Part shown: positions 1 to 64,000 of the stretch, in pieces
Layout of the letters: every line of letters starts with the position of its first letter
Numbering within the stretch: the stretch's first letter is position 1
Source: Solimonas variicoloris DSM 15731
GTDB lineage: Bacteria > Pseudomonadota > Gammaproteobacteria > Nevskiales > Nevskiaceae
Direction: 5' to 3'
Assembly (NCBI RefSeq): GCF_000382285.1
Contig: NZ_KB907926.1
Coordinates: 310,001-374,000, forward strand
DNA length: 64,000 nt
Notes under the pieces: generated by a model
Seen by the model: the letters and a program-made list of their open reading frames with translations, nothing else
Told to the model about the DNA's origin: nothing
Databases searched by the model: none
Position numbers and translations under genes: made by a program

Positions 1-464
1 GAATCGGCGCCCTTGATGACCTCGATCGATTCGAGCGCGAACACGTCGCGCGTCTGCGTGCCGATGTCGCGCACGCCGTCGACGTACATGTCGGCCGACG
101 AATTCAGGCCGCGGATCACCGGACGGTCGGAAATCGCCTGGCCGCCCTCGCCGGCGAGGAAGGTGATGCCGGGCACCGTGCGCAGCGCGTCCTGCAGCGA
201 GGTCGCGGCATTGTCCTGCAGCAGCTGCGAGGGAATCACCGTCACCGACTTCGGCGTGTCGCGCAGCGGCGCCGTGAACTTCGGCGACGAGGCCTCGTCG
301 GTCTTGTACTCGCTCGGCGCTTCGGCCTGGACTTTCACTTCGCGCAGCTGCGTCGCCTTTTCGGCCGGCGGCTCCGCGGCCGGCGGGGTCGCCGTCTGGG
401 CGGCGGCGGGCCAGGCATGGGCCGCGAACACGGCGGCGGCGACGGGACTCAAGCGGAACTTCAT
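1..464 (-). CDS. TonB-dependent siderophore receptor, N-terminal part (truncated by window edge)
   Basis: The reading frame starts at ATG 464-462 and stays open to base 1, so only about 154 N-terminal residues are present. They show a signal peptide (MKFRLSPVAAAVFAAHAWPAAAQ), a linker, and then a TonB plug domain with the segments LRDTPKSVTVIP, QDALRTVPGITF, DRPVIRGLNSSADMYVDG and ALESIEVIKGAD. These are typical of outer-membrane receptors for ferric siderophores, which import iron using TonB energy. The missing part would be the 22-strand barrel. A Fur-box-like site lies about 120 bp upstream, which fits repression by iron. The ligand cannot be told from the plug alone. Confidence 0.88.
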   Translation of the reverse strand, partial: MKFRLSPVAAAVFAAHAWPAAAQTATPPAAEPPAEKATQLREVKVQAEAPSEYKTDEASSPKFTAPLRDTPKSVTVIPSQLLQDNAATSLQDALRTVPGITFLAGEGGQAISDRPVIRGLNSSADMYVDGVRDIGTQTRDVFALESIEVIKGAD

Positions 465-585
465 TGCGTCTGTTCTCCCTGAAACTGGTCTCGAGCAAAG
501 CGGCTTGCGCCGCGTGTCGTCTCCGCACGCGTCCACCTGGCGTGCGCGTGGGTCTGGACGGACAACTACTGGAGACAATGCGATT

Positions 586-604
586 CTATCTGAGAATCAT
601 TTTC
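586..604. promoter_or_regulatory. Fur-box-like operator
   Basis: CTATCTGAGAATCATTTTC matches the 19-bp Fur consensus GATAATGATAATCATTATC at 12 positions, including the central GA-AATCATT. It lies upstream of a minus-strand TonB receptor, the expected place for an iron-responsive repressor site. Assignment is by eye. Confidence 0.55.
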
Positions 605-733
605 AACAGAAGTCCTGTTGAATCTTTTTACAGAAAGAATTTCGCGTCAGGCAACAGGAGAACGGGCGCGAAACGTCGGCCACCGATCGCTGGGCGACGG
701 GCAGCGAGCAACGAACAGCAGGCAACGGGCGGC

Positions 734-782
734 GGCCAGCGGCCAGCGGCCAGCGGCCAGCGGCCAGCGGCCAGCGGCCAGC
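734..782. repeat. Heptamer tandem repeat (GGCCAGC)7
   Basis: Seven perfect head-to-tail copies of GGCCAGC, with degenerate copies (GGGCAGC, GAGCAAC, AACAGCAG) just upstream. It is intergenic, between the TonB receptor and the M23 peptidase. Such arrays commonly vary in length by slippage. Confidence 0.85.
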
Positions 783-844
783 GAGACTGGCACAAGCGAC
801 GGGGGACGCAACCGGGCTTCGACCCGGCCGGTCATGGCAAGCGG

Positions 845-1708
845 CTACGGCGCCGGCTGCGGCACCGGGGCCGAGACCGGCATCGCCGGCGCGAGCTTCT
901 GCGCGTCGATGCGCGCGTCGTACCAGTTCATGCGCCAGTCCAGATGCGGCCCGGTGGCACGGCCGGTCATGCCCGACAGCGCGATGACCTCGCCCTGCCG
1001 GACACGCTGGCCGTCCTCGACCAGCAGCTTCGACAGGTGCAGGAACGCGGACTGCAGGCCGTAGCCGTGATCGACGATCAGCGTGCCGCCGGTGAAATAC
1101 ATGTCCGGATGGGCCAGCACCACGGTGCCGTCGGCCGGCGCCCGCACCTCGGTGCCGGTCGGCACCGCGACGTCGACGCCGTAGTGCGGCTGCTTCGGCT
1201 CGCCGTTGAGGATGCGCTGGCTGCCGAACACGCCGGAGATGCGGCCGGTGCACGGCCATTCGAAAGGCTGCAGAAAGCCGAGGCCGCCGCTGTCGCGCTG
1301 GCGCGCGGCCGCGACCTGGCGCTGGTCGTCCTTGATGCGCGCCAGCACTTCCGGCGGCGGCGTCACCATCTTCGGCGGCAGACCGTCGATGCGCTGGATC
1401 GCGTACTCGCGCTTGGCAACCGGATAGCGATAGGTGCGCGCCGCTTCGCCGGCAAGCTGCACTTTCAGCTCGGCCTCGGCCGGCGCGTCGCGGTCGAGGC
1501 CGAGCACGAAGTCACCGGCCGGCGTCTGCTTCAGCGCGCGGCCGTTGAACCACAGCTTCGTGCCCGCCGGCGCGTGGCCGAACAGCACCGCGCCCTGCTC
1601 CCACTCGCCGCGCAGTTCGACGCCGGGCACCGTCGCCGGCGCGCCGGCGCGGGCCGGCAGGCCGGCGATCAGGATCAGGACGGCCAGCAGGCGGCGATAG
1701 CGACGCAT
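845..1708 (-). CDS. M23-family (LytM-type) metallopeptidase, exported
   Basis: Likely cell-wall endopeptidase acting in the periplasm. A signal peptide (MRRYRRLLAVLILIAGLPARAGA) is followed by a beta-rich N-terminal domain and a C-terminal peptidase domain. The domain carries the zinc motif HYGVD (about residue 175), AFLHLSK, and TGRATGPHLDW (about 255). The usual second motif is HLH; here it is HLD, which I recall in some proteobacterial relatives but cannot confirm. I chose ATG 1708 because GGAG sits 8 nt upstream; a GTG at 1717 is an in-frame alternative. It lies downstream of thrS on the same strand but is probably a separate unit. Confidence 0.85.
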   Translation of the reverse strand: MRRYRRLLAVLILIAGLPARAGAPATVPGVELRGEWEQGAVLFGHAPAGTKLWFNGRALKQTPAGDFVLGLDRDAPAEAELKVQLAGEAARTYRYPVAKREYAIQRIDGLPPKMVTPPPEVLARIKDDQRQVAAARQRDSGGLGFLQPFEWPCTGRISGVFGSQRILNGEPKQPHYGVDVAVPTGTEVRAPADGTVVLAHPDMYFTGGTLIVDHGYGLQSAFLHLSKLLVEDGQRVRQGEVIALSGMTGRATGPHLDWRMNWYDARIDAQKLAPAMPVSAPVPQPAP

Positions 1709-1744
1709 CGGAAGCACTCCGTGAAGACGGCCGGGCGGATTCGT

Positions 1745-3652
1745 TCAGCGCAGCGCGCGCAGGCGCTGCACGGCTTCGTCGAGGCTCAGGGTTTCCTGCT
1801 GCTCCTCGCCGCGGAAGCGCAGCGTCAGCTTGCGCTCCTCGGCTTCCTTGCGGCCGACGACGACGATGACCGGGATCTTCTGCAGCGCGTGCTCGCGGAT
1901 CTTGTAGTTGATCTTCTCGTTGCGCAGGTCGGTCTCGGCGCGCAGGCCGGCGTCCTTGAGCAGTTCGCCGATTTCGCGCGCGTAGCCGTCGACGTCGGAG
2001 ACGATCGGCGCGACCACGACCTGCACCGGCGACAGCCAGAACGGCAGGCTGCCGGCGTGGTGCTCGAGCAGGATGCCGATGAAGCGCTCCATCGAACCGA
2101 CGATCGCGCGATGCAGCATGATCGGTCGCTGGCGCTGCGAGTTCTCGTCGATATACGAGGCGTCGAGGCGCTCCGGCATCATCGGATCGAACTGCATCGT
2201 GCCGACCTGCCAGGCACGGCCGATCGAGTCCTTGAGGTGGTATTCGATCTTCGGGCCGTAGAACGCACCCTCGCCCGGCAGCTCGGTCCACTCGACACCG
2301 GCCGCGCGCAGCGCCGCGCGCAGCGCGTTCTCGGCGCGATCCCAGGCCTCGTCGGTGCCCAGACGCTTGTCCGGACGCAGCGCGAGCTTGACGTCGATCT
2401 TGTCGAAGCCGAAGTCGGCATAGACCGCCATGGCCTGCTGGTGGAAGGCGGTGACTTCGCCTTCGACCTGCTCGGGCGTGCAGAAGATGTGGCCGTCGTC
2501 CTGCGTGAACGCACGCACGCGCATGATGCCGTGCAACGCGCCGCTCGGCTCGTTGCGATGGCAGCCGCCGAACTCGGCGTAGCGGATCGGCAGGTCGCGG
2601 TACGAATGCAGGCCGGCGTTGAAGATCTGCACGTGGCCCGGGCAGTTCATCGGCTTCACCGCGTAGGTCCGCTTCTCGGACTCGGTGAAGAACATGTTCT
2701 CGTGGTAGTTGTCCCAGTGGCCGGAACGCTTCCACAGGCTGACGTCCATGATCTGCGGACCGCGCACTTCCCGGTAGCCGCTCTTCTTGTAGACGCCGCG
2801 CACGTACTGCTCGACCGCCTGCCAGATCGCCCAGCCCTTCGGATGCCAGAACACCATGCCCGGCGCTTCTTCCTGCTGGTGGAAGAGGTCGAGCTGCTTG
2901 GCGAGCTTGCGATGATCGCGCTTCTCCGCTTCCTCGACCTGCTTCAGGTACGCCTTGAGCTCGTCGTCGGTCGCGAAGGCGACGCCGTAGACGCGCTGCA
3001 GCTGGGCGTTGTTGGCATCGCCGCGCCAGTAGACGCCGCCGACGCGCGTCAGCTTGAACGCGCTGCCGAGCTTGCCGGTCGACGGCAGATGCGGACCCAG
3101 GCACATGTCGAGCCAGTCCGGGCCCTGCCTGTAGATGGTGATTTCCTCGTCCACCGCGATGCCTTCCTTGACCCACTCGGACTTGAAGGCCTCGCCGTGC
3201 TCGTCGAAGTAGGCGATGACCTGCTCACGCGGCCAGACCTCGCGCGTGATCGGCAGATCGCGCTTGACGATCTCGCGCATCTTCGCCTCGATCGTTTCGA
3301 GATCGGCATCGGTGAACGGCACTTCGCGCGCGAAGTCGTAATAGAAGCCGGTCTCGGTCGCCGGACCGAAGGTGATCTGCGTGCCCGGAAACAGCTCCTG
3401 CACCGCCTGCGCCAGTATGTGCGCGGCATCGTGGCGGATGACTTCGAGCGCTTCCGGCTTGTCGCGGGTGACGATGCTGATCTTCGCGTCGCGGTCGATC
3501 GGCCGCGTCAGGTCCCACAGCTCGCCGTTGACGGCGATGACCGCCGCCTTCTTGGCGAGGCCCGGCGAGATGCCTTGCGCAATGGCCAGGCCGGTGACCG
3601 GCGCGTCGAACGACTTGACGTTGCCGTCCGGAAAAGTGATCTGAATGGACAT
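1745..3652 (-). CDS. thrS: Threonyl-tRNA synthetase
   Basis: Charges tRNA-Thr with threonine in the cytoplasm. At 635 residues it is the normal family length. The N-terminal TGS domain ([10 protein letters not shown] onward) is followed by the editing domain with HDAAHILAQ, then the class II catalytic core with the zinc-site region MNCPGH, the segment [12 protein letters not shown], and a motif-3-like [16 protein letters not shown]. The C-terminal anticodon-binding domain ends [20 protein letters not shown]. It starts 22 bp after gltX and is probably co-transcribed with it. The infC-rpmI-rplT genes that often follow thrS are absent here; an M23 peptidase gene follows instead. Confidence 0.97.
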
Positions 3653-3674
3653 GGGTTCTGCTCGGAAATAAGGA

Positions 3675-5093
3675 TCAGGATTTGCTGTGAACGTAGCGCA
3701 CGGCGGCCTTCAGCCGCGCGAGCGTTCGCTCCCGTCCGAGCAGGAACAGCGTCTGGTCGATCGGCGGCGACACCGCCATGCCGCAGCAGGCGACGCGCAG
3801 CGGCTGCGCGACCTTGCCCAGACCGAGGCCACGGCCTTCGGCGAAGCCGTTGACCGCGACGTGCAACGCCTCGGCCGTCCAGTCCGGCAGCGCCTCCAGC
3901 AGCGCGGCGAGCGCGTCGAGCAGCGCAGCACCGTCCGCGTTCAGATGCTTGGCGGCGTCCTTTTCGTTGTAGCCGTCGAGCTCGGCGTAGAAGAACTTCG
4001 ACTTCTCGGCCATCTCGACCAGTGAGCGGCAACGCTCGCGCTGCTGCTCGATCACCCGCTTCAGATCCGGACCGTTCGCCGGATCGACGCCGAGGCGGCG
4101 CAGATGCCAGTCGAACTCCGGCGCGACGATGGCCGGGTCGGCGATCTTCAGGTACTGGTGGTTGACCCACCAGGCCTTTTCCATGTCGAAACGCGCCGGG
4201 CTCGCCGAGACATGATCGAAGTCGAACTTCTCGATCATCTCCTCGCGCGTGAACAGTTCCTGGTCGCCGTGGCTCCAGCCGAGGCGCACGAGGTAGTTCA
4301 GCAGCGCTTCCGGCATGAAGCCCATCGCGCGGTATTCCGTCACCGACAAGGCGCCATGGCGCTTCGACAGCTTGGCGCCGTCGCTGCCGAGGATCATCGA
4401 CACGTGCGCGTACGCCGGCGGCGTCGCGCCGAGGGCCTTGAGGATGTTGATCTGGCGCGGCGTGTTGTTGACGTGGTCGTCGCCGCGGATCACGTGCGTG
4501 ATGCCCATGTCCCAGTCATCGACGACGACGCAGAAGTTGTACGTCGGCACGCCGTCGGCGCGGGCGATGATGAGATCGTCGAGTTCCTTGTTGTCGAACA
4601 CGATCTCGCCCTTGATCAGGTCCTTGATGACGACCTGACCGTCGAGCGGATTCCTGAAACGCACGACCGGCTGCACGCCTTCCGGCGGGTTCGGCAGGAC
4701 CTTGCCCGGTTCCGGGCGCCAGCGGCCGTCGTAGCGCGGCTTCTCCTTGCGCGCCATCTGCTCGGCGCGCATCGCGTCAAGCTCTTCCTTCGACGCGTAG
4801 CAGTAATAAGCCGTGCCGGCCGCCAGCATTTGCTGCACGACTTGCCGGTAGCGATCGAAGCGCTGGGTCTGGTAGATCTCGGCGAAGTCCGACTTGAGAT
4901 TCAGCCAGGCCATGCCTTCGAAGATCGCGTCGACGGCTTCCTGCGTCGAGCGCTCGCGGTCGGTGTCCTCGATGCGCAGCAGGAACTTGCCGCCGTGGCG
5001 CTTGGCGTACAGGTACGAGAACAGCGCGGTGCGCGCGCCGCCGATGTGCAAATAGCCGGTCGGGCTGGGGGCGAAACGGGTAACGACGGTCAT
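3675..5093 (-). CDS. gltX: Glutamyl-tRNA synthetase
   Basis: Charges tRNA-Glu with glutamate. A class I synthetase with the HIGH-type motif PTGYLHIGG near the N-terminus and the KMSKS-type motif GAKLSKRHG in the middle, followed by the helical anticodon-binding region. I prefer ATG 5093, giving [13 protein letters not shown], which matches the conserved beginning of the family. A GTG at 5120 would add nine unconserved residues. It leads a two-gene unit with thrS, and the start region is divergent from the pterin-synthase-like gene at 5249. Confidence 0.96.
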
Positions 5094-5248
5094 GTCGGGA
5101 GAAGCCGGTGGATAAGCCACGGAAAGCCCGAGATTTTAAACCACGCGCCCGCCCGCGTCCCGCGCCACGCGCGCCGGCGCGATTGACGGGGCGCCGGCGA
5201 TGTGTACCCTGCCGCCGCCGTACACTGATCCGCCGCCGGCTTCCCGCC

Positions 5249-6121
5249 ATGTCCTGCCTCTTCGTCGAACAGCTGACCGTCATCGACTGCGCCTACCTGG
5301 ACGCGGTGCGCGGCCTCGTCGGCGAAAGCTGGATCGTCGACGTCGAACTCGACGGCGCGCTCGACGGCCAGTCGATGGTGCTCGACTTCGGCGAGGTCAA
5401 GAAGCGGCTCAAGCGCGCGATCGACGCCAGCCTCGACCACAGCCTGCTGGTGCCGCGCCGCGCGCCGGGCCTGCAGCTGAACGCGGACGGCGAGCGCCTG
5501 AGGCTGCGCTTCGAAGCGGCGCCCGGTCTCTACGAGCACGTCTCGCCGACCGCCGCCGTCAGCCTGGTCGACGCTGCGGCGATCACGCCCGACGCCGTCG
5601 CCGCCCACCTGCGGCCGATACTCGCCGCGCATCTGCCCGCCAACGTCGCCCGGCTCGGGCTGCACCTGCGCAGCGAGCACATCGACGGGGCGTACTACCA
5701 CTACGTGCACGGCCTCAAGAAGCACGCGGGCCTGTGCCAGCGCATCGCCCATGGCCACCGCTCGCGCATCGAGGTGCGCGTCGACGGCGCGCGCGATGGG
5801 GCGCTGGAGCGCGACGTCGCCGAGCGCTGGCGCGACATCTATCTCGGCACGCGCGAGGATATCGTCGCCCGCGGCGACGGCCGCATCCGCTTCGCCTACA
5901 CCGCGCGCGAGGGGCGTTACGAGCTGGCGCTGCCGGAAGCCCGCTGCGACCTGCTCGACACCGACAGCACCGTCGAACAGATCGCCGCGCATCTGGCCGC
6001 CCGTCTGGCACCGTCGCGGCCCGGCCGCGCGCTCGCGGTGCGCGCCTACGAAGGCGTGATGAAAGGCGCGATCGCGCGGACCGGCGGTCATCCCGAGCCG
6101 CAGTCCGGGCCGCGGGATTAA
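5249..6121 (+). CDS. 6-pyruvoyl-tetrahydropterin synthase / QueD-like protein, two-lobed
   Basis: A 290-residue member of the 6-PTPS/QueD fold family, more than twice the usual 120-140 residues. The N-terminal lobe carries the segment that normally ends the fold (MVLDFGEVKKRLK then IDASLDHSLLVP) but has GES where the zinc-binding HGH should be. The C-terminal lobe has the zinc and catalytic elements YYHYVHGLKKHAGLCQRIAHGHRS. It therefore looks like an internal duplication in which each lobe keeps half of the active-site features. Role in preQ0 or pterin synthesis is inferred from the family only; no other queuosine genes are nearby. Confidence 0.75.
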   Translation: MSCLFVEQLTVIDCAYLDAVRGLVGESWIVDVELDGALDGQSMVLDFGEVKKRLKRAIDASLDHSLLVPRRAPGLQLNADGERLRLRFEAAPGLYEHVSPTAAVSLVDAAAITPDAVAAHLRPILAAHLPANVARLGLHLRSEHIDGAYYHYVHGLKKHAGLCQRIAHGHRSRIEVRVDGARDGALERDVAERWRDIYLGTREDIVARGDGRIRFAYTAREGRYELALPEARCDLLDTDSTVEQIAAHLAARLAPSRPGRALAVRAYEGVMKGAIARTGGHPEPQSGPRD

Positions 6122-6156
6122 TTCCGGATTCAGACCGCGGCGCTACAGTAGCGGCC

Positions 6157-6600
6157 ATGAGCAAACGTCCGTCCGCATTCCGCATCGCCGCGCTGGCCCT
6201 CGCCGCCGCCGGCTCCCTGGCCCTCGGCGGCTGCGTCGTCGACGCGCCGGCGCGACCGGGCGTGTCGTACGGCTACGTCGTCGGCAGCGTCGGCAGCGCG
6301 CCGCCGCCGGCCTACGTCGACGACGACCCGTACGACTACGGCAACGCGTATTACGGCGGGACCTATTACGGTCCGTCCTACTACGGCCCAGCCTATCCGC
6401 CGTACTACTACGGCGGATCGAGCGCGACCTACGTCTACACCCGCGATCGCTATTACCCGGTCTATCGCGACCCGCCGCGCGGTCACGACCACGATCATGA
6501 CGACGACCACCACCACGGCGGCGACGATCACGGTCACGGCGGCGGCCACGGCCAGCCGCCACCGCCGAGTGCTTCGGATCGCGGCGGGCGCGCGCCGTGA
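6157..6600 (+). CDS. His-rich lipoprotein, 5' part of a gene interrupted by TGA
   Basis: A type II signal peptide with lipobox (LALGGC) is followed by a Tyr/Gly/Pro-rich stretch (YYGGTYYGPSYYGPAYPP) and a histidine/aspartate-rich tail (GHDHDHDDDHHHGG, HGHGGGHG), suggesting an envelope lipoprotein that could bind divalent metal. The frame meets TGA at 6598-6600. The same frame then stays open, with strongly GC-rich third codon positions, to TAA at 6859-6861 (see next entry). The function is unknown; repeats like these are low-complexity and evolve fast. Confidence 0.75.
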   Translation: MSKRPSAFRIAALALAAAGSLALGGCVVDAPARPGVSYGYVVGSVGSAPPPAYVDDDPYDYGNAYYGGTYYGPSYYGPAYPPYYYGGSSATYVYTRDRYYPVYRDPPRGHDHDHDDDHHHGGDDHGHGGGHGQPPPPSASDRGGRAP

Positions 6601-6861
6601 CAGAACGCCTGGACCCGGGACCGCAGCGCCGGCCCGCAACAGGCCGCCGCCGACCGGCCAGCGCGTCCGCCGCAGCAGGCGCCGGCGCGGCCGGATGGCG
6701 GCGGCTTCGGTTCGCGCCCGGTGCGCGACGCGCCCCGGGCCGAAGGCCGCGCGCCGTTCTCGCGCCCGACGCCGAACGCGGCACCGGCACCGCGCAACGA
6801 GCGGCCGGGGCGTCTGCAGGCGCCGGAGCCGGTTCGCAACCGCCGCGCCACCGTGCAGTAA
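6601..6861 (+). pseudogene. In-frame 3' continuation of the His-rich lipoprotein gene after an internal TGA
   Basis: Directly after the TGA, the same frame continues for 86 codons (QNAWTRDRSAGPQQAAAD...VRNRRATVQ) to TAA. Nearly every third position is G or C, as in real genes here. The product is Pro/Arg/Ala/Gln-rich, plausible as a disordered tail. The likely cause is a nonsense change (for example CGA to TGA), a sequencing error, or readthrough; the base after TGA is C, a leaky context. The overlapping GTG-started frame from 6597 is less convincing. Confidence 0.6.
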
Positions 6862-6909
6862 GCGCCGGCGCGACGCCGCACCGGCGACCCCGGCCGGTTG
6901 TGATATAAA

Positions 6910-6930
6910 GGCCGCCCTTCACGGGCGGCC
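6910..6930 (+). other. Hairpin upstream of hisI
   Basis: GGCCGCCC-TTCAC-GGGCGGCC forms a perfect 8-bp stem. No T-run follows, so it is not an obvious intrinsic terminator. A TATAAA hexamer (6904-6909) directly precedes it, so it may form the 5' end of the hisI leader. Confidence 0.4.
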
Positions 6931-6973
6931 TGTCGCAAGGCCGTACGCATTCCGCCACGATTTGCCGAGCATC

Positions 6974-7450
6974 ATGGGTACCGACATTCACTTCTTTCCG
7001 CGCGTCACCGTCGAACAGGTCGAAGAGGGCAAGGAACTCGCGCCCAAGTTCGACGAGCACGGCCTGCTGCCCTGCGTGACGACGGCCGCCGCCAGCGGCG
7101 AAGTGCTGATGCTCGGCTACATGAATGCCGAAGCGCTGAAGCAGACGATTCTCACCGGCGAGGCGCACTACTACTCGCGCTCGCGCAAGACCATCTGGCA
7201 CAAGGGCGCGACCTCGGGCCTGATCCAGAAGGTCGTTGACCTGCGCATCGACGACGACCAGGACGCCGTCTGGCTGAAGGTCGAGGTCGTCGGCGAGGCC
7301 AGCTGCCACGTCGGCTACCGCTCCTGCTTCTACCGCTCCGTGCCGACCGGCGAAGGCCCCGAAGTGCGCGAGCTGCACTATCAGGAATCCGAAAAAGCCT
7401 TCGATCCGAAGGCCGTCTACGGCGACGCGCCGAACCCGACGCAGCTGTAG
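6974..7450 (+). CDS. hisI: Phosphoribosyl-AMP cyclohydrolase
   Basis: Catalyses the third step of histidine synthesis, opening the adenine ring of phosphoribosyl-AMP. The 158-residue single-domain protein carries the conserved MLGYMNAEALKQT, HYYSRSRKTIWHKGATSG, VDLRIDDDQDAVWLKV and the Cys segment GEASCHVGYRSCFYR, which supplies zinc ligands in the family. HisE (the pyrophosphohydrolase) is not fused and not adjacent, and no other his gene is nearby, so this is a stand-alone hisI. A strong terminator follows. Confidence 0.95.
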   Translation: MGTDIHFFPRVTVEQVEEGKELAPKFDEHGLLPCVTTAAASGEVLMLGYMNAEALKQTILTGEAHYYSRSRKTIWHKGATSGLIQKVVDLRIDDDQDAVWLKVEVVGEASCHVGYRSCFYRSVPTGEGPEVRELHYQESEKAFDPKAVYGDAPNPTQL

Positions 7451-7475
7451 GCCGGCGCCGCACGCCGCGCGACAG

Positions 7476-7501
7476 GACCCCTGCCCCGGCAGGGGTCTTT
7501 T
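7476..7501 (+). terminator. Intrinsic terminator after hisI
   Basis: GACCCCTGCC and GGCAGGGGTC form a 10-bp perfect inverted repeat (7476-7497) followed by TTTT. It lies 25 bp after hisI, between convergent hisI and comEC. Confidence 0.85.
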
Positions 7502-7577
7502 GCGTTGCGCGCCCGTACTGCGGAGCGTCCTCCTGATACACGCCCCCGTCCTGCGGTGCGTCTTTTGCGCGCCCGCC

Positions 7578-9938
7578 TCAGCCGCCGCAGGGCTGCGCCG
7601 GCAGCGCCTCGCCGGCCGCTCGCCAGTAGGGCTGCGCCACCGGCGGCGCGTTCCAGTAGTGCGCCGCGCGCTCGCGCCAGCGCTCGACGCGCAGCGTATC
7701 GCCGGCGCGGAAGATCGTGATCGCCCCCGCCTCGCCGCTCATCGACAGGCGCGCGCCGCAGTCGAGGTAGCGGCGCACGACCTCCGCGCGCGGATGGCCG
7801 AAGCGGTTGTGCCAGCCGCTCGCGAAGATCACCTCGCGCGCACCGACGGCGGCGACGAAGGCCGGACTCGAGGAGCTGCGGCTGCCGTGATGCGGCGCCA
7901 GCAGCACGTCGGCGCGCAGCGCCGCCGGATGGGCGTCGAGCAGCCGCGCCTCGGCGCGCCGCTCGATGTCGCCTGGCAGCAGCAGCGAGAACGGCCCGTC
8001 GATCTTCAACACGCAGGAGCGGTCATTGTCGGCGCGCGCGTCGTCCGCGCCGGCCGCGGCCGGCGGATGCAGCAGCGCGAAGCGCACGCCGTCCCACTCC
8101 CAGCGCTCGCCGTCGCGGCACGGTTCGCCGCCTTCGGTGCCGATCTCGCGCATCGGTCGCAGCAGGCGCCGCAGCGCCGGCACGCCGCCGGCGTGATCGC
8201 GATCGCCGTGCGACAGCACCAGCAGATCGACGCCGCGCAGTCCGCGCGTCAGCACGTACGGCGCGACCACCGCGGCACCGGCGTCGAAGCCGTCTTCGTA
8301 GGCGGGCCCTGCATCGAACAGCAGGCTGTGGCGCGCGGTGCGCACCAGCACCGAAAGCCCCTGCCCGACGTCGAGCACCTGCAGCTCCAGACCACCGCGC
8401 ACCGGCTGCTGCGGCGGCCACAGCAGCGGCAGCAGGCACAGGACGCCGAGCGGCCGCAGCGGCAGTCCGGCCGGCGCAAACAGCAGCAGGCTGCCGAGCA
8501 GCGCCAGGGCCAGCGCCGCCAGCGGCGGCGCCGACGGCAGCCAGGCCAGCGGCCAGTGCGCGGCGAGCGCCTGCAGCGCCGCGAGCACCCATTCGAGCAG
8601 CGTCGCCGTCGGCGGCAGCCATGCGCCGGCCAGCGCCGGCGACAGCGAAGCGGCCAGCGCGACCAGCAGCAGCGCCGGCGTCAGCAGCGCGAACAGCGGC
8701 ACCGCGAGCAGGTTGACGAACGGCGCCGCCCAGGCCAGGCCGTGAAAATAGAACAGCGTCAACGGCGCCAGCACGAAGCTCAGGAACAGCTGCACGCGCA
8801 CCGCGGCGCGCCAGGCCGGCTGCGGCCGCCAGCGACCGACGACCAGATAGAAGATCGCGCCGACGGCGGCGAACGACAGCCACAGGCCCGGCGCCAGCAC
8901 GGCGCAAGGATCGGCGGCGACGATCGCCAGCCAGGCCAGCGCCAGCGCCCGGCTCGGTTGCGTGAAGCGGTACAGCGCCGCCGCAGCGACCAGCACCAGC
9001 AGCATGAACAGGGCGCGGGCAACCGGCGGTTCGAAGCCGGCGAGCAGCGCGTAGACGGTGGCGACGCCGGCCGAACCGAACAGCGCGGCGCGCTGCGCCG
9101 GCAGGCGCAGGCACAGCCACGCCGACAGCGACCAGGCCCAGCGCAGCACGAAGTACGCGAAACCCGACACCAGCGCCAGATTGAAGCCGGAGATCGCGAT
9201 CAGGTGCGTGGTGCCGGTCAGCCGGAAGGCGTCCCAGTCGGCGTCGCCCAGTTCGGCAGTGGCGCCGATCGTCAGCGCCTTGAGCAGTGCGGCGCCCGGG
9301 CGCGCGCCGAGCGTGGCGTCGACGCGATCGCTCCAGGCCTGGCGCAGGCGCAGCACCGGCCAGGCGCCGGCCGCCGCGCAAGACTCCGCCTCGCGCACCG
9401 TTGCCGTCGCGCCGAGATGCTGACGGAACAGCCAGGCCTCGTAGTCGAAGCCGCCGGGATTCAGCGAACCGTGCGGCGCGCGCAGGCGCAGTTTCAGGCG
9501 CCAGCACTGGCCGCCGGCCGGTGCCGCGTCGGTGCGGTACCACGACACGCGGATGCGCGACGGCAGGTCCGCGCCCGGTTCCGGCACGAAGGTGAAGCGC
9601 CAGGTGCGGCGCGGGGCGCCGTCCTCGCCGGCCGGCTCGTCGGCGCGTTCCGGCAGCGAGGCGATCGTGCCGCGCACCCAGCGTTCCTCGTTGTAGCGCG
9701 CGTCGAGCCAGCGCGCGTCCAGCTGGCGCTGCGCGTGCCAGCCCGTCAGCAGCGCGCCGAGCAGCGCCGCGAGCAGCAGCGCGCGACCGCGCCACGGCCA
9801 CAGCGCCGGCGGCAGCAGCGCGGCGTACCAGTACGGCGACAACAGGGACGGCAGGGCGTGCACGAACAGCACGCCCGCCGTGAAGGCGATCGCTACGGCA
9901 CGGAGGTCTGCACCAGGCGCCCGCTGTCGAGCGTCCAT
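7578..9938 (-). CDS. comEC: ComEC/Rec2-family DNA-uptake channel
   Basis: Inner-membrane protein that passes single-stranded DNA into the cytoplasm during natural transformation. The 786-residue protein has N-terminal membrane helices, a ComEC_N extracellular domain, the Competence core ([18 protein letters not shown]) with many membrane segments, and a C-terminal metallo-beta-lactamase domain ([41 protein letters not shown]). The chosen ATG at 9938 lies 46 bp inside the end of lolD, so translation is probably coupled. Other competence genes are not in the window. Confidence 0.93.
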
Positions 9939-10663
9939 ATGCGGTCCATGCGGGCAGCCAGATGCAGGTCGTGGGTGACGACGACCAGGCTGGTGCCGAG
10001 TTCGCGGTTGAGCTCCAGCATCAGATCGAACACGCGTTCGGCGGTCTTGGTGTCGAGATTGCCGGTCGGCTCGTCGGCGAGCACGCAGGCCGGCCGCGTC
10101 ACCAGCGCCCGCGCGACCGCCGCGCGCTGGCGCTCGCCGCCGGACAGCTCGCCCGGCTTGTGCTGCTGGCGCGCGCCGAGGCCGACGCGTTCGAGCAGTT
10201 CACCCGCACGCTTGAAGGCTTCGCGATCCGGCGTGCGCCGGATCAGCAGCGGCATCGCCACGTTCTCGAGCGCCGTGAACTCCGGCAGCAGATGATGGAA
10301 TTGGTAGACGAAGCCGAGCGCGCGATTGCGCAGCCGCCCGCGCGCCGCGTCCGACAGCGCCGACATGTTCTCGCCATCGACCCAGACTTCGCCGGACGTC
10401 GGCGCGTCGAGGCCGCCGAGGCAGTGCAGCAGCGTCGACTTGCCGCTGCCGCTGGCGCCGACGATCGCGACACGCTCGCCGCGGCCGATCGCCAGATCGA
10501 TGCCCTGGAGCACGTCGAGATGCAGACGGCCGTCGTCGAAAGTCTTGCCGAGGTTCTTGGCCTCGATGATGGTCGGGTTCATGCCTGCAACAACACTCTC
10601 TCGCGACGCCAGATCCCCGCGCTCCGCGTGGGTCCCCGCCATGCCGTTCGTGCCTTTACTCAT
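9893..10663 (-). CDS. lolD: Lipoprotein-releasing ABC transporter ATPase
   Basis: ATPase of the LolCDE system that extracts outer-membrane lipoproteins from the inner membrane. Walker [10 protein letters not shown], signature [16 protein letters not shown], Walker [12 protein letters not shown] and the H-loop VVVTHDLHL are intact. ATG 10663 overlaps the lolC stop by 8 bp and has GGAGG 9 nt upstream, so coupled initiation there is likely. The family normally begins around [13 protein letters not shown] (ATG 10582), so a 27-residue N-terminal extension is implied, or the later start is the true one. Confidence 0.94.
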
Positions 10664-11903
10664 AGCGCAGCGCCTCCGCCGGCTGCACGCGCGACGCGCG
10701 CCAGGCGGGATAGAGCGTCGACAGCAGGCCGAGCGCGAGCGACAGCGAGCCGATGCGGACGACGTCGGACAGCTTCAGCTCCGACGGCAGATCGCTGATG
10801 TAGTAGACATCCGGCGCCAGGAACTGGTGATTGGTGAGCCGCTCGAGCAGCGGCACCAGCGTCTCGACGTTGAGCGCCAGCAGCACGCCGCCGGCCACGC
10901 CGAGCGCGGTGCCGACGAAGCCGATGATCGAGCCCTGCACCATGAAGATCGCCATGATCGAACGCGGCGTCGCGCCGAGCGTGCGCAGGATGGCGATGTC
11001 GGCCTGCTTGTCCTGCACGACCATCACCAGCGTCGAGACGATGTTGAAAGCGGCGACGCCGACGATCAGCGACAGAATGATGAACATCACCATCTTCTCG
11101 GTCGCCACGGCGCGGAAGAAGTTGGCGTGGCTGCGCGTCCAGTCGGAGATGTAGTAGATGCCCGGCAGCTGGTTGGCGAGATCGCGCGCGACGCGCGGCG
11201 CCGCGAACAGATCGTGCAGCTTCAGGCGCACGCCGGTGACGGTGTCGTCCATGCGCAGCAGCGCCTGCGCGTCCTGCAGATTGATCAGCACCAGACCGCG
11301 GTCGAACTCGTACATGCCGACGCGGAAGATGCCGCTGACCGTGAAGCGGCGGAAGCGCGGCAGCACGCCGGCCGGCGTCACCGAGGCCTGCGGGATCATC
11401 AGGTCGACCTTGTCGCCGATCGTCGCGCCGAGCGATTCGGCCAGTTCCGAGCCGAGCACGATGTTGTAGGAGCCGGGCGTCAGCGACTCGAAGGTGCCGG
11501 CCTTGATGTGCTGGCCGATTTCGGAGACCCGGTTCTCCTCGGCCGGAATCACGCCGCGCAGCATCGTGCCGGACAGGTCGGAGCCGACCTTGACCATGCC
11601 CTCGCCCTCGACGTAAGGCGCGACGGCGGCGATGTCCTGGTTCTGCGCGGCCATCTTGGCGACGCCCTGCCAGTCCTCGAGCCCGCCGCGGTAGGCCGCG
11701 ATCGTCGCGTGCGAGGCCATGCCGAGGATGCGCGTGCGCAGTTCGCGCTCGAAGCCGTTCATCACCGACAGCACCGTGATCAGCGCCGTGACGCCGATCG
11801 CGATGCCGAGCATCGAGGCCAGCGAGATGAACGAGATGAAGTGATTGCGCCGTTTCGCCCGCGTGTAGCGCAGGCCGGCAAACAGCTCATATGGATTACG
11901 CAT
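10656..11903 (-). CDS. lolC: Lipoprotein-releasing ABC transporter permease (LolC/LolE family)
   Basis: Inner-membrane permease of the lipoprotein release complex. The N-terminal sequence [27 protein letters not shown] and helix are typical of LolC/E. A periplasmic MacB-like domain follows, then three C-terminal helices (about residues 255-400) with [25 protein letters not shown] chose ATG 11903 over an upstream ATG at 11960 because the family starts here. Only one LolC/E-type permease gene is present, so the complex may use two copies of this protein (LolF-like) or a partner encoded elsewhere. Confidence 0.93.
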
Positions 11904-11973
11904 AAGCGACGGATTGGAGCACACGGCCGCCGGCGCGCGCCACTCGCCCGCCGGCGGCAATGCTGACGGTCGA

Positions 11974-11991
11974 CTGTCACATAGCGGTCAC
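11974..11991 (+). promoter_or_regulatory. Pho box (PhoB-binding site)
   Basis: CTGTCAC-ATAG-CGGTCAC: two heptamers close to the PhoB consensus CTGTCAT, in direct repeat with the standard 4-bp A/T-rich spacer. A weaker third repeat (CTGACGG, 11963-11969) lies one 11-bp period upstream. It sits 100 bp before the PhoX-family gene at 12092 and divergent from lolC. This is the arrangement seen at phosphate-starvation promoters. Confidence 0.7.
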
Positions 11992-12091
11992 AGCATCGCA
12001 ACCATGCTCGGCTAGGGTTCGCGCGTCTCGACCGGCAGGCCACCGCCCGCCACAGGCAGCAATCCCCAACTTGCGACCCAGGGAGTCATCC

Positions 12092-14224
12092 ATGCAGCAC
12101 TCGCCCTCGCGCCGTCACGGCGCCGGCATCGCCACCGCTTGCGCCATCGTCGGCGCCTTCGCGCTCGCCGCTTGCAGCAACGACGACAACAAGCGTCCGA
12201 AAGCCGAACTCAGCGCCGCCAGCCTGAGCTTCCCGGCCACCCTCGCCGGCAAGACCAGCGCCGCGCAGACCCTGACCCTGAGCAACCAGGGTGACGGCGA
12301 ACTGACGATCGCCGGCATCACGGCTGACGACGGCTTTACGCAGACCAATGACTGCGGCGCGAGCCTGGCCGCCCACGCGAGCTGCGAGATCAGCGTCGCC
12401 TTCGCGCCGACCGCCGCCGGCGCCGTCACCGGCAAGCTCAGCGTCGCCGCCAACAGCGAAACCAGTGCCTCGCTGTCGGGCACCGGCCTCGACACCACCG
12501 CCGCGTTCGCGCCGATCGACGCCGCCGCCAGCGATGCCGCCAAGCGCCAGGTCATCGCTTCCGACTACGCGACGATCGACGGCACGACGCGCGAGACCGG
12601 CTTCGTGACGATCCTGCGCTCGGGCGAGCAGCGTGGCAGCAGCAGCGAGCTGAACGTCTACGGCCAGATCGTCGACAACGCCCGCAAGCCGATCCTCAAG
12701 GCCGACGGCTCGACCACGATCGCCGATTCGAACGACTTCTCGTCGATCCTCAAGGTCGGCGGCAAGCTCTACACCGTCTCGCAGTTCGAGAGCCAGCCGG
12801 GCGCGATGTATCTGACCGAGCTGTCGCAGGACGGCGAGACCGGCAAGCTGTCGGCGCTCGGCACCACCGCGCTCGACCTGTCGGGCATCAACGGCATCTG
12901 GAACCCGTGCGCGGGCTCGGTGACGCCGTGGAACACGCACCTGAGCTCGGAAGAGTACGAACCGGACGCCAAGAAGGGTACGGCCAGCGCCAAGGCGATG
13001 GCCGGCTTCTTCGGCGGCGGCTCGACGGTCGGCGGCGACGCCAGCAAGGTCAATCCGTACTTCTGGGGCTATCCGGTCGAAGTCGCGGTCGGCGACACCG
13101 GCGCCGCGACAGTCGCCAAGCACTACTCGATGGGCCGCTTCGCGCACGAGCTGTCGTACGTGATGCCGGACAAGAAGACGGTCTACCAGACCGACGACGG
13201 CACCAACGTCGGCTTCTTCCGCTATGTGGCGACCGCCGCCGGCGACCTCAGCGAAGGCACGCTGTACGCGATGAAGTGGTCGCAGACCAGCGCCGCCGGC
13301 GCCTCGGAACTCGGCACCGCCGACATCTCGTGGGTCGAGCTGGGCACCGCCAAGGACACCGACGTCAAGGCCCTGATCGATGCCGGCAAGACCTTCGCCG
13401 ACATCTTCGACACGGCGAGCCCCGCCGGCGGCGTCTGCCCGGACGGCTACAAGTCGATCAACGCCAATGGCGTCGGCCAGGAATGCCTGAAGCTGAAGGC
13501 CGGACAGGAGAAGGCCGCGGCCTTCCTCGAAACGCGCCGCTACGCCGCCTATCTCGGCGCCACCACCGAGCTGCGCAAGGAAGAAGGCGTGACCTTCGAC
13601 CCGAAGGCCATGAAGCTCTATGTCGCCTACAGCGAAATCAACAACGGCATGGAGGACAACAAGAAGGCCGGCGTCGCCAACACGGCGAGCGACATCGGTG
13701 GTCCGAACCACATCAAGCTGATGTACAACCAGTGCGGCGCGATCTACGCCTATGACGTCGATGCCAGCTACACGGCGACCAAGGTGACCGGCATCCTGAC
13801 CGGCCGCATGACGACCAAGCGCGATCCGAACAAGCTCAATCCGACGACGATCGACGCGTATGCGGCCGAAAGCCCGTTCGTCAACAACAGCTGCGACGTC
13901 AACGCAATCGCCAATCCGGACAACATCAGCTTCATGGCCGACCAGGACACGCTGCTGATCGGCGAGGACTCGGGCGACGAGCACCAGAACGACGCGGTCT
14001 GGGCCTACAACGTCAAGTCGAAGGAGCTGACCCGCATCGGCTCGACCCCGTACGGCGCCGAGACGACCTCGCTGTACTACTACCCGGACGTCAACGACTT
14101 CGGCTACATCATGTTCGTGGTCCAGCACCCGTACGGCGAAAGCGACGGCGACAAGGTGGCCAGCAACAGCGCCGAACGTCGTTCGTACCTCGGCTATGTC
14201 GGCTCGCTGCCGGCGCACAAGTAA
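12092..14224 (+). CDS. PhoX-family (DUF839) phosphatase-like lipoprotein with an N-terminal ASH-type domain
   Basis: The 710-residue envelope protein begins MQHSPSRRHGAG and ends its signal peptide at a lipobox (FALAAC); the RR pair also resembles a Tat signal. Residues about 40-135 form a choice-of-anchor D/ASH-like beta domain (LSFPATLAGKTS, CEISVAFAPTAAGAVTGKL). The rest matches DUF839/PhoX: NPCAGSVTPWNTHLSSEEYE, YSMGRFAHE, VYQTDDGTNVGFFRY. PhoX enzymes are calcium/iron-dependent phosphomonoesterases; activity here is inferred. Initiation at ATG 12092 is supported by AGGGAG just upstream. The Pho box suggests induction by phosphate starvation. Confidence 0.8.
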   Translation: MQHSPSRRHGAGIATACAIVGAFALAACSNDDNKRPKAELSAASLSFPATLAGKTSAAQTLTLSNQGDGELTIAGITADDGFTQTNDCGASLAAHASCEISVAFAPTAAGAVTGKLSVAANSETSASLSGTGLDTTAAFAPIDAAASDAAKRQVIASDYATIDGTTRETGFVTILRSGEQRGSSSELNVYGQIVDNARKPILKADGSTTIADSNDFSSILKVGGKLYTVSQFESQPGAMYLTELSQDGETGKLSALGTTALDLSGINGIWNPCAGSVTPWNTHLSSEEYEPDAKKGTASAKAMAGFFGGGSTVGGDASKVNPYFWGYPVEVAVGDTGAATVAKHYSMGRFAHELSYVMPDKKTVYQTDDGTNVGFFRYVATAAGDLSEGTLYAMKWSQTSAAGASELGTADISWVELGTAKDTDVKALIDAGKTFADIFDTASPAGGVCPDGYKSINANGVGQECLKLKAGQEKAAAFLETRRYAAYLGATTELRKEEGVTFDPKAMKLYVAYSEINNGMEDNKKAGVANTASDIGGPNHIKLMYNQCGAIYAYDVDASYTATKVTGILTGRMTTKRDPNKLNPTTIDAYAAESPFVNNSCDVNAIANPDNISFMADQDTLLIGEDSGDEHQNDAVWAYNVKSKELTRIGSTPYGAETTSLYYYPDVNDFGYIMFVVQHPYGESDGDKVASNSAERRSYLGYVGSLPAHK

Positions 14225-14243
14225 GCAGCCCTTGCGGCACCAC

Positions 14244-14277
14244 GGTTCCGGCGCGTTCCACGCGCCGGAACCTTTTT
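14244..14277 (+). terminator. Intrinsic terminator after the PhoX-family gene
   Basis: GGTTCCGGCGCG-TTCCA-CGCGCCGGAACC forms a 12-bp perfect stem followed by TTTTT. It ends only about 22 bp before the next gene, so the cytochrome gene is either read through or has a promoter overlapping this site. Confidence 0.85.
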
Positions 14278-14299
14278 CTTTGTCGACGGATTTTTCTTC

Positions 14300-15988
14300 A
14301 TGCTGAAAAGAACGCTCCTGTGCACCGGCCTCGGCCTCGCCGCACTGCTGCTCGGCGCCTGCGCACAGCGCGACGACGGCGGCACCGATCTGCGCCGCCC
14401 GGTTCGCAACGACATCGCCAACATTCCGCCGCAGTGCTTCACGCGCACCCGCGACGCCGACGGCCGCGTGCAGAATCCCTGCTACGTCTGCCACGCCGAC
14501 GCCGACGAGCCGAACTACCAGAGCCAGCCGGAAAGCCAGCTGTCGTACGCCTTCCCGTTGCTGCGCTCGGCGGACAAGGTCCGCAACGACTGGACCAACC
14601 TCTTCGTCGACCGCCGCGATGCCGTCGCGGCCGTTCATGACGACGAGATCCTGCGCTATGTGCGCACCGACAACTATCGCGCCGCCGACGGCGGCATCCT
14701 GCTCGCCCGCCGCCTGGCGCGGCTGCCGGCGCGCTGGGACGTCGACGGCGACGGCCGCTGGGGCGGCTATGTGCCGGACGCCGCATTCCGCTTCGACGCC
14801 GAAGGCTTCGACCGCGACGGCGACGGACGCCCGACCGGCTGGCGCGCGTTCGCGTACTTCCCGTTCCCGGGCAGCTTCATGCCGACCAACGGCGCGTTCG
14901 ACGACGTGCTGATCCGCCTGCCAGACGCCTTCCGCACTGCCGAGAACGGCCACGCCGACGACATCGTCTACAAGACCAACCTCGCCATCGTCGAGGCGCT
15001 GGTGCGCCGCGCCGACGTCGCCATCGAGCCCACCGCCGAGCGCGCGCTCGGCGTCGACCTCGACCACGACGGCCAGCTCGGCAGCGCCTCCCGCGTCGTC
15101 TACGACTGGGCGCCGACGCAGGGCCGCACGATGTCCTACGTCGGCCGCGCGCGCCTCGATCAGCAGGCCGGCCGCGTGCATGCGGCCGCCGGGCTGTTCC
15201 CCGAAGGCACCGAGTTTTTGCACAGCGTGCGCTACCTCGACGTCGCCGCCGACGGCCGCGTGCAGCCGGCGCCGCGCATGAAGGAGCTGCGCTACAGCCG
15301 CAAGCGCCTGTGGCTCAACTACTCGGATCTGCGTCAGCAGGCGGTGCTCGAGGACAAGGAGGCGACGCTGTCGCCCGATCGTCCGGAGCAGTACCTCGGC
15401 GATCCCGAGCAGGGACTCGAAAGCAAGCTTGGCTGGATCTACCAGGGCTTCATCGAGGACGCGCGCGGCAACCTGCGTCCGCAGACGCGCGAGGAGTCGC
15501 AGTTCTGCGTCGGCTGCCATGGCGGCCTGTCGGCGACCGACGACGGCATCTTCTCGTTCTCGCGCAAGCTCGCCTCGGGCCCCGCGCACGGCTGGTATCA
15601 CTGGGGCGATCGCCCGTTCGAGGGCTTGCCCGATCCGCTGCGCCGCGACGGCCAGCCGGAGTTCGCGACCTATCTGATGAACAACGCCGCCGGCGACGAA
15701 TACCGCGCCAACGACGAAGTGCGCGCGCGCTTCTTCACCGCCGACGGCAAGCCCAAGCCGGAAGCCTTCGCGCGGCTGCGCGGCGATCTGTCGGTTCTGA
15801 TGCTGCCGACGCCGGCGCGCGCACTGACGCTCGACAAGGCCTACCGCCTGCTGGTGCGCGAGCAGTCGTTCGAACACGGTCGCGACGCCGTGCTGGCGCC
15901 GGCGACCCACGTCTGGCCGGCGATCGAGCAGGACGCGCCGACCGGCATCGAGACGCCGCTGCCGGCGCCGCGTCTCGCCGTCCCCTAG
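14300..15988 (+). CDS. Di-heme c-type cytochrome lipoprotein of unknown role
   Basis: The signal peptide ends in a lipobox (LLLGAC), so the protein is probably lipid-anchored. There are two haem c sites: NPCYVCH (residues 61-65) and FCVGCH (about 403-407). Between them are three Asp/Gly-rich loops (DVDGDGRWGG, DRDGDGRPTGW, DLDHDGQLG) that resemble calcium-binding loops. At 562 residues it is much larger than a simple cytochrome, and I recognise no catalytic family. Its placement after the PhoX-family lipoprotein suggests a shared envelope function, but a strong terminator separates the two. Confidence 0.75.
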   Translation: MLKRTLLCTGLGLAALLLGACAQRDDGGTDLRRPVRNDIANIPPQCFTRTRDADGRVQNPCYVCHADADEPNYQSQPESQLSYAFPLLRSADKVRNDWTNLFVDRRDAVAAVHDDEILRYVRTDNYRAADGGILLARRLARLPARWDVDGDGRWGGYVPDAAFRFDAEGFDRDGDGRPTGWRAFAYFPFPGSFMPTNGAFDDVLIRLPDAFRTAENGHADDIVYKTNLAIVEALVRRADVAIEPTAERALGVDLDHDGQLGSASRVVYDWAPTQGRTMSYVGRARLDQQAGRVHAAAGLFPEGTEFLHSVRYLDVAADGRVQPAPRMKELRYSRKRLWLNYSDLRQQAVLEDKEATLSPDRPEQYLGDPEQGLESKLGWIYQGFIEDARGNLRPQTREESQFCVGCHGGLSATDDGIFSFSRKLASGPAHGWYHWGDRPFEGLPDPLRRDGQPEFATYLMNNAAGDEYRANDEVRARFFTADGKPKPEAFARLRGDLSVLMLPTPARALTLDKAYRLLVREQSFEHGRDAVLAPATHVWPAIEQDAPTGIETPLPAPRLAVP

Positions 15989-16106
15989 GAAGGAACGCCC
16001 GGAAAATTGCGCGCCTCGCGCCGGGGAATGTCCCGCAGCCTTGGGTGAATTCCCGAATGGCTGCCCCCCGGCACGCAGCGGAGAATCGGTCGCCGACAGC
16101 GCACGT

Positions 16107-16133
16107 CACCCGGGCCCCGCGCGGGCCCGGGTG
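16107..16133. other. Strong hairpin between the cytochrome and the E1-alpha-like gene
   Basis: CACCCGGGCCC and GGGCCCGGGTG form an 11-bp perfect stem with a 5-nt loop. No T-run follows on either strand, so termination is uncertain; it may be a transcript-stabilising or simple intergenic palindrome. Nothing else is visible between 15989 and 16180. Confidence 0.4.
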
Positions 16134-16180
16134 ATTCAGGGAGACGACGTGCGGACAACGACAACGATTCAGGACCGCGC

Positions 16181-17125
16181 GTGATCCATTCCGATCCTGC
16201 GGCGACGCGCGTCGCCCGCTTCCAGGTCTTCCTCACGCAGTTTCTCGATGCGGAAGGACAGGTGCGGGCGCCGCTGCCGGACTTCGCGCGCCAGCCGGAT
16301 ACCTTGCGCGCGTTCTACCGGGCGATGGTCGAGGCGCGCAGCTTCGACAAGAAGGCCGTCGCCCTGCAGCGCGCCGGGCTGCTGCGCCACGATCGGAACG
16401 GACTCGGCCGCGAGGCGATCGGCACCGCCATCGGCCACGCGCTGCGCGCCGACGACATGCTCGTGCCGCCGCACCGCGAATGCGCGGCGCTGCTGATCCG
16501 CGGCATGGCGATGCCCGCGCTGCTGCGCCGCTGGGCCAGCGCCACCGACGACGACGCTGCGGCGCTGCCGCAAGCGTTCGCCGCGGCGCGCGCCGCTCGC
16601 GACGAACGCAGCGCCCGCATCGTGCTGCTGTCCTGCGACGACGCGGTCGTCGACGCGCCCTTCATCGCCGCCGCGACCGCCGCGACGCAGGCCAATCTGC
16701 CGATCGTGCTCGTGGTCACCAGCCCGCAATGGCCGGTGCCGGCGGCCAGCGCGACGCTCGCGCACCGCGCCCTCGCCGCCGGCGTGCATGCCGAGCTGGT
16801 CGACGGCAACGACATCGTCGCCACGCATTTCACCTTCGTCCGCGCCGTCGAGCGCGCGCGCCGCGGCGGCGGCCCGACGCTGATCGAGGCCTTGAGCCCG
16901 CGCCTGCGCGACGGACACGGCGACGACGCCGCACGCCGGCGCTCGGCCGACGAGCTGCGCGCCGCCTGGGAGCGCTGTCCGATCCGGCGCCTGAAGCGCT
17001 ACATCGAGAGCCAGAACCTGTGGTCGATCGAACAGGAAGAAGCGCTGCTGATCGACGCCGGCGAGAAGGTCGAAGCCGCGGCGCGCGCCTTCATCGCGCA
17101 GACGGACGTCGCCGGCACCGGCTAG
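16181..17125 (+). CDS. Degenerate 2-oxoacid dehydrogenase E1-alpha-like protein (orphan)
   Basis: The 314-residue protein follows the E1-alpha pattern of pyruvate/branched-chain dehydrogenases: YRAMVEARSFDKKAVALQRAG, LGREAIGTAIGHALRADD, PPHRECAALLIRGM, and later ELVDGNDIVATHFTFVRAVERAR, GPTLIEALSPR, PIRRLKRYIESQNLWS. The thiamine-diphosphate motif, normally GDG...N, reads CDDAVVDAP...TSPQW, so the Mg/ThDP ligands appear lost. No E1-beta, E2 or E3 gene is adjacent. I infer a pseudoenzyme or decaying paralogue. The start is GTG 16181. Confidence 0.7.
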   Translation: MIHSDPAATRVARFQVFLTQFLDAEGQVRAPLPDFARQPDTLRAFYRAMVEARSFDKKAVALQRAGLLRHDRNGLGREAIGTAIGHALRADDMLVPPHRECAALLIRGMAMPALLRRWASATDDDAAALPQAFAAARAARDERSARIVLLSCDDAVVDAPFIAAATAATQANLPIVLVVTSPQWPVPAASATLAHRALAAGVHAELVDGNDIVATHFTFVRAVERARRGGGPTLIEALSPRLRDGHGDDAARRRSADELRAAWERCPIRRLKRYIESQNLWSIEQEEALLIDAGEKVEAAARAFIAQTDVAGTG

Positions 17126-17172
17126 GGCCCGGCACGACGCCCCGTCCGGGCTTCGAAAACGACGCCGGCCGA

Positions 17173-17181
17173 TGCTATAGT
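17173..17181 (+). promoter_or_regulatory. Extended -10 promoter element
   Basis: TGC-TATAGT forms an extended -10 (TGn-TATAnT type) 30 bp before ATG 17212. No good -35 is evident, which extended -10 promoters can tolerate. It most likely drives the small exported protein that follows. Confidence 0.45.
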
Positions 17182-17211
17182 CCGCTCAAGCTTTGGGGGC
17201 CAAGTCTTTTT

Positions 17212-17568
17212 ATGCGCAAGACTTTTTGTGGGGCGCTCGCATTCGCCGCGAGCCTGGCGGCTGGTTTGGCCGCACCGCTCGCCGGCGCCGGACAGCTGGA
17301 CCTGCCGGCCGCCGAGACGGCGCCGGAAAGCAAGCCGATCGTGCTGCCGCAGCGCGGCCAGGCCCAGGCCAGCGTGCTGCGCGAATTCGGCGAGCCGCGT
17401 GCGCGCCATGCGCCGGCCGGCGGCGGCAGCGCGCAGCATCCGCCGATCACGCGCTGGGACTACGACGGCTACTCGGTGTTCTTCGAGCGCACGACGGTGA
17501 TCGACGTGGTCACCAAGGGCGACCCGCCGCCGCTGTCGCATGTCGACGAACTCGCGCCGGCGCAATAG
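17212..17568 (+). CDS. Small exported protein of unknown function
   Basis: 118 residues: a cleavable signal peptide (MRKTFCGALAFAASLAAGLAAPLAGAG) and a short mature domain with SVLREFGEPRARH and ITRWDYDGYSVFFERTTVIDVV. The second part resembles the small repeat-like fold (lipoprotein SmpA/OmlA style: GEP then a W-x-Y strand and a final strand) found in many periplasmic proteins of Gammaproteobacteria. I do not recognise a named family. It is transcribed alone and followed by a strong terminator. Confidence 0.7.
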   Translation: MRKTFCGALAFAASLAAGLAAPLAGAGQLDLPAAETAPESKPIVLPQRGQAQASVLREFGEPRARHAPAGGGSAQHPPITRWDYDGYSVFFERTTVIDVVTKGDPPPLSHVDELAPAQ

Positions 17569-17606
17569 CGAGCGGACGTCGTCGCACGGTAAAATCGGTT
17601 TCGCAT

Positions 17607-17639
17607 GATCCGGGGCGCGCAAGCGCCCCGGATCGTTTT
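17607..17639 (+). terminator. Intrinsic terminator
   Basis: GATCCGGGGCGC-GCAA-GCGCCCCGGATC makes a 12-bp perfect stem with a GNRA-type tetraloop, followed by GTTTT. It separates the small exported protein from aguA. Confidence 0.85.
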
Positions 17640-17677
17640 GCGCGCCATCCTCCCCTCGCCCCGACCGCTCCGCGCCG

Positions 17678-18730
17678 ATGACCGCCCCGTCCCCGATCGT
17701 CACCGCCACCGTCCTGCCCGCCGAATGGGCCCCGCAACGCGCCGTGCAGCTGACCTGGCCGCGTCCCGAGGGCGACTTCGCGCGCCACTTCGATACCGTC
17801 GAGGACACCTTCCTGTCGATCGCCGTGGCGATCACCTACTTCGAAGACCTCATCATCGCCGCCGGCCCCGATCTGGAGACGCTGCGCAGGCGTCTGGTCG
17901 AAGGCGGCGCCAAGGCCGAGCGCCTGCATCTGTACACGGTGCCGGCCAACGACGTCTGGGCGCGCGACCACGGTCCGATCACGGTGTTCCGCAACGGCCG
18001 GCCGGTGCATCTCGATTTCGTCTTCAACGGCTGGGGCGGCAAGTTCGACGCCACGCTCGACAACCTCGTCACGCGCGAACTCGCGGCACAGCAGGTCTGG
18101 CAGGCGCCGGTCGAATCGCTCGACTTCGTGCTCGAAGGCGGCGGCATCGAATCGGACGGCGCTGGCACGCTGCTGACCACCGAGCGCTGCCTGCTGGCCG
18201 AGACGCGCAACCCGCAATTCGACCGCGCGCAGATCGAGGAGCGGCTGCAGCAGTGGTTCGGCGTCGAGCGCGTGCTGTGGCTCAAGCACGGCGACCTGAT
18301 CGGCGACGACACCGACGGCCACATCGACACCATCGCGCGCTTCTGCGACGCGCGCACGATCGCCTACCAGGCTTGCGACGACGAACAGGACGCGCACTAC
18401 GAAGACCTCAAGGCGATGGAGGCGGAGCTGCGGGCGCTGCGCACGCGCGACGGCGAGCCCTACCGGCTGGTGCCGCTGCCCCTGCCGCTGCCGGTCTTCG
18501 ACGAGGATGGCCGGCGCCTGCCGGCCGGCTATCCGAACTTCCTGATCCTGAACGGCGCCGTGCTGGTGCCGACCTACGGCGATCCGAACGACGCGGTCGC
18601 GCTCGAGCGCTTGCGCCCCTGCTTCCCCGGGCGCAAGGTGATCGGCATCGATTGCCGCGCGCTGATCCAGCAGTACGGCAGCCTGCACTGCGTCACCATG
18701 CAGATTCCCAGCGTCTCCGCCAGCGAGTAG
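17678..18730 (+). CDS. aguA: Agmatine deiminase
   Basis: Converts agmatine to N-carbamoylputrescine and ammonia, a step from arginine to putrescine. The 350-residue guanidino-modifying enzyme shows VPANDVWARDHGP, NGWGGKF, DFVLEGGGIESDG, DTDGHIDTIARF, NFLILNGAVLVPTYGD and the catalytic-Cys end GSLHCVTMQIP. It is immediately followed by aguB (7-bp gap), so both steps are co-expressed. Confidence 0.96.
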   Translation: MTAPSPIVTATVLPAEWAPQRAVQLTWPRPEGDFARHFDTVEDTFLSIAVAITYFEDLIIAAGPDLETLRRRLVEGGAKAERLHLYTVPANDVWARDHGPITVFRNGRPVHLDFVFNGWGGKFDATLDNLVTRELAAQQVWQAPVESLDFVLEGGGIESDGAGTLLTTERCLLAETRNPQFDRAQIEERLQQWFGVERVLWLKHGDLIGDDTDGHIDTIARFCDARTIAYQACDDEQDAHYEDLKAMEAELRALRTRDGEPYRLVPLPLPLPVFDEDGRRLPAGYPNFLILNGAVLVPTYGDPNDAVALERLRPCFPGRKVIGIDCRALIQQYGSLHCVTMQIPSVSASE

Positions 18731-18737
18731 TGAAGCG

Positions 18738-19628
18738 ATGAGCCAGAACAAGACCCTGCGCGTCGGCATCGTGCAGCAGCCGTGCACGCCGGAGCGCGAG
18801 ATCAATCTGAAGATGTCGGAAGAAGGCATCCGCGCGGCGGCGGCCGGCGGCGCCAAGCTCGTGCTGCTGCAGGAGCTGCACACCTCGCTGTACTTCTGCC
18901 AGCACGAGTCGACCGAGCTGTTCGACCTCGCCGAAGCGATCCCGGGACCGTCCACCGCATGGCTCGGCGATCTCGCCAAGGAGCTGGGCGTCGTCATCGT
19001 CGGCTCGCTGTTCGAGCGCCGCGCGCCGGGCCTCTACCACAACACCGCGGTGGTGCTCGAAAGCGACGGCCGCCTCGCCGGCATCTACCGCAAGATGCAC
19101 ATCCCGGACGATCCGGGCTACTACGAGAAGTTCTATTTCACGCCCGGCGACCTCGGCTTCACGCCGATCGACACCAGCGTCGGCCGCCTCGGCGTGCTGG
19201 TCTGCTGGGACCAGTGGTATCCGGAAGGCGCGCGCCTGATGGCGCTGGCCGGCGCCGACCTGCTGCTGTACCCGACCGCGATCGGCTGGAACCCGCAGGA
19301 CGACGACGCCGAGAAGGCGCGCCAGCGCGACGCCTGGGTGACGATCCAGCGCGCGCACGCCGTCGCCAACGGCCTGCCGGTGCTGGTCGCCAACCGCGTC
19401 GGTTTCGAGCCCGATCCGACCGGCCAGTGGCCGGGCGCACAGTTCTGGGGGCACAGCTTCGTCGCCGGACCGCAGGGCGAGTTCATCGCCAAGGCCGGCG
19501 AGAAAGCCGACGTCCTGCTCGCCGACATCGATCTGCAGCGCAGCGAGAACGTGCGCCGCTGGTGGCCGTTCCTGCGCGACCGCCGCATCGACGCCTACGG
19601 CGAACTGACGCAGCGCTTCCGCCGCTGA
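18738..19628 (+). CDS. aguB: N-carbamoylputrescine amidase
   Basis: Hydrolyses N-carbamoylputrescine to putrescine. The 296-residue nitrilase-superfamily protein has the Glu-Lys-Cys triad in LLQELHTSLYF, IYRKMHIPDDPGYYEKFYF and LVCWDQWYPEGAR. The family markers PTAIGWNP and WGHSFVAGPQGEF are present. It completes the two-step pathway begun by aguA. Confidence 0.96.
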   Translation: MSQNKTLRVGIVQQPCTPEREINLKMSEEGIRAAAAGGAKLVLLQELHTSLYFCQHESTELFDLAEAIPGPSTAWLGDLAKELGVVIVGSLFERRAPGLYHNTAVVLESDGRLAGIYRKMHIPDDPGYYEKFYFTPGDLGFTPIDTSVGRLGVLVCWDQWYPEGARLMALAGADLLLYPTAIGWNPQDDDAEKARQRDAWVTIQRAHAVANGLPVLVANRVGFEPDPTGQWPGAQFWGHSFVAGPQGEFIAKAGEKADVLLADIDLQRSENVRRWWPFLRDRRIDAYGELTQRFRR

Positions 19629-19716
19629 ACCCGCGCATGACGATGCCGGCTGGCCTGCGCAGCGCCGCCGCGATGCCCGCGGTGGCGGCTGCGCACGGCC
19701 GCCTCGCCGCAGAGCG

Positions 19717-21351
19717 ATGGGCTCGATAGAAGTCGCCCTGTTCATGCTGCTCGCCGTGCTGGCGAGCGGCTATGTGGTGCGCGTGCTGCCGTTCTCGCTG
19801 CCGCTGCCGCTGGTGCAGATCGGGCTCGGCGCGATCATCGCCGGCAGCTTCAACCGCGGCGTCGGCCTCGATCCGGACATCTTCTTCCTGTTGTTCCTGC
19901 CGCCGCTGCTGTTCCTCGACGGCTGGCGCATTCCCAAGGACGGTCTGTTCCGCGATCTGCCGGTCGTGCTCGAACTGGCGCTCGGCCTGGTGCTGTTCAC
20001 CGTGGTCGGCGCCGGCTTTCTGATCCACTGGCTGATTCCGGCGATCCCGCTGCCGGTCGCCTTCGCGCTCGCCGCGATCCTCTCGCCGACCGACCCGATC
20101 GCGGTCTCGTCGATCGCCGCGCGCGCGCCGATCCCGAAGCGGCTGATGCACATCCTCGAAGGCGAATCGCTGCTCAACGACGCGTCCGGCCTGGTCTGTT
20201 TCCGCTTCGCCGTCGCCGCGGCGATGACCGGCGGCTTCTCGCTGGCCTCGGCTTCGCTGACCTTCCTGTGGCTGGCGGCGGCCGGCATCGCCGTCGGCTT
20301 CGGCTTCACGCTCGGCGCGACGCGCGCCCAGCAATGGCTGTCGCGGCACTTCGGCGAGGAGAGCGGCGCGTCGATCCTGCTGAGCCTGCTGATTCCGTTC
20401 GGCGCCTACCTGATCGCCGAGCACATCGGCGCGTCCGGCATCCTCGCTGCGGTCGCCGCCGGCATCACGATGAGCTACGTCGAGCTCAGCGGCACCGCGC
20501 TGGCCACCACGCGCGTGCAGCGCACGGCGGTATGGGACACCGTGCAGTTCGCGCTCAACGGCATCATGTTCGTGCTGCTCGGCGAGCAGCTGCCGCGCAT
20601 CCTGCGTGACGCCGTGACCTCGGTCGAACAGAGCGGCCACGTCAATCCGTGGTGGCTGGCGGTCTACGTGCTGGCCATTACCTTCGGCCTGTTCGCGCTG
20701 CGCCTGCTGTGGGTCTGGGGCTCGCTGCGCGTCAGCCTGTTCAAGACGCGGCACCGGCCGCGCACCGAGCGGCGTCCGCACTGGCGGCTGATCGTCGCGA
20801 CCTCGCTGGCCGGCGTGCGCGGCGCCGTGACCCTGGCCGGCGTGCTGACGCTGCCGCTGGCCCTGCCCGACGGCAGCGCCTTCCCGGCCCGCGACCTGGC
20901 GATCTTCCTCGCCACCTCGGTGATTCTGGTATCGCTGCTGCTGGCCAGCGTCGGCCTGCCGCGCCTGCTGACCGGCCTCGAACTGCCGGCCGAGCCGGAA
21001 ACGCATCGCGAGGAAGACCACGCTCGGCGCAGCGCTGCGCGCGCCGCGGTCGCCGCCATCCGCCAGGCGCAGAGCGCGCATGCGCGCTCGCCGACCGACG
21101 TCGAGCTCTACACCAGTGCCGCCGCGCGCGTCATCGCGCTCTACCAGCGCCGCCTCGGCGAAAGCTCGTCGGCCGGCGTCGCCGCCGGCCAGCTGCGTCG
21201 CGCCGACGAAGCCGAACGCGAGCTGCGTCTGGCCGGCCTCTCCGCCGAACGCGAGGCGATCTTCGCGCTGGCCCGCCACGGCCGCATCTCCGACGAGGTG
21301 TCGCGCAAGCTGGTGCGCGAGATCGACCTGATCGAGGCGCGCTACCGCTAG
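19717..21351 (+). CDS. CPA1-family Na+/H+ antiporter
   Basis: Inner-membrane cation/proton exchanger, 544 residues with about 12 hydrophobic helices in the first 430, then a charged cytoplasmic tail of about 110 residues. Family motifs: FLLFLPPLLFLDGW, ILSPTDPIAVSSIAARAPIP, LEGESLLNDASGLV, and AGVRGAVTLAGVLTLPLALP. The transmembrane Asp residues in SPTDP and LLNDASG are the expected ion-binding positions. It resembles YjcE/NhaP-type exchangers; the ion preference is not predictable. It follows aguB by 88 bp, possibly in the same transcript. Confidence 0.92.
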   Translation: MGSIEVALFMLLAVLASGYVVRVLPFSLPLPLVQIGLGAIIAGSFNRGVGLDPDIFFLLFLPPLLFLDGWRIPKDGLFRDLPVVLELALGLVLFTVVGAGFLIHWLIPAIPLPVAFALAAILSPTDPIAVSSIAARAPIPKRLMHILEGESLLNDASGLVCFRFAVAAAMTGGFSLASASLTFLWLAAAGIAVGFGFTLGATRAQQWLSRHFGEESGASILLSLLIPFGAYLIAEHIGASGILAAVAAGITMSYVELSGTALATTRVQRTAVWDTVQFALNGIMFVLLGEQLPRILRDAVTSVEQSGHVNPWWLAVYVLAITFGLFALRLLWVWGSLRVSLFKTRHRPRTERRPHWRLIVATSLAGVRGAVTLAGVLTLPLALPDGSAFPARDLAIFLATSVILVSLLLASVGLPRLLTGLELPAEPETHREEDHARRSAARAAVAAIRQAQSAHARSPTDVELYTSAAARVIALYQRRLGESSSAGVAAGQLRRADEAERELRLAGLSAEREAIFALARHGRISDEVSRKLVREIDLIEARYR

Positions 21352-21431
21352 CCGCGGCCTCGGCGCGGCGCGGCCGTCCGCTGCCGGTGCGCTCCCGTAT
21401 CATGCGCGCACCCACTTTCCGGAGATTGACC

Positions 21432-22565
21432 TTGAACAACGAACTGGAGCTGTTCCGCGACACGGTGAAGCGCTTCTTCGCCGATCACGTCGAGCCGCAC
21501 TACGAGCAGTGGGAGAAGGCCGGCATCTTCCCGAAGGAACTCTATCTGCAGATGGGCGCGGCCGGCCTGCTCTGCGTCGACCAGCCCGAGGAATACGGCG
21601 GCATCGGCGCGCCGTTCGAGTTCTCCTGCGTGGTCGTCGAGGAGGCGGCGCGCATGGGTTTCCTGGCGCTGGCCTCGAACCTGACGGTGCACTCCGACAT
21701 CGTCGCGCCGTACATCCTGCATCTCGGCAGCGAGGCGCAGAAGCAGAAGTATCTGCCGAAGATGGCGAGCGGCGAGTGCATCGGCGCGGTCGGCATGACC
21801 GAGCCGGGCGCCGGCTCCGATCTGCAGGGCATGAAGACCAGCGCCCTGCCCGACGGCGACGATTACATCATCAACGGCTCGAAGACCTTCATCACCAACG
21901 GCCAGCATGCCGGCGTCGTCGTGCTGGCGACCAAGACCGATCCGAAGGCCGGCGCCAAGGGCACCACGCTGTTCACCGTCGACACCTCGCTGCCCGGCTT
22001 CAAGCGCGGCCGCAACCTCGACAAGATCGGCCTGCACTCGGCGGACACCTCGGAACTGTTCTTCGACAACCTGCGTGTGTCCAAGGACGACGTGCTCGGC
22101 CGCCTCGGCGGCGGCTTCGGCCACCTGATCGATGAGCTGCCGCGCGAGCGCCTGGTGCTCGCCGTCTCGGCCGTCGCCCACGCCCAGGGCGCACTCGAGA
22201 AGACCATCGAATACGTGACCACGCGCAAGGCCTTCGGCCAGCCGATCGCCGCGTTCCAGAACACGCGCTTCGAGCTGGCCAAGATCAAGACCGACATCGA
22301 AGTGCACCGCGCCTACATGGAGAAGTGCACGGCGCTGTACGCCGAAGGCAAGATGGACGTGCCGACCGCGGCGATGATCAAGCTGGCGACGACCGAGATG
22401 GAAGGCCGCGTCACCGACGCCTGCCTGCAGCTGTTCGGCGGCTACGGCTACATGACCGAGTATCCGATCTCGCGCTACTTCGTCGACGCGCGCATCCAGC
22501 GCATCTACGGCGGCACCAGCGAAATCATGAAAGAGGTCATCGCCCGCTCGCTCGTCGGCCGCTGA
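21432..22565 (+). CDS. Acyl-CoA dehydrogenase, first of a tandem pair
   Basis: FAD-dependent first step of beta-oxidation: acyl-CoA to trans-2-enoyl-CoA. It shows GAAGLLCVDQPEEYGG, GAVGMTEPGAGSDL (flavin/substrate loop), NGSKTFITNG, RKAFGQPIAAFQNTRF, LFGGYGYMTEYPISR and the catalytic-Glu region YGGTSEIMKE. I chose TTG 21432 because GGAG lies 7 nt before it and the protein then aligns end-to-end with its neighbour; ATG 21402 would add ten residues. Long-chain-type ACADs look most similar. Confidence 0.93.
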   Translation: MNNELELFRDTVKRFFADHVEPHYEQWEKAGIFPKELYLQMGAAGLLCVDQPEEYGGIGAPFEFSCVVVEEAARMGFLALASNLTVHSDIVAPYILHLGSEAQKQKYLPKMASGECIGAVGMTEPGAGSDLQGMKTSALPDGDDYIINGSKTFITNGQHAGVVVLATKTDPKAGAKGTTLFTVDTSLPGFKRGRNLDKIGLHSADTSELFFDNLRVSKDDVLGRLGGGFGHLIDELPRERLVLAVSAVAHAQGALEKTIEYVTTRKAFGQPIAAFQNTRFELAKIKTDIEVHRAYMEKCTALYAEGKMDVPTAAMIKLATTEMEGRVTDACLQLFGGYGYMTEYPISRYFVDARIQRIYGGTSEIMKEVIARSLVGR

Positions 22566-22860
22566 AGTCCGCTGCGCCGCTGCGCGTGGCCTTGCGGCCG
22601 CGCGCAGCGGCGACGGCGGCGCCATGCCCGTCCGAGCGTCGGCGCCCGTCCACGACGGACGCCGGCCGCACGACGCCAGGGGTGTGCTCCGGCCGCACGC
22701 GCGCACGCTGCCCGGCGGGATCGCCCGCCGCGCGACCGACCACAGGCCGCCATCGCCGCCGGCCCTGCTACTGCGATCCGGGGATGCCGCGCGACCCGTT
22801 CTGCGCGAAAATCGGCGGCGCACGCCCCTTTCTCCCCTTTCCTCTTTCCATCTACCTGCC
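22566..22860. other. 295-bp GC-rich spacer between the tandem acyl-CoA dehydrogenase genes
   Basis: Nothing convincing is visible here: no homologous coding remnant, no terminator with a T-run and no clear promoter. The first ~250 bp are extremely GC-rich. A pyrimidine-rich stretch precedes the ATG at 22861. Confidence 0.5.
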
Positions 22861-24012
22861 ATGACTGCCGCCGAACCGCTTGCCGCCGAACTCTCCGACT
22901 GGCGCGACACCGTCCGCCGCTTCCTCGCCGACGAGGTCGAGCCGCATTACGAGAAGTGGGAAAAGGACGGCATCGTGCCGAAGTCGCTGTACCTCAAGCT
23001 CGGCGCCGCCGGCCTGCTCTGCGTCGACATGCCAGACGAGTACGGCGGCAGCGGCGCACCGCTGGAATTCGCCTTCGCGATCCACGAGGAGGCGGCGCGG
23101 CTCGGCTACATGTCGCTGTGCTCGAACATGATGATGCACTCCGACATCGTCGCGCCGTACATCCTGCACCTCGGCAGCGAGGCACAGAAGCAGAAATACC
23201 TGCCGAAGATGGCCAGCGGCGAATGCTTCGGCGCGCTGGCGATGACCGAGCCGGGCGCCGGCTCCGACCTGCAGGCGATCAAGACCTCGGCGACGCCGCA
23301 CGGTGACGGCTGGCGCCTCAACGGCTCGAAGACCTTCATCACCAACGGCCAGCACGCCGGCGTCGTCATCGTCGCCGCCAAGACCGATCCGAAGGCCGGC
23401 GCCAAGGGCACCACGCTGTTCCTCGTCGATACCGATCTGCCGGGCTTCCGCCGCGGCCGCAACCTCGACAAGATCGGCATGCACGCGGCCGACACCTCGG
23501 AGCTGTTCTTCGACGACGTGCCGCTCGGCCCCGACGCCGTGCTCGGCCGCGTCGGCAACGGCTTCGGCCACCTGATCGACGAGCTGCCGCGCGAGCGCCT
23601 GATGCTCGCGGTCGCCGCCGTCGCTCACGCCGAGGGCGCGCTGGAGCGCACGATCGCCTACGTGCGCGAGCGCAAGGCCTTCGGCCAGCCGGTGTCGAGC
23701 TTCCAGAACACGCGCTTCGAGCTGGCCAAGATCAAGACCGACGTCGAAGTGCACCGCGCCTACTACGAGAAGTGCCGCCGGCTCTACGCGGAAGGCCGGC
23801 TCGATGTGCCGACCGCGGCGATGATCAAGCTCGCGACCAGCGAGATGGAAGGCCGCGTCGTCGACGCCTGTCTGCAGCTGTTCGGCGGCTACGGCTACAT
23901 GACCGAGTATCCGATCTCGCGCTACTGGACCGATGCGCGCATCCAGCGCATCTACGGCGGCACCAACGAGATCATGAAGGAAGTCATCGCGCGCGCGCTG
24001 GTCGGGCGCTGA
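22861..24012 (+). CDS. Acyl-CoA dehydrogenase, second of a tandem pair
   Basis: A 383-residue paralogue of the preceding gene; most residues are identical by eye across the whole length, including GALAMTEPGAGSDL, NGSKTFITNGQHAGVV, AKGTTLF, GRNLDKIG, FGHLIDELPRERL and YGGTNEIMKEVIARALVGR. It catalyses the same FAD-dependent alpha,beta-dehydrogenation. Differences concentrate in the N-terminal helix and around residues 60-80, which line the acyl pocket region in this family, so the two may differ in chain-length preference (inference). Confidence 0.94.
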   Translation: MTAAEPLAAELSDWRDTVRRFLADEVEPHYEKWEKDGIVPKSLYLKLGAAGLLCVDMPDEYGGSGAPLEFAFAIHEEAARLGYMSLCSNMMMHSDIVAPYILHLGSEAQKQKYLPKMASGECFGALAMTEPGAGSDLQAIKTSATPHGDGWRLNGSKTFITNGQHAGVVIVAAKTDPKAGAKGTTLFLVDTDLPGFRRGRNLDKIGMHAADTSELFFDDVPLGPDAVLGRVGNGFGHLIDELPRERLMLAVAAVAHAEGALERTIAYVRERKAFGQPVSSFQNTRFELAKIKTDVEVHRAYYEKCRRLYAEGRLDVPTAAMIKLATSEMEGRVVDACLQLFGGYGYMTEYPISRYWTDARIQRIYGGTNEIMKEVIARALVGR

Positions 24013-24026
24013 CGGCACCGGCTGCC

Positions 24027-24060
24027 GGCCGGGACCGCGTGCGCCTCACGCGTCCCGGCC
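24027..24060. terminator. Hairpin between convergent genes
   Basis: GGCCGGGACCGCGT and ACGCGTCCCGGCC can form a long stem with one bulged base. It overlaps the end of the small lipoprotein gene and follows the second acyl-CoA dehydrogenase by 14 bp. No T-run, so only a possible terminator. Confidence 0.4.
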
Positions 24061-24366
24061 GCCCGGCCCTTCGTTCACCATGCAGCGACCGGTTTTCTGC
24101 AGCCAGTAGACCGTATTGCCGACCACCACGACCGATCCCGACACCACGGCCGAGAGCGGCAGCATCAGATAGGCAGCGATGATGCGAGTCCGGCACGAAT
24201 ACTCGGAAGTGCAGCCGCCGATCAGCGAGATCTGCTCCGCGGTGAGCGTCATCTTCTTGAACTGGATCTCGCACTCGGCATCGTAGAACAGCTCGGTCTT
24301 CGGCTTGATGACGTACGCGCAGCCGCTCGTCACACACACCGCCAGGCACAGCAGCAAGGCTTTCAT
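24046..24366 (-). CDS. Small lipoprotein of unknown function
   Basis: 106 residues: a lipoprotein signal (MKALLLCLAVCVTSGC), then YVIKPKTELFYDAECEIQFKKMTLT, a cysteine-containing stretch (GGCTSEYSCRTRI) and one hydrophobic segment (LMLPLSAVVSGSVVVVGNTVYWL). I do not recognise the family. ATG 24366 is preferred, with AGGAG 11 nt upstream; ATG 24375 is closer to that site but too close for good spacing. It is transcribed toward the acyl-CoA dehydrogenases. Confidence 0.7.
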   Translation of the reverse strand: MKALLLCLAVCVTSGCAYVIKPKTELFYDAECEIQFKKMTLTAEQISLIGGCTSEYSCRTRIIAAYLMLPLSAVVSGSVVVVGNTVYWLQKTGRCMVNEGPGGRDA

Positions 24367-24519
24367 CGGTCTCATCACTCCTGACTGCGACACTCGAATC
24401 GCCGGTTCGCGCCGCATCCTGGCGCCGCCTGGCATGTCGAGACGTGACGCCGCGCGCCTTGCGGCCGGCGCGCGAGACGGCACGGCGAGCTGTCCGGCAC
24501 CACCCTCGGCGCGCACCGC

Positions 24520-25530
24520 TCAGCGCACCGGCCGCAGCAGCGCCGGCGTCAGGCGGTTCGCGCAATCGCGACCCTGCTCGACGTCGTCGATGTTGGCGAG
24601 CGTGGTCGCGGCGATCGCGGCGAGCGCCTCGCGCGTGAAGAAGGCCTGGTGGCCGGTGATGACGACGTTCGGGAAGGTCAGCAGGCGCTGGAACACGTCG
24701 TCGGCGACGACCGTCGACGACAGATCCTCGAAGAACAGATCGCCTTCCTGCTCGTAGACGTCGAGGCCCAGCGCGCCGAGCTGGCCGCTCTTCAGCGCGC
24801 GAATCACCGCCTCGGTGTCGAGCAGGCCGCCGCGGCTGGTGTTGATCAGCATCGCGCCGCGCTTCATGCGCGCCAGCGCGGCCTCGTCGATCAGATGATG
24901 CGAATCCGGCGTCAGCGGGCAATGCAGCGAGACCATGTCGGACTCGCGCAGCAGCTCGGCCAGCTCGACGTAGCGCACGCCCGCGTCGAGCAGCGCCGGC
25001 GCCGGATCCGGATCGCTGGCGAGGATGCGGCAGCCGAAGCCGCGCAGGATGTGCGCGAAGACGCGGCCGATGCGGCCGGTGCCGACCACGCCGACCGTCT
25101 TGCCGTGCATGTCGAAGCCTTCGAGACCGTCGAGCAGGAAGTTGTTCTCGCGCACGCGGTTGTAGGCGCGGTGGAACTTGCGGTTGAGCGTCAGGATCAG
25201 GCCGACGGCGTGCTCGGCGACCGCATGCGGCGAGTATTCGGGCACGCGCACGAGGGTCAGTCCGCAATCCTCGGCGGCGCGCAGATCGACCTGATTGAAG
25301 CCGGCGCAGCGCAGCGCGATCAGCCGCACGCCGCGTCGCGCCAGCTCGCGCAGCGCCCGCGCGTCGAGCGCGTCGTTGACGAAGGTGCACAGCGCCGGAA
25401 AGCCGTCGGCCAGCGCCCAGGTCTCCGGCGCCAGCCGCGCCTCGACGAAGCGCAGCTCGTGGCGGCCGCCGTTGGCGGCCTCGAAGGCCCGGCGGTCATA
25501 TTCGCGGGCGCTGAAGAACAGGATGCGCAT
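24520..25530 (-). CDS. ldhA: D-lactate dehydrogenase (D-2-hydroxyacid dehydrogenase family)
   Basis: NAD-dependent reduction of pyruvate to D-lactate. The 336-residue protein has the nucleotide-binding motif [13 protein letters not shown], preceded by [20 protein letters not shown] and followed by [47 protein letters not shown] and [16 protein letters not shown]. The last supplies the catalytic His, and the arrangement is the fermentative LdhA type rather than phosphoglycerate dehydrogenase. It is divergent from the MFS gene at 25674. Confidence 0.92.
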
Positions 25531-25673
25531 GCCTGGATGAGCAGAGATCGGGAAAGCGGGATCGGCGGCGCCACCGTGCCGTGCGCGCCGCGCGCGGTCA
25601 AGGCGGCGCCGATTGGACAGCTGCGCGACCTCGGCGTACGGTGCGCGCCGCCTTTGCCTGGAGCCTGTTCCGG

Positions 25674-26828
25674 ATGGACCGCCGTCGCGTCGCCGTCTGT
25701 CTGTGCGGTGCCGCCGCCTTCGTGCCGCTGTACGCGCCGCAGTCGCTGCTGCCGCTGCTGCGGCACTTCGTCGGCCAGAACGCGGCGATGGCCGGCGCCA
25801 TCGTCTCGGCCGGCACCGCCGGCGTCGCCCTCGCCGCGCCGTTCATGGGCCAGCTCGCCGATCGCCTCGGCCGCCGCCGCGTGATCGTGCTCGCCGCCTT
25901 CCTCGCGGTGATCCCGAGCCTGCTGTCGGCGCTGGCGCCGACGCCGGCGCTGCTGGTCGCCGCGCGCCTGCTCGAAGGCCTGGCGCTGCCCGGCATCTTC
26001 GCGGTGACGGTCGCCTACACCGCCGACGAGTGGCCGCCGCTGGAAGCGCGGCCGATCACTGCGCTGTACGTCGCCGGCACGATCGGCGGCGGCTTCAGCG
26101 GGCGCCTGCTGTCGGGACTGGTCGCCGAATTCGCCGGCTGGCGCTGGGGCTTCGTCGCGCTGGCCGTGCTGCAGCTGGCGCTGGCCGCGCTGATCTACGC
26201 CTGGCTCACGCCGGAGCGCGCGCGGCCACGTGTCGGCCGGGAAACGCGGCCGCGGCTCACCGAGCTGCTCGCGACGCCGGCGCTGCGCAGCGTCTACGCC
26301 GCCGGCTTCGCGCTGCTGTTCGCGCTAGTCGCCGGCTTCACCTACGTCTCGCTGCGCCTCGCCGAGCCGCCGTTCGGACTCGGCCCGGGCGGACTGTCGG
26401 CGATCTTCACGGTCTATCTGGTCGGCATGCTGACGACGCCGTGGTCCGGGCGCCTGCTGAACCGCTACGGCCACGCCACCGTGCTGGCCTGGGCCTGGGC
26501 GACGGCGATCGCCGGCCTGTGCGTGACGCTGCTGCCGTCGCTGGCGGCGGTGATCGCCGGGCTGATCCTGTTCTCGGCCGGGCTGTTCTTCGCGCAGACG
26601 GCGGCGACGACTTTCGTCGGCGAGGCGATGCCAGCGGCGCGCGGCGCCGCCGTCGGCCTGTACGTGACCAGCTATTACCTCGGCGGCAGCGTCGGCGGCG
26701 TGCTGCCGGCGCCGCTGTGGAGCGCCGCCGGCTGGCCCGGCGTGGTCGCGCTGATCGCCGCCGCGGGCCTGCTGTCGGTCATGCTCGGCCGCCGCGGCTT
26801 TCGTCGTCACGCGGCGGCGGCACGCTAG
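25674..26828 (+). CDS. MFS transporter (drug/solute efflux type)
   Basis: 384 residues with about 12 hydrophobic segments. The MFS motif [14 protein letters not shown] lies between helices 2 and 3, and [18 protein letters not shown] is around helices 5-6. The pattern is like the YnfM/AraJ group of 12-helix exporters. I chose ATG 25674 ([23 protein letters not shown]) because the earlier in-frame start at 25581 would add a charged non-membrane leader. The substrate is unknown. Its 3' end overlaps the convergent gene by 50 bp. Confidence 0.88.
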
Positions 26829-27255
26829 CGTCCGCCGCAGCGTCCGGCGCGGCCGCCGGCGCCGCGTCGTCGGCGGCGCGGCGCGGCGCGCTCGGGCGCA
26901 GATGGGCGGTGGCGATCGACTTCAGCTCAGGCGGCAGCATCCACTCCGAAATCTCGTAGCCGGCCTGGTTCATCGCCCGCACCAGCGCTTCGACGTACTT
27001 GCCGTGGCCGCGCGTGCTGACCATGCTGCCCGGCCGCGACACCAGCGTGCCGATCTGCTCGAACAGGCGGCCGCGGTCGCTGACCATGTTGCCGGTCGCC
27101 GGTTTCGCCGCGGCCCATTTCTGCGCCTGATGGAACTCCTGCGTGAAGGTCACGAAGGCGCCGCCGCCGTCGATGACGACCTGCACGATGTCGCCCTGGC
27201 GGATGACGCGGGCGCGGCTGACGGCGGATTCGAACAGGCTGAGCGTACGTTTCAT
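26779..27255 (-). CDS. Conserved-looking protein of unknown function
   Basis: 158 residues. The first ~120 look like a folded domain (MKRTLSLFESAVSRARVIRQG, VVIDGGGAFVTFTQEFHQAQKWAAAKP, SMVSTRGHGKYVEALVRAMNQAGYEISEWML); the last ~40 are Ala/Pro/Asp-rich and probably disordered. There is no signal peptide or membrane segment. I do not recognise the family. It lies 97 bp upstream of, and on the same strand as, the end of the threonine dehydratase gene, and overlaps the convergent MFS gene. Confidence 0.65.
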   Translation of the reverse strand: MKRTLSLFESAVSRARVIRQGDIVQVVIDGGGAFVTFTQEFHQAQKWAAAKPATGNMVSDRGRLFEQIGTLVSRPGSMVSTRGHGKYVEALVRAMNQAGYEISEWMLPPELKSIATAHLRPSAPRRAADDAAPAAAPDAAADASVPPPRDDESRGGRA

Positions 27256-27352
27256 TCGGGCATCCAGGCGCAAGCGGCGCGCCGCGGGCGGTGCGCCTCG
27301 CCGACAGCGTAGCGCAGCCGCCGTGCCGGCTCCCCTGCCCGTCGTCAACGCG

Positions 27353-28594
27353 CTACTCGAACTCCATGCCGCCGGCGCCCTTGCGCACCGAGAAGCCGGC
27401 GCCGGCGAGATCGTCGAAGATCTGCCGCGCGTGCGCCTCGTCCTGAGCCTCGACCATCACCTCGAGCGTGGCGTCCTTGGCATGGCCGCGGTGCAGGCGC
27501 TCGTGGTGGACCTGGATGATGTTGCCGCCCGACTCGCCGATGCGGCCGGCGACGCGGGCGAGAAAGCCCGGCCGGTCCTCGATGACGATCGACAGCGAGA
27601 TCAGCCGCGACTCGTTGACGAGCTGGCGCAGCAACACCGACGCGAGCAGGCGCGTGTCGACATTGCCGCCGGAGACGACGAGGCCGACGTGGCGGCCGGC
27701 GAAGCGCGCCGGATCGGTCAACAGCGCGGCCAGGCCGACGGCGCCGGCGCCTTCGGCGATGACCTTCTCGATCGAGGCGAGCAGGCCGATCGCGCGCTCG
27801 ATCGCCTGCTCATCGACGCGCATCAGCTCGGCGACGTGCTCGCGGATGATCGCCAGCGTCAGGTGGCCGATGTTCTTGACGGCGATGCCCTCGGCGATCG
27901 TCTGGCCGCCCTTGACCAGCGACAGGTCGCCCTGCAGCGCCGCGTACGCGGAAGGATAGGCCGCCGACTCGACGCCGACGACGCGGATCGCCGGATCGAT
28001 GCCGTGCGCGGCGATCGCCATGCCGGAGATCAGGCCACCGCCGCCGACCGGCACGATCAGCGTGTCCAGTTCCGGCGCCTGCTCGAGCATTTCCAGCGCG
28101 ACCGTGCCCTGGCCGGCGATCACGTACGGATCGTCGTAAGGGTGGACCAGCGTCATGCCGCGCTTGCCGATCAGCTCGGTCTCGAGGAAAGCCTGGGCAT
28201 CGGCCAGGGTCTCGCCGTGCAGGATCACTTCGCCGCCGAGTTCGCGCGTATTGCGGACCTTGGTGAACGGCGTGTTGCCCGGCATGACGATGACGCTTTT
28301 GATGCCGAGCCGCGTGGCGTGGTAGGCGACGCCCTGCGCGTGATTGCCGGCCGACATCGCAGCGACCCCGGCGGCGCGCTCGGCTTCGCTGAGACTGGCC
28401 AGCTTGTTGAGCGCACCGCGTTCCTTGAACGAGGCGGTGAACTGGAAGTTCTCGAACTTGATCCAGACCTCGGCGCCGGTGATCTTCGACAGCACGCGCG
28501 AGCGCGTGCACGGCGTGCGCACGATCTGGCCGGCGATCACCTGCGCGGCGCGGCGCACATCGTCAAAGCTCACGGGGGACTGCGAAGCGTTCAT
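27353..28594 (-). CDS. ilvA: Threonine dehydratase (threonine ammonia-lyase) with C-terminal ACT-like domain
   Basis: PLP enzyme converting threonine to 2-oxobutyrate and ammonia. The 413-residue protein has the PLP-lysine motif FTASFKERGALNKL, the phosphate-binding loop PVGGGGLISGM, and the C-terminal VSGGNVD. An ACT-like regulatory segment follows (about residues 330-410: SIVIEDRPGFLARVAGRIGE). One ACT domain and this length fit the short biosynthetic/catabolic class rather than E. coli IlvA. It could feed isoleucine synthesis together with ilvD, which lies elsewhere in the window. Confidence 0.92.
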   Translation of the reverse strand: MNASQSPVSFDDVRRAAQVIAGQIVRTPCTRSRVLSKITGAEVWIKFENFQFTASFKERGALNKLASLSEAERAAGVAAMSAGNHAQGVAYHATRLGIKSVIVMPGNTPFTKVRNTRELGGEVILHGETLADAQAFLETELIGKRGMTLVHPYDDPYVIAGQGTVALEMLEQAPELDTLIVPVGGGGLISGMAIAAHGIDPAIRVVGVESAAYPSAYAALQGDLSLVKGGQTIAEGIAVKNIGHLTLAIIREHVAELMRVDEQAIERAIGLLASIEKVIAEGAGAVGLAALLTDPARFAGRHVGLVVSGGNVDTRLLASVLLRQLVNESRLISLSIVIEDRPGFLARVAGRIGESGGNIIQVHHERLHRGHAKDATLEVMVEAQDEAHARQIFDDLAGAGFSVRKGAGGMEFE

Positions 28595-28609
28595 TTTCTG
28601 CGTGTTTCC

Positions 28610-29128
28610 TCATTTCCTGCGGCTGCGGCGCACGTCGCTGACGACGCCGTCGCGCAGCGTCACCGTCACCCGGCCGGCGCCGCTGTCGGCATAGCTCCAG
28701 CGCTCGCGCAGACCCCGGGCGTCGCGATCGCTGTCGATCTTCGTCGGCGTGCCGAGCAGACGGCGCACGTCGGCGGCGCTCATGCCGCGCACCACCTCGC
28801 CGCGGACGCGGGCGGCGCGCAGGCGCTCGGCTTCGGCCGTGCGCGCCTCGTGATCCTGGCGCCAGGCGGCGTCTTCGGCGTCGCGCGCCTCGCGCCCGGC
28901 CTGCACACGGCGGTCGTGCTGCTCGGCGAGCGGCGCCGCGGCGCGGTCGGCCGGCATGACGTTGGCCTGCGGCACCGCCAGCGGCGCGTCGCCGGCCTGG
29001 CAGGGCCGGTCGCTGAACTGCGTGACGCCGCCGACAACGCAGCGGTACACCTCGGCCGGCGCCGGCGGCGCCGCGGCAGCGGCGAACACCGCCAGCAGCA
29101 CCCGCAAAACGCCGGATCCGGCTTTCAT
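28610..29128 (-). CDS. Exported DUF4124-domain protein with C-terminal SmpA/OmlA-like segment
   Basis: 172 residues: a signal peptide (MKAGSGVLRVLLAVFAAAAAPPAPA), then the DUF4124 pattern EVYRCVVGGVTQFSDRPC, a long charged helical stretch (about residues 60-110, heptad-like, Arg/Glu/Ala-rich), and GMSAADVRRLLGTPTKI...RWSYADSGAGRVTVTLRDG, which resembles the SmpA/OmlA lipoprotein fold. Probably periplasmic; function unknown. Divergent from ettA. Confidence 0.75.
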   Translation of the reverse strand: MKAGSGVLRVLLAVFAAAAAPPAPAEVYRCVVGGVTQFSDRPCQAGDAPLAVPQANVMPADRAAAPLAEQHDRRVQAGREARDAEDAAWRQDHEARTAEAERLRAARVRGEVVRGMSAADVRRLLGTPTKIDSDRDARGLRERWSYADSGAGRVTVTLRDGVVSDVRRSRRK

Positions 29129-29238
29129 GTCGCGATTATGGTCTTGCATGGTCTTGTCCGCCTGAGGGGCTGCCCCCATATCGATCCGCTACAATCCCCA
29201 CCCTTTTTCGCACTCCTTCCCCGAGATATCCGCGCCTT

Positions 29239-30903
29239 ATGTCCCAGTACGTCTACACGATGAATCGCGTCGGCAAGATCGTGCCGCCGAAGAAAGAAAT
29301 CCTGCGCGATATCTCGCTGTCGTTCTTCCCGGGCGCCAAGATCGGCGTGCTCGGCTACAACGGCGCCGGCAAGTCGACGCTGCTGCGCATCATGGCCGGC
29401 GTCGACAAGGACTACGTCGGCGAGGCGCGGCCGATGCCGGGCCTGAAGGTCGGCTACCTGCCGCAGGAGCCCAAGCTCGACCCGAACAAGACCGTGCGCG
29501 GCAACGTCGAGGAAGCACTCGGCGAGGTGCTGAAGCTCAAGGAGGAACTCGACGCGGTCTACGCCGCCTACGCCGAGGAAGGCGCCGACTTCGACAAGCT
29601 CGCCGCCAAGCAGGCCGACCTCGAAGCCAAGATCGCCGCCGCCGACGCCGAGAACATCGACGTCATCCTCGACAAGGCCGCCGAGGCGCTGAACCTGCCG
29701 CCGTGGGACGCCGACGTCACCAAGCTGTCCGGCGGCGAACGCCGTCGCGTCGCGCTGTGCCGGCTGCTGCTGAGCAAGCCGGACATGATCCTGCTCGACG
29801 AGCCGACCAACCACCTCGATGCCGAATCGGTCGCCTGGCTGGAGAAGTTCCTCAAGGACTTCCCGGGCACCATCATCGCCGTCACCCACGACCGCTACTT
29901 CCTCGACAACGTCGCCGGCTGGATCCTCGAACTCGACCGCGGCCACGGCATTCCGTGGCAGGGCAACTACTCCTCGTGGCTGGAACAGAAGGAAAAGCGC
30001 CTCGAAACTGAGCAGAAGCAGGAAGACGCCCACACCAAGGCGATGAAGGAAGAGCTCGAGTGGGTGCGCAAGAACCCCAAGGGCCGCCAGGCCAAGAGCA
30101 AGGCGCGCATCAAGGCGTTCGAGGAGCTGGCCTCGCAGGAATACCAGAAACGCAGCGAGACCAAGGAGCTGTACATCCCGCCCGGCCCGCGCCTCGGCGA
30201 CAAGGTCATCGAGGTCAACAACCTGACCAAGAAGTTCGGCGACCGCACCCTGTACCAGGGCGTCAGCTTCTCGGTGCCGCGCGGCGCGATCGTCGGCATC
30301 ATCGGCGCCAACGGCATGGGCAAGACCACGCTGTTCAGGATGCTGACCGGCCAGGACAAGGATTACGAGGGCGAGATCACGGTCGGCGAAACCGTGAAGT
30401 TCGCTTACGTCGACCAGAGCCGTGACGCGCTCAACGGCGACAACACCGTGTTCCAGGAAGTCGCCGGTGGCAACGACCTGATCCGCGTCGGCAATTTCGA
30501 AATGCCGTCGCGCGCCTACATCGGCCGCTTCAACTTCAAGGGCGAAGCACAGCAGAAGCGCCTCAAGGAGCTGTCGGGCGGCGAACGCAACCGCGTGCAT
30601 CTGGCCAAGATGCTGCTGCAGGGCGGCAACGTCCTGCTGCTCGACGAACCGACCAACGACCTCGACGTCGAAACCCTGCGTGCACTCGAAGAAGCGGTGC
30701 TCGATTTTCCGGGCAACGTCATGGTCATCTCGCATGACCGCTGGTTCCTCGACCGCGTCGCCACGCATATCCTCGCCTTCGAGGATTCCGGCGAAGTGAT
30801 CTGGCACGAAGGCAACTATCGCGAGTACGAGGACGACTTCCGCCGCCGCACCGGCTCCGAGCCGGGCGTCAACCGCGCCGCACGCCACAAGAAGCTGGCC
30901 TGA
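29239..30903 (+). CDS. ettA: Energy-dependent translational throttle protein (ABC-F)
   Basis: Ribosome-binding ABC-F protein that gates the first elongation steps according to ATP/ADP level. The 554-residue protein carries two ATPase domains: Walker [10 protein letters not shown] with signature [12 protein letters not shown], and Walker [10 protein letters not shown] with [14 protein letters not shown] charged linker and arm of about 80 residues lies between ([31 protein letters not shown]). Length and the opening [21 protein letters not shown] fit EttA rather than Uup or YheS. Confidence 0.96.
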
Positions 30904-30923
30904 GGCACCGCGTCGCAGCTCGC

Positions 30924-30955
30924 AGGCGGCGGCACCGCAAGGTCCGCCGCCTTTT
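30924..30955 (+). terminator. Intrinsic terminator after ettA
   Basis: AGGCGGCGG and CCGCCGCCT pair as a 9-bp stem with an 11-nt loop, followed by a short T-run (TTTT). Confidence 0.75.
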
Positions 30956-31109
30956 CTGTGCGCGCGACGGCCACCGTGTCCGATCCGCAAAGCCCCTTGC
31001 CGCCTTCGCGGAGGACGCGCGCGGCCGCAGCGCTTAGGATGTGCGCCAGCCGCCGCGCCAGCCCTGCCGGCGCGCGCCTTTCTTCTTCGCCCGGAACCGA
31101 TGACCGCGC

Positions 31110-31868
31110 ATGAACCAACACCTGGCCTATCGCTGGCACCAGCGGCGCCTGCAGCCGATCGAATTCGTCCACCGCGTGTCGCTCGACGAGCTGCTCGGCA
31201 TCGAGCGGCAGAAGGCGGCGCTGGAGCAGAACACACGCCAGTTCGTTGCGCGCAAGCCGGCCAATCACGTGCTGCTGACCGGTTCGCGCGGCACCGGCAA
31301 GTCGTCGATCGTCAAGGCCATCCTCAACGCGTTCGCGCCGCAGGGGCTGCGTCTCGTCGAGCTGGCGGTGCATGACCTCATCGACCTGCCGGACGTGGTC
31401 GCACCGCTGCGCGGGCGCGAGGAGCGCTTCGTGCTGTACGTCGACGATTTCTCGGTCGCCACCAACGATCCGGCGCTGACCGCGCTGAAGACGGCGCTCG
31501 ACGGCGGTATCGAGGAGCCGCCGGAGAACGTGCTGATCTACGCGACCTCCAACCGTCGCCACTTGATGCCGGAGATGAAGCGCGACAACGAGGAATACCA
31601 CTGGATCGACGACGAGCTGCATCCGGGCGAATCGACCGAGGAGAAAATCTCGCTGTCCGAACGCTTCGGCCTGTGGCTGAGCTTTCCGCCGTTCACGCAG
31701 GAGCAGTATCTCGACGTCGTGCGCCTGCACCTCGCCAAGCTCGGCCATGGCGCCTGGGACGAGGAAACCGAGAAACTGGCGCTGCGCTGGGCGCTGAACC
31801 GCGCTTCGCGCTCCGGCCGCGTCGCGCGCCAGTTCGCGCGCGACTGGGCCGGCCGCCACGCCGGCTGA
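31110..31868 (+). CDS. DUF815-family AAA+ ATPase
   Basis: 252 residues, cytoplasmic. The P-loop is GSRGTGKSS (about residue 58) and the Walker-B-like segment is [11 protein letters not shown]. The family marker [14 protein letters not shown] is present, followed by the acidic [35 protein letters not shown]815 proteins are widespread predicted ATPases of unresolved role. It starts about 150 bp after the ettA terminator and precedes a cyclophilin gene by 27 bp, so those two are probably co-transcribed. Confidence 0.9.
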
Positions 31869-31895
31869 ACGGTTCCCCTGCCGAAGGTCCGCCCG

Positions 31896-32855
31896 ATGCG
31901 CCTGCCCCGGGTCACCCGCACGCTCCTCCGCACCGTCATCGGCCCGGGCGCGGCGCTCGCCGTCGGCCTCGCCGGCGCCGCCACGCCGCCGCCCGACGCC
32001 GCGAACGCGCCGTCGCGCACGCTGCAGCAGGTGCTCGACGCCGCGCCGCCGTCCGACTGGCGCCCGCTCGACGCCGACCACGCGCTGCTGCTCGAACTGC
32101 CGGCCGGACGCGTCGTCATCGAACTGGCGCCGGCCTTCGCGCCGGCGCACGTCGCCAACCTCAAGACCCTGGTGCGGGCGCACTACTTCGACGGCCTGGC
32201 GATCCTGCGCGTGCAGGACGGCTACGTGACGCAGTGGGGCGATCCGCGCGGCGAGGACGATGCGCAGGCGCGGCCGCTCGGCAAGGCGGCGGCGCGACTG
32301 GCGCCCGAATTCACGCGTGCCGCCGCCGGGCTCGCCTTCAATGCACTGCCGGATGCCGATACCTACGCGCCCGAAACCGGTTTCGTCGACGGCTTCCCGG
32401 CCGCGCGCGACCGCGCCGCGAACGAGGCCTGGCTGACGCATTGCTACGGCATGGTCGGCGCCGCCCGCGCCGACGATCCGCAATCCGGCCCGGGCAGCGA
32501 GCTGTACGTCGTCATCGGCCAGGCGCCGCGCCAGCTCGATCGCAACATCGCGCTCGTCGGCCGCGTCGTGCAGGGCATGGAGCACCTGGCGGCGCTGCCG
32601 CGCGGCAGCGGCCCGCTGGGCTTCTACACCGACGCCGAGCCGCGCCCCGCGCTGACGCGCGTGCGCCTGGTCGCCGACCTGCCGCCGGCCGAGCGCCCGG
32701 CGCTCGAACTGCTGCGCACCGACACCGCCACGTTCGCCGCGCTGGTCGAATCGCGCCGCCAGCGCCGCGACGACTGGTACCGGCGTCCGGCCGGGCGCAT
32801 CGACGTCTGCAACGTGCCGCTGCCGGTGCGCGCCGCCGCCATGGCGCCGCGCTGA
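31896..32855 (+). CDS. Periplasmic cyclophilin-type peptidyl-prolyl isomerase
   Basis: 319 residues with an N-terminal signal ([28 protein letters not shown]). The cyclophilin core is recognisable ([45 protein letters not shown], then [30 protein letters not shown]), with a longer insertion than usual. It likely assists folding of exported proteins. The C-terminal 70 residues are an extra segment ([14 protein letters not shown]...[19 protein letters not shown]). Confidence 0.85.
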
Positions 32856-32952
32856 TCCCGCCCGCCGGCGCGCAAGGGCACGCCCGAGCGGCGAGACGGT
32901 CGGTCGCCGCCGCCGACCGCCACTGCGGCGGCCAGCGGCGACGCGGCGCGGC

Positions 32953-33219
32953 CTACTCGACGCGCGTCACCACGCCGTCCTTGATCGCCACCAGTCCGTT
33001 CAGCTTCTTGCCGTTGCCGCTGCACTTGATGCGGATGGTGACCGCGCCGTCGGCGCCGACTTCCTTGCTGCTGGCCGCGCACGATGGCGGCAGATCGGCG
33101 AGAAACTTGTCCGCCTGCGCCAGATCCGCCGGGTTCGCTCCGGCCGCCTGTGCGGGCGCGGCCCACGCGGCGGCGATCGCCAGAAGCCCGACGGCCGCCC
33201 TGCTGTTGTTGCTGATCAT
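32953..33219 (-). CDS. Small exported protein of unknown function
   Basis: 88 residues: a signal peptide (MISNNSRAAVGLLAIAAAWAAPAQA) and a short mature part with two cysteines (SCAASSKEVGADGAVTIRIKC), which could form a disulphide. ATG 33219 is supported by GGAGGG 7 nt upstream. I do not recognise the family. It converges on the cyclophilin gene. Confidence 0.7.
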   Translation of the reverse strand: MISNNSRAAVGLLAIAAAWAAPAQAAGANPADLAQADKFLADLPPSCAASSKEVGADGAVTIRIKCSGNGKKLNGLVAIKDGVVTRVE

Positions 33220-33378
33220 GCGACATCCCTCCGTTCGCTGTGGTCCGGCTGCCGGCGGGTCCGCTCGCGCCTGCCGCAACGGAAACGGGCGCCGGCCGCA
33301 TCGGTAGTAGCCGATGCTTTCCATACCGGTCCTGAACCGCGGTGCCGCCGGCGCCGCACGACCGGACCGTCGCCCACG

Positions 33379-33407
33379 AAAAAGGCCCCCTCGCCGGGGG
33401 CCTCTTT
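33379..33407 (-). terminator. Bidirectional intrinsic terminator after the acyl-CoA-binding protein gene
   Basis: GGCCCCC-TCGCC-GGGGGCC is flanked by AAAAA on the left and TCTTTT on the right, so it can work in both directions. It lies 18 bp beyond the stop of the minus-strand ACBP gene. Confidence 0.8.
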
Positions 33408-33424
33408 TGCTGACGACGGATGCC

Positions 33425-33691
33425 TTACCGGTGCGTCTTGAGCAGCGCCGCGACCTTGTCGATGTACTTCTTCATCGCCTCGTCGGCCTTGGCGCCCTTG
33501 AGCTTGGCCCAGGCGTCGTACTTGGCGCGGCCGACCATGTCGAGCATGCCCGGGCGCGAACCGCTGACGTCGCCCTCGGCAGCCTGCTTGTAGTGGGCGT
33601 AGAGGAACAGCATGTCGTCGTTGCCCGGACGCTTGGTCAGCGTCTTGACCTCCGCCTGCGCCTTGGTGAAATCCGCTTTCAGATCGGCCAT
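33425..33691 (-). CDS. Acyl-CoA-binding protein
   Basis: Binds medium/long-chain acyl-CoA in the cytoplasm. The 88-residue four-helix protein shows DMLFLYAHYKQAAEGDVSGSRPGMLDMVGRAKYDAWAKLKG, matching the ACBP signature (YKQAT-GD--G-RPG--D--GKAKWDAW). ATG 33691 is supported by GGGGAG 5 nt upstream; the ATG at 33727 would add unconserved residues. It is transcribed alone and has its own terminator. Confidence 0.95.
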   Translation of the reverse strand: MADLKADFTKAQAEVKTLTKRPGNDDMLFLYAHYKQAAEGDVSGSRPGMLDMVGRAKYDAWAKLKGAKADEAMKKYIDKVAALLKTHR

Positions 33692-33803
33692 GTCGCTCCC
33701 CGCTGTCATTGTGTGGGCCGCGAGCATAGCAAAGCGATCGCCGCCGCCCGTTCGCGGCGGCGACAGTCGCGGCTCGCCATTGCGGCCAGTCGCGCCGCCC
33801 GGC

Positions 33804-35114
33804 TCACACGCGGCTGGCGAACACGCGTCCGCCGCCGCCGCTGAGCGGGATCGCGTAACCGGCCTCCAGCTCGAAGTTGACGAAGTTCTTGAAGCGCACG
33901 CGCAGACCGACGCCGAGGCTGGTATGCGCGCTGTCGAACCAGAACTGCTCAGCCTGGCGGCTGACGTTGCCCGATTCGAGGATCACGACGCCACGCAGCC
34001 ACGGCCACGGCGTGTAAAGCGGCCGCGCGAACTCGAGCTGCAGCAGCCAGAACGCGTCGCCCTCGCGGAAGTTGACCTCGTAACCGCGCAGCGCATCGGA
34101 GCCGCCGAGGCCGAACGGATGCACCGGCTGCGGACCGCCGAAGTACCAGCCGCCGCTGGCGATGAAATGCAGCGTCTGGTGGTCGGTGCTGCCGATCGGC
34201 ATGAAGCGCGCGTAGCTGCTGTCGATGCGCCCGTAGTGATAGTCGGAACCGAGATTCTCGCTGGCGAAGCTGTAGCCGAGCTTGAACAGGTCGCCGACGT
34301 CGCTGTAGATCCGGTAGTGCCAGTCGCGGTAGCGAAGCGCGACGCTCGGCGACCAGGCCGTGCCGTACGCCGGCGGCGCAGCGGCGCCGGCGGTGTCCTG
34401 AACGTTGTAGTCGAGCCCCAGCGTCAGGCGCCAGCCCTGGCTCGGCGGCACGCTGCCGCCGAGCCGGCGCGAAACCGTGAAGCCCAAGTCGTGGAAGGTT
34501 TCCGTGTAGGTGCTGCCGTCGTCGTTGTCGACCGGCCGCGTGCTGTAGCCGCCGTAGACCGACAGACCGTACGGCGAGCCGCCGATAAACGGAATCGAGT
34601 ACGAGGCCGAGTACTGCGATTCGCGGCCGACGTTCTGCTGCTTCTGGTCCTCTTCGAGCCAGATCACGCGCAGATCGTGATTGAGCCCCCAGACGTTGTC
34701 CCAGCGCAGCTGCGCGCCGTAGGCATAGCGGCCGTCGCTCTTGGCGTCGACGCGCGGCAGCGGCAGCAGGTAGTAGCGCTCGACGACGCGGAACACCACG
34801 CGCACGCCGTCCGCCAGCGGCTCGGTGCGCACGCTGACCTGCTTGAACAGGCCGAGATCCTGGATCGCCTGGCGGCTCGCTTCGAGCTGCCGCGGGCTCG
34901 TCGGCGCGCCGACGCGGACGGCGATCTCGCGGCGCAGGGTCTGCGCCCGCGTCGTGTCATTGCCTTCGAACACGATCTCGCGGACGACCGGCGTCGGCTC
35001 GGAGCCGGCGTCGGTTTCCGCGGCCAGCGCCGGCTGCAGCAGGACGGCGCCGACGATGGCCGCGCCACAGGCCGCGTCCCGCATCCATCGTCCGCATCGT
35101 GCCGCTGCGCGCAT
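33804..35114 (-). CDS. Omp85-superfamily outer-membrane protein (single POTRA domain plus barrel)
   Basis: 436 residues. A signal peptide precedes a single POTRA-like domain (about residues 40-120: VVREIVFEGNDTTRAQTLRREI, FKQVSVRTEPLADGVRVVFRVVERYYLLPLPRV) and a beta-barrel of the bacterial surface antigen (D15) type, with the lid-loop motif GGSDALRGYEV in the conserved position (GG-RGY) and a C-terminal strand. It is too short for BamA or TamA. ATG 35114 has AAGGTGG just upstream. Possible roles are lipid or protein export; partners are not obvious from the neighbours. Confidence 0.82.
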   Translation of the reverse strand: MRAAARCGRWMRDAACGAAIVGAVLLQPALAAETDAGSEPTPVVREIVFEGNDTTRAQTLRREIAVRVGAPTSPRQLEASRQAIQDLGLFKQVSVRTEPLADGVRVVFRVVERYYLLPLPRVDAKSDGRYAYGAQLRWDNVWGLNHDLRVIWLEEDQKQQNVGRESQYSASYSIPFIGGSPYGLSVYGGYSTRPVDNDDGSTYTETFHDLGFTVSRRLGGSVPPSQGWRLTLGLDYNVQDTAGAAAPPAYGTAWSPSVALRYRDWHYRIYSDVGDLFKLGYSFASENLGSDYHYGRIDSSYARFMPIGSTDHQTLHFIASGGWYFGGPQPVHPFGLGGSDALRGYEVNFREGDAFWLLQLEFARPLYTPWPWLRGVVILESGNVSRQAEQFWFDSAHTSLGVGLRVRFKNFVNFELEAGYAIPLSGGGGRVFASRV

Positions 35115-35252
35115 CGTCCACCTTATGCGTCCCTGCTCCGTGCCGCGGCGATTCGCCGCGCCACCGGGCGCCGATGCCGACAATCTAGCAAGGCCATGTC
35201 AACGCAGCGTTGGCGGGCGCGCCGTGCGTCCGCCACGCCGTACCGCCGGTCC

Positions 35253-35753
35253 TCAGGCGCCGATGCGCTGCAGCGTCACGAAGCGGAACGGATAGGCATG
35301 GCGCTCGTCGGCCGGGTGCGGGACGGCCTCGATCTCGCGGAATTCGGCGCGCTCGAAAGCCGGGAACCAGGCGTCGCCGCCATCGACGCGGGCCTGCACC
35401 TCGGTCAGGTAGATCCGCCGCGCCAGCGGCAGCGTCTGCCGGTACAGCTCGGCGCCGCCGATCACCATCAGCTCGCCGTTCTCGTGCGCCGCGAGCGCGG
35501 CGTCGAGCGACGCGAAGGCGCGCACGCCCTCGCCCTGCGGCCGGAACGCCGGATCGCGCGACACGATCCAGTTGGCACGATCGACCAGTGGCTTGCCGAG
35601 CGAGTCCCAGGTCTTGCGGCCCATCAGCACGGTCTTGCCGAGCGTCAGGCGTTTGAAATGTTTCATGTCGTCCGGCAGCCGCCACGGCAGGCCGTTGTCG
35701 CGGCCGATCAGCCGGTTCTCGTCCATCGCCACGACCAGACTCACGCTGCGCAT
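35253..35753 (-). CDS. folA: Dihydrofolate reductase
   Basis: NADPH-dependent reduction of dihydrofolate to tetrahydrofolate. The 166-residue protein has the active-site segment GRDNGLPWRLPDDMKHFKRLT with the catalytic Asp, the NADPH segment GKTVLMGRKTWDSLGKPL, and MVIGGAELYRQTLPLA. It lies 58 bp downstream of thyA, whose product (dihydrofolate) it recycles. Confidence 0.96.
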   Translation of the reverse strand: MRSVSLVVAMDENRLIGRDNGLPWRLPDDMKHFKRLTLGKTVLMGRKTWDSLGKPLVDRANWIVSRDPAFRPQGEGVRAFASLDAALAAHENGELMVIGGAELYRQTLPLARRIYLTEVQARVDGGDAWFPAFERAEFREIEAVPHPADERHAYPFRFVTLQRIGA

Positions 35754-35811
35754 GCTTCGCTCTTCCCTCTTGCGCGCACCGCGCGTGCGGCGGCCGTTGC
35801 CCAAACCGCCC

Positions 35812-36606
35812 TCAAACCGCGACTTCGCCCTTGATGTGCGGGTGCGCCTGGTAGCCGACCAGTTCGAAGTCCTCGAGCTCGTAGGCGTCGATCGACGGCG
35901 GGCGCCGCTTGAGGATCATCTTCGGCAGCGGATACGGCTCGCGCGTCAGCTGCAGCTGCACCTGCTCGAGATGGTTCTTGTAGATGTGCACGTCGCCGCC
36001 GGTCCAGACGAACACGCCGGGTTCCAGATCGCACTGCTGCGCGAGCATCATCAGCAACAGCGCGTAGCTGGCGATGTTGAACGGCACGCCGAGGAACATG
36101 TCGCAGGAGCGCTGGTAGAGCTGCAGGTTGAGGCGGCCGTTCAGCACCGAGGTCTGGAACAGGCAATGGCACGGCGCCAGCGCCATCTTCGGCAGATCGC
36201 CCGGGTTCCAAGCGCTGACCAGCTGGCGGCGCGAAGCCGGATCCTTTCTGATCAGCTCGATCAGCTGCTTGATCTGGTCGATGTGACGGCCGTCGGCCGT
36301 CACCCAGTCACGCCACTGCTTGCCGTAGACCGGACCGAGGTCACCGTGCTCGTCGGCCCACTCGTCCCAGATCGATACCTTGCGCTCCTGCAGCCAGCGC
36401 ACGTTGGTGTCGCCGCGCAGGAACCAGAGCAGTTCGACGATGATCGAGCGCAGATGCAGCTTCTTGGTCGTCACCACCGGAAAGCCGTCGGCGAGATCGA
36501 AGCGCATCTGCCCGCCGAACGTCGCCAGCGTGCCGACGCCGGTGCGGTCCTGCTGCTCGACGCCTTCGTCGAGCACGCGGCGCAGCAGATCGAGATAGGG
36601 CTTCAT
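35812..36606 (-). CDS. thyA: Thymidylate synthase
   Basis: Methylates dUMP to dTMP using methylene-tetrahydrofolate. Exactly 264 residues, the standard length, with the nucleophile in [50 protein letters not shown] and RTGVGT near the N-terminus. Its ATG overlaps the lgt stop (ATGA), so the order lgt-thyA-folA forms one unit, an arrangement known from other Gammaproteobacteria. Confidence 0.98.
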
Positions 36607-37433
36607 GCGCGGCTCCCGGCGGCCTTCGGCGCCGCGCCACGGCGCAGCGCCCAGACCAGGATGACGAGGCCGGCAGCCAGCATCGGCAGACACAGCTCCT
36701 GGCCGCGCGTCAGCCAGCCGAAATGCAGATAGCCGAGCTGCGCGTCGGGCACGCGCACGAACTCGACGAGAAAGCGGAACGAGCCGTAAAGCAGCAGGAA
36801 CAGCGCGCTGATGACGCCGCGCGGCGTCGGCCGCTTGCCGACCCACCAGAGGATCGCGAACATCACCAGGCCTTCGAGACCGGCCTCGTAGAGCATGCTC
36901 GGATGGCGCGGCAGCGAATCCGGCGCCGTGTGCGGGAACACCATGCCCCACGGCAGATCGGTCGGCTTGCCCCACAGCTCGCCATTGATGAAGTTGCCGA
37001 TGCGGCCGGTGAACAGACCGATCGGCGTCAGCACCGCGGCGAAATCGGCGACTTCGAAGTACGGCAGCTTCTGCACGCGCGCGAACACGCCCATCGCGAT
37101 CAGTACGCCGATCAGACCACCGTGGAACGACATGCCGCCCTGCCAGACGCGCAGGATCATCAGCGGGTCGGACGCCGGCAACCAGTGCCCGTTGGCGTCG
37201 TACGAGTAGAACAGGATGTAGCCGATGCGCCCGCCGAGGATCACGCCCAGCACGACGTAGAACAGCAGGTCGGAAATGCGCTCGCGCGGCCAGGCCACGT
37301 GCGGCAGGCGCGCGCGGCGCAGCGCCAGCAGCCAGGCACCCCAGAAGCCGAGCAGATACATCAGCCCGTACCAGTGGATGGCGAGCGGGCCGAGCTTGAC
37401 GGCGACGGGATCGATGTTCGGATGGGTCAGCAT
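36603..37433 (-). CDS. lgt: Prolipoprotein diacylglyceryl transferase
   Basis: Inner-membrane enzyme that attaches diacylglycerol to the lipobox cysteine of prolipoproteins. The 276-residue protein has seven hydrophobic segments, [13 protein letters not shown] (conserved His), and the signature [13 protein letters not shown]. The opening [22 protein letters not shown] is typical. Several lipoproteins encoded in this window are its likely substrates. Stop/start overlap (ATGA) with thyA. Confidence 0.97.
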
Positions 37434-37479
37434 GCGGCGATTGTAATGGGAGCGATGCGACGGATTGGCGAAGACGACG

Positions 37480-38661
37480 CTACTCGGCCGTCGCCGAGCA
37501 GAAGAAGCCCTTCAGATAGCGCGTCTCCGGGATCGCCGGATGCACCGGATGGTCGGGCCCCTGCGCGCCCTGTTCGAGCAGCCGCAGGCGCCGGCCGCCG
37601 TGGCGCGCCTCGCGCAGCAGGATGCGCTGCAGATCGTCGGCACCCAGATGATGCGAGCACGAACAGGAGACGAGGATGCCGTCGGCGGCGAGCAGCTGCA
37701 GCGCCGCGCGATTGAGCGCCGCGTAGTGCTCGATGCCGGCTTCGAAGTCCTTGCGCCGCTTGATCAGCGCCGGCGGATCGACGATCACCACGTCGAAGTG
37801 GCGGCCGGCCGCGCGCAGCGCCTTCATGCCGGCGAGCGCGTCGTCGCGGATCGTCTCGATCGTCAGGCCGTTCAGTGCGGCGCTGGCCTGCGCAGCGTCG
37901 AGCGCCGTCGACGAGGAATCGAGGCAGGTCGCGCTCGCGGCGCCGTCGTGCAGCGCGCGCAGCGCCCAGGCGCCGACGTAGCTGAACACGTCGAGTACGC
38001 TGCGGCCGCGCACGTAGCGGGCCAGGCGCGAGCGGTTGTCGCGCTGATCGAAGAAGAATCCGGTCTTCTGGCCGCCGGCGAGCGACAGCGTGTAGCGCAG
38101 GCCTTCCTCGCGGATCTCGATCGGATCGGGCACCTCGCCGATGATCTCGTTTTCCTGCGCCGGGCCTTCGAGCTCGCGCGCCGCGTTCTCGTTGCGCAGC
38201 AGGATGCCGCGCGGCTGCAGCACTTCCTGCAGCGCCTCGACGAGCGACGCCTTGAGCCGCTCCATGCCGGCGGTCGTGATCTGCACGACGAGGACGTCGC
38301 CGTAGCGGTCGACGACCAGGCCCGGCAGGCCGTCGGCCTCGCCGTAGATCAGGCGGTAGTACGGCTCGCCGTAGATGCGCTCACGCAGCGCCAGCGCGCC
38401 GGCGATACGCCGCGCGAACCACTCGCGGTCGATCGTGACGTCGACGTTGCCGCTGAGCAGGCGTACCGCCAGCAGCGTGCGCGGATTGACGTAGCCGAGA
38501 CCGAGCGGCTTGTCGCGGCTGTCGAGCACGCGGCACAGCGCGCCGGGCTCGATGTTGCGAAAATCGGCGCCGGCGTCGATCTCGTTCGAATACACCCAGA
38601 GGTGGCCGGCGCGCAGGCGTCGTTCCTCGCGCGGCTTCAGCTTCAGTGTGAGCACGCTCAT
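37480..38661 (-). CDS. rlmI: 23S rRNA m5C methyltransferase, RlmI family
   Basis: SAM-dependent RNA methyltransferase. The 393-residue protein starts with a PUA domain (about residues 1-75: LKPREERRLRAGHLWVYSNEI), then a linker with EADGLPGLVVDRYGD, and a Rossmann core with QKTGFFFDQRDNR, VLDVFSYVGAWALRA, and the catalytic-type motifs DVVIVDPPALIKRRKDF and LVSCSCSHHL. RlmI modifies C1962 of 23S rRNA in E. coli. It overlaps the kinase gene upstream by one base (TGATG), so translation is coupled. Confidence 0.92.
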   Translation of the reverse strand: MSVLTLKLKPREERRLRAGHLWVYSNEIDAGADFRNIEPGALCRVLDSRDKPLGLGYVNPRTLLAVRLLSGNVDVTIDREWFARRIAGALALRERIYGEPYYRLIYGEADGLPGLVVDRYGDVLVVQITTAGMERLKASLVEALQEVLQPRGILLRNENAARELEGPAQENEIIGEVPDPIEIREEGLRYTLSLAGGQKTGFFFDQRDNRSRLARYVRGRSVLDVFSYVGAWALRALHDGAASATCLDSSSTALDAAQASAALNGLTIETIRDDALAGMKALRAAGRHFDVVIVDPPALIKRRKDFEAGIEHYAALNRAALQLLAADGILVSCSCSHHLGADDLQRILLREARHGGRRLRLLEQGAQGPDHPVHPAIPETRYLKGFFCSATAE

Positions 38662-39608
38662 CAGACCAGGTCGGTACGGAACGCCTTCTTGTAGCGGGCG
38701 CGGAATGCGTCAGGCGTGAAGCGGTGGTTCTGGGTGCCCGGGCGCTCGATGCAGTACGCGCCCATCAGCGAGGCGATGCGGCCGGTCGTTTCCCAGTCGT
38801 AGCCTTGCAGCAGGCCGTGCAGCAGGCCGCCGCGATAGGCGTCGCCGCAGCCGGTCGGATCGGTCAGCGAGCCCGCCTGCGCGGTCGGAATTTCGATCGT
38901 GCGGCCGCCGGTGTAGATATGCGAGCCCTGGCCGCCGCGCGTGACGATCAGCGCTTCGACCCGCTCGGCGATCTGCGCCAGCGTCCAGCCGGTACGGTTC
39001 ATCAGGATCTCGGCTTCGTAGTCGTTGACGGCGACGTAGGTGGCCTTGTCGATGAAGGCGCGGAACTCTTCGCCATCGAACAGCGGAATGCCCTGGCCCG
39101 GATCGAAGATGAACGGCACGCCGGCATCGACGAACTGCTGCGCGTGCAGCAGCATCGCCTCGCGCGACTCGGCCGAGATCGAGCCGATCTTCACGCCCTT
39201 GCGCGCGATCTCGGCCGCCGTCACCTGCAGCGTGTGGGCCTGCGCCATCGCGCCCGGATGGAAGGCCGTGATCTGGTTGTCGTCGAGATCGGTCGTGATG
39301 TAGGCCTGCGCCGTATAGGTGTCGGGCACGACCTTGAGATAGGTACGGTCGATCTCGTTCTCGTCGAGCCACTTCTCGTAGGCGCCGAAATCATGGCCGA
39401 CGGTGCCCATCGGCAGCGGCTCGCCGCCGAGCAGGCGCAGGTTGTAGGCGATATTGCCGGCCGTGCCGCCGTAGTCGCGACGCAGCTGCGGCACCAGGAA
39501 CGACACGTTCAGGATGTGGACCTTGTCCGGCAGGATCGCGTTCTTGAACTGGCCGGAATAGACCATGATGGTGTCGTAGGCCACCGAACCACAGATCAAA
39601 GCAGACAT
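38661..39608 (-). CDS. PfkB-family sugar/nucleoside kinase (adenosine-kinase-like)
   Basis: 315-residue ribokinase-superfamily protein with RDYGGTAGNIAYNLRLLGGEPLPMGTVG near the N-terminus and the catalytic motif TDPTGCGDAYRGGLLHGLLQG (anion hole GCGD with catalytic Asp). It is the type commonly annotated as adenosine kinase or carbohydrate kinase in Proteobacteria. The substrate is not determined by sequence. ATG 39608 has a strong GAGGAG 5 nt upstream. Coupled to the rlmI-like gene downstream. Confidence 0.9.
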   Translation of the reverse strand: MSALICGSVAYDTIMVYSGQFKNAILPDKVHILNVSFLVPQLRRDYGGTAGNIAYNLRLLGGEPLPMGTVGHDFGAYEKWLDENEIDRTYLKVVPDTYTAQAYITTDLDDNQITAFHPGAMAQAHTLQVTAAEIARKGVKIGSISAESREAMLLHAQQFVDAGVPFIFDPGQGIPLFDGEEFRAFIDKATYVAVNDYEAEILMNRTGWTLAQIAERVEALIVTRGGQGSHIYTGGRTIEIPTAQAGSLTDPTGCGDAYRGGLLHGLLQGYDWETTGRIASLMGAYCIERPGTQNHRFTPDAFRARYKKAFRTDLV

Positions 39609-39688
39609 CGAAACTCCTCGCGGCGCGACGGGCGCGCCCATGGGTCAGCGAAAGCGGCGCAGCGCCGCAGAAATCCGAGCAGAAAATC

Positions 39689-40048
39689 TCAACTGAGCAG
39701 CACGCAGGCCCAGACCGCCGGAACCTGCAGCAGCGACAGATGCACCGCCGCCGAACCGAGATCCTTGGCCCGGCCCGACAGCTCGTTCCACTCCGGGCCG
39801 ATACGGTCGACCACGACCTCCACCGCCGTGTTCAGCAGCTCGGTGATCAGCACGAAGAACAGGCTCAGCAGCAACACGGCGCGTTCGACGCCGCCATGGC
39901 CGAGCCAGAGTGCGGCCGGCACCAGCAGCACGCACAGTGCCGCTTCGATGCGGAACGCCTCCTCGGCGCGCAGCGCCCAGCCGAGCCCCCAGTAGGAAAC
40001 CTTGGTCGCGCGGATCAGCCGCGCCCAGCCCTTGATGCCGTCTGCCAT
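39689..40048 (-). CDS. dgkA: Diacylglycerol kinase, prokaryotic type
   Basis: Small inner-membrane kinase recycling diacylglycerol to phosphatidate. The 119-residue protein has three transmembrane helices, an N-terminal amphipathic helix with WALRAEEAFRIEAAL, and the family signature ELLNTAVEVVVDRIGPEWNELSGRAKDLGSAAV. The length equals the family norm. Confidence 0.96.
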   Translation of the reverse strand: MADGIKGWARLIRATKVSYWGLGWALRAEEAFRIEAALCVLLVPAALWLGHGGVERAVLLLSLFFVLITELLNTAVEVVVDRIGPEWNELSGRAKDLGSAAVHLSLLQVPAVWACVLLS

Positions 40049-40264
40049 GAAGTCACGCCGTACGCGGTCGTAAGTGGTTGTCGAAACTTGCGAATTGTCG
40101 CCGAAACCGGAGGACGGCGCCGACCCACGATAGTTTAGTTTTTTTTAATAACCCAATCAGAAAATATCAATTGTTGCATTGCAACAAAGTACCTATAAAT
40201 AGGCTCAGCGCAGTCCGTCGATTCCCCCGAAGCGGACTGCCTCGAATCTCAAGGAGTGCTTGCC
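40049..40264 (+). promoter_or_regulatory. AT-rich promoter/operator region of the small membrane ORF
   Basis: A short AT-rich island (about 40130-40205) in a ~70 % GC window. It holds a perfect palindrome, TTGTTGCA-T-TGCAACAA (40171-40187), whose left part also reads as a -35 (TTGTTG, 40171-40176). A 17-bp spacer and a -10 (TATAAA, 40194-40199) follow. A dimeric repressor bound to the palindrome would cover the -35. The core TGC-N3-GCA resembles sites described for PhaR-type polyhydroxyalkanoate repressors, but that link is weak inference. Confidence 0.65.
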
Positions 40265-40471
40265 ATGGAAATCCTGCCCTTCGTCAGCTTCATCCTCTGG
40301 GCGACCGGCCTGCTCACCACCGCGCTGGTCGCGTTCGCGGTGCGCGACTGGTTTGCCGAGCGCAACGGCGTCGCCCAGTCGGTGCTGCCGCCGCAGCCGA
40401 AAGCCGCCGACTGCAGCCTGGCCGCGGTGCCGGCCATGCGCGTCGAGCGCGCCCTGCCGAAGGCCGCCTGA
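40265..40471 (+). CDS. Small single-pass membrane protein of unknown function
   Basis: 68 residues. One hydrophobic helix fills the N-terminal part (LPFVSFILWATGLLTTALVAF), then a short charged segment (RDWFAERNG) and a Pro/Ala-rich tail with one Cys. Coding is supported by AAGGAG 8 nt before ATG 40265, GC-rich third positions, a canonical promoter with an operator palindrome upstream, and a terminator downstream. I recognise no family. Confidence 0.65.
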   Translation: MEILPFVSFILWATGLLTTALVAFAVRDWFAERNGVAQSVLPPQPKAADCSLAAVPAMRVERALPKAA

Positions 40472-40539
40472 GGCGGCCACCGCGAGCGCCGGCTTCGCCG
40501 GCGCGACCGCGCCGCTGCGATCAGCCGCAGCGCTTCATC

Positions 40540-40569
40540 AAAAAAGCCCGCCTTCCGGCGGGCTTTTTT
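40540..40569. terminator. Bidirectional intrinsic terminator
   Basis: AAAAAAGCCCGCC-TTCC-GGCGGGCTTTTTT: a 7-bp GC stem extended by A/T pairs, with a tetraloop. It serves the small membrane ORF on the plus strand and gcvPB (18 bp away) on the minus strand. Confidence 0.9.
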
Positions 40570-40587
40570 GCATCCGAAGGCCAGCGC

Positions 40588-42045
40588 TCAGGCCGGCACG
40601 TAGCGCAGGTCGAGCTGGCGCGCCGCGCGCACATCGTCGAGCCGGCGCACCGGCATCGTGTACGGCGCCCCCTTGAGCTTGGCGATGTCCTGCTTGCCCT
40701 CCTCCCAGATCGCGACCAGCGCGTCGACGAAGGTATCGAGCGTTTCCTTGTCTTCCGTCTCGGTCGGTTCGATCAGCAGGCACTCCGGCACCAGCAGCGG
40801 AAAGTAAACCGTCGGTGCGTGAAAGCCGTAATCGAGCAGGCGTTTGGCGACGTCGGTCGCCGTCATCTCGATCTCCTGCTTCTGCTTCTTCAGCGTGACG
40901 ATGAACTCGTGCGAGGCGCGCCGCGCCGGGAAGGCCAGTTCGAAGCCCTTTTCCTTGAGACGCGCCGCCAGGTAGTTGGCATTGAGCGTCGCGAACTCGG
41001 CGACGCGCTGCATGCCGTCGCGGCCGAGCATGCGGGCGTAGACATAGGCGCGCATCAGCACGCCGGCGTTGCCCATCCACGCCGACAGGCGCCCGATCGT
41101 CTGCGGCAGATCCTGCTCGGTCAGCCAGCGGTAGGTCTCGCCGTCCTTGCCGACCAGCGGCGTCGGCATGAACGGCTTGAGGCGCTCGGAGACGCCGACC
41201 GCGCCGGCGCCCGGCCCGCCGCCGCCGTGCGGCGTCGAGAAGGTCTTGTGCAGGTTCATGTGGATGACGTCGAAGCCCATGTCGCCCGGCCGCACCTTGC
41301 CGAGGATCGCGTTGAGATTGGCGCCGTCGTAGTACAGCAGGCCGCCGGCCTCGTGGACGATCTCGGCGATCTCCTTGATGCGGCGCTCGAACACGCCGAA
41401 GGTCGACGGATTGGTCAGCATGATGCCGGCCGTCTGCGGACCGACGGCGGCCTTCAGCGCCTCGACATCGACGTCGCCGTCGTCGTTGGTGGGGATCTCG
41501 CGCACCGTGCAGCCGAGCATCGCCGCGGTCGCCGGGTTGGTGCCGTGAGCGGCGTCCGGCACGAGGATCTCGGTGCGCGCGAGGTCGCCGCGCGCCTTGT
41601 GATAGGCCTTGATCATCGATACGCCGGCGAACTCGCCCTGCGCACCGGCCATCGGCGTCAGTGACACGCCGGCCATGCCGGTCACTTCCTTCAGGATTTC
41701 CTGCAGGTCATACATGCAGGCGAGGAAACCCTGGCTGTGCGATTCCGGCGCCAGCGGATGGCGCGCCAGGAACTGCGGCAGCATCGCCAGCGTATTGCAG
41801 GCGCGCGGGTTGTACTTCATCGTGCACGAACCCAGCGGGTAGAAGTGCGTGTCGATCGAGAAGTTCTTCTGCGACAGCCGCGTGAAGTGACGGACCGCCT
41901 GCATCTCCGAAACCTCGGGCAGGCTCGGCGGGTCCTGGCGGCGCAGCGCCTCCGGGATGGCGCTCAGATCGACGCCGCGGTTCGGGTTCTGCGCGGTGGC
42001 CGTGCGGCCGGGGCGCGACACTTCGAAAATCAGTTTCTCAGTCAT
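40588..42045 (-). CDS. gcvPB: Glycine dehydrogenase (decarboxylating) subunit 2
   Basis: C-terminal half of the split P-protein of the glycine cleavage system; decarboxylates glycine with PLP. The 485-residue product has the PLP lysine in [17 protein letters not shown], plus [31 protein letters not shown] and [11 protein letters not shown] chose ATG 42045 ([13 protein letters not shown]), the family start, over an upstream in-frame ATG at 42126 inside tpx. It is the last gene of the gcv operon. Confidence 0.96.
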
Positions 42046-42070
42046 GTCTTGACGCAGGAAAGCAGGCGGT

Positions 42071-42571
<501 letters not shown>

Positions 42572-42595
42572 GTCACGCTCCTTTCAAGGATCTGT

Positions 42596-43954
42596 TCAGG
42601 CGAGTACGCGGGCCAGCGCGGCGCGGTACTGCGCGAGCTGCTCCGCGGTCTTGGTTTCGGTCGCGCAGACCAGCAGCGCATGACCGAGTTCCGGATAGCG
42701 GTCTGAGAGATCGTAGCCGCCGAAAATGCCCTGCTGCGCCAGTGCCGCGAGCACCGGCTTGACCGGCTTGGGCAGGCGGATCGCGGACTCGTGGAAATGC
42801 GCGCCCGCGAACACCGCCCCGACGCCGGCGATGCCGCTCAGCTGCGCGACCAGCTCGCGCGTGTTGGCGAGCGAGGCCGAAGCGACCTCGGCCAGGCCGC
42901 GCGGACCGAGCAGCGACATGTAGATCGTCGCCGCGGTGACCAGCAGGCCCTGGTTGGTGCAGATGTTGGACTTGGCCTTGGCGCGGCGAATGTGCTGCTC
43001 GCGCGCCTGCAGGGTCAGCGTGTAGCCCGGCTTGCCATCGAGGTCGACGGTGCGGCCGACGATGCGGCCCGGCATTTCGCGCACGTACGCCATCTTGGTG
43101 GTGAGGAAGCCGAAGTACGGGCCGCCGGACGCCAGCGGCGCGCCGAGCGGCTGGCCTTCGCCGCAAACGATGTCGGCGCCCTTCGTGCCCCAGTTGCCGG
43201 GCGCCTTGAGCACCGCCAGCGCGGTCGGGTTGACGACAGCAACGACCAGCGCACCCTGCGCGTGCGCCCAGTCGGTGATCGCGTCGACGTCCTCGAGCAC
43301 GCCGAAGAAGTTCGGCTGCTGGATCACCACCGCGGTCGGCTTCTCGCCGGCGTGCGCCTGCAGCGCCGCCAGCGCGGTCTGGCCGCTGCGTGCGTCGTAG
43401 TCGACGAACACCTGGTGCACGCCCTGCGCGCCGGTCGTGCTGGCGACGACGTCGCGATACAGCGGATTCACCGCGCGCGGCACCAGCATCGTGCCGGACG
43501 GGTTCTGCTTGTTCGCGCGCATCGCCATCAGCAGCGCTTCGCCGAGCGCCGAGCCGCCGTCGTACATCGAGGCGTTGGACACCTCCATGCCGGTCAGCCC
43601 GCAGATCATCGTCTGGTATTCGTACAGCAGCTGCAGCGTGCCCTGGCTCGCCTCGGCCTGGTACGGCGTGTACGCCGAGTAGAACTCACCGCGCGTGGTG
43701 ATCTCCCAGACCGCCGCCGGAATGTGATGCTCATAGGCACCGGCGCCGATGAAGTTGAGCGCGAACGCGTCCTGCTGCGCGCGCGCCATCATCAGCTGGG
43801 TCACCGCCATTTCGCTCAGGCCTTCCGGGATGCCGGTCAGCGCGCCGCAGCGCAGTGCGGGCGGGATCTCATCGAACAGCGCATCGATGCTCGGCGCCTG
43901 GATCGCGGCGAGCATCTCCTTCACATCGGTTTCGGTATGCGGAATGAACGGCAT
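42596..43954 (-). CDS. gcvPA: Glycine dehydrogenase (decarboxylating) subunit 1
   Basis: N-terminal half of the split P-protein; forms the alpha2beta2 enzyme with GcvPB. The 452-residue protein opens [19 protein letters not shown] and has [32 protein letters not shown], the segment [14 protein letters not shown] and [10 protein letters not shown]. It belongs to the gcvT-gcvH-gcvPA-tpx-gcvPB operon. Confidence 0.96.
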
Positions 43955-43988
43955 GGCAGTGCGGCAGTAGGAAAGCGGGACGCGCGAA

Positions 43989-44378
43989 TCAGAGCGTCTT
44001 GAGGAAATCCGCGTAGGCGGCGGCGTCGAGCAGGCTGCCGAGCTCGGCGGCGTTCGCCGGCTTCATCTTCCACAGCCAGCCTTCCTGGTACGGATCGCTG
44101 TTGAGGATTTCCGGGCTGCCGCCGAGCTTGTCGTTGGCGGCGACGACTTCGCCGGCGATCGGCGCGTAGACGTCGCTGGCGGCCTTCACCGACTCGACGA
44201 CCGCGCACGACTCTTCCTTGGCCAGCGTGCGGCCGACGGCCGGCACCTCGACGAACACGAGGTCGCCGAGCGAACCCTGCGCGAAATCGGTGATGCCGAC
44301 GGTGACGGTGCCGTCCGCCTCGACGCGGACCCACTCATGCGACTTGACGTACTTGAGATCGGCGGGAATGTTGCTCAT
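43989..44378 (-). CDS. gcvH: Glycine cleavage system H protein
   Basis: Lipoyl carrier that shuttles the aminomethyl group among the P, T and L proteins. 129 residues; the lipoylated Lys is in [18 protein letters not shown], followed by [22 protein letters not shown] and GWLWKMK. ATG 44378 is supported by AGGAG 8 nt upstream and by the family start [13 protein letters not shown]. Confidence 0.97.
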
Positions 44379-44461
44379 CGAAGGTTCTCCTGAAAATCCT
44401 GATCCGGAAAAAGTCGGGCCGCGGGTCGGCCGTGGGCTGGGCGCCGGCGCCGCGCGCAGGC

Positions 44462-45544
44462 CTAGACCAGCACCTTGCCGTGGCGCACGAACGGCGGCTT
44501 GACGAGGCGCGCCGCGACCCACTGGCCGCGGATCTCAACCTCGCAGGCACCCTCGGCGCCGGCGTCGATGCGCGCCAGCGCAACCGACTGCTTCATCGTC
44601 GGCGCGAAGCCGCCGCTGGTGGTCTCGCCGCTGGCGCCGTTGGCGAAGCGCAACTTCATGTGCGCGCGCACGATGCCGCGGCCCTCCAGCACCAGGCCGA
44701 CGAACTTCTTCGGGCTGGCGCCGCGCAGCGGCTCGATCGCGGTGCGACCGATGAAGTCTCGGTCCTGCGGCTCCCACGCGATCGTCCAGCCAAGGCCGGA
44801 CTCAAGCGGCTGCGTCGCTTCATCCATGTCCTGGCCGTAGAGGTTCATGCCGGCCTCGAGGCGCAGCGTGTCGCGGGCACCGAGACCGCAGGGCTTGACG
44901 CCGTCGGCAAGCAGACCCTGCCAGAGCGCGACCAGATCGGCGTGCGGCAGAATCAGCTCGAAGCCGTCCTCGCCGGTATAGCCGGTGCGGGCGACGAACC
45001 ATTCGCCGTCATGCGCCGCCTGAAAGTTGACGAGCGCTTCGGCCGGCACGCGCAGCGCCTGCGGCAGCCGCGGCACGACCTGCGCGCGGGCCTGCGGCCC
45101 CTGCACGGCGAGGATGCCGAGGTCGTCGCGATGACGGACCTCGACGCCGAACGCCGGCGCCTGCTGGCGGATCCAGGCCAGATCCTTGTCGGTGGTGCCG
45201 GCGTTGACGACCAGACGGAACCAGCTCTCGTCGAGGAAATAGCAGATGAGATCGTCGAGGATGCCGCCGTCCTCGCGCAGCATGCAGGAATACAGGGCCT
45301 TGCCTGGCTGCGTCAGCTTGGCGACGTCGTTGGCGAGCAGCTTGCGCAGGAACTCGCGCGTGCGCGCGCCGTGCAAATCGACGGCCGTCATGTGGGCGAC
45401 GTCGAACATGCCGGCGGCCTGGCGCACCGCGTGGTGCTCGTCGAGCTGGGACTGGTACTGGATCGGCATGTCCCAGCCGGCGAAATCGACCAGCTTGGCG
45501 CCAAGACGGACGTGTTCAGCGTGCAGCGCTGTCTGCTTGAGCAT
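44462..45544 (-). CDS. gcvT: Glycine cleavage system T protein (aminomethyltransferase)
   Basis: Transfers the methylene group from the aminomethyl-lipoyl H protein to tetrahydrofolate, releasing ammonia. The 360-residue protein has [70 protein letters not shown] and [17 protein letters not shown]. It is the first gene of the operon, 40 bp below the glycine riboswitch. Confidence 0.97.
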
Positions 45545-45579
45545 ACGGTTCCCGCGTCATGAAATGTCGTTGCGAAAAC

Positions 45580-45766
45580 CGCCCCTCTGTCCGGTGTACC
45601 TGAAAGTTCGAAAGCGGATGGACCGCTTCTGCCTCGTCGGTGGCCTGCCTTGCGGCGGGCGCTCTCCAGAGTGTTATGCAGCACCGCGCTCCGTTTGCCT
45701 GAGCGATTCCGGGCGGATTTGCGCCTTCGGCGCCACCGTTGCCGGTGGTCTCTCGCGCGGTGCTGC
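45580..45766 (-). ncRNA. Tandem glycine riboswitch
   Basis: Read on the minus strand. Aptamer 1 spans 45765-45679: P1 strands CAGCACCGCGC and GCGCGGTGCTG are fully complementary, enclosing GAGAGACCACCGG, GGCGCCGAAGGCGCAAA and CTCAGGCAAACGGA. A short linker leads to aptamer 2 (45672-45585): CTCTGGAGAG, CACCGACGAGGCAGAAGC, CTTTCAGGTACACCGGACAGAG. These conserved cores define the two-domain glycine riboswitch, which activates gcv operons when glycine is abundant. It ends about 40 nt before gcvT. Confidence 0.95.
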
Positions 45767-45855
45767 TTGCTACTTTAAAACAAACTCGGCCACGGCCATC
45801 CGTGGCGAAACCGCATGTCCCGATCCGGCCCCTGCCCGGCCATCCATGGCCGGGC

Positions 45856-45900
45856 GTTCCCGGCCGCGCGAAGCTGCGCTTCGCAAGCGCGGCCGGGAAC
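45856..45900. repeat. Long palindromic hairpin abutting the duplicated aptamer fragment
   Basis: GTTCCCGGCCGCGC (45856-45869) and GCGCGGCCGGGAAC (45887-45900) form a perfect 14-bp stem; inside, GAAGC-TGC-GCTTC can extend it. Smaller palindromes lie beside it: GCCACGG-CCAT-CCGTGGC (45789-45806) and GCCCGGCCAT/ATGGCCGGGC (45834-45855). The right edge of the big hairpin is exactly the left edge of the aptamer copy at 45901. Confidence 0.75.
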
Positions 45901-45977
45901 CCTGAGCGATTCCGGGCGGATTTGCGCCTTCGGCGCCACCGTTACCGGTGGTCTCTCGCGCGGTGCTGTTTGCTACT
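45901..45977 (-). repeat. Truncated second copy of glycine-riboswitch aptamer 1
   Basis: These 77 bp match 45698-45774 at 75 positions (differences at copy positions 44 and 70). The copy contains the 5' P1 strand, the GAGAGACC core and the sequence through CTCAGG, but stops there: the 3' P1 strand and the second aptamer are missing and are replaced by the palindrome. It is therefore not a complete aptamer, although it is on the same strand and upstream of the intact riboswitch. Confidence 0.9.
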
Positions 45978-46002
45978 AGATCCTTTTTGCTACTAGATCC
46001 TT
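45970..46002. repeat. 16-bp direct repeat
   Basis: TTGCTACTAGATCCTT occurs twice with a 17-bp period (45970-45985 and 45987-46002), overlapping the upstream end of the aptamer copy. It contains CTAG, a rare tetramer in such genomes. Possibly duplication scars. Confidence 0.75.
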
Positions 46003-46255
46003 GATGCCACGCCGGCCAAGGCCACCAGTACAGGTGGTCTTCCGGGACGCGGAGTGCGCGCATGATAAGCGAGCCGGCCGGCCGCTGGCGAGTCGGACAG
46101 GGCGCGGGGGCGCCCGATGCGGCGGCGTGAACTGGCACACGCGCGGCGCGCCGTCGTCAAGACAAATGCCGGTCTGCGCCAGCGGGCGTCGGCTATATTC
46201 GCCCTTTGCTTCTGGCGGCCGGCGGCGCGTCAAACAAGAACATTACGGGGGAAGC

Positions 46256-47896
46256 ATGCTTTTGCGGATGGATCGAAAGGCCGCGAGCCTGGCGCTCGCG
46301 CTCGGTGGCGCGTTCGGACCGGCATTGGCCCAGGTCACGCCCGGCCAGGTCGGCGACACATTGAAGCGGCCCGAGCCGCTGAGAGCGACGCCGGCGGCGC
46401 CGCAGATCGAGACCCCGGCGAGCAGCGCGCGCACGGTCGCGCCCGGCGGCCCGACCGTCACCGTCAGCCGCTTCGAGTTCAGCGGCAATACCGTCTTCCC
46501 GACTGCGGAACTGCAGGGCGTGATCGCCGCGTACACGCAGCGGCCGCTGACCCTGCTGGAACTGTACGAAGCCGCCGACCGCGTCACCGACTACTACGTG
46601 GCGCACGGCTACACGCTGGCTGCGGTGACGCTGCCGCCGCAGAAGATCGGCGCCGGCACCGTGCAGCTGCAGGTCAGCGAAGGCCGCATCGCCCACATCG
46701 ACGCCGACCACAACACGCTCTATAGCGACGAGCAGATCCGCCGCTACTTCGGCGCAACGCCGCCGGGCAGCATCTACCGCGGCCACGACGTCGAGGACAG
46801 CGTGCGCACGCTCAACACGCTGCCCGGTCTGCAGGCGCGTGCGGTGCTGCGGCCCGGCACGCAATACGGCACCACGGACCTCGTCGTCCGCGTCGAGGAA
46901 AAACCGGTCGAGGGTTCGATCAACGCCGACAACTTCGGCCGCAAGGACGTCGGCCGCTTCCGCGTCTCGGCGCTCGGCCAGTTCAACAATCCATTCGGCA
47001 CCGAAGACCAGCTGACGCTGATCGCGATGCGCTCCGAGGACAGCCTGCTGACCTACGGTTTTCTGGAGTACGGCCTGCCGCTGAACTTCGGCGGCACCCG
47101 CTTCAAGGTCTCGTACGGCGAAGCGGCGTTCGACGTCGTCGATGCGCCGATCGACGGCCGCAACCGCGCCGGCCGCCTGCTCGTCGAGCATCCGCTGCTG
47201 CGCGGCGGCCCGACCCAGCTCACGCTCAGCGCCGGCGTGTCGCGCACGCTCGCCAACGCCGATTTCACCGGCGCGACCTTCAACAGCACGGCGATCAACC
47301 TCGTCGAGCTCGGCGCGCAGCTGACGCACAGCTACCGCAACCTCGCGGTCACCCAGCTCAACACGACGATCCACAGCAATTTCGAGAGCCAGGACCGCGA
47401 CGATCTGCTCGCCAACGGCAGCCGCGTCACGCACGGCAAAGAACTGCTGCGCTGGGAGCTCGACGTGCAGCACCTGCAGCCGCTGCTCTGGCAGACGCAA
47501 CTGCTGGCGCGCGTCAACGGCGTCTACTCGCCGGATCCGCTGGTCGACACCGAAGCCTACTCGCTCGGCGGTCCGACCAGCGTGCGCGGCTATCCGGCCG
47601 GCGAGATCCGCGGCGACCGCGGCTACTTCGGCTCGCTGACGCTGCGCCGCCCGATCGGCTGGGCGGGGCTGCTCTGGGTGCCGCGCGTGTTCATCGAGGC
47701 CGGCAGCACTTATCTGATCGACGCGCCGGCCGGCATCGACGCCAAGGAATCGCTGAGCGCCACCGGCGTCGGCACCGACCTCGCGTGGGATCGCGTCACC
47801 ATCCGCGCCGACTGGGCCTTCCCGCTCGACAACCGCACGGTCAGCGACCAGCTCGACAGCAGCCGCGTGTTCGCGTCGCTGTCGGTCGCGTTCTGA
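46256..47896 (+). CDS. Two-partner secretion outer-membrane transporter (TpsB; ShlB/FhaC/HecB family)
   Basis: Outer-membrane pore that exports its TpsA partner. The 546-residue protein has a signal peptide, POTRA domains (about residues 60-210: VSRFEFSGNTVFPTAELQGVI, YEAADRVTDYYVAHGYTLAAVTLPPQKI, GTVQLQVSEGRI) and a 16-strand barrel with the loop motif SLGGPTSVRGYPAGEIRGDRG. It ends in a C-terminal Phe (SLSVAF), as outer-membrane barrels do. ATG 46256 follows GGGGGAA. The tpsA gene starts 17 bp later. Confidence 0.92.
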   Translation: MLLRMDRKAASLALALGGAFGPALAQVTPGQVGDTLKRPEPLRATPAAPQIETPASSARTVAPGGPTVTVSRFEFSGNTVFPTAELQGVIAAYTQRPLTLLELYEAADRVTDYYVAHGYTLAAVTLPPQKIGAGTVQLQVSEGRIAHIDADHNTLYSDEQIRRYFGATPPGSIYRGHDVEDSVRTLNTLPGLQARAVLRPGTQYGTTDLVVRVEEKPVEGSINADNFGRKDVGRFRVSALGQFNNPFGTEDQLTLIAMRSEDSLLTYGFLEYGLPLNFGGTRFKVSYGEAAFDVVDAPIDGRNRAGRLLVEHPLLRGGPTQLTLSAGVSRTLANADFTGATFNSTAINLVELGAQLTHSYRNLAVTQLNTTIHSNFESQDRDDLLANGSRVTHGKELLRWELDVQHLQPLLWQTQLLARVNGVYSPDPLVDTEAYSLGGPTSVRGYPAGEIRGDRGYFGSLTLRRPIGWAGLLWVPRVFIEAGSTYLIDAPAGIDAKESLSATGVGTDLAWDRVTIRADWAFPLDNRTVSDQLDSSRVFASLSVAF

Positions 47897-47913
47897 GCTT
47901 CCGGAGTGATCTC

Positions 47914-49593
47914 ATGACTCACCTCGCCAAGACCCACATCGCCGCCGCCGTCGCCCTGCTGGCACCGGCGCTCGCCGCCGCCAATCCGAGTGGCGGTCAG
48001 GTCGTGTCCGGCACCGTCACGATCGGCGGCCAGGGCGGCCGGATGGTCGTCACACAGACTTCTAACAGCGCCATCGTCAACTGGCAGGACTTTTCGGTCG
48101 GCGCCGACGAATCGGTGCGCTTCGATCTGCCGAGCGCTTCGGCGGCGATCCTCAATCGCGTCACCGGCACCGCGGCCTCGAACATCGCCGGCAGCATCAG
48201 CTCGAACGGCCGCGTCTTCCTCGTCAATCCGAACGGCATCGTCTTCGGGCAGGGCGCGCAGATCAACGTCGGCTCGCTGATCGCGACCACGCTCGACATC
48301 AGCGACGCCGACTTCAACGCCGGCCGCTACAAGTTCCAGCAGGGCAGCGGCATGCCCGGCAGCATCGTCAACAACGGCAGCATCGTCGCCGACGGCGGCA
48401 ACGTCATGCTGCTCGCCGACCAGGTGCACAACGGCGGCCTGATCCAGGCCAACTACGGCCGCGTCGCGCTGCACGCCGGCGCCTCGATGACGCTGTCGTT
48501 CGACGAACAGGGCCTCATCAATTACGAAGTCGCCGACAACGACGCACTGCTCGCCGCGCGCTCGCAGAACGCCGGCGTCAGCAACAGCGGCGAGCTGCGC
48601 GCCGACGGCGGCACCGTCTACATGACAGCAGTTGTCGCGCGCGCGCTGATCAAGACCGTCGTCAACAACAGCGGCACCATCTCGGCAACGCGCATGGAGT
48701 CCGGCGAGGACGGCGCGATCGTGCTTTACGGCGCCGGCGGCGACGTCGAAATCAGCGGTGACATCAACGGCGGCTACGTCTACGTCGGCAGCAGCCACGA
48801 TGTCGCCAAGACCGCCGGCGCGTCGCTGCAGCTCTACGCCGACGCGCTCAGCGTCACCGCCGGCGACTCGATCGCGCTGGCTTCGGACGGCACCGAGGGC
48901 AGCAACTCCTATCTCGGCATCGGCGACGGCATCGCCATCGGTTACGACGCCGATCTGCTCGCGCAGATCGAGCGCTTCGCCGCCGCCCATCCGGATCTGC
49001 CGAACCTGATGCCGCGCAGCTACGGCCCGAATGCCGGCTTCGAGGCCGGTGGCAGCGTCGCCCTCGGCGACGTCTACCTCGGCGGCGGCTATCTGTACGT
49101 GCGCGCCGCCTCGGTCAGCGCGCAGCACATCGCGACCGAAGGCAGCTTCTTCTACAACTACCGCCCGACCGGCGATACCAGCAACATCGACCTGGTGCAG
49201 AGCCTCAATCTGCCGATCTCGGCTTCGTCGGTGACGCTCGCCTACGGCGGCGGCGGGTACTCCGGCGACATCAACATCAGCGGCCCGCAGGCCCCGGCAC
49301 TGACGGCCAGCGGCGACGCGGCGAACTACCTGTTCATGACCAACGGCAAGATCAACGGCGCCGGGCAGCTGAGCACCAGCGGCGTGGTCGCCGTGCTCGC
49401 CGGCACCGCCGGCCCCGGTCCCGGCACGCCGGGCGAACCGACGGCCGAGGACGAGGCGACCGCCGAGACCGTCGCCACCATCACCACCGGGCTCGCCCAG
49501 ACCGTGACCGTGCACGATCTGCAGCCGGCCCTGCCGCCGGGCAGCGAGCCGGCGCTGGTCAGCGAAGAATCGCAGGCGACGCAATGCCAGTGA
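47914..49593 (+). CDS. Two-partner secretion exoprotein (TpsA), short filamentous-haemagglutinin type
   Basis: 559 residues, small for a TpsA (often over 1,000). The signal peptide (MTHLAKTHIAAAVALLAPALAAA) precedes the TPS secretion domain: NPSGGQVVSG, SNSAIVNWQDFSVGADESVRF, ILNRVTGTAASNIAGSI, and the hallmark FLVNPNGIVFGQGAQINVG. A beta-helix-like region with repeated NNSG-type turns follows (GSIVNNGSIVADGGNVML, GVSNSGELRADGGTVYM, VVNNSGTISATRM). The last residues are TQCQ, with one near-terminal cysteine. Function and receptor are unknown. Confidence 0.88.
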   Translation: MTHLAKTHIAAAVALLAPALAAANPSGGQVVSGTVTIGGQGGRMVVTQTSNSAIVNWQDFSVGADESVRFDLPSASAAILNRVTGTAASNIAGSISSNGRVFLVNPNGIVFGQGAQINVGSLIATTLDISDADFNAGRYKFQQGSGMPGSIVNNGSIVADGGNVMLLADQVHNGGLIQANYGRVALHAGASMTLSFDEQGLINYEVADNDALLAARSQNAGVSNSGELRADGGTVYMTAVVARALIKTVVNNSGTISATRMESGEDGAIVLYGAGGDVEISGDINGGYVYVGSSHDVAKTAGASLQLYADALSVTAGDSIALASDGTEGSNSYLGIGDGIAIGYDADLLAQIERFAAAHPDLPNLMPRSYGPNAGFEAGGSVALGDVYLGGGYLYVRAASVSAQHIATEGSFFYNYRPTGDTSNIDLVQSLNLPISASSVTLAYGGGGYSGDINISGPQAPALTASGDAANYLFMTNGKINGAGQLSTSGVVAVLAGTAGPGPGTPGEPTAEDEATAETVATITTGLAQTVTVHDLQPALPPGSEPALVSEESQATQCQ

Positions 49594-50435
49594 TGAAACC
49601 GACGAGAACCGCCATGCGCCACCTCCCTGCCCTGTTCGCCGCCTGCGCACTCGCCTGGCTCGCCCCGGCGATCGCCGCCGTGCCGGCGACACCGTCGGCG
49701 AACGCCGCGCCGGCCGCCGGTGAAATCGTCCTGCTGACCGGCCACGGCACCGCGCTCAGCCCCGACGGCGGCAACGTCCGCGACCTCGCCAAGGGCGACA
49801 AGGTCTACGCCGGCGACGTCGTCAACGCCGGCCCCAACAGCTACATCAACGTGCGCTTCAGCGACGGCGCCTTCGTGCTTCTGCGGCCGAACTCGCGCTT
49901 GGCGATCGAGGCCTATGCCTACGCCGGCCCGGCACCGGACGCTGCGGCCAAAGCGGACACCCCGCCCGCGGCCACGCCGCCGGTGCCAGCGGCCGCGCCG
50001 GCGGCGACCGCGCCGTCGTCCGGCGGCGTGCAGCGCGCGTTCCTGCGCCTGCTCAAGGGCGGCTTGCGCACAGTGTCGGGCCTGATCGGCAAGGCCGATC
50101 CGGAGGAATACCGGGTGACGACGCCGGTCGCCACGATCGGCATTCGCGGCACCGACTACTACGCGTATCTCTGCGATCTCGCCTGCGCCAGCGATCCGAT
50201 CATCGTGCAAAGCCTCGAACTGCTGCATCTCGAACAGGGCGTGGCGCTCGGCGCGACGCTGAACGGCGTGCTCGCCGGCAGCATCGCCGTCACCAACGCC
50301 GCCGGGCACACCGAGATCCTCGGCAACGGCCAGTACCTGCTGACGCTGAGCGACGGCCGTCAGATCCGCCTGCCGGAAGAACCGCGCTTCCTGCGCGTCA
50401 CGCCGTTCCCGAATCCGCAGACGATGTGCCCGTAA
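49584..50435 (+). CDS. FecR-domain periplasmic protein linked to the TPS system
   Basis: 283 residues. A signal peptide (MRHLPALFAACALAWLAPAIAA after a short leader) precedes a FecR domain: GEIVLLTGHGTALSP, RDLAKGDKVYAGDVVNAGPNSYINVRFSDGAFVLLRPNSRLAIE. After an Ala/Pro-rich linker comes RVTTPVATIGIRGTDYYAYLC, which recurs in FecR-type proteins next to secretion genes. No sigma factor or TonB receptor adjoins it, so it is unlikely to be a FecR anti-sigma regulator. Its start overlaps tpsA by 10 bp, implying translational coupling. Confidence 0.85.
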   Translation: MPVMKPTRTAMRHLPALFAACALAWLAPAIAAVPATPSANAAPAAGEIVLLTGHGTALSPDGGNVRDLAKGDKVYAGDVVNAGPNSYINVRFSDGAFVLLRPNSRLAIEAYAYAGPAPDAAAKADTPPAATPPVPAAAPAATAPSSGGVQRAFLRLLKGGLRTVSGLIGKADPEEYRVTTPVATIGIRGTDYYAYLCDLACASDPIIVQSLELLHLEQGVALGATLNGVLAGSIAVTNAAGHTEILGNGQYLLTLSDGRQIRLPEEPRFLRVTPFPNPQTMCP

Positions 50436-50455
50436 GCCTGTCGACGGCACGAGCC

Positions 50456-50497
50456 GGCCGCGACCGTCGTGGACACACGAGGGTCGCGGCCTTTTTT
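50456..50497 (+). terminator. Intrinsic terminator of the TPS operon
   Basis: GGCCGCGACC and GGTCGCGGCC form a 10-bp perfect stem with a 16-nt loop, followed by TTTTTT. It lies 20 bp after the FecR-domain gene. Confidence 0.85.
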
Positions 50498-50547
50498 GTC
50501 TCGGGAGCCGCTTTCGCGTCCGCCAGCCGGCGCCGGCCAGCGACGCT

Positions 50548-51717
50548 TCAGGCGCCGATCGCGCGGCGCACCAGTTCGCGGCGCAGCGGGGCGACGGCGT
50601 TGACGGCGGCAAGACCGGCATCGCGCAGGCGGCCGGCGCCCGGCACGCGGAAGGCGCGATACAGGCCGTCGGTCACCGCCAGCATGTCGAGCACGTCGGC
50701 GCGACGCGCGCGCTCGTAGCGCTTCAGCACGCGCGGCGCCGCCCAATCGCGCCCCTCGGCGCGTGCCGCGGCGATCGTGTCGAGCAGGACGGCGACGTCG
50801 CCGAAGCCGAGATTGACGCCCTGCCCGGCGAGCGGATGGACGACGTGCGCGGCATCGCCGACCAGCACTGCGCGCCCGGCGACGTAGCGCTCGGCGTGCT
50901 GCAGCGCCAGCGGAAATTGCACACGCCGCGTGCAAGCGGTGATGGCGCCGAGCACGTGCTGGCTGGCCTCGCCGAGCGCGCGGCAGAACGACTCGTCGTC
51001 GAGCGCGAGCAGCGCCTCGGCCGCGGTCGACGACCAGACGATCGACGAGCGCCCGTCGGCGAGCGGCAGCAGCGCCAGCGGGCCGGTCGGCAGGAAGCGC
51101 TGCCAGGCAGTCTGTCGATGCGGCCGCTCGGTGCGCACATGGCAGACCACCGCGGTCTGCTCGTAGCGGGCGCTGACGGCTTCGATGCCGAGCGCCGCAC
51201 GCAGGCGCGATTCGCGTCCTTCGGCGATGACCAGCAGACGCGTGCGCAGCGTGCCGCCGTCGTCGAGCCGCAGTTCGGCGCCGGCATCGTCGCTCGCCAC
51301 CGCCGCGACCTGCACGCCGGCGCGCGCCACGCCCGCCGGCAGATGCCGCCACAGCACGTCGGCGAGCAGACCGCTCTCGACGATATGGCCCAGCGCCGGC
51401 ACGCGGGCGTCGCCGGCGTCGAAACGCAGGGCGCGTTCCGCCTCGCTCTCCCAGACCTGCATGCGCTGGTACGGCGAGCTGCGCGTGGCCTGCACCTGCG
51501 GCCACACGCCGAGACGTTCGAGCAAAGCCACGCAGGACGGCGCCAGTGCGTAGACGCGCAGATCGTAGTCGTCGCCGGCATCGAGCACGCGCGGTGTCGG
51601 GCCGCCGCGCTCGAGCAGCTGCACGCTCAGACCCTGCTGCGCGAAACCGAGCGCGGCCGCGGCGCCGACCAAGCCGCCGCCGACGACGGCGACGTCGCAC
51701 TGCGCGATCGCGCGCAT
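50548..51717 (-). CDS. FAD-dependent ubiquinone-pathway hydroxylase (UbiI/UbiF/VisC-like)
   Basis: Flavin monooxygenase hydroxylating the ubiquinone ring. The 389-residue protein has the FAD motif VAVVGGGLVGAAAALG, the segment LLVIAEGRESRLRAALGI, and the signature VLVGDAAHVVHPLAGQGVNLGFGD. The GDAAH form matches UbiI/UbiF rather than UbiH (which reads GNAAQ). Which ring carbon it modifies cannot be settled from sequence. Start ATG 51717 overlaps the ubiH stop (TGATG). Confidence 0.88.
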   Translation of the reverse strand: MRAIAQCDVAVVGGGLVGAAAALGFAQQGLSVQLLERGGPTPRVLDAGDDYDLRVYALAPSCVALLERLGVWPQVQATRSSPYQRMQVWESEAERALRFDAGDARVPALGHIVESGLLADVLWRHLPAGVARAGVQVAAVASDDAGAELRLDDGGTLRTRLLVIAEGRESRLRAALGIEAVSARYEQTAVVCHVRTERPHRQTAWQRFLPTGPLALLPLADGRSSIVWSSTAAEALLALDDESFCRALGEASQHVLGAITACTRRVQFPLALQHAERYVAGRAVLVGDAAHVVHPLAGQGVNLGFGDVAVLLDTIAAARAEGRDWAAPRVLKRYERARRADVLDMLAVTDGLYRAFRVPGAGRLRDAGLAAVNAVAPLRRELVRRAIGA

Positions 51718-52940
51718 CAGCCGCCCCGCGCCAGGCGCGGCGTGTCGCCGCCGAAGCCGAGGTTCTGCCACATCACCGCCTGCTTCAGCGGCGGCGCCAG
51801 ATCGAGCGCGAGCAGGCCGAGATGGCGCAGGCCGCGCAGGCCCGGCACGCGGTTCGAGAACAGACGCACCAGATGGTCGGTGAAGCCGGCGACGCGCTCG
51901 CGATCGCGCGCGCGGCGCGCGGCGTAATCGTCGAGCACGGCGGCCACGCCCGGATCGGCGCCGGCCGCGTCGAGCACTTCGATGACGGTGGCGACGTCGC
52001 GCAGACCGAGATTGAAACCCTGCGCCGCGACCGGATGCAGCGACTGCGCGGCGTTGCCGACGAACAGCACGCGCGACGCCTGCAGCGCGTCGCTGAGCAC
52101 GCGCGCCAGCGGATGCGCCTGGCGGCGGCCGAGCTCGACGAAGCGGCCGAGGCGCTCGCCGAAACAGGCTTCGGCGGCGGCGATGAATTCGGCATCGCTG
52201 GCGGCGAGCCGCGCGGCGACCGCCGCCGCCGGCGTGGTCCACACCAGCGAGCAGGTGTGCGCGTCGCGCGTCTTCGGCAGCAGCGCGATCGGCCCTTCCG
52301 GCGTGAAGCGCTCGTAGGCGCAGCCGCCGTGCGGCCGCGTCGTGCGCACGGCGCTGACGATCGCCGACTGCTCGTAGTCGCGGCGCGCGCTGCCGATGCC
52401 GAGCAGCTCGCGCACGCGCGAGCCGGCGCCGTCGGCGGCGATGACCAGCCGCGCACGCAGGCGCTGACCGTCGGCGAGCTGCAGCGTCGCGCCCTCGTCG
52501 TCGCGCTGCAGGCCCTGCAGCTGCGCCGGGCAGTAGAGCGCCGTCGTGCCGAGCGCCTGCAGGCGCTGCCACAGCGCCTGGCCGATCGCACGCAGCGGCA
52601 CGTTGTAGCCGAGCGCGTCGAGGCCGGCCTCGGCGGCGCTGAAGCGGGCTACGCCGAAACGGCCCTGCTCGGAAATGTGCGTCGAGGTGATCGGCGCCGC
52701 CTCGGGCGCCAGCGCGTCCCAGACGCCGAGCGCGGCGAAGATCTGCTGGCTGGCGTGATTGAGGGCGATGCAGCGCTCGTCCCAGCTCGGCGCCGTCGCC
52801 GGCGGCGGCGCCGCCTCGATCAGCGCCACGCGGCGCCCGCCCGGCGCGAGGCCGACGGCGAGGCTGGCGCCGACCAGACCGCCGCCGACGATCGCGACGT
52901 CGAATGCCGGCGGCGGCGCTGCGTCCGTCACCGCGCTCAC
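51717..52940 (-). CDS. ubiH: 2-octaprenyl-6-methoxyphenol hydroxylase
   Basis: FAD monooxygenase for a ubiquinone ring hydroxylation. The 407-residue protein has VAIVGGGLVGASLAVGLA, the DG motif VIAADGAGSRVRELLGI, and VLFVGNAAQSLHPVAAQGFNLGLRD, the GNAAQ variant typical of UbiH. It begins at GTG within the pepP stop (GTGA overlap), so ygfB-pepP-ubiH-ubi hydroxylase form one coupled operon. Confidence 0.92.
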   Translation of the reverse strand: MSAVTDAAPPPAFDVAIVGGGLVGASLAVGLAPGGRRVALIEAAPPPATAPSWDERCIALNHASQQIFAALGVWDALAPEAAPITSTHISEQGRFGVARFSAAEAGLDALGYNVPLRAIGQALWQRLQALGTTALYCPAQLQGLQRDDEGATLQLADGQRLRARLVIAADGAGSRVRELLGIGSARRDYEQSAIVSAVRTTRPHGGCAYERFTPEGPIALLPKTRDAHTCSLVWTTPAAAVAARLAASDAEFIAAAEACFGERLGRFVELGRRQAHPLARVLSDALQASRVLFVGNAAQSLHPVAAQGFNLGLRDVATVIEVLDAAGADPGVAAVLDDYAARRARDRERVAGFTDHLVRLFSNRVPGLRGLRHLGLLALDLAPPLKQAVMWQNLGFGGDTPRLARGG

Positions 52941-54268
52941 GCCGCCATCAGCTTTTCGATTTCAGCGACGGCCTTCGGCACGCCGCCGGTCAGCACGCGC
53001 GGACCGTCGTCGGTCACCACCACATCGTCCTCGATGCGGATGCCGATGCCCCAGTAGCGCTCGTCGACGCCCTCGCTGCCGGGGGCGATGTAGAGACCGG
53101 GTTCGACCGTCATCACCATGCCGGCCTCGAAGCGGCGGTACTCGCCGTCGATCCGGTAGCGGCCGACGTCGTGCACGTCCATGCCGAGCCAGTGGCCGGT
53201 GCCATGCATATAGAAGCGACGCTGTTTGCCGGCCCTGATCAGATCCTTGACGCTGCCCTTGAGCAGGCCGAGATCGACCAGACCTTCAGTGAGGATGCGC
53301 GTCGCCACCTCGTGCGGCTTGCCGACCGACTCGCCGACCTTCAGCGTCTTGATCGCCGCCTCGTTGGCGGCGAGCACGATCTCGTAGACCTCCCGCTGCG
53401 CCTTGCTGAAGCGGCCGCCGACCGGGAAGCTGCGCGTGATGTCGGCGGTGTAGCCGTCGAGCTCGCCGCCGGCGTCGATCAGCAGCAGCTCGCCGTCGCG
53501 CAGCACGTCGTCGTTCTCGACGTAGTGCAGGATGCAGGCGTTGGCGCCGCCGCCGACGATCGAGCCGTAGCCCGGCTGCATGCCATGGCGCAGGAAGTGC
53601 GCCTCGATCTCGGCGCCGACCTGCCATTCGCGCAGGCCCGGCCGCGCCGCGCGCATGGCCAGGACGTGCGCCTCGGCGCTGATCCGGCAGGCCTCGGCCA
53701 GCGTCTTCAGCTCGCTCGCCGACTTGTGCAGGCGCATCTCGTGCAGACTGGTCTCGAGTGCGACGAAGTCGGTCGGCGCCATCGCGCCGCGGCGCGACAC
53801 CTCGCGGATCTCGCGCACGCAGGCGGCGATCTTCGCGTCCCATTCGGGGTGCTCGCCCATCGTGTAGTGCACGCGCGAACGGCCGCCGAGCAGCTGCGGC
53901 AGCTGCTCCTCGAACTCCTCGATGGTGAACGCCTCGTCGACCTCGTAGTCGTGCACCGCGCCCTCGGGCCCGGCGCGACGGCCGTCCCAGATCTCGCGGG
54001 CCGGATCGCGGGAACGCACGAACAGCACGTACTCGGCCTTGTGGCCGTCGACCTTGCGGCCCGGCACCAGCACCAGCATGGCGTCCGGTTCGGGGAAGCC
54101 GCTCAGGTACATGAAGTCGCTGTCCTGGCGGAAACGGTAGTGCGTGTCGCGGGCGCGGATCACCTCGCGCGCCGACGGGATGATGGCGACGCCGTCGCGA
54201 CCGATGCGCTTCATCAGCGCGGCACGGCGGCGGGCGTATTCCTTCAGGGCTGCGGCATTCGGCTTCAT
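52937..54268 (-). CDS. pepP: Xaa-Pro aminopeptidase
   Basis: Removes an N-terminal residue preceding proline. The 443-residue protein has an N-terminal AMP_N domain (YRFRQDSDFMYLSGFPEPDAML) and a pita-bread metallopeptidase domain. The metal ligands are in LLIDAGGELDGYTADITRSFPV (two Asp), HGTGHWLGMDVHD (His), MVMTVEPGLYI (Glu) and GIGIRIEDDVVVT (Glu). It sits between ygfB and ubiH, the standard gammaproteobacterial order. Confidence 0.96.
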   Translation of the reverse strand: MKPNAAALKEYARRRAALMKRIGRDGVAIIPSAREVIRARDTHYRFRQDSDFMYLSGFPEPDAMLVLVPGRKVDGHKAEYVLFVRSRDPAREIWDGRRAGPEGAVHDYEVDEAFTIEEFEEQLPQLLGGRSRVHYTMGEHPEWDAKIAACVREIREVSRRGAMAPTDFVALETSLHEMRLHKSASELKTLAEACRISAEAHVLAMRAARPGLREWQVGAEIEAHFLRHGMQPGYGSIVGGGANACILHYVENDDVLRDGELLLIDAGGELDGYTADITRSFPVGGRFSKAQREVYEIVLAANEAAIKTLKVGESVGKPHEVATRILTEGLVDLGLLKGSVKDLIRAGKQRRFYMHGTGHWLGMDVHDVGRYRIDGEYRRFEAGMVMTVEPGLYIAPGSEGVDERYWGIGIRIEDDVVVTDDGPRVLTGGVPKAVAEIEKLMAA

Positions 54269-54274
54269 GGCATT

Positions 54275-54844
54275 TCAGTGCAGGTGCTGCGACTGCGCGG
54301 GATCGAGCGTCGGCCGCGGGTGCAGCTCCATGTACAGCAGCTGCGCACCGACGCGCACGTACTCGACGAGCTCGGCGTAGGCGGTTTCCTCGATGTCGGG
54401 ATCGTCTTCCTCGCCGACCGCCGCCTGCGTGAACTCGGTCAGATCGCGGACGATCTCGCGCGCGTCCTCGCTGAGCCGCGCGAGGTCGAGGCCCGGGCGG
54501 CTGGCGAAGCCGAACAGAAAGCCCTCGCACCAGCTGACCAGCGCGCGCACGCGCGGCACCAGCGCGACCTCGTCGTCGTCGGGCAGCAGCAGGTCGAACG
54601 CCATGTCGCTGTCCTGCAGCGCCTCGACCGTCTCGCGGCGCAGCTCGACCAGCGCGCGGCGCGTGTCGGGATCGTTCGGCACCGCCTGTTCGTCGTGCTC
54701 GATCAGGCGCAGCAGATCGATCTCGTCGGGCTTGGCGACGCACAGCGCGCCGCACAGCGCGCCGTGGTACTCGGAAGCGTCTTCGCCGTGGCCGATGCGC
54801 GCGAGCGTAGCGGATAGGCGTTCGTAGGCGGAGGAATCGGACAT
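54275..54844 (-). CDS. ygfB: YgfB/YecA (UPF0149) family protein
   Basis: 189-residue acidic protein of the UPF0149 family, with YHGALCGALC, LLLPDDDEVALVPRVRALVSWCEGFLFGF and EETAYAELVEYVRVGAQLLYMEL. YgfB is reported in pseudomonads to influence expression of other genes, but its biochemistry is not clear. It heads the pepP-ubi operon, starting at ATG 54844, with pepP 6 bp downstream. Confidence 0.92.
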   Translation of the reverse strand: MSDSSAYERLSATLARIGHGEDASEYHGALCGALCVAKPDEIDLLRLIEHDEQAVPNDPDTRRALVELRRETVEALQDSDMAFDLLLPDDDEVALVPRVRALVSWCEGFLFGFASRPGLDLARLSEDAREIVRDLTEFTQAAVGEEDDPDIEETAYAELVEYVRVGAQLLYMELHPRPTLDPAQSQHLH

Positions 54845-54917
54845 GGTGCGCATTATAGGCGCCGCGCCCCGCGGCGGCCGATGGCGGTGCATCGGCAACG
54901 CCCTCCGCCAGCGGCGT

Positions 54918-55826
54918 TCAGGCGCCGGCGGCTGCGTCGTCGCCGGCAGCGACGCGATGCAGGGTTGCGGCGAAGTTGTCCGCCAGCGGGCCGCTGTCGC
55001 CGCGCGGACGCAGGATGCCCAGCTCGATCTGCGCCGGCCGGCCGCGCAGCGGCCGGTACTGCACGCCGGCGCGCTGCAGCTGCTGGACCGAGGCCGGCAC
55101 CAGCGCGACGCCCATGCCGCTCGACACCAGACCGATGATGGTCTGCATCTGCCGCGCGCTCTGCGTGATGCGCGGCACGAAGCCGGCGGCGCGGCAGCGG
55201 CTGATGATGAGATCGTAGAGCCCCGGCCCGATGTCGCGCGGCGGCACGATGAAGCTGTCCCTGGCGAGCACACGCAGGTCGACCGCGCCCTCGCCCTGCA
55301 CCGCCGGATGATCGGCCGGCGCTGCCAGCACCAGCGCCTCGCGCAGCACGCGCTCGAAGCGCAGATCCGGCTCGTCGACCGGCGCGAGGCCGATCGCCAG
55401 ATCGAGCCGCCCGGCGCGCAGCTCGCGGATCTGCGCGTCGGTCGTCAGCTCGTGCAGCTGCACCTCGACCCGCGGATAGCGGCTTCGGAAACGCTTCAGC
55501 GCCGGCGGCAGGATGCCGTAGTCGGCGATCGACACGAAGCCGACCGCCAGCGCGCCGACATCGCCTTCGTGGACCTGCCGCGCGCGCTGGCGGGCCTGTT
55601 CGAGACGCAGCAGCGCGGCCCGCACTTCCTCGTAGAACACCACGCCGGCGGCGGTCGGCGTGACGCCGCGGTTGCTGCGTTCGAGCAGCCTGACGCCGAT
55701 CTCGTCCTCGAGCGCCTTGAGCTGGGTCGACAGCGGCGGCTGCGAGACGTGCAGGCGCGCCGCCGCACGCGACAGGCTGCCCTCCTCGACAATCGCCGTG
55801 AAATACCGCAGCTGGCGCAGGTCCAC
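54918..55826 (-). CDS. LysR-family transcriptional regulator
   Basis: 302 residues: an N-terminal winged helix-turn-helix ([42 protein letters not shown]) and a C-terminal periplasmic-binding-like effector domain ([42 protein letters not shown]). I chose GTG 55826, which gives the usual [10 protein letters not shown] beginning; TTG 55835 is an alternative. It is divergent from ilvD with a 106-bp gap containing an inverted repeat, so it probably controls ilvD and itself. The effector is unknown. Confidence 0.9.
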
Positions 55827-55839
55827 TATTCGCAATCCC

Positions 55840-55875
55840 TATATCGGCCTTCTCGATATTGTATTAGCCGATATA
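55840..55875. promoter_or_regulatory. Inverted repeat in the lysR-ilvD intergenic region (candidate LysR operator)
   Basis: TATATCGGC (55840-55848) and GCCGATATA (55867-55875) are perfect inverted 9-mers separated by 18 bp. The spacer carries another partial copy (CGATAT). The arms and position just upstream of both start codons fit a LysR-type regulatory/activation site pair. Confidence 0.65.
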
Positions 55876-55932
55876 CACGAAGCGCAGCACAATAGCGCCC
55901 TTTCCCAGCCTTGCCCGCCAGGACCTCACGCC

Positions 55933-57771
55933 ATGCCCCATTACCGCTCCCGTACCAGCACCCACGGCCGCAACATGGCCGGCGCCCGCGCGCTGTGGCG
56001 CGCCACCGGCATGAAGGACGGCGATTTCGGCAAACCGATCATCGCCGTCGCCAACTCGTTCACGCAGTTCGTGCCCGGCCACGTGCACCTCAAGGAGCTC
56101 GGCCAGCTGGTGATCGAGGAGATCGAGAAGGCCGGCGGCATCGGCAAGGAGTTCAATACGATCGCCGTCGACGACGGCATCGCCATGGGCCACGACGGCA
56201 TGCTCTATTCGCTGCCGTCGCGCGACATCATCGCCGACAGCGTCGAGTACATGGTCAACGCGCACACCGCCGACGCGCTGGTCTGCATCTCCAACTGCGA
56301 CAAGATCACGCCCGGCATGCTGATGGCGGCGATGCGCCTCAACATTCCGGTCGTGTTCGTCTCCGGCGGCCCGATGGAGGCCGGCAAGACCAAGCTCGCC
56401 GACAAGGTCATCCCGCTCGACCTGATCGACGCGATGGTCGCCGCCGCCGACGACAAGGTGTCGGACGCCGACGTGCAGCAGATCGAGCGTTCCGCGTGCC
56501 CGACCTGCGGCTCGTGCTCGGGCATGTTCACCGCCAATTCGATGAACTGCCTGACCGAGGCGCTGGGCCTGTCGCTGCCCGGCAACGGTTCGCTGGTCGC
56601 CACCCACGCCGACCGCGAACAGCTGTTCCGCCGCGCCGGCCGCCTGGTCGTCGAACTGGCGCGCCGCTACTACGTCGACAACGACGAGCGCGTGCTGCCG
56701 CGCAACATCGCGAGCAAGGCGGCGTTCGAGAATGCGATGTCGCTGGACATCGCGATGGGCGGCTCGACCAACACCGTGCTGCATCTGCTGGCGGCCGCGC
56801 AGGAAGGCGAAGTCGGCTTCGCGATGCAGGACATCGACCGCCTGTCGCGCCAGGTGCCGAACCTGTGCAAGGTCGCGCCGTCGAGCCACCACCATCTCGA
56901 GGACGTGCATCGCGCCGGCGGCGTGATGGCGATCCTCGGCGAGCTCGACCGCGCCGGTCTGCTCGACACCTCGGTGCCGACCGTGCACAGCCGCTCGCTG
57001 GCCGAGGCGCTCGACAACTGGGACATCGCGCGCACGCAGGACAGCGCCGTCCACGAATTCTTCCGCGCCGGTCCGGCCGGCATCCGCACCACGCAGGCCT
57101 TCTCGCAGAGCTGCCGCTACGACGCGCTCGACCTCGACCGCGAGAAGGGCTGCATCCGCGACAAGGCCCACGCCTACAGCCAGGACGGCGGCCTCGCGGT
57201 GCTGTACGGCAACCTCGCCGAGCGCGGCTGCATCGTCAAGACCGCCGGCGTCGACGCCAGCATCCTCACGTTCGGCGGCCCGGCGGTCGTCTTCGAGAGC
57301 CAGGACGCGGCGGTCGATGCCATCCTCGGCGGCCAGGTCAAGGCCGGCGACGTCGTCGTCATCCGCTACGAAGGTCCGCGCGGCGGCCCGGGTATGCAGG
57401 AGATGCTGTACCCGACCAGCTACCTGAAATCGAAGGGGCTCGGCAAGCAGTGCGCGCTGATCACCGACGGCCGCTTCTCCGGCGGCACCGCGGGCCTGTC
57501 GATCGGCCATGTCTCGCCGGAAGCGGCCGAGGGCGGCAACATCGGCCTGATCGAGAGCGGCGACCGCATCGAGATCGACATCCCGAAGCGCACGATCCGC
57601 ATCGCCGTCAGCGACGAGGAACTGAGCAAGCGCCGCGCCGCGCAGGACGCCCTCGGCTGGAAGCCGGCGGCGCCGCGCCAGCGCCGCGTCAGCACCGCAC
57701 TGAAGGCCTACGCCAAGCTCGCGACCAGCGCCGACCGCGGCGCGGTGCGGGACCTGAGCCTGCTCGACTAG
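55933..57771 (+). CDS. ilvD: Dihydroxy-acid dehydratase
   Basis: Third step of valine and isoleucine synthesis. The 612-residue iron-sulphur enzyme has the cluster cysteines in [12 protein letters not shown] and [19 protein letters not shown], plus [22 protein letters not shown]. Conserved start [27 protein letters not shown]. Control by the divergent LysR protein is inferred from the arrangement. Upstream and downstream branched-chain genes are not adjacent. Confidence 0.97.
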
Positions 57772-57816
57772 CGCCTGCTGACAGGCGCCGAGAACGGTCG
57801 CCCGGCAACCCCGACG

Positions 57817-57860
57817 GCCCCGGCCGCGGCCCTCCACAGGGTGCCGTGGCCGGGGCTTCT
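57817..57860 (+). terminator. Probable terminator after ilvD
   Basis: GCCCCGGCCGCGGC and GCCGTGGCCGGGGC pair over 14 positions with one mismatch, followed by TTCT. The stem is strong but the T-run is weak. It lies 45 bp after ilvD. Confidence 0.55.
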
Positions 57861-58002
57861 CCCGTCCCGGCACCTCGCGCACCGTGAAGCCGCGGGCCGT
57901 GCCCTTGCCGCAACGCCCGACGGCGCACCTGCCTGCCGCTGCCGGCCGCCGCGCGCGCCAGCGCTTATCATCCGGCGCACTTTCCGTAACACCGTCGCCG
58001 CC

Positions 58003-59097
58003 ATGAAGCCAGGCTCCCATTCCCTGCAGCACGCCCGCCTGGTCGCGGACGTCGTCAGCGGCGGCCGCGCGGCGGCGCGCTACGACGCTCAGATCCGCGC
58101 GTCCTGGCAGCGCTGCCTCGCCGACTACGCGCTGCAACCGGGCCGGCCGCGGCGCCCGGCGATCGTGCGCGGCGCCGAGCTGCGCCAGCGCCGCGAGCGT
58201 GCCGGCGCGATCTATCCGATCGCCCAGATCGAGATGCGCAGCCTCTGCCAGCTGTTCAACGCGCCGGTCGGCGTGATGCTGACCGACCGCGACGGCGTGA
58301 TCCTCAGCTACTGCGGCGATCCCTCGTTCGCCGAGATGGCCTACGCCGCCGGCTTTCGCGAAGGCGCGGTGTGGAGCGAGGCCGAACAGGGCACCAACGG
58401 CATGGGCACCTGCCTGGCGATCGGCGCGCCGGTGCTGATCGAGGGGCCGGCCCACTTCCTCTCGCAGAACGCCGGCCTGACCTGCTGCGCGGCGCCGATC
58501 GCCGACGGCCGCGGCCGTCTGGCCGGCACGCTCAACATGTCCGGACGCCTGCCGCTGTCGGCCGGCCCGACGCAGGCGCTGGTGCGCCTGGCGGTGCAGA
58601 ACATCGAACACCGCGCGCTGCTCGACCACCACCGCCACGACCATCTGCTGCGCTTCCATCCGCGCCGCGAGTTCGTCTCGACCGCCGGCGAAGGCCTGCT
58701 CGCGTTCGACGCCGACGGCATCGTGCTCGCCGCCAACCGCAGCGCGCTCGACTGGCTCGGGCGCACGCAGCACGCCGAGGTCTGCGGCGCGCCGGTCGAA
58801 ACCTTGTTCGGCTGCCGGCTCGAACGTCTGCTGGCGCTGTCGCGCACGCCGACGCACGCGCAGCCGCTGCCGCGGCCCGGCGCCGGGCTGCTCTGCTACG
58901 GCATCGTGCAGGCGCCGCCGTCGGCCGCGTCCGCGGCCGGCCGGCCGCTGGCCGACGCCGAGCGCGAAACGCTGCGCGACATGCTCGAACGCTGCGGCTG
59001 GAACGTCAGCCTCGCCGCCGGCCGTCTGGCGATCAGCCGCCGCACGCTGTACCGCAAGCTCGAACGCCACGCGCTGCAGCGCTACCGCAGCGACTGA
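58003..59097 (+). CDS. AcoR-like regulator with GAF and Fis-type HTH but no AAA+ domain
   Basis: 364 residues. The N-terminal GAF-type sensor region (about residues 70-200: GREGA-type AGFREGAVWSEAEQGTNGMG, LIEGPAHFLSQNAGLTCCAAPI, GRLAGTLNMSG) matches AcoR-class activators. A PAS-like segment follows (GEGLLAFDADGIVLAANRSALDWLG), then a C-terminal Fis helix-turn-helix (MLERCGWNVSLAAGRLAISRRTLYRKLER). The sigma-54-contacting AAA+ domain (Walker A, GAFTGA) normally in the middle is missing. It likely regulates the adjacent adhC-fghA genes, but not by the usual sigma-54 mechanism. Confidence 0.82.
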   Translation: MKPGSHSLQHARLVADVVSGGRAAARYDAQIRASWQRCLADYALQPGRPRRPAIVRGAELRQRRERAGAIYPIAQIEMRSLCQLFNAPVGVMLTDRDGVILSYCGDPSFAEMAYAAGFREGAVWSEAEQGTNGMGTCLAIGAPVLIEGPAHFLSQNAGLTCCAAPIADGRGRLAGTLNMSGRLPLSAGPTQALVRLAVQNIEHRALLDHHRHDHLLRFHPRREFVSTAGEGLLAFDADGIVLAANRSALDWLGRTQHAEVCGAPVETLFGCRLERLLALSRTPTHAQPLPRPGAGLLCYGIVQAPPSAASAAGRPLADAERETLRDMLERCGWNVSLAAGRLAISRRTLYRKLERHALQRYRSD

Positions 59098-59108
59098 GTC
59101 CGCCGCGC

Positions 59109-59130
59109 CTGTGCCACATCTGGCACAGGT
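59109..59130. promoter_or_regulatory. Perfect 9-bp inverted repeat upstream of adhC
   Basis: CCTGTGCCA-CATC-TGGCACAGG lies between the AcoR-like regulator and adhC, 120 bp before the adhC start. Symmetry and position suit a dimeric Fis-type activator site. A hairpin function at the end of the regulator transcript is also possible, but there is no T-run. Confidence 0.55.
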
Positions 59131-59249
59131 TTGCGCCACCCGGCGCGCGCCGGCACGATGCCGCTTTCCTCGCCTCGCGAGGCCGGATCGCGCGCGCGGT
59201 CCGGCCCGTCCGGCCTCCCCCTCCCGCCCACGCCCGCCAGGAGTTCCCC

Positions 59250-60358
<1,109 letters not shown>

Positions 60359-60359
<1 letters not shown>

Positions 60360-61249
60360 TGACGGCCACGCCGGCGACGCCGGGCGCAGACGATCACCGC
60401 ACCAGACCGCACATGGAAACGATCTCCGAACAGCGCTGCTTCGACGGCGTGCAGAGCCGCTACACGCACGCCTCCGGGCAGACCGGCACGACGATGCACG
60501 TCTCGGTCTATCTGCCGCCGCAGGCAGGCAGCGGCAAGGTGCCGGCGCTGTACTACCTCGCCGGCCTGACCTGCAGCGACGAGACCTTCATGATCAAGGC
60601 CGGCGCGCAGCGCCTCGCCGCCGAGCTGGGCCTGGCGCTGGTCGCCTGCGACACCAGCCCGCGCGGCATCGAGCTGCCGGGCGATCGCGAGCACTGGGAC
60701 TTCGGCGTCGGCGCCGGTTTCTATCTCGACGCCACGCAGGCGCCGTGGTCCGCGCATTACCGCATGGGCTCGTACGTCAATCTCGAACTGCCGGCCCTGA
60801 TCGAGGCGCACTTCCCGGTCGCGAGCGACCGCCGCGGCATCTTCGGCCACTCGATGGGCGGTCACGGCGCTCTGGTGACGGCGCTGCGCCATCCGGCGCG
60901 CTGGCAATCGGTCTCGGCGTTCGCGCCGATCAGCAATCCCTGCCGCGTGCCGTGGGGCGAGAAGGCCTTCACGCACTACCTCGGCGAGGAGCGCGCGCGC
61001 TGGCGCGACTGGGACGCCAGCGAGCTGATGGCGGCGCGCGCGCACCCGTCGACGATCCTCGTCGACCAGGGCGAAGCCGATGCCTTCCTCGACCGTGAAC
61101 TGCAGCCGCAGGCGCTGGAGACGGCGGCGCGAATCTCGGGCCAGTCGCTGAGGCTGCGCCGCCACGCCGGCTACGACCACAGCTACTGGTTCATCCAGAC
61201 TTTCGTCGCCGACCATCTGCGCCACCACGCCGCCATCCTGAATCGCTGA
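60359..61249 (+). CDS. fghA: S-formylglutathione hydrolase
   Basis: Completes formaldehyde detoxification: S-formylglutathione to formate and glutathione. An esterase-D-type alpha/beta hydrolase with the nucleophile motif IFGHSMGGHGALV, SAFAPISNPCRVPWGEKAF, VDQGEADAFL (acid) and RRHAGYDHSYWFI (His). ATG 60359 overlaps the adhC stop; ATG 60413 gives 278 residues and matches the usual family length, so the first 18 residues are doubtful. Confidence 0.95.
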
Positions 61250-61354
61250 CCGGTCGCCCGGCATTCACCGGCTGGCGCGGCGCTCGTGCGCGCATGCCTG
61301 CTGCTATCCTGATCGCAGAACATCAGCGGGCAAACCATGGAAAGAGGACCGCCT

Positions 61355-63061
61355 ATGCTGGAGAACTCGCCGATCACGGCATCAGTGGAGACACTGCAGG
61401 CGATACTCAACGCCATTCCGAATCCGGTGTTCCTCAAGGACCGCCAGCACCGTCTCGTCGTCGTCAACGACGCGATGTGCGCGTTGATGGGCCAAACTCG
61501 CGAGCAGATGCTCGCGCAAGGCGACGAGCCCCTGCCCGGCGAGCAGCGCGACGTGTTCTGGAGGATCGACGACCTCGTCTTCGAAAGCGGCCAGCAGCAC
61601 GATAACGAGGAAGTCCTGACCGATGGCAGCGGCTCGCTGCGCGTGATACTGACGCGCAAGCGGCTGATCCACCTGCCGACGCGCGACGGCGAGCAGCCGT
61701 TCATCGTCGCCGTGATCTCGGACATCACGCGCATCCGCGAATCGGAAGCGCGCACGCTCTATCTGGCCGAGCACGACACGCTGACCGGGCTCGCCAATCG
61801 CTCGCAGCTCGACGAAAGGCTGCGCGCCACGATCGCCGCGGCAGCCAGTTCCGGACATCAGGCGGCGCTGCTGATGCTCGACATCGACCGCTTCAAGGAC
61901 GTCAACGACCAGTACGGCCACCCGGTCGGGGACCAGCTGCTGAGCATCGTCGCCAAGCGTCTGGTCGGGCTCGTCCGCCCGACCGATACCGTCGCCCGTC
62001 TCGGCGGCGACGAGTTCTGCATCGTGCAGGGCGGCCTCCACCAGCCGTCCGGCGCGTACAGCCTGGCGCAGCGCATCCTCACCGCGATCGCGCGGCCGAT
62101 CTCGATCGGCTCGCTGTCGGTCAGCGTCACCACCTCGATCGGCATCGCCATCTTCCCGGACGATGGCACGACGCCGGAGGCGCTGCTGAAGAACGCCGAC
62201 GATGCCCTGTACGCCGTCAAGCGCGGCGGACGGCACGGCTGCCGGCGCGCCGAGGGCGTCGCCGAGCCGCACGGCGCACCGGCCTGGAACATCGAATCCG
62301 ATCTGCGCGAAGCCTTGAAGAACGGGCAGCTGAGCCTGGCCTTCCAGCCGCTCGCCGCTGCCGCCGACGGCAAGACCCGCGGCTTCGAGGCGCTGGTGCG
62401 CTGGCAGCATCCGACGCGCGGCGCGATCCAGCCGCAGGAATTCATTCCTGTCGCCGAGTCCTGCGGACTCATCCACGAGCTCGGCGCCTGGATGCTGCGC
62501 GAAGCCTGCGCGGCGGCGCAGAAATGGCCGTGGCCCCTGCAGGTCGCCATCAACGTTTCGCCGGTCCAGCTCGAGAGCCGCGAACTGCTGATGCACGTGC
62601 GCGACGCGCTGGCGAGCTCGGGCCTGCCAGCATCGCGTCTGGAACTCGAAGTGACCGAGTCGGCGCTGCTCGACCATTCCGGGCACGTGATGGAAATGTT
62701 CAGCCAGCTCAAGGCGCTCGGCGTCAGTCTTGCGCTCGACGACTTCGGCGCCGGCTGGTCGTCGCTGGCGACGCTGCACAGCTTCCAGTTCGATCGCATC
62801 AAGATCGACCAGCGCTTCATTTCGCACATCGAATCGGACGCCCGCGCGGTCGCGATCGTGCGCGCGGTGCTGAGCCTCGCGCAGACGCTCAACGTGCCGG
62901 TGACCGCCGAGGGCATCGAGGACAAGGCGCAGTTCCTCGCGCTGCGGAAGATGGGCTGCACCGAACTGCAGGGCTTCTACCTGGGCGCGCCGCAGGCGCA
63001 GGCGAAACTGCCGGACGCGCTGCCGTGGCTGCCGCCCGCCGCGGCGCCGGAGAAGCGGTAA
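61355..63061 (+). CDS. PAS-GGDEF-EAL cyclic-di-GMP protein
   Basis: 568 residues. The N-terminal PAS domain (about residues 10-130: AILNAIPNPVFLKDRQHRLVVVNDAM) is followed by a GGDEF domain with intact ARLGGDEFCI, and an RxxD inhibitory site (RPTD) five residues before it. The EAL domain has FEALVRW, INVSPVQLES, ELEVTESALL, LALDDFGAGWSSLA and RIKIDQRFI, all the usual metal and catalytic residues. Both synthesis and breakdown of c-di-GMP are therefore possible. ATG 61355 is preferred (GAGG 7 nt upstream) over ATG 61337. No membrane segment. Confidence 0.92.
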   Translation: MLENSPITASVETLQAILNAIPNPVFLKDRQHRLVVVNDAMCALMGQTREQMLAQGDEPLPGEQRDVFWRIDDLVFESGQQHDNEEVLTDGSGSLRVILTRKRLIHLPTRDGEQPFIVAVISDITRIRESEARTLYLAEHDTLTGLANRSQLDERLRATIAAAASSGHQAALLMLDIDRFKDVNDQYGHPVGDQLLSIVAKRLVGLVRPTDTVARLGGDEFCIVQGGLHQPSGAYSLAQRILTAIARPISIGSLSVSVTTSIGIAIFPDDGTTPEALLKNADDALYAVKRGGRHGCRRAEGVAEPHGAPAWNIESDLREALKNGQLSLAFQPLAAAADGKTRGFEALVRWQHPTRGAIQPQEFIPVAESCGLIHELGAWMLREACAAAQKWPWPLQVAINVSPVQLESRELLMHVRDALASSGLPASRLELEVTESALLDHSGHVMEMFSQLKALGVSLALDDFGAGWSSLATLHSFQFDRIKIDQRFISHIESDARAVAIVRAVLSLAQTLNVPVTAEGIEDKAQFLALRKMGCTELQGFYLGAPQAQAKLPDALPWLPPAAAPEKR

Positions 63062-63069
63062 GGCAAGAC

Positions 63070-63092
63070 GCCCCGGCGCTGCGCGCCGGGGC
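63070..63092. terminator. Hairpin between convergent genes
   Basis: GCCCCGGCGC-TGC-GCGCCGGGGC: a perfect 10-bp stem with a 3-nt loop, between the c-di-GMP gene and the convergent CoA-transferase gene. No T-run on either side, so termination is only plausible. Confidence 0.45.
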
Positions 63093-63100
63093 CTGGCATC

Positions 63101-64000
63101 TCAGGCGACGGCGCTCGCGCGCGGCAGCAAGCGCATCGTGCCGGTATCGCGATAGCGCGTGTGCCAGGCGATCGCTTCTTCGAGAATGTGCGGCGTGTTG
63201 CCGCCGCGCTGGCAGGCGGCGCGGAAGTAGTCGCGCAGCACATCGCGGTAGATCGGGTGCACGCAGTTCTCGATGATCGTGCGGGCGCGCTCGCGCGGCG
63301 CCAGGCCGCGCAGATCGGCGAGGCCCTGCTCGGTGACGATGATGTCGACGTCGTGCTCGGTGTGATCGACGTGCGCAACGAACGGCACCACGCTGGAGAT
63401 ATCCCCGTCCTTGGCGATCGACTTGGTGACGAACACCGACAGGTGCGCATTGCGCGCGAAATCGCCGGAGCCGCCGATGCCGTTCATCATGTGCGTGCCG
63501 CCGACGTGCGTCGAATTGACGTTGCCGTAGATGTCGCACTCCAGCGCGGTGTTGATCGTGATCAGGCCGAGGCGGCGGATGACCTCGGGATGGTTGCTGA
63601 TCTCCTGCGGGCGCAGCACCAGGTAGCGCTTGTAGTGATCGATGCCGGCGAGCACGCGCTCGTAGAGCGGTTTCGACAGCGTGATCGACGAGGCCGAGGC
63701 GAACGCCAGCTTGCCGGCGTCGATCAGCTCGATCGAGCTGTCCTGCAGCACTTCCGAATACATCTTCAGGCTGTGGAACTGCGACTCGATCAGGCCGTGC
63801 AGCACGGCGTTGGCGATCGTGCCGATGCCCGCCTGCAGCGGCTGCAGTGTCAGCGGCAGGCGCCCGACGCGGACCTCGTTGCGCAGGAACTCGTCGAGAT
63901 GGCCGGCGATCGCGCGCGTCTCGGCGTCCGGCGGCAGCACGTTGGACGGGCTGTCGGCCTTGTTGGTGATGACGATCGCGACGATCTTTTCCGGATCGAC
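63101..64000 (-). CDS. Acetyl-CoA hydrolase / succinyl-CoA:acetate CoA-transferase family protein (5' part beyond the window)
   Basis: The frame is open to the window edge, leaving about 299 C-terminal residues. They show LQAGIGTIANAVLHGLIES, ITINTALECDIYGNVNSTHVGGTHMMNGIGGSGDFARNA, TEQGLADLRGLAPRERA and IIENCVHPIYRDVL, typical of the class I acetyl-CoA hydrolase/transferase family. Such enzymes transfer CoA between acyl-CoA and acetate or hydrolyse acetyl-CoA; the exact donor is not clear from this part. The start codon is outside the window. Confidence 0.9.
   Translation of the reverse strand, partial: VDPEKIVAIVITNKADSPSNVLPPDAETRAIAGHLDEFLRNEVRVGRLPLTLQPLQAGIGTIANAVLHGLIESQFHSLKMYSEVLQDSSIELIDAGKLAFASASSITLSKPLYERVLAGIDHYKRYLVLRPQEISNHPEVIRRLGLITINTALECDIYGNVNSTHVGGTHMMNGIGGSGDFARNAHLSVFVTKSIAKDGDISSVVPFVAHVDHTEHDVDIIVTEQGLADLRGLAPRERARTIIENCVHPIYRDVLRDYFRAACQRGGNTPHILEEAIAWHTRYRDTGTMRLLPRASAVA

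Follow-up and report, generated by a model that had tools for sequence, protein, structure and literature searches.

How did a leader that carries a complete tandem glycine riboswitch come to hold a second, truncated copy of its first aptamer, and does this copy act on the operon that follows? The question is raised by the gcvT leader of a bacterial genome, designated G000, from which a window of 64,000 nucleotides (the whole stretch of DNA that was analysed) was taken. A preliminary description of the locus, made from the letters of the window, had noted the additional half-aptamer, a palindrome at its edge and an intact riboswitch next to the gene, and had proposed a recent segmental duplication or the insertion of a palindromic element. 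Other G numbers used below designate related genomes, and L numbers designate fetched loci.

The gcvT locus and its tandem riboswitch

The gcvT gene (aminomethyltransferase) occupies positions 44462-45544 of the minus strand and is an open reading frame with a match to Pfam PF01571 (GCV_T) at 1e-82. It is first in a run that we read as gcvT-gcvH-gcvPA-peroxiredoxin-gcvPB, the names of the other genes being presumed from their translations. Upstream on the same strand is a tandem glycine riboswitch (45582-45767). Its intact aptamer 1 (45677-45767, minus strand), referred to here as copy A2, passes the test for a glycine riboswitch, with 64.9 bits against Rfam family RF00504 (gathering threshold 32 bits) and a P1 helix closed at 0.997 in the folded short leader. 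Aptamer 2 (approximate limits 45582-45671, minus strand) was unreported by Rfam in a scan of the window at E<=10; its sequence is kept in 11 of 11 aligned genus members and its P1 closes when the short leader is folded, and another structure wins when aptamer 2 is folded alone. The intact tandem riboswitch of the preliminary description is thus borne out, aptamer 1 by the Rfam match and aptamer 2 by conservation and fold. Tandem aptamers in a gcv context are ordinary for Pseudomonadota according to the available portion of PMC12452182, and the riboswitch described here has the same aptamer 1, aptamer 2 and gcv context as the tandem form of RF00504; it differs by the extra truncated copy of aptamer 1 and a repeat element, E, upstream.

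A second tandem glycine riboswitch of G000 lies on C2 (L090:1190-1356), approximately 26.5 kb beyond the intact aptamer and outside the window, with matches of 64.7 and 31.4 bits, the latter just below the RF00504 gathering threshold. The gene apparently downstream of it is, presumably from its translation, L-serine dehydratase-like. Within the window, a two-partner secretion pair (46256-47896 and 47785-49593, plus strand; ShlB/FhaC-like protein and TPS-domain protein) is divergent from the gcv genes. GcvT had no match in a scan of viral contigs. Among named records, the closest by GcvT are Stenotrophobium (81%) and a Hydrocarboniphaga MAG (80%), so the genome probably belongs to that part of the Gammaproteobacteria.

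The truncated aptamer copy

The central observation of the preliminary description, a 77-bp same-strand copy with 75 matches at a distance of 203 bp, was reproduced by repeat computation (direct repeat 45698-45774 and 45901-45977; 77 nt, 75/77 or 97% identical, spacing 203). The copy farther from gcvT, A1 (45901-45977, minus strand), keeps the 5' P1 strand, P2, P3 and the core up to CTCAGG, after which the sequence turns into E; as had been described, the 3' P1 strand and aptamer 2 are missing. At 45900/45901 it joins an inverted repeat of 14 nt (45856-45869 and 45887-45900, 100% complementary, with a 17-nt spacer that itself contains a short stem), which agrees with the claim that the copy ends at the edge of a palindrome. 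That palindrome is real and is not random: it is hairpin 1 of E. The segment between the two flank copies (45775-45900, minus strand, 126 bp) holds one E, with a covariance-model match at 45794-45901.

The search with the Rfam model on the minus strand that had been recommended returned RF00504 for both copies, at 45767-45677 with 64.9 bits and at 45970-45880 with 37.5 bits. The second match lies above the gathering threshold, and A1 still reaches 37.5 bits because sequence of E is aligned, with mismatches, to the absent 3' P1 strand; only in this way is the match full-length. An own 3' P1 strand for A1 was not found in any of the eight genomes with this layout, in each of which the sequence becomes E after CTCAGG, and A1 therefore cannot form a canonical aptamer of its own.

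The direct repeats reported at the other end of A1 (given as 16 bp) were also recovered, as a near-tandem repeat of 17 nt (45966-45982 and 45983-45999, 94%). This repeat (45966-45999) is a separate event, as it is not present in the close relative G007. Candidate signals for transcription occur on both sides of A1. A -10-like TAAAGT just upstream of intact aptamer 1 (45772-45777, minus strand) is a candidate read from the sequence; similar strings, namely TAAAGT, TAAACT or TAAGAT, precede the aptamer in several relatives, and the promoter scan did not report the string at 45772-45777. Upstream of A1 there is a sigma70-like promoter match (46062-46091, minus strand; 1 found versus 0.1 expected in shuffled sequences). 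With one candidate upstream of A1 and another between the copies, either transcript is therefore possible. The right end of E forms a terminator-like hairpin followed by a T-rich stretch (45789-45806, minus strand; 2 found in the region versus 0.7 expected in shuffles), and such a T run at the right end of E was not seen in the sequences of G001, G006, G008 and G024.

A family of short hairpin repeats

When the region was searched by BLAST against its own genome, related copies turned up at C26 (three in a row), C5 and C1. E, a repeat of ~110 bp with three hairpins, was found with a covariance model (E<=1e-5) in 51 of 58 family genomes at 0-61 copies each, including 10 copies in G000. It was also found in 28 of 274 genomes sampled across the class, the own genome included (E<=1e-6).

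Forty-six copies, selected with a pattern requiring a GGT edge, were aligned and gave the consensus order of GGTGAGC (or GGT followed by other letters), hairpin 1, hairpin 2 CCCGGCCAnGGAnGGCCGGG, a spacer and hairpin 3 CGCCAnGGAnGGC, with a right edge of GGATGGC or GGACGGC in these pattern-picked copies. Among 60 copies found by the model, the left edge is GGT in 53 and GGC, GGA or GCT in the others. Hairpin 1, which in the window is the 14-bp inverted repeat with its spacer (45856-45900, minus strand), is variable in sequence and mostly paired across the family: five stem pairs are changed on both sides in 7-23 of the 46 sequences and broken or gapped in 0-7. The alignment places hairpin 2 of the window copy at 45835-45854 (CCCGGCCATGGATGGCCGGG) and hairpin 3 at 45795-45807 (CGCCAnGGATGGC), both on the minus strand. 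At the base of hairpin 1, the gcvT copies of G000, G007, G008 and G057 have pairs instead of a GA/GA mismatch. Loops in the alignment show an AnGGA motif, which we take to resemble the CsrA/RsmA-binding motif.

The three copies in a row at C26 of G000 span 7620-7914 (L088), between genes which look like ppc and metK, these names being presumptive. In G017, the copies of E at L166, L278, L280 and L281 are embedded in a larger composite repeat; all have CCTGTCGAAGG as their left flank, and their right flanks are similar.

The layout in related genomes

In G007, the gcvT leader aligns colinearly with the window and contains both aptamer-1 copies and E, the element being 94% identical to that of G000 at a divergence of 26 of 360 third positions in gcvT. 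The layout also occurs in the gcvT leaders of G001, G006 and G008. In G003, the leader is cut by a contig end, and the end of a second contig carries a truncated copy and the start of E. Six of 11 genus members thus have E in their gcvT leader (G003 by inference across two contig ends), and the other five are without it. Beyond the genus, G024 carries two truncated copies and two E before an intact riboswitch, and G057, of a third genus, has one truncated copy with a further E upstream. The junction CTCAGG/GT is identical in every gcvT layout (G000, G007, G001, G006, G008, G003, G024 and G057). Among 50 leaders scanned, extra aptamer-1 matches occur in seven (G000, G007, G006, G001, G008, G024 and G057); of the other 43, one aptamer-1 match was found in 42, the contig-cut G003 included, and none in one (G020). 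The 50 leaders derive from 58 family genomes, three of which had no gcvT match at 1e-80 and five of which (G070, G045, G022, G049 and G011) matched and fall outside the set. In the leader of G047 (L226), an E-like sequence is inserted behind aptamer 2, with a short tandem array between it and gcvT.

A duplication private to this genome is excluded by these relatives. The part of the earlier proposal that invoked insertion of a palindromic element stands, and the part that implied an event confined to this genome does not. The preliminary description had also reasoned that the same arrangement in distant relatives would speak against a recent duplication, and the arrangement is indeed present in two other genera; the copies, however, follow the aptamer sequence of each genome. 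Truncated and intact copies within a genome differ at 0-3 positions over 67-71 nt (eight genomes), as compared with 5-12 differences between the intact copies of different genomes in 10 of 11 pairs of equal length and one difference in the sisters G000 and G007. A1 would thus appear to track the aptamer of its own genome, either through repeated insertion at one nucleotide or through mutual conversion of the copies.

Comparison of E copies bears on the first of these possibilities. The gcvT E of G006 is 0.84 identical to a copy outside gcvT in the same genome (L250) and 0.75 to the best gcvT copy. The corresponding values are 0.78 versus 0.74 for G024 and 0.78 versus 0.75 for G057, both small margins, and the gcvT copies of G000, G001 and G008, with identities of 0.78-0.82, are undecisive; independence of every gcvT insertion is accordingly rejected as a general claim. 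In the gcvT gene tree, in which inner support is weak, G008 (with the layout) pairs with G010 (without it). Because of these identities, the G008/G010 pairing and the presence of the layout in three genera, in most scanned members of which it is absent, we suggest that E probably arrived three or more separate times at one nucleotide of the gcvT leader. An alternative to repeated arrival is easy loss by recombination between the copies. The layout is best described as an insertion scar whose flank is doubled; it predates this genome and has probably arisen more than once at this nucleotide.

Flank duplication at other copies of E

The doubled flank has counterparts at other loci. In a first sample of 75 rows of E copies, biased toward copies like that of the window and with left edges partly picked by the GGT pattern, the upstream flank was aligned with the downstream flank. 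A score of 36 or more was obtained for 26 of 75 rows, 18 of which end within 2 nt of the left edge of E; the other eight belong to loci with consecutive E copies, at which E itself becomes part of the alignment. Shuffled pairings of this sample are inflated by E-like sequence (99% at 73, maximum 172), and the control of the second sample is cleaner. The distinct copies number 18 overall (L214 being the same as L239, and L165 counting twice): seven at gcvT, three at ddlB, two each at mutL and typA, and one each at mtnC, a HAD-type gene, a gene end in G012 and L156. The gene names at these loci are our presumptions from translations.

A largely fresh sample of 60 copies was taken by score order with 12 previously used genomes omitted; it includes three copies from G057, for which the gcvT leader was already known, and L365, which equals L153 and had shown no repeat before. 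A score of at least 36 was reached by three of the 60 copies, two of them at the left edge (L347, ddlB in G065, and L337, the 3' end of a response-regulator gene in G068); the third, L309, has a repeat of 113 nt that ends 47 nt from the edge of E. Shuffled pairings of this sample reach 33 at 99.9% and 38 at maximum. For the remaining 57 copies no long flank repeat was detected at this threshold, duplications shorter than ~15 nt being of a size that would be missed, and the idea that every E carries long flank repeats is rejected. Two copies below the threshold look right by gene, at the 3' end of a tRNA-Ser (L319, tRNA found) and at a nirB-like 5' end (L351). A weaker case is a tRNA-like 5' part in G006 (L256), where ARAGORN found no complete tRNA. 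In G000, a diverged E-like copy at C12 (L121, ~28012-28065) has a 47-nt flank repeat at 85% that resembles a duplicated gene end, and stands outside the 18 copies counted.

The detected flank copies vary from 31 to 131 nt. Duplication of long flanks does occur and is linked to the left edge of E, in a small minority of copies (2 of 60 in the fresh sample), and outside E arrays the flank copy ends nearly always at that edge.

Empty sites and codon evidence

Several of these loci have relatives that carry the flank once and lack E. For the response regulator, G017 and G066 are such relatives, the query halves overlapping by 51 bp. For ddlB, the flank is present once in G001, G008, G010, G004 and G009 (overlaps of 52, 33, 47, 33 and 33 bp, respectively); the halves are 98 bp apart in G002 and 69 bp apart in G006, and G005 gives one long weak match. 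In G000 the ddlB fragment still overlaps the preceding gene by ATGA, as in the empty G001, G008 and G010. Nine genus members have a typA gene end without E in the aligned stretch.

Over 13 coding copies, fragment and intact end differ by 38 synonymous codons and 13 others. Of the latter, five precede a start codon, one is a stop codon, and a single Q/K change enters the count twice, once for each of two sister genomes. For the response regulator, the 13 codons compared show synonymous differences only, in the fragments as well. Compared with the two empty-site genes, the fragment of G068 differs at 5 and 5 codons and its intact end at 7 and 9; for G067 the values are 6 and 7 versus 9 and 9. 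Both copies share a derived GGG codon relative to G017 and G066. At typA, CGT is present in both intact copies and CGC in both fragments and in nine of nine other genomes; other codons depart in the fragments, so that the picture is mixed. A plain staggered-cut duplication fits the coding cases poorly because the copies differ mainly by synonymous codons, and a dead fragment should gather more amino-acid changes. Compared with a plain staggered cut, recombination with a relative that brought in the intact end together with E is weakly favoured by the codon pattern.

Origin of the duplication

We consider it probable, at roughly 0.72, that a copy of the ~110-bp hairpin element E inserted into the gcvT leader just behind the CTCAGG of aptamer 1 and that about 77 bp or more of the leader were doubled in the process. 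The left copy, A1, would have been cut off at E with loss of its 3' P1 strand, and the right copy would have remained continuous with the rest of the leader, so as to leave a complete tandem riboswitch next to gcvT. E is a repeat family, empty sites exist in relatives at several loci, and the insertion is found at the same aptamer nucleotide in three genera. That E is mobile and itself did the doubling is what these observations suggest. The doubling could have taken either of two routes, a long staggered target duplication, or joining of the left end completed by homologous recombination with neighbouring DNA. A transposase of the RAYT type is not supported as a necessary mover: Y1_Tnp (PF01797) matched 15 of 25 genomes at E<=0.001, with G000 just over the cut-off, and no match was found in G003 and G010, which hold 24 and 38 copies of E.

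The second route may also be taken as an explanation in its own right, a rival which we hold to be less likely than not and yet to carry real weight. The left end of E would join a G run of the target, after which a relative or a sister chromosome with E beside the same gene would supply the sequence on the right of E, and this would recombine and restore the gene; the fragment would be the old end of the resident and the intact end would have come with E. The fixed left edge and variable right side of E are in keeping with this, as are the excess of synonymous codon differences (38 versus 13 over the 13 coding copies), the response-regulator fragments that are somewhat closer to the empty-site genes (5-7 versus 7-9 codons), and an E between mtnD- and mtnC-like genes in G066 at which no duplication was detected (L339). 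The typA signs are mixed, with CGT/CGC in its favour and other fragment codons departing, and both the shared GGG codon of the response-regulator copies and the near identity of the gcvT copies within each genome (0-3 of 67-71) argue against it.

Tandem duplication by slippage appears unlikely. In that case E would first have been located upstream of the leader, the unit of E and aptamer would have been doubled through microhomology of G runs, and the outer E would have been lost later. Arrays of the order E'-A-E-A in G008 (with a degraded outer E), G057, mutL of G010 and ddlB of G003, and the three E in a row at C26, are what such a process would leave. No outer E is seen upstream of A1, however, in the sequences of G000, G007, G001 and G006, and there is no room for one where the fragment overlaps the preceding gene, as it does at ddlB of G000 in the manner of the empty relatives, or the preceding stop codon, as at mtnC of G006. 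An assembly artefact is highly improbable, for although the genome is a draft in 48 contigs and G003 breaks inside the same segment, the separately assembled G007, G001, G006, G008, G024 and G057 show the same layout with substitutions of their own.

Effect of the half-aptamer on the riboswitch

With E insertion as the preferred origin, A1 would be a by-product that has no binding function of its own, and the operon would still be regulated by A2 and aptamer 2. The preliminary description had raised competition between A1 and aptamer 1 for pairing, and on that basis A1 and E might be retained for regulation: two 5' P1 strands would contend for one 3' P1 strand, and the response to glycine would shift, a use which we regard as quite unlikely. 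A1 does retain the core of the aptamer, and in eight genomes its P1 sequence follows that of the genome in which it lies. Between G000 and G007, it has changed at 1 of 65 sites, as has the intact copy (1/65), compared with 7/126 for E and 46/272 for the upstream region; the low rate of change in A1 may be a hint of constraint or of conversion, over few sites. In the long leader of G000, the 3' P1 strand is predicted at equilibrium to pair with A1 (mean 0.58) more than with A2 (0.36), compared with 0.997 for A2 in the short leader.

The predicted competition holds in part of the group only. Beyond G000, A1 wins in G007 and G024, the result is mixed in G008 and negligible in G001 and G006, and in G057 neither strand pairs well, all by equilibrium folding, which for RNAs of 400-600 nt is weak evidence. 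In addition, 5 of 11 genus members do without A1, and the -10-like TAAAGT lies between A1 and A2, so A1 may be outside the mRNA. A1 may therefore compete for P1 in some species only.

Comparison with known systems

The odd half-riboswitch of this leader is an insertion scar common to relatives, and it carries a caution for annotation in that an Rfam match over the gathering threshold, here 37.5 bits, can be a truncated copy. E itself was rejected as a known Rfam RNA, as no family exceeds its gathering threshold on E in the window. Sub-gathering matches in the window were TwoAYGGAY (RF01731; 19.0 of 43 bits) and Termite-flg (RF01729; 23.5 of 40 bits). The AnGGAn loops of E recall the name of the former, with a match that is far below gathering; both families are absent at E<=1 from seven other E-bearing loci, over the E copies of which Rfam gave no match at this threshold, three weak matches falling elsewhere or brushing an E copy. 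A word search of open-licence literature, by titles and the beginnings of abstracts, found no description of E or of a truncated glycine aptamer beside a repeat, and 'truncat' is absent from the available main text of both PMC6944388 and PMC12452182.

Among classes of mobile and repetitive DNA, E has partial counterparts. Terminal inverted repeats of the MITE type were not found, since on inspection of the alignment GGTGAGC and GGATGGC are not inverted copies; in place of a short fixed target duplication, the flank copies vary from 31 to 131 nt and most E are without one, with duplications below ~15 nt liable to be missed. Integrative elements that restore a gene end are kilobases long and carry an integrase. 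They leave an old gene-end fragment on one side and an intact end on the other, as at E, whereas the inserted part here is roughly 110-190 bp. The REP/BIME palindromes, with their GTAG and CGTC families (PMC3733652, as seen in part), are short hairpin repeats with many copies per genome, as is E. REP of the GTAG type often provides a stop codon at its edge, according to the same portion of that source, and the GGTGAG of E could do likewise. E differs in that its ~110 bp hold three hairpins, that its edge is of the GGTGAG type where REP has GTAG, and that some copies have long duplicated flanks; the GTAG tag was not found at the edges of E (left GGT, GGC, GGA or GCT in 60 copies; right GGATGGC or GGACGGC), and the word 'duplication' is not mentioned in the available main text of PMC3733652.

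The findings point to a repeat family able to enter essential genes without destroying them. As a tentative and somewhat speculative extension, E might represent an undescribed class of very small protein-free mobile elements of Gammaproteobacteria, which would enter beside G runs at the ends of essential genes or structured RNAs and leave the host gene whole since their arrival either creates or imports an intact version of the broken end; the glycine riboswitch, hit repeatedly at one nucleotide, would then be a natural hot spot. A precedent for the flanks is offered by insertion sequences of the IS1549/IS1634 family, which are 1500-2000 bp long and are bounded by long variable direct repeats of 8-514 bp, for which no model had been proposed by 2008 (the consulted part of PMC2266710). 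E shares these variable-length long flank repeats, in 18 copies and two fresh ones with most copies lacking them, and differs in that ~110 bp leaves no space for a transposase gene. Such duplication of long, variable flanks is now seen with an element of ~110 bp for which related genomes hold empty sites, and its mechanism is thereby accessible to comparative and experimental tests.
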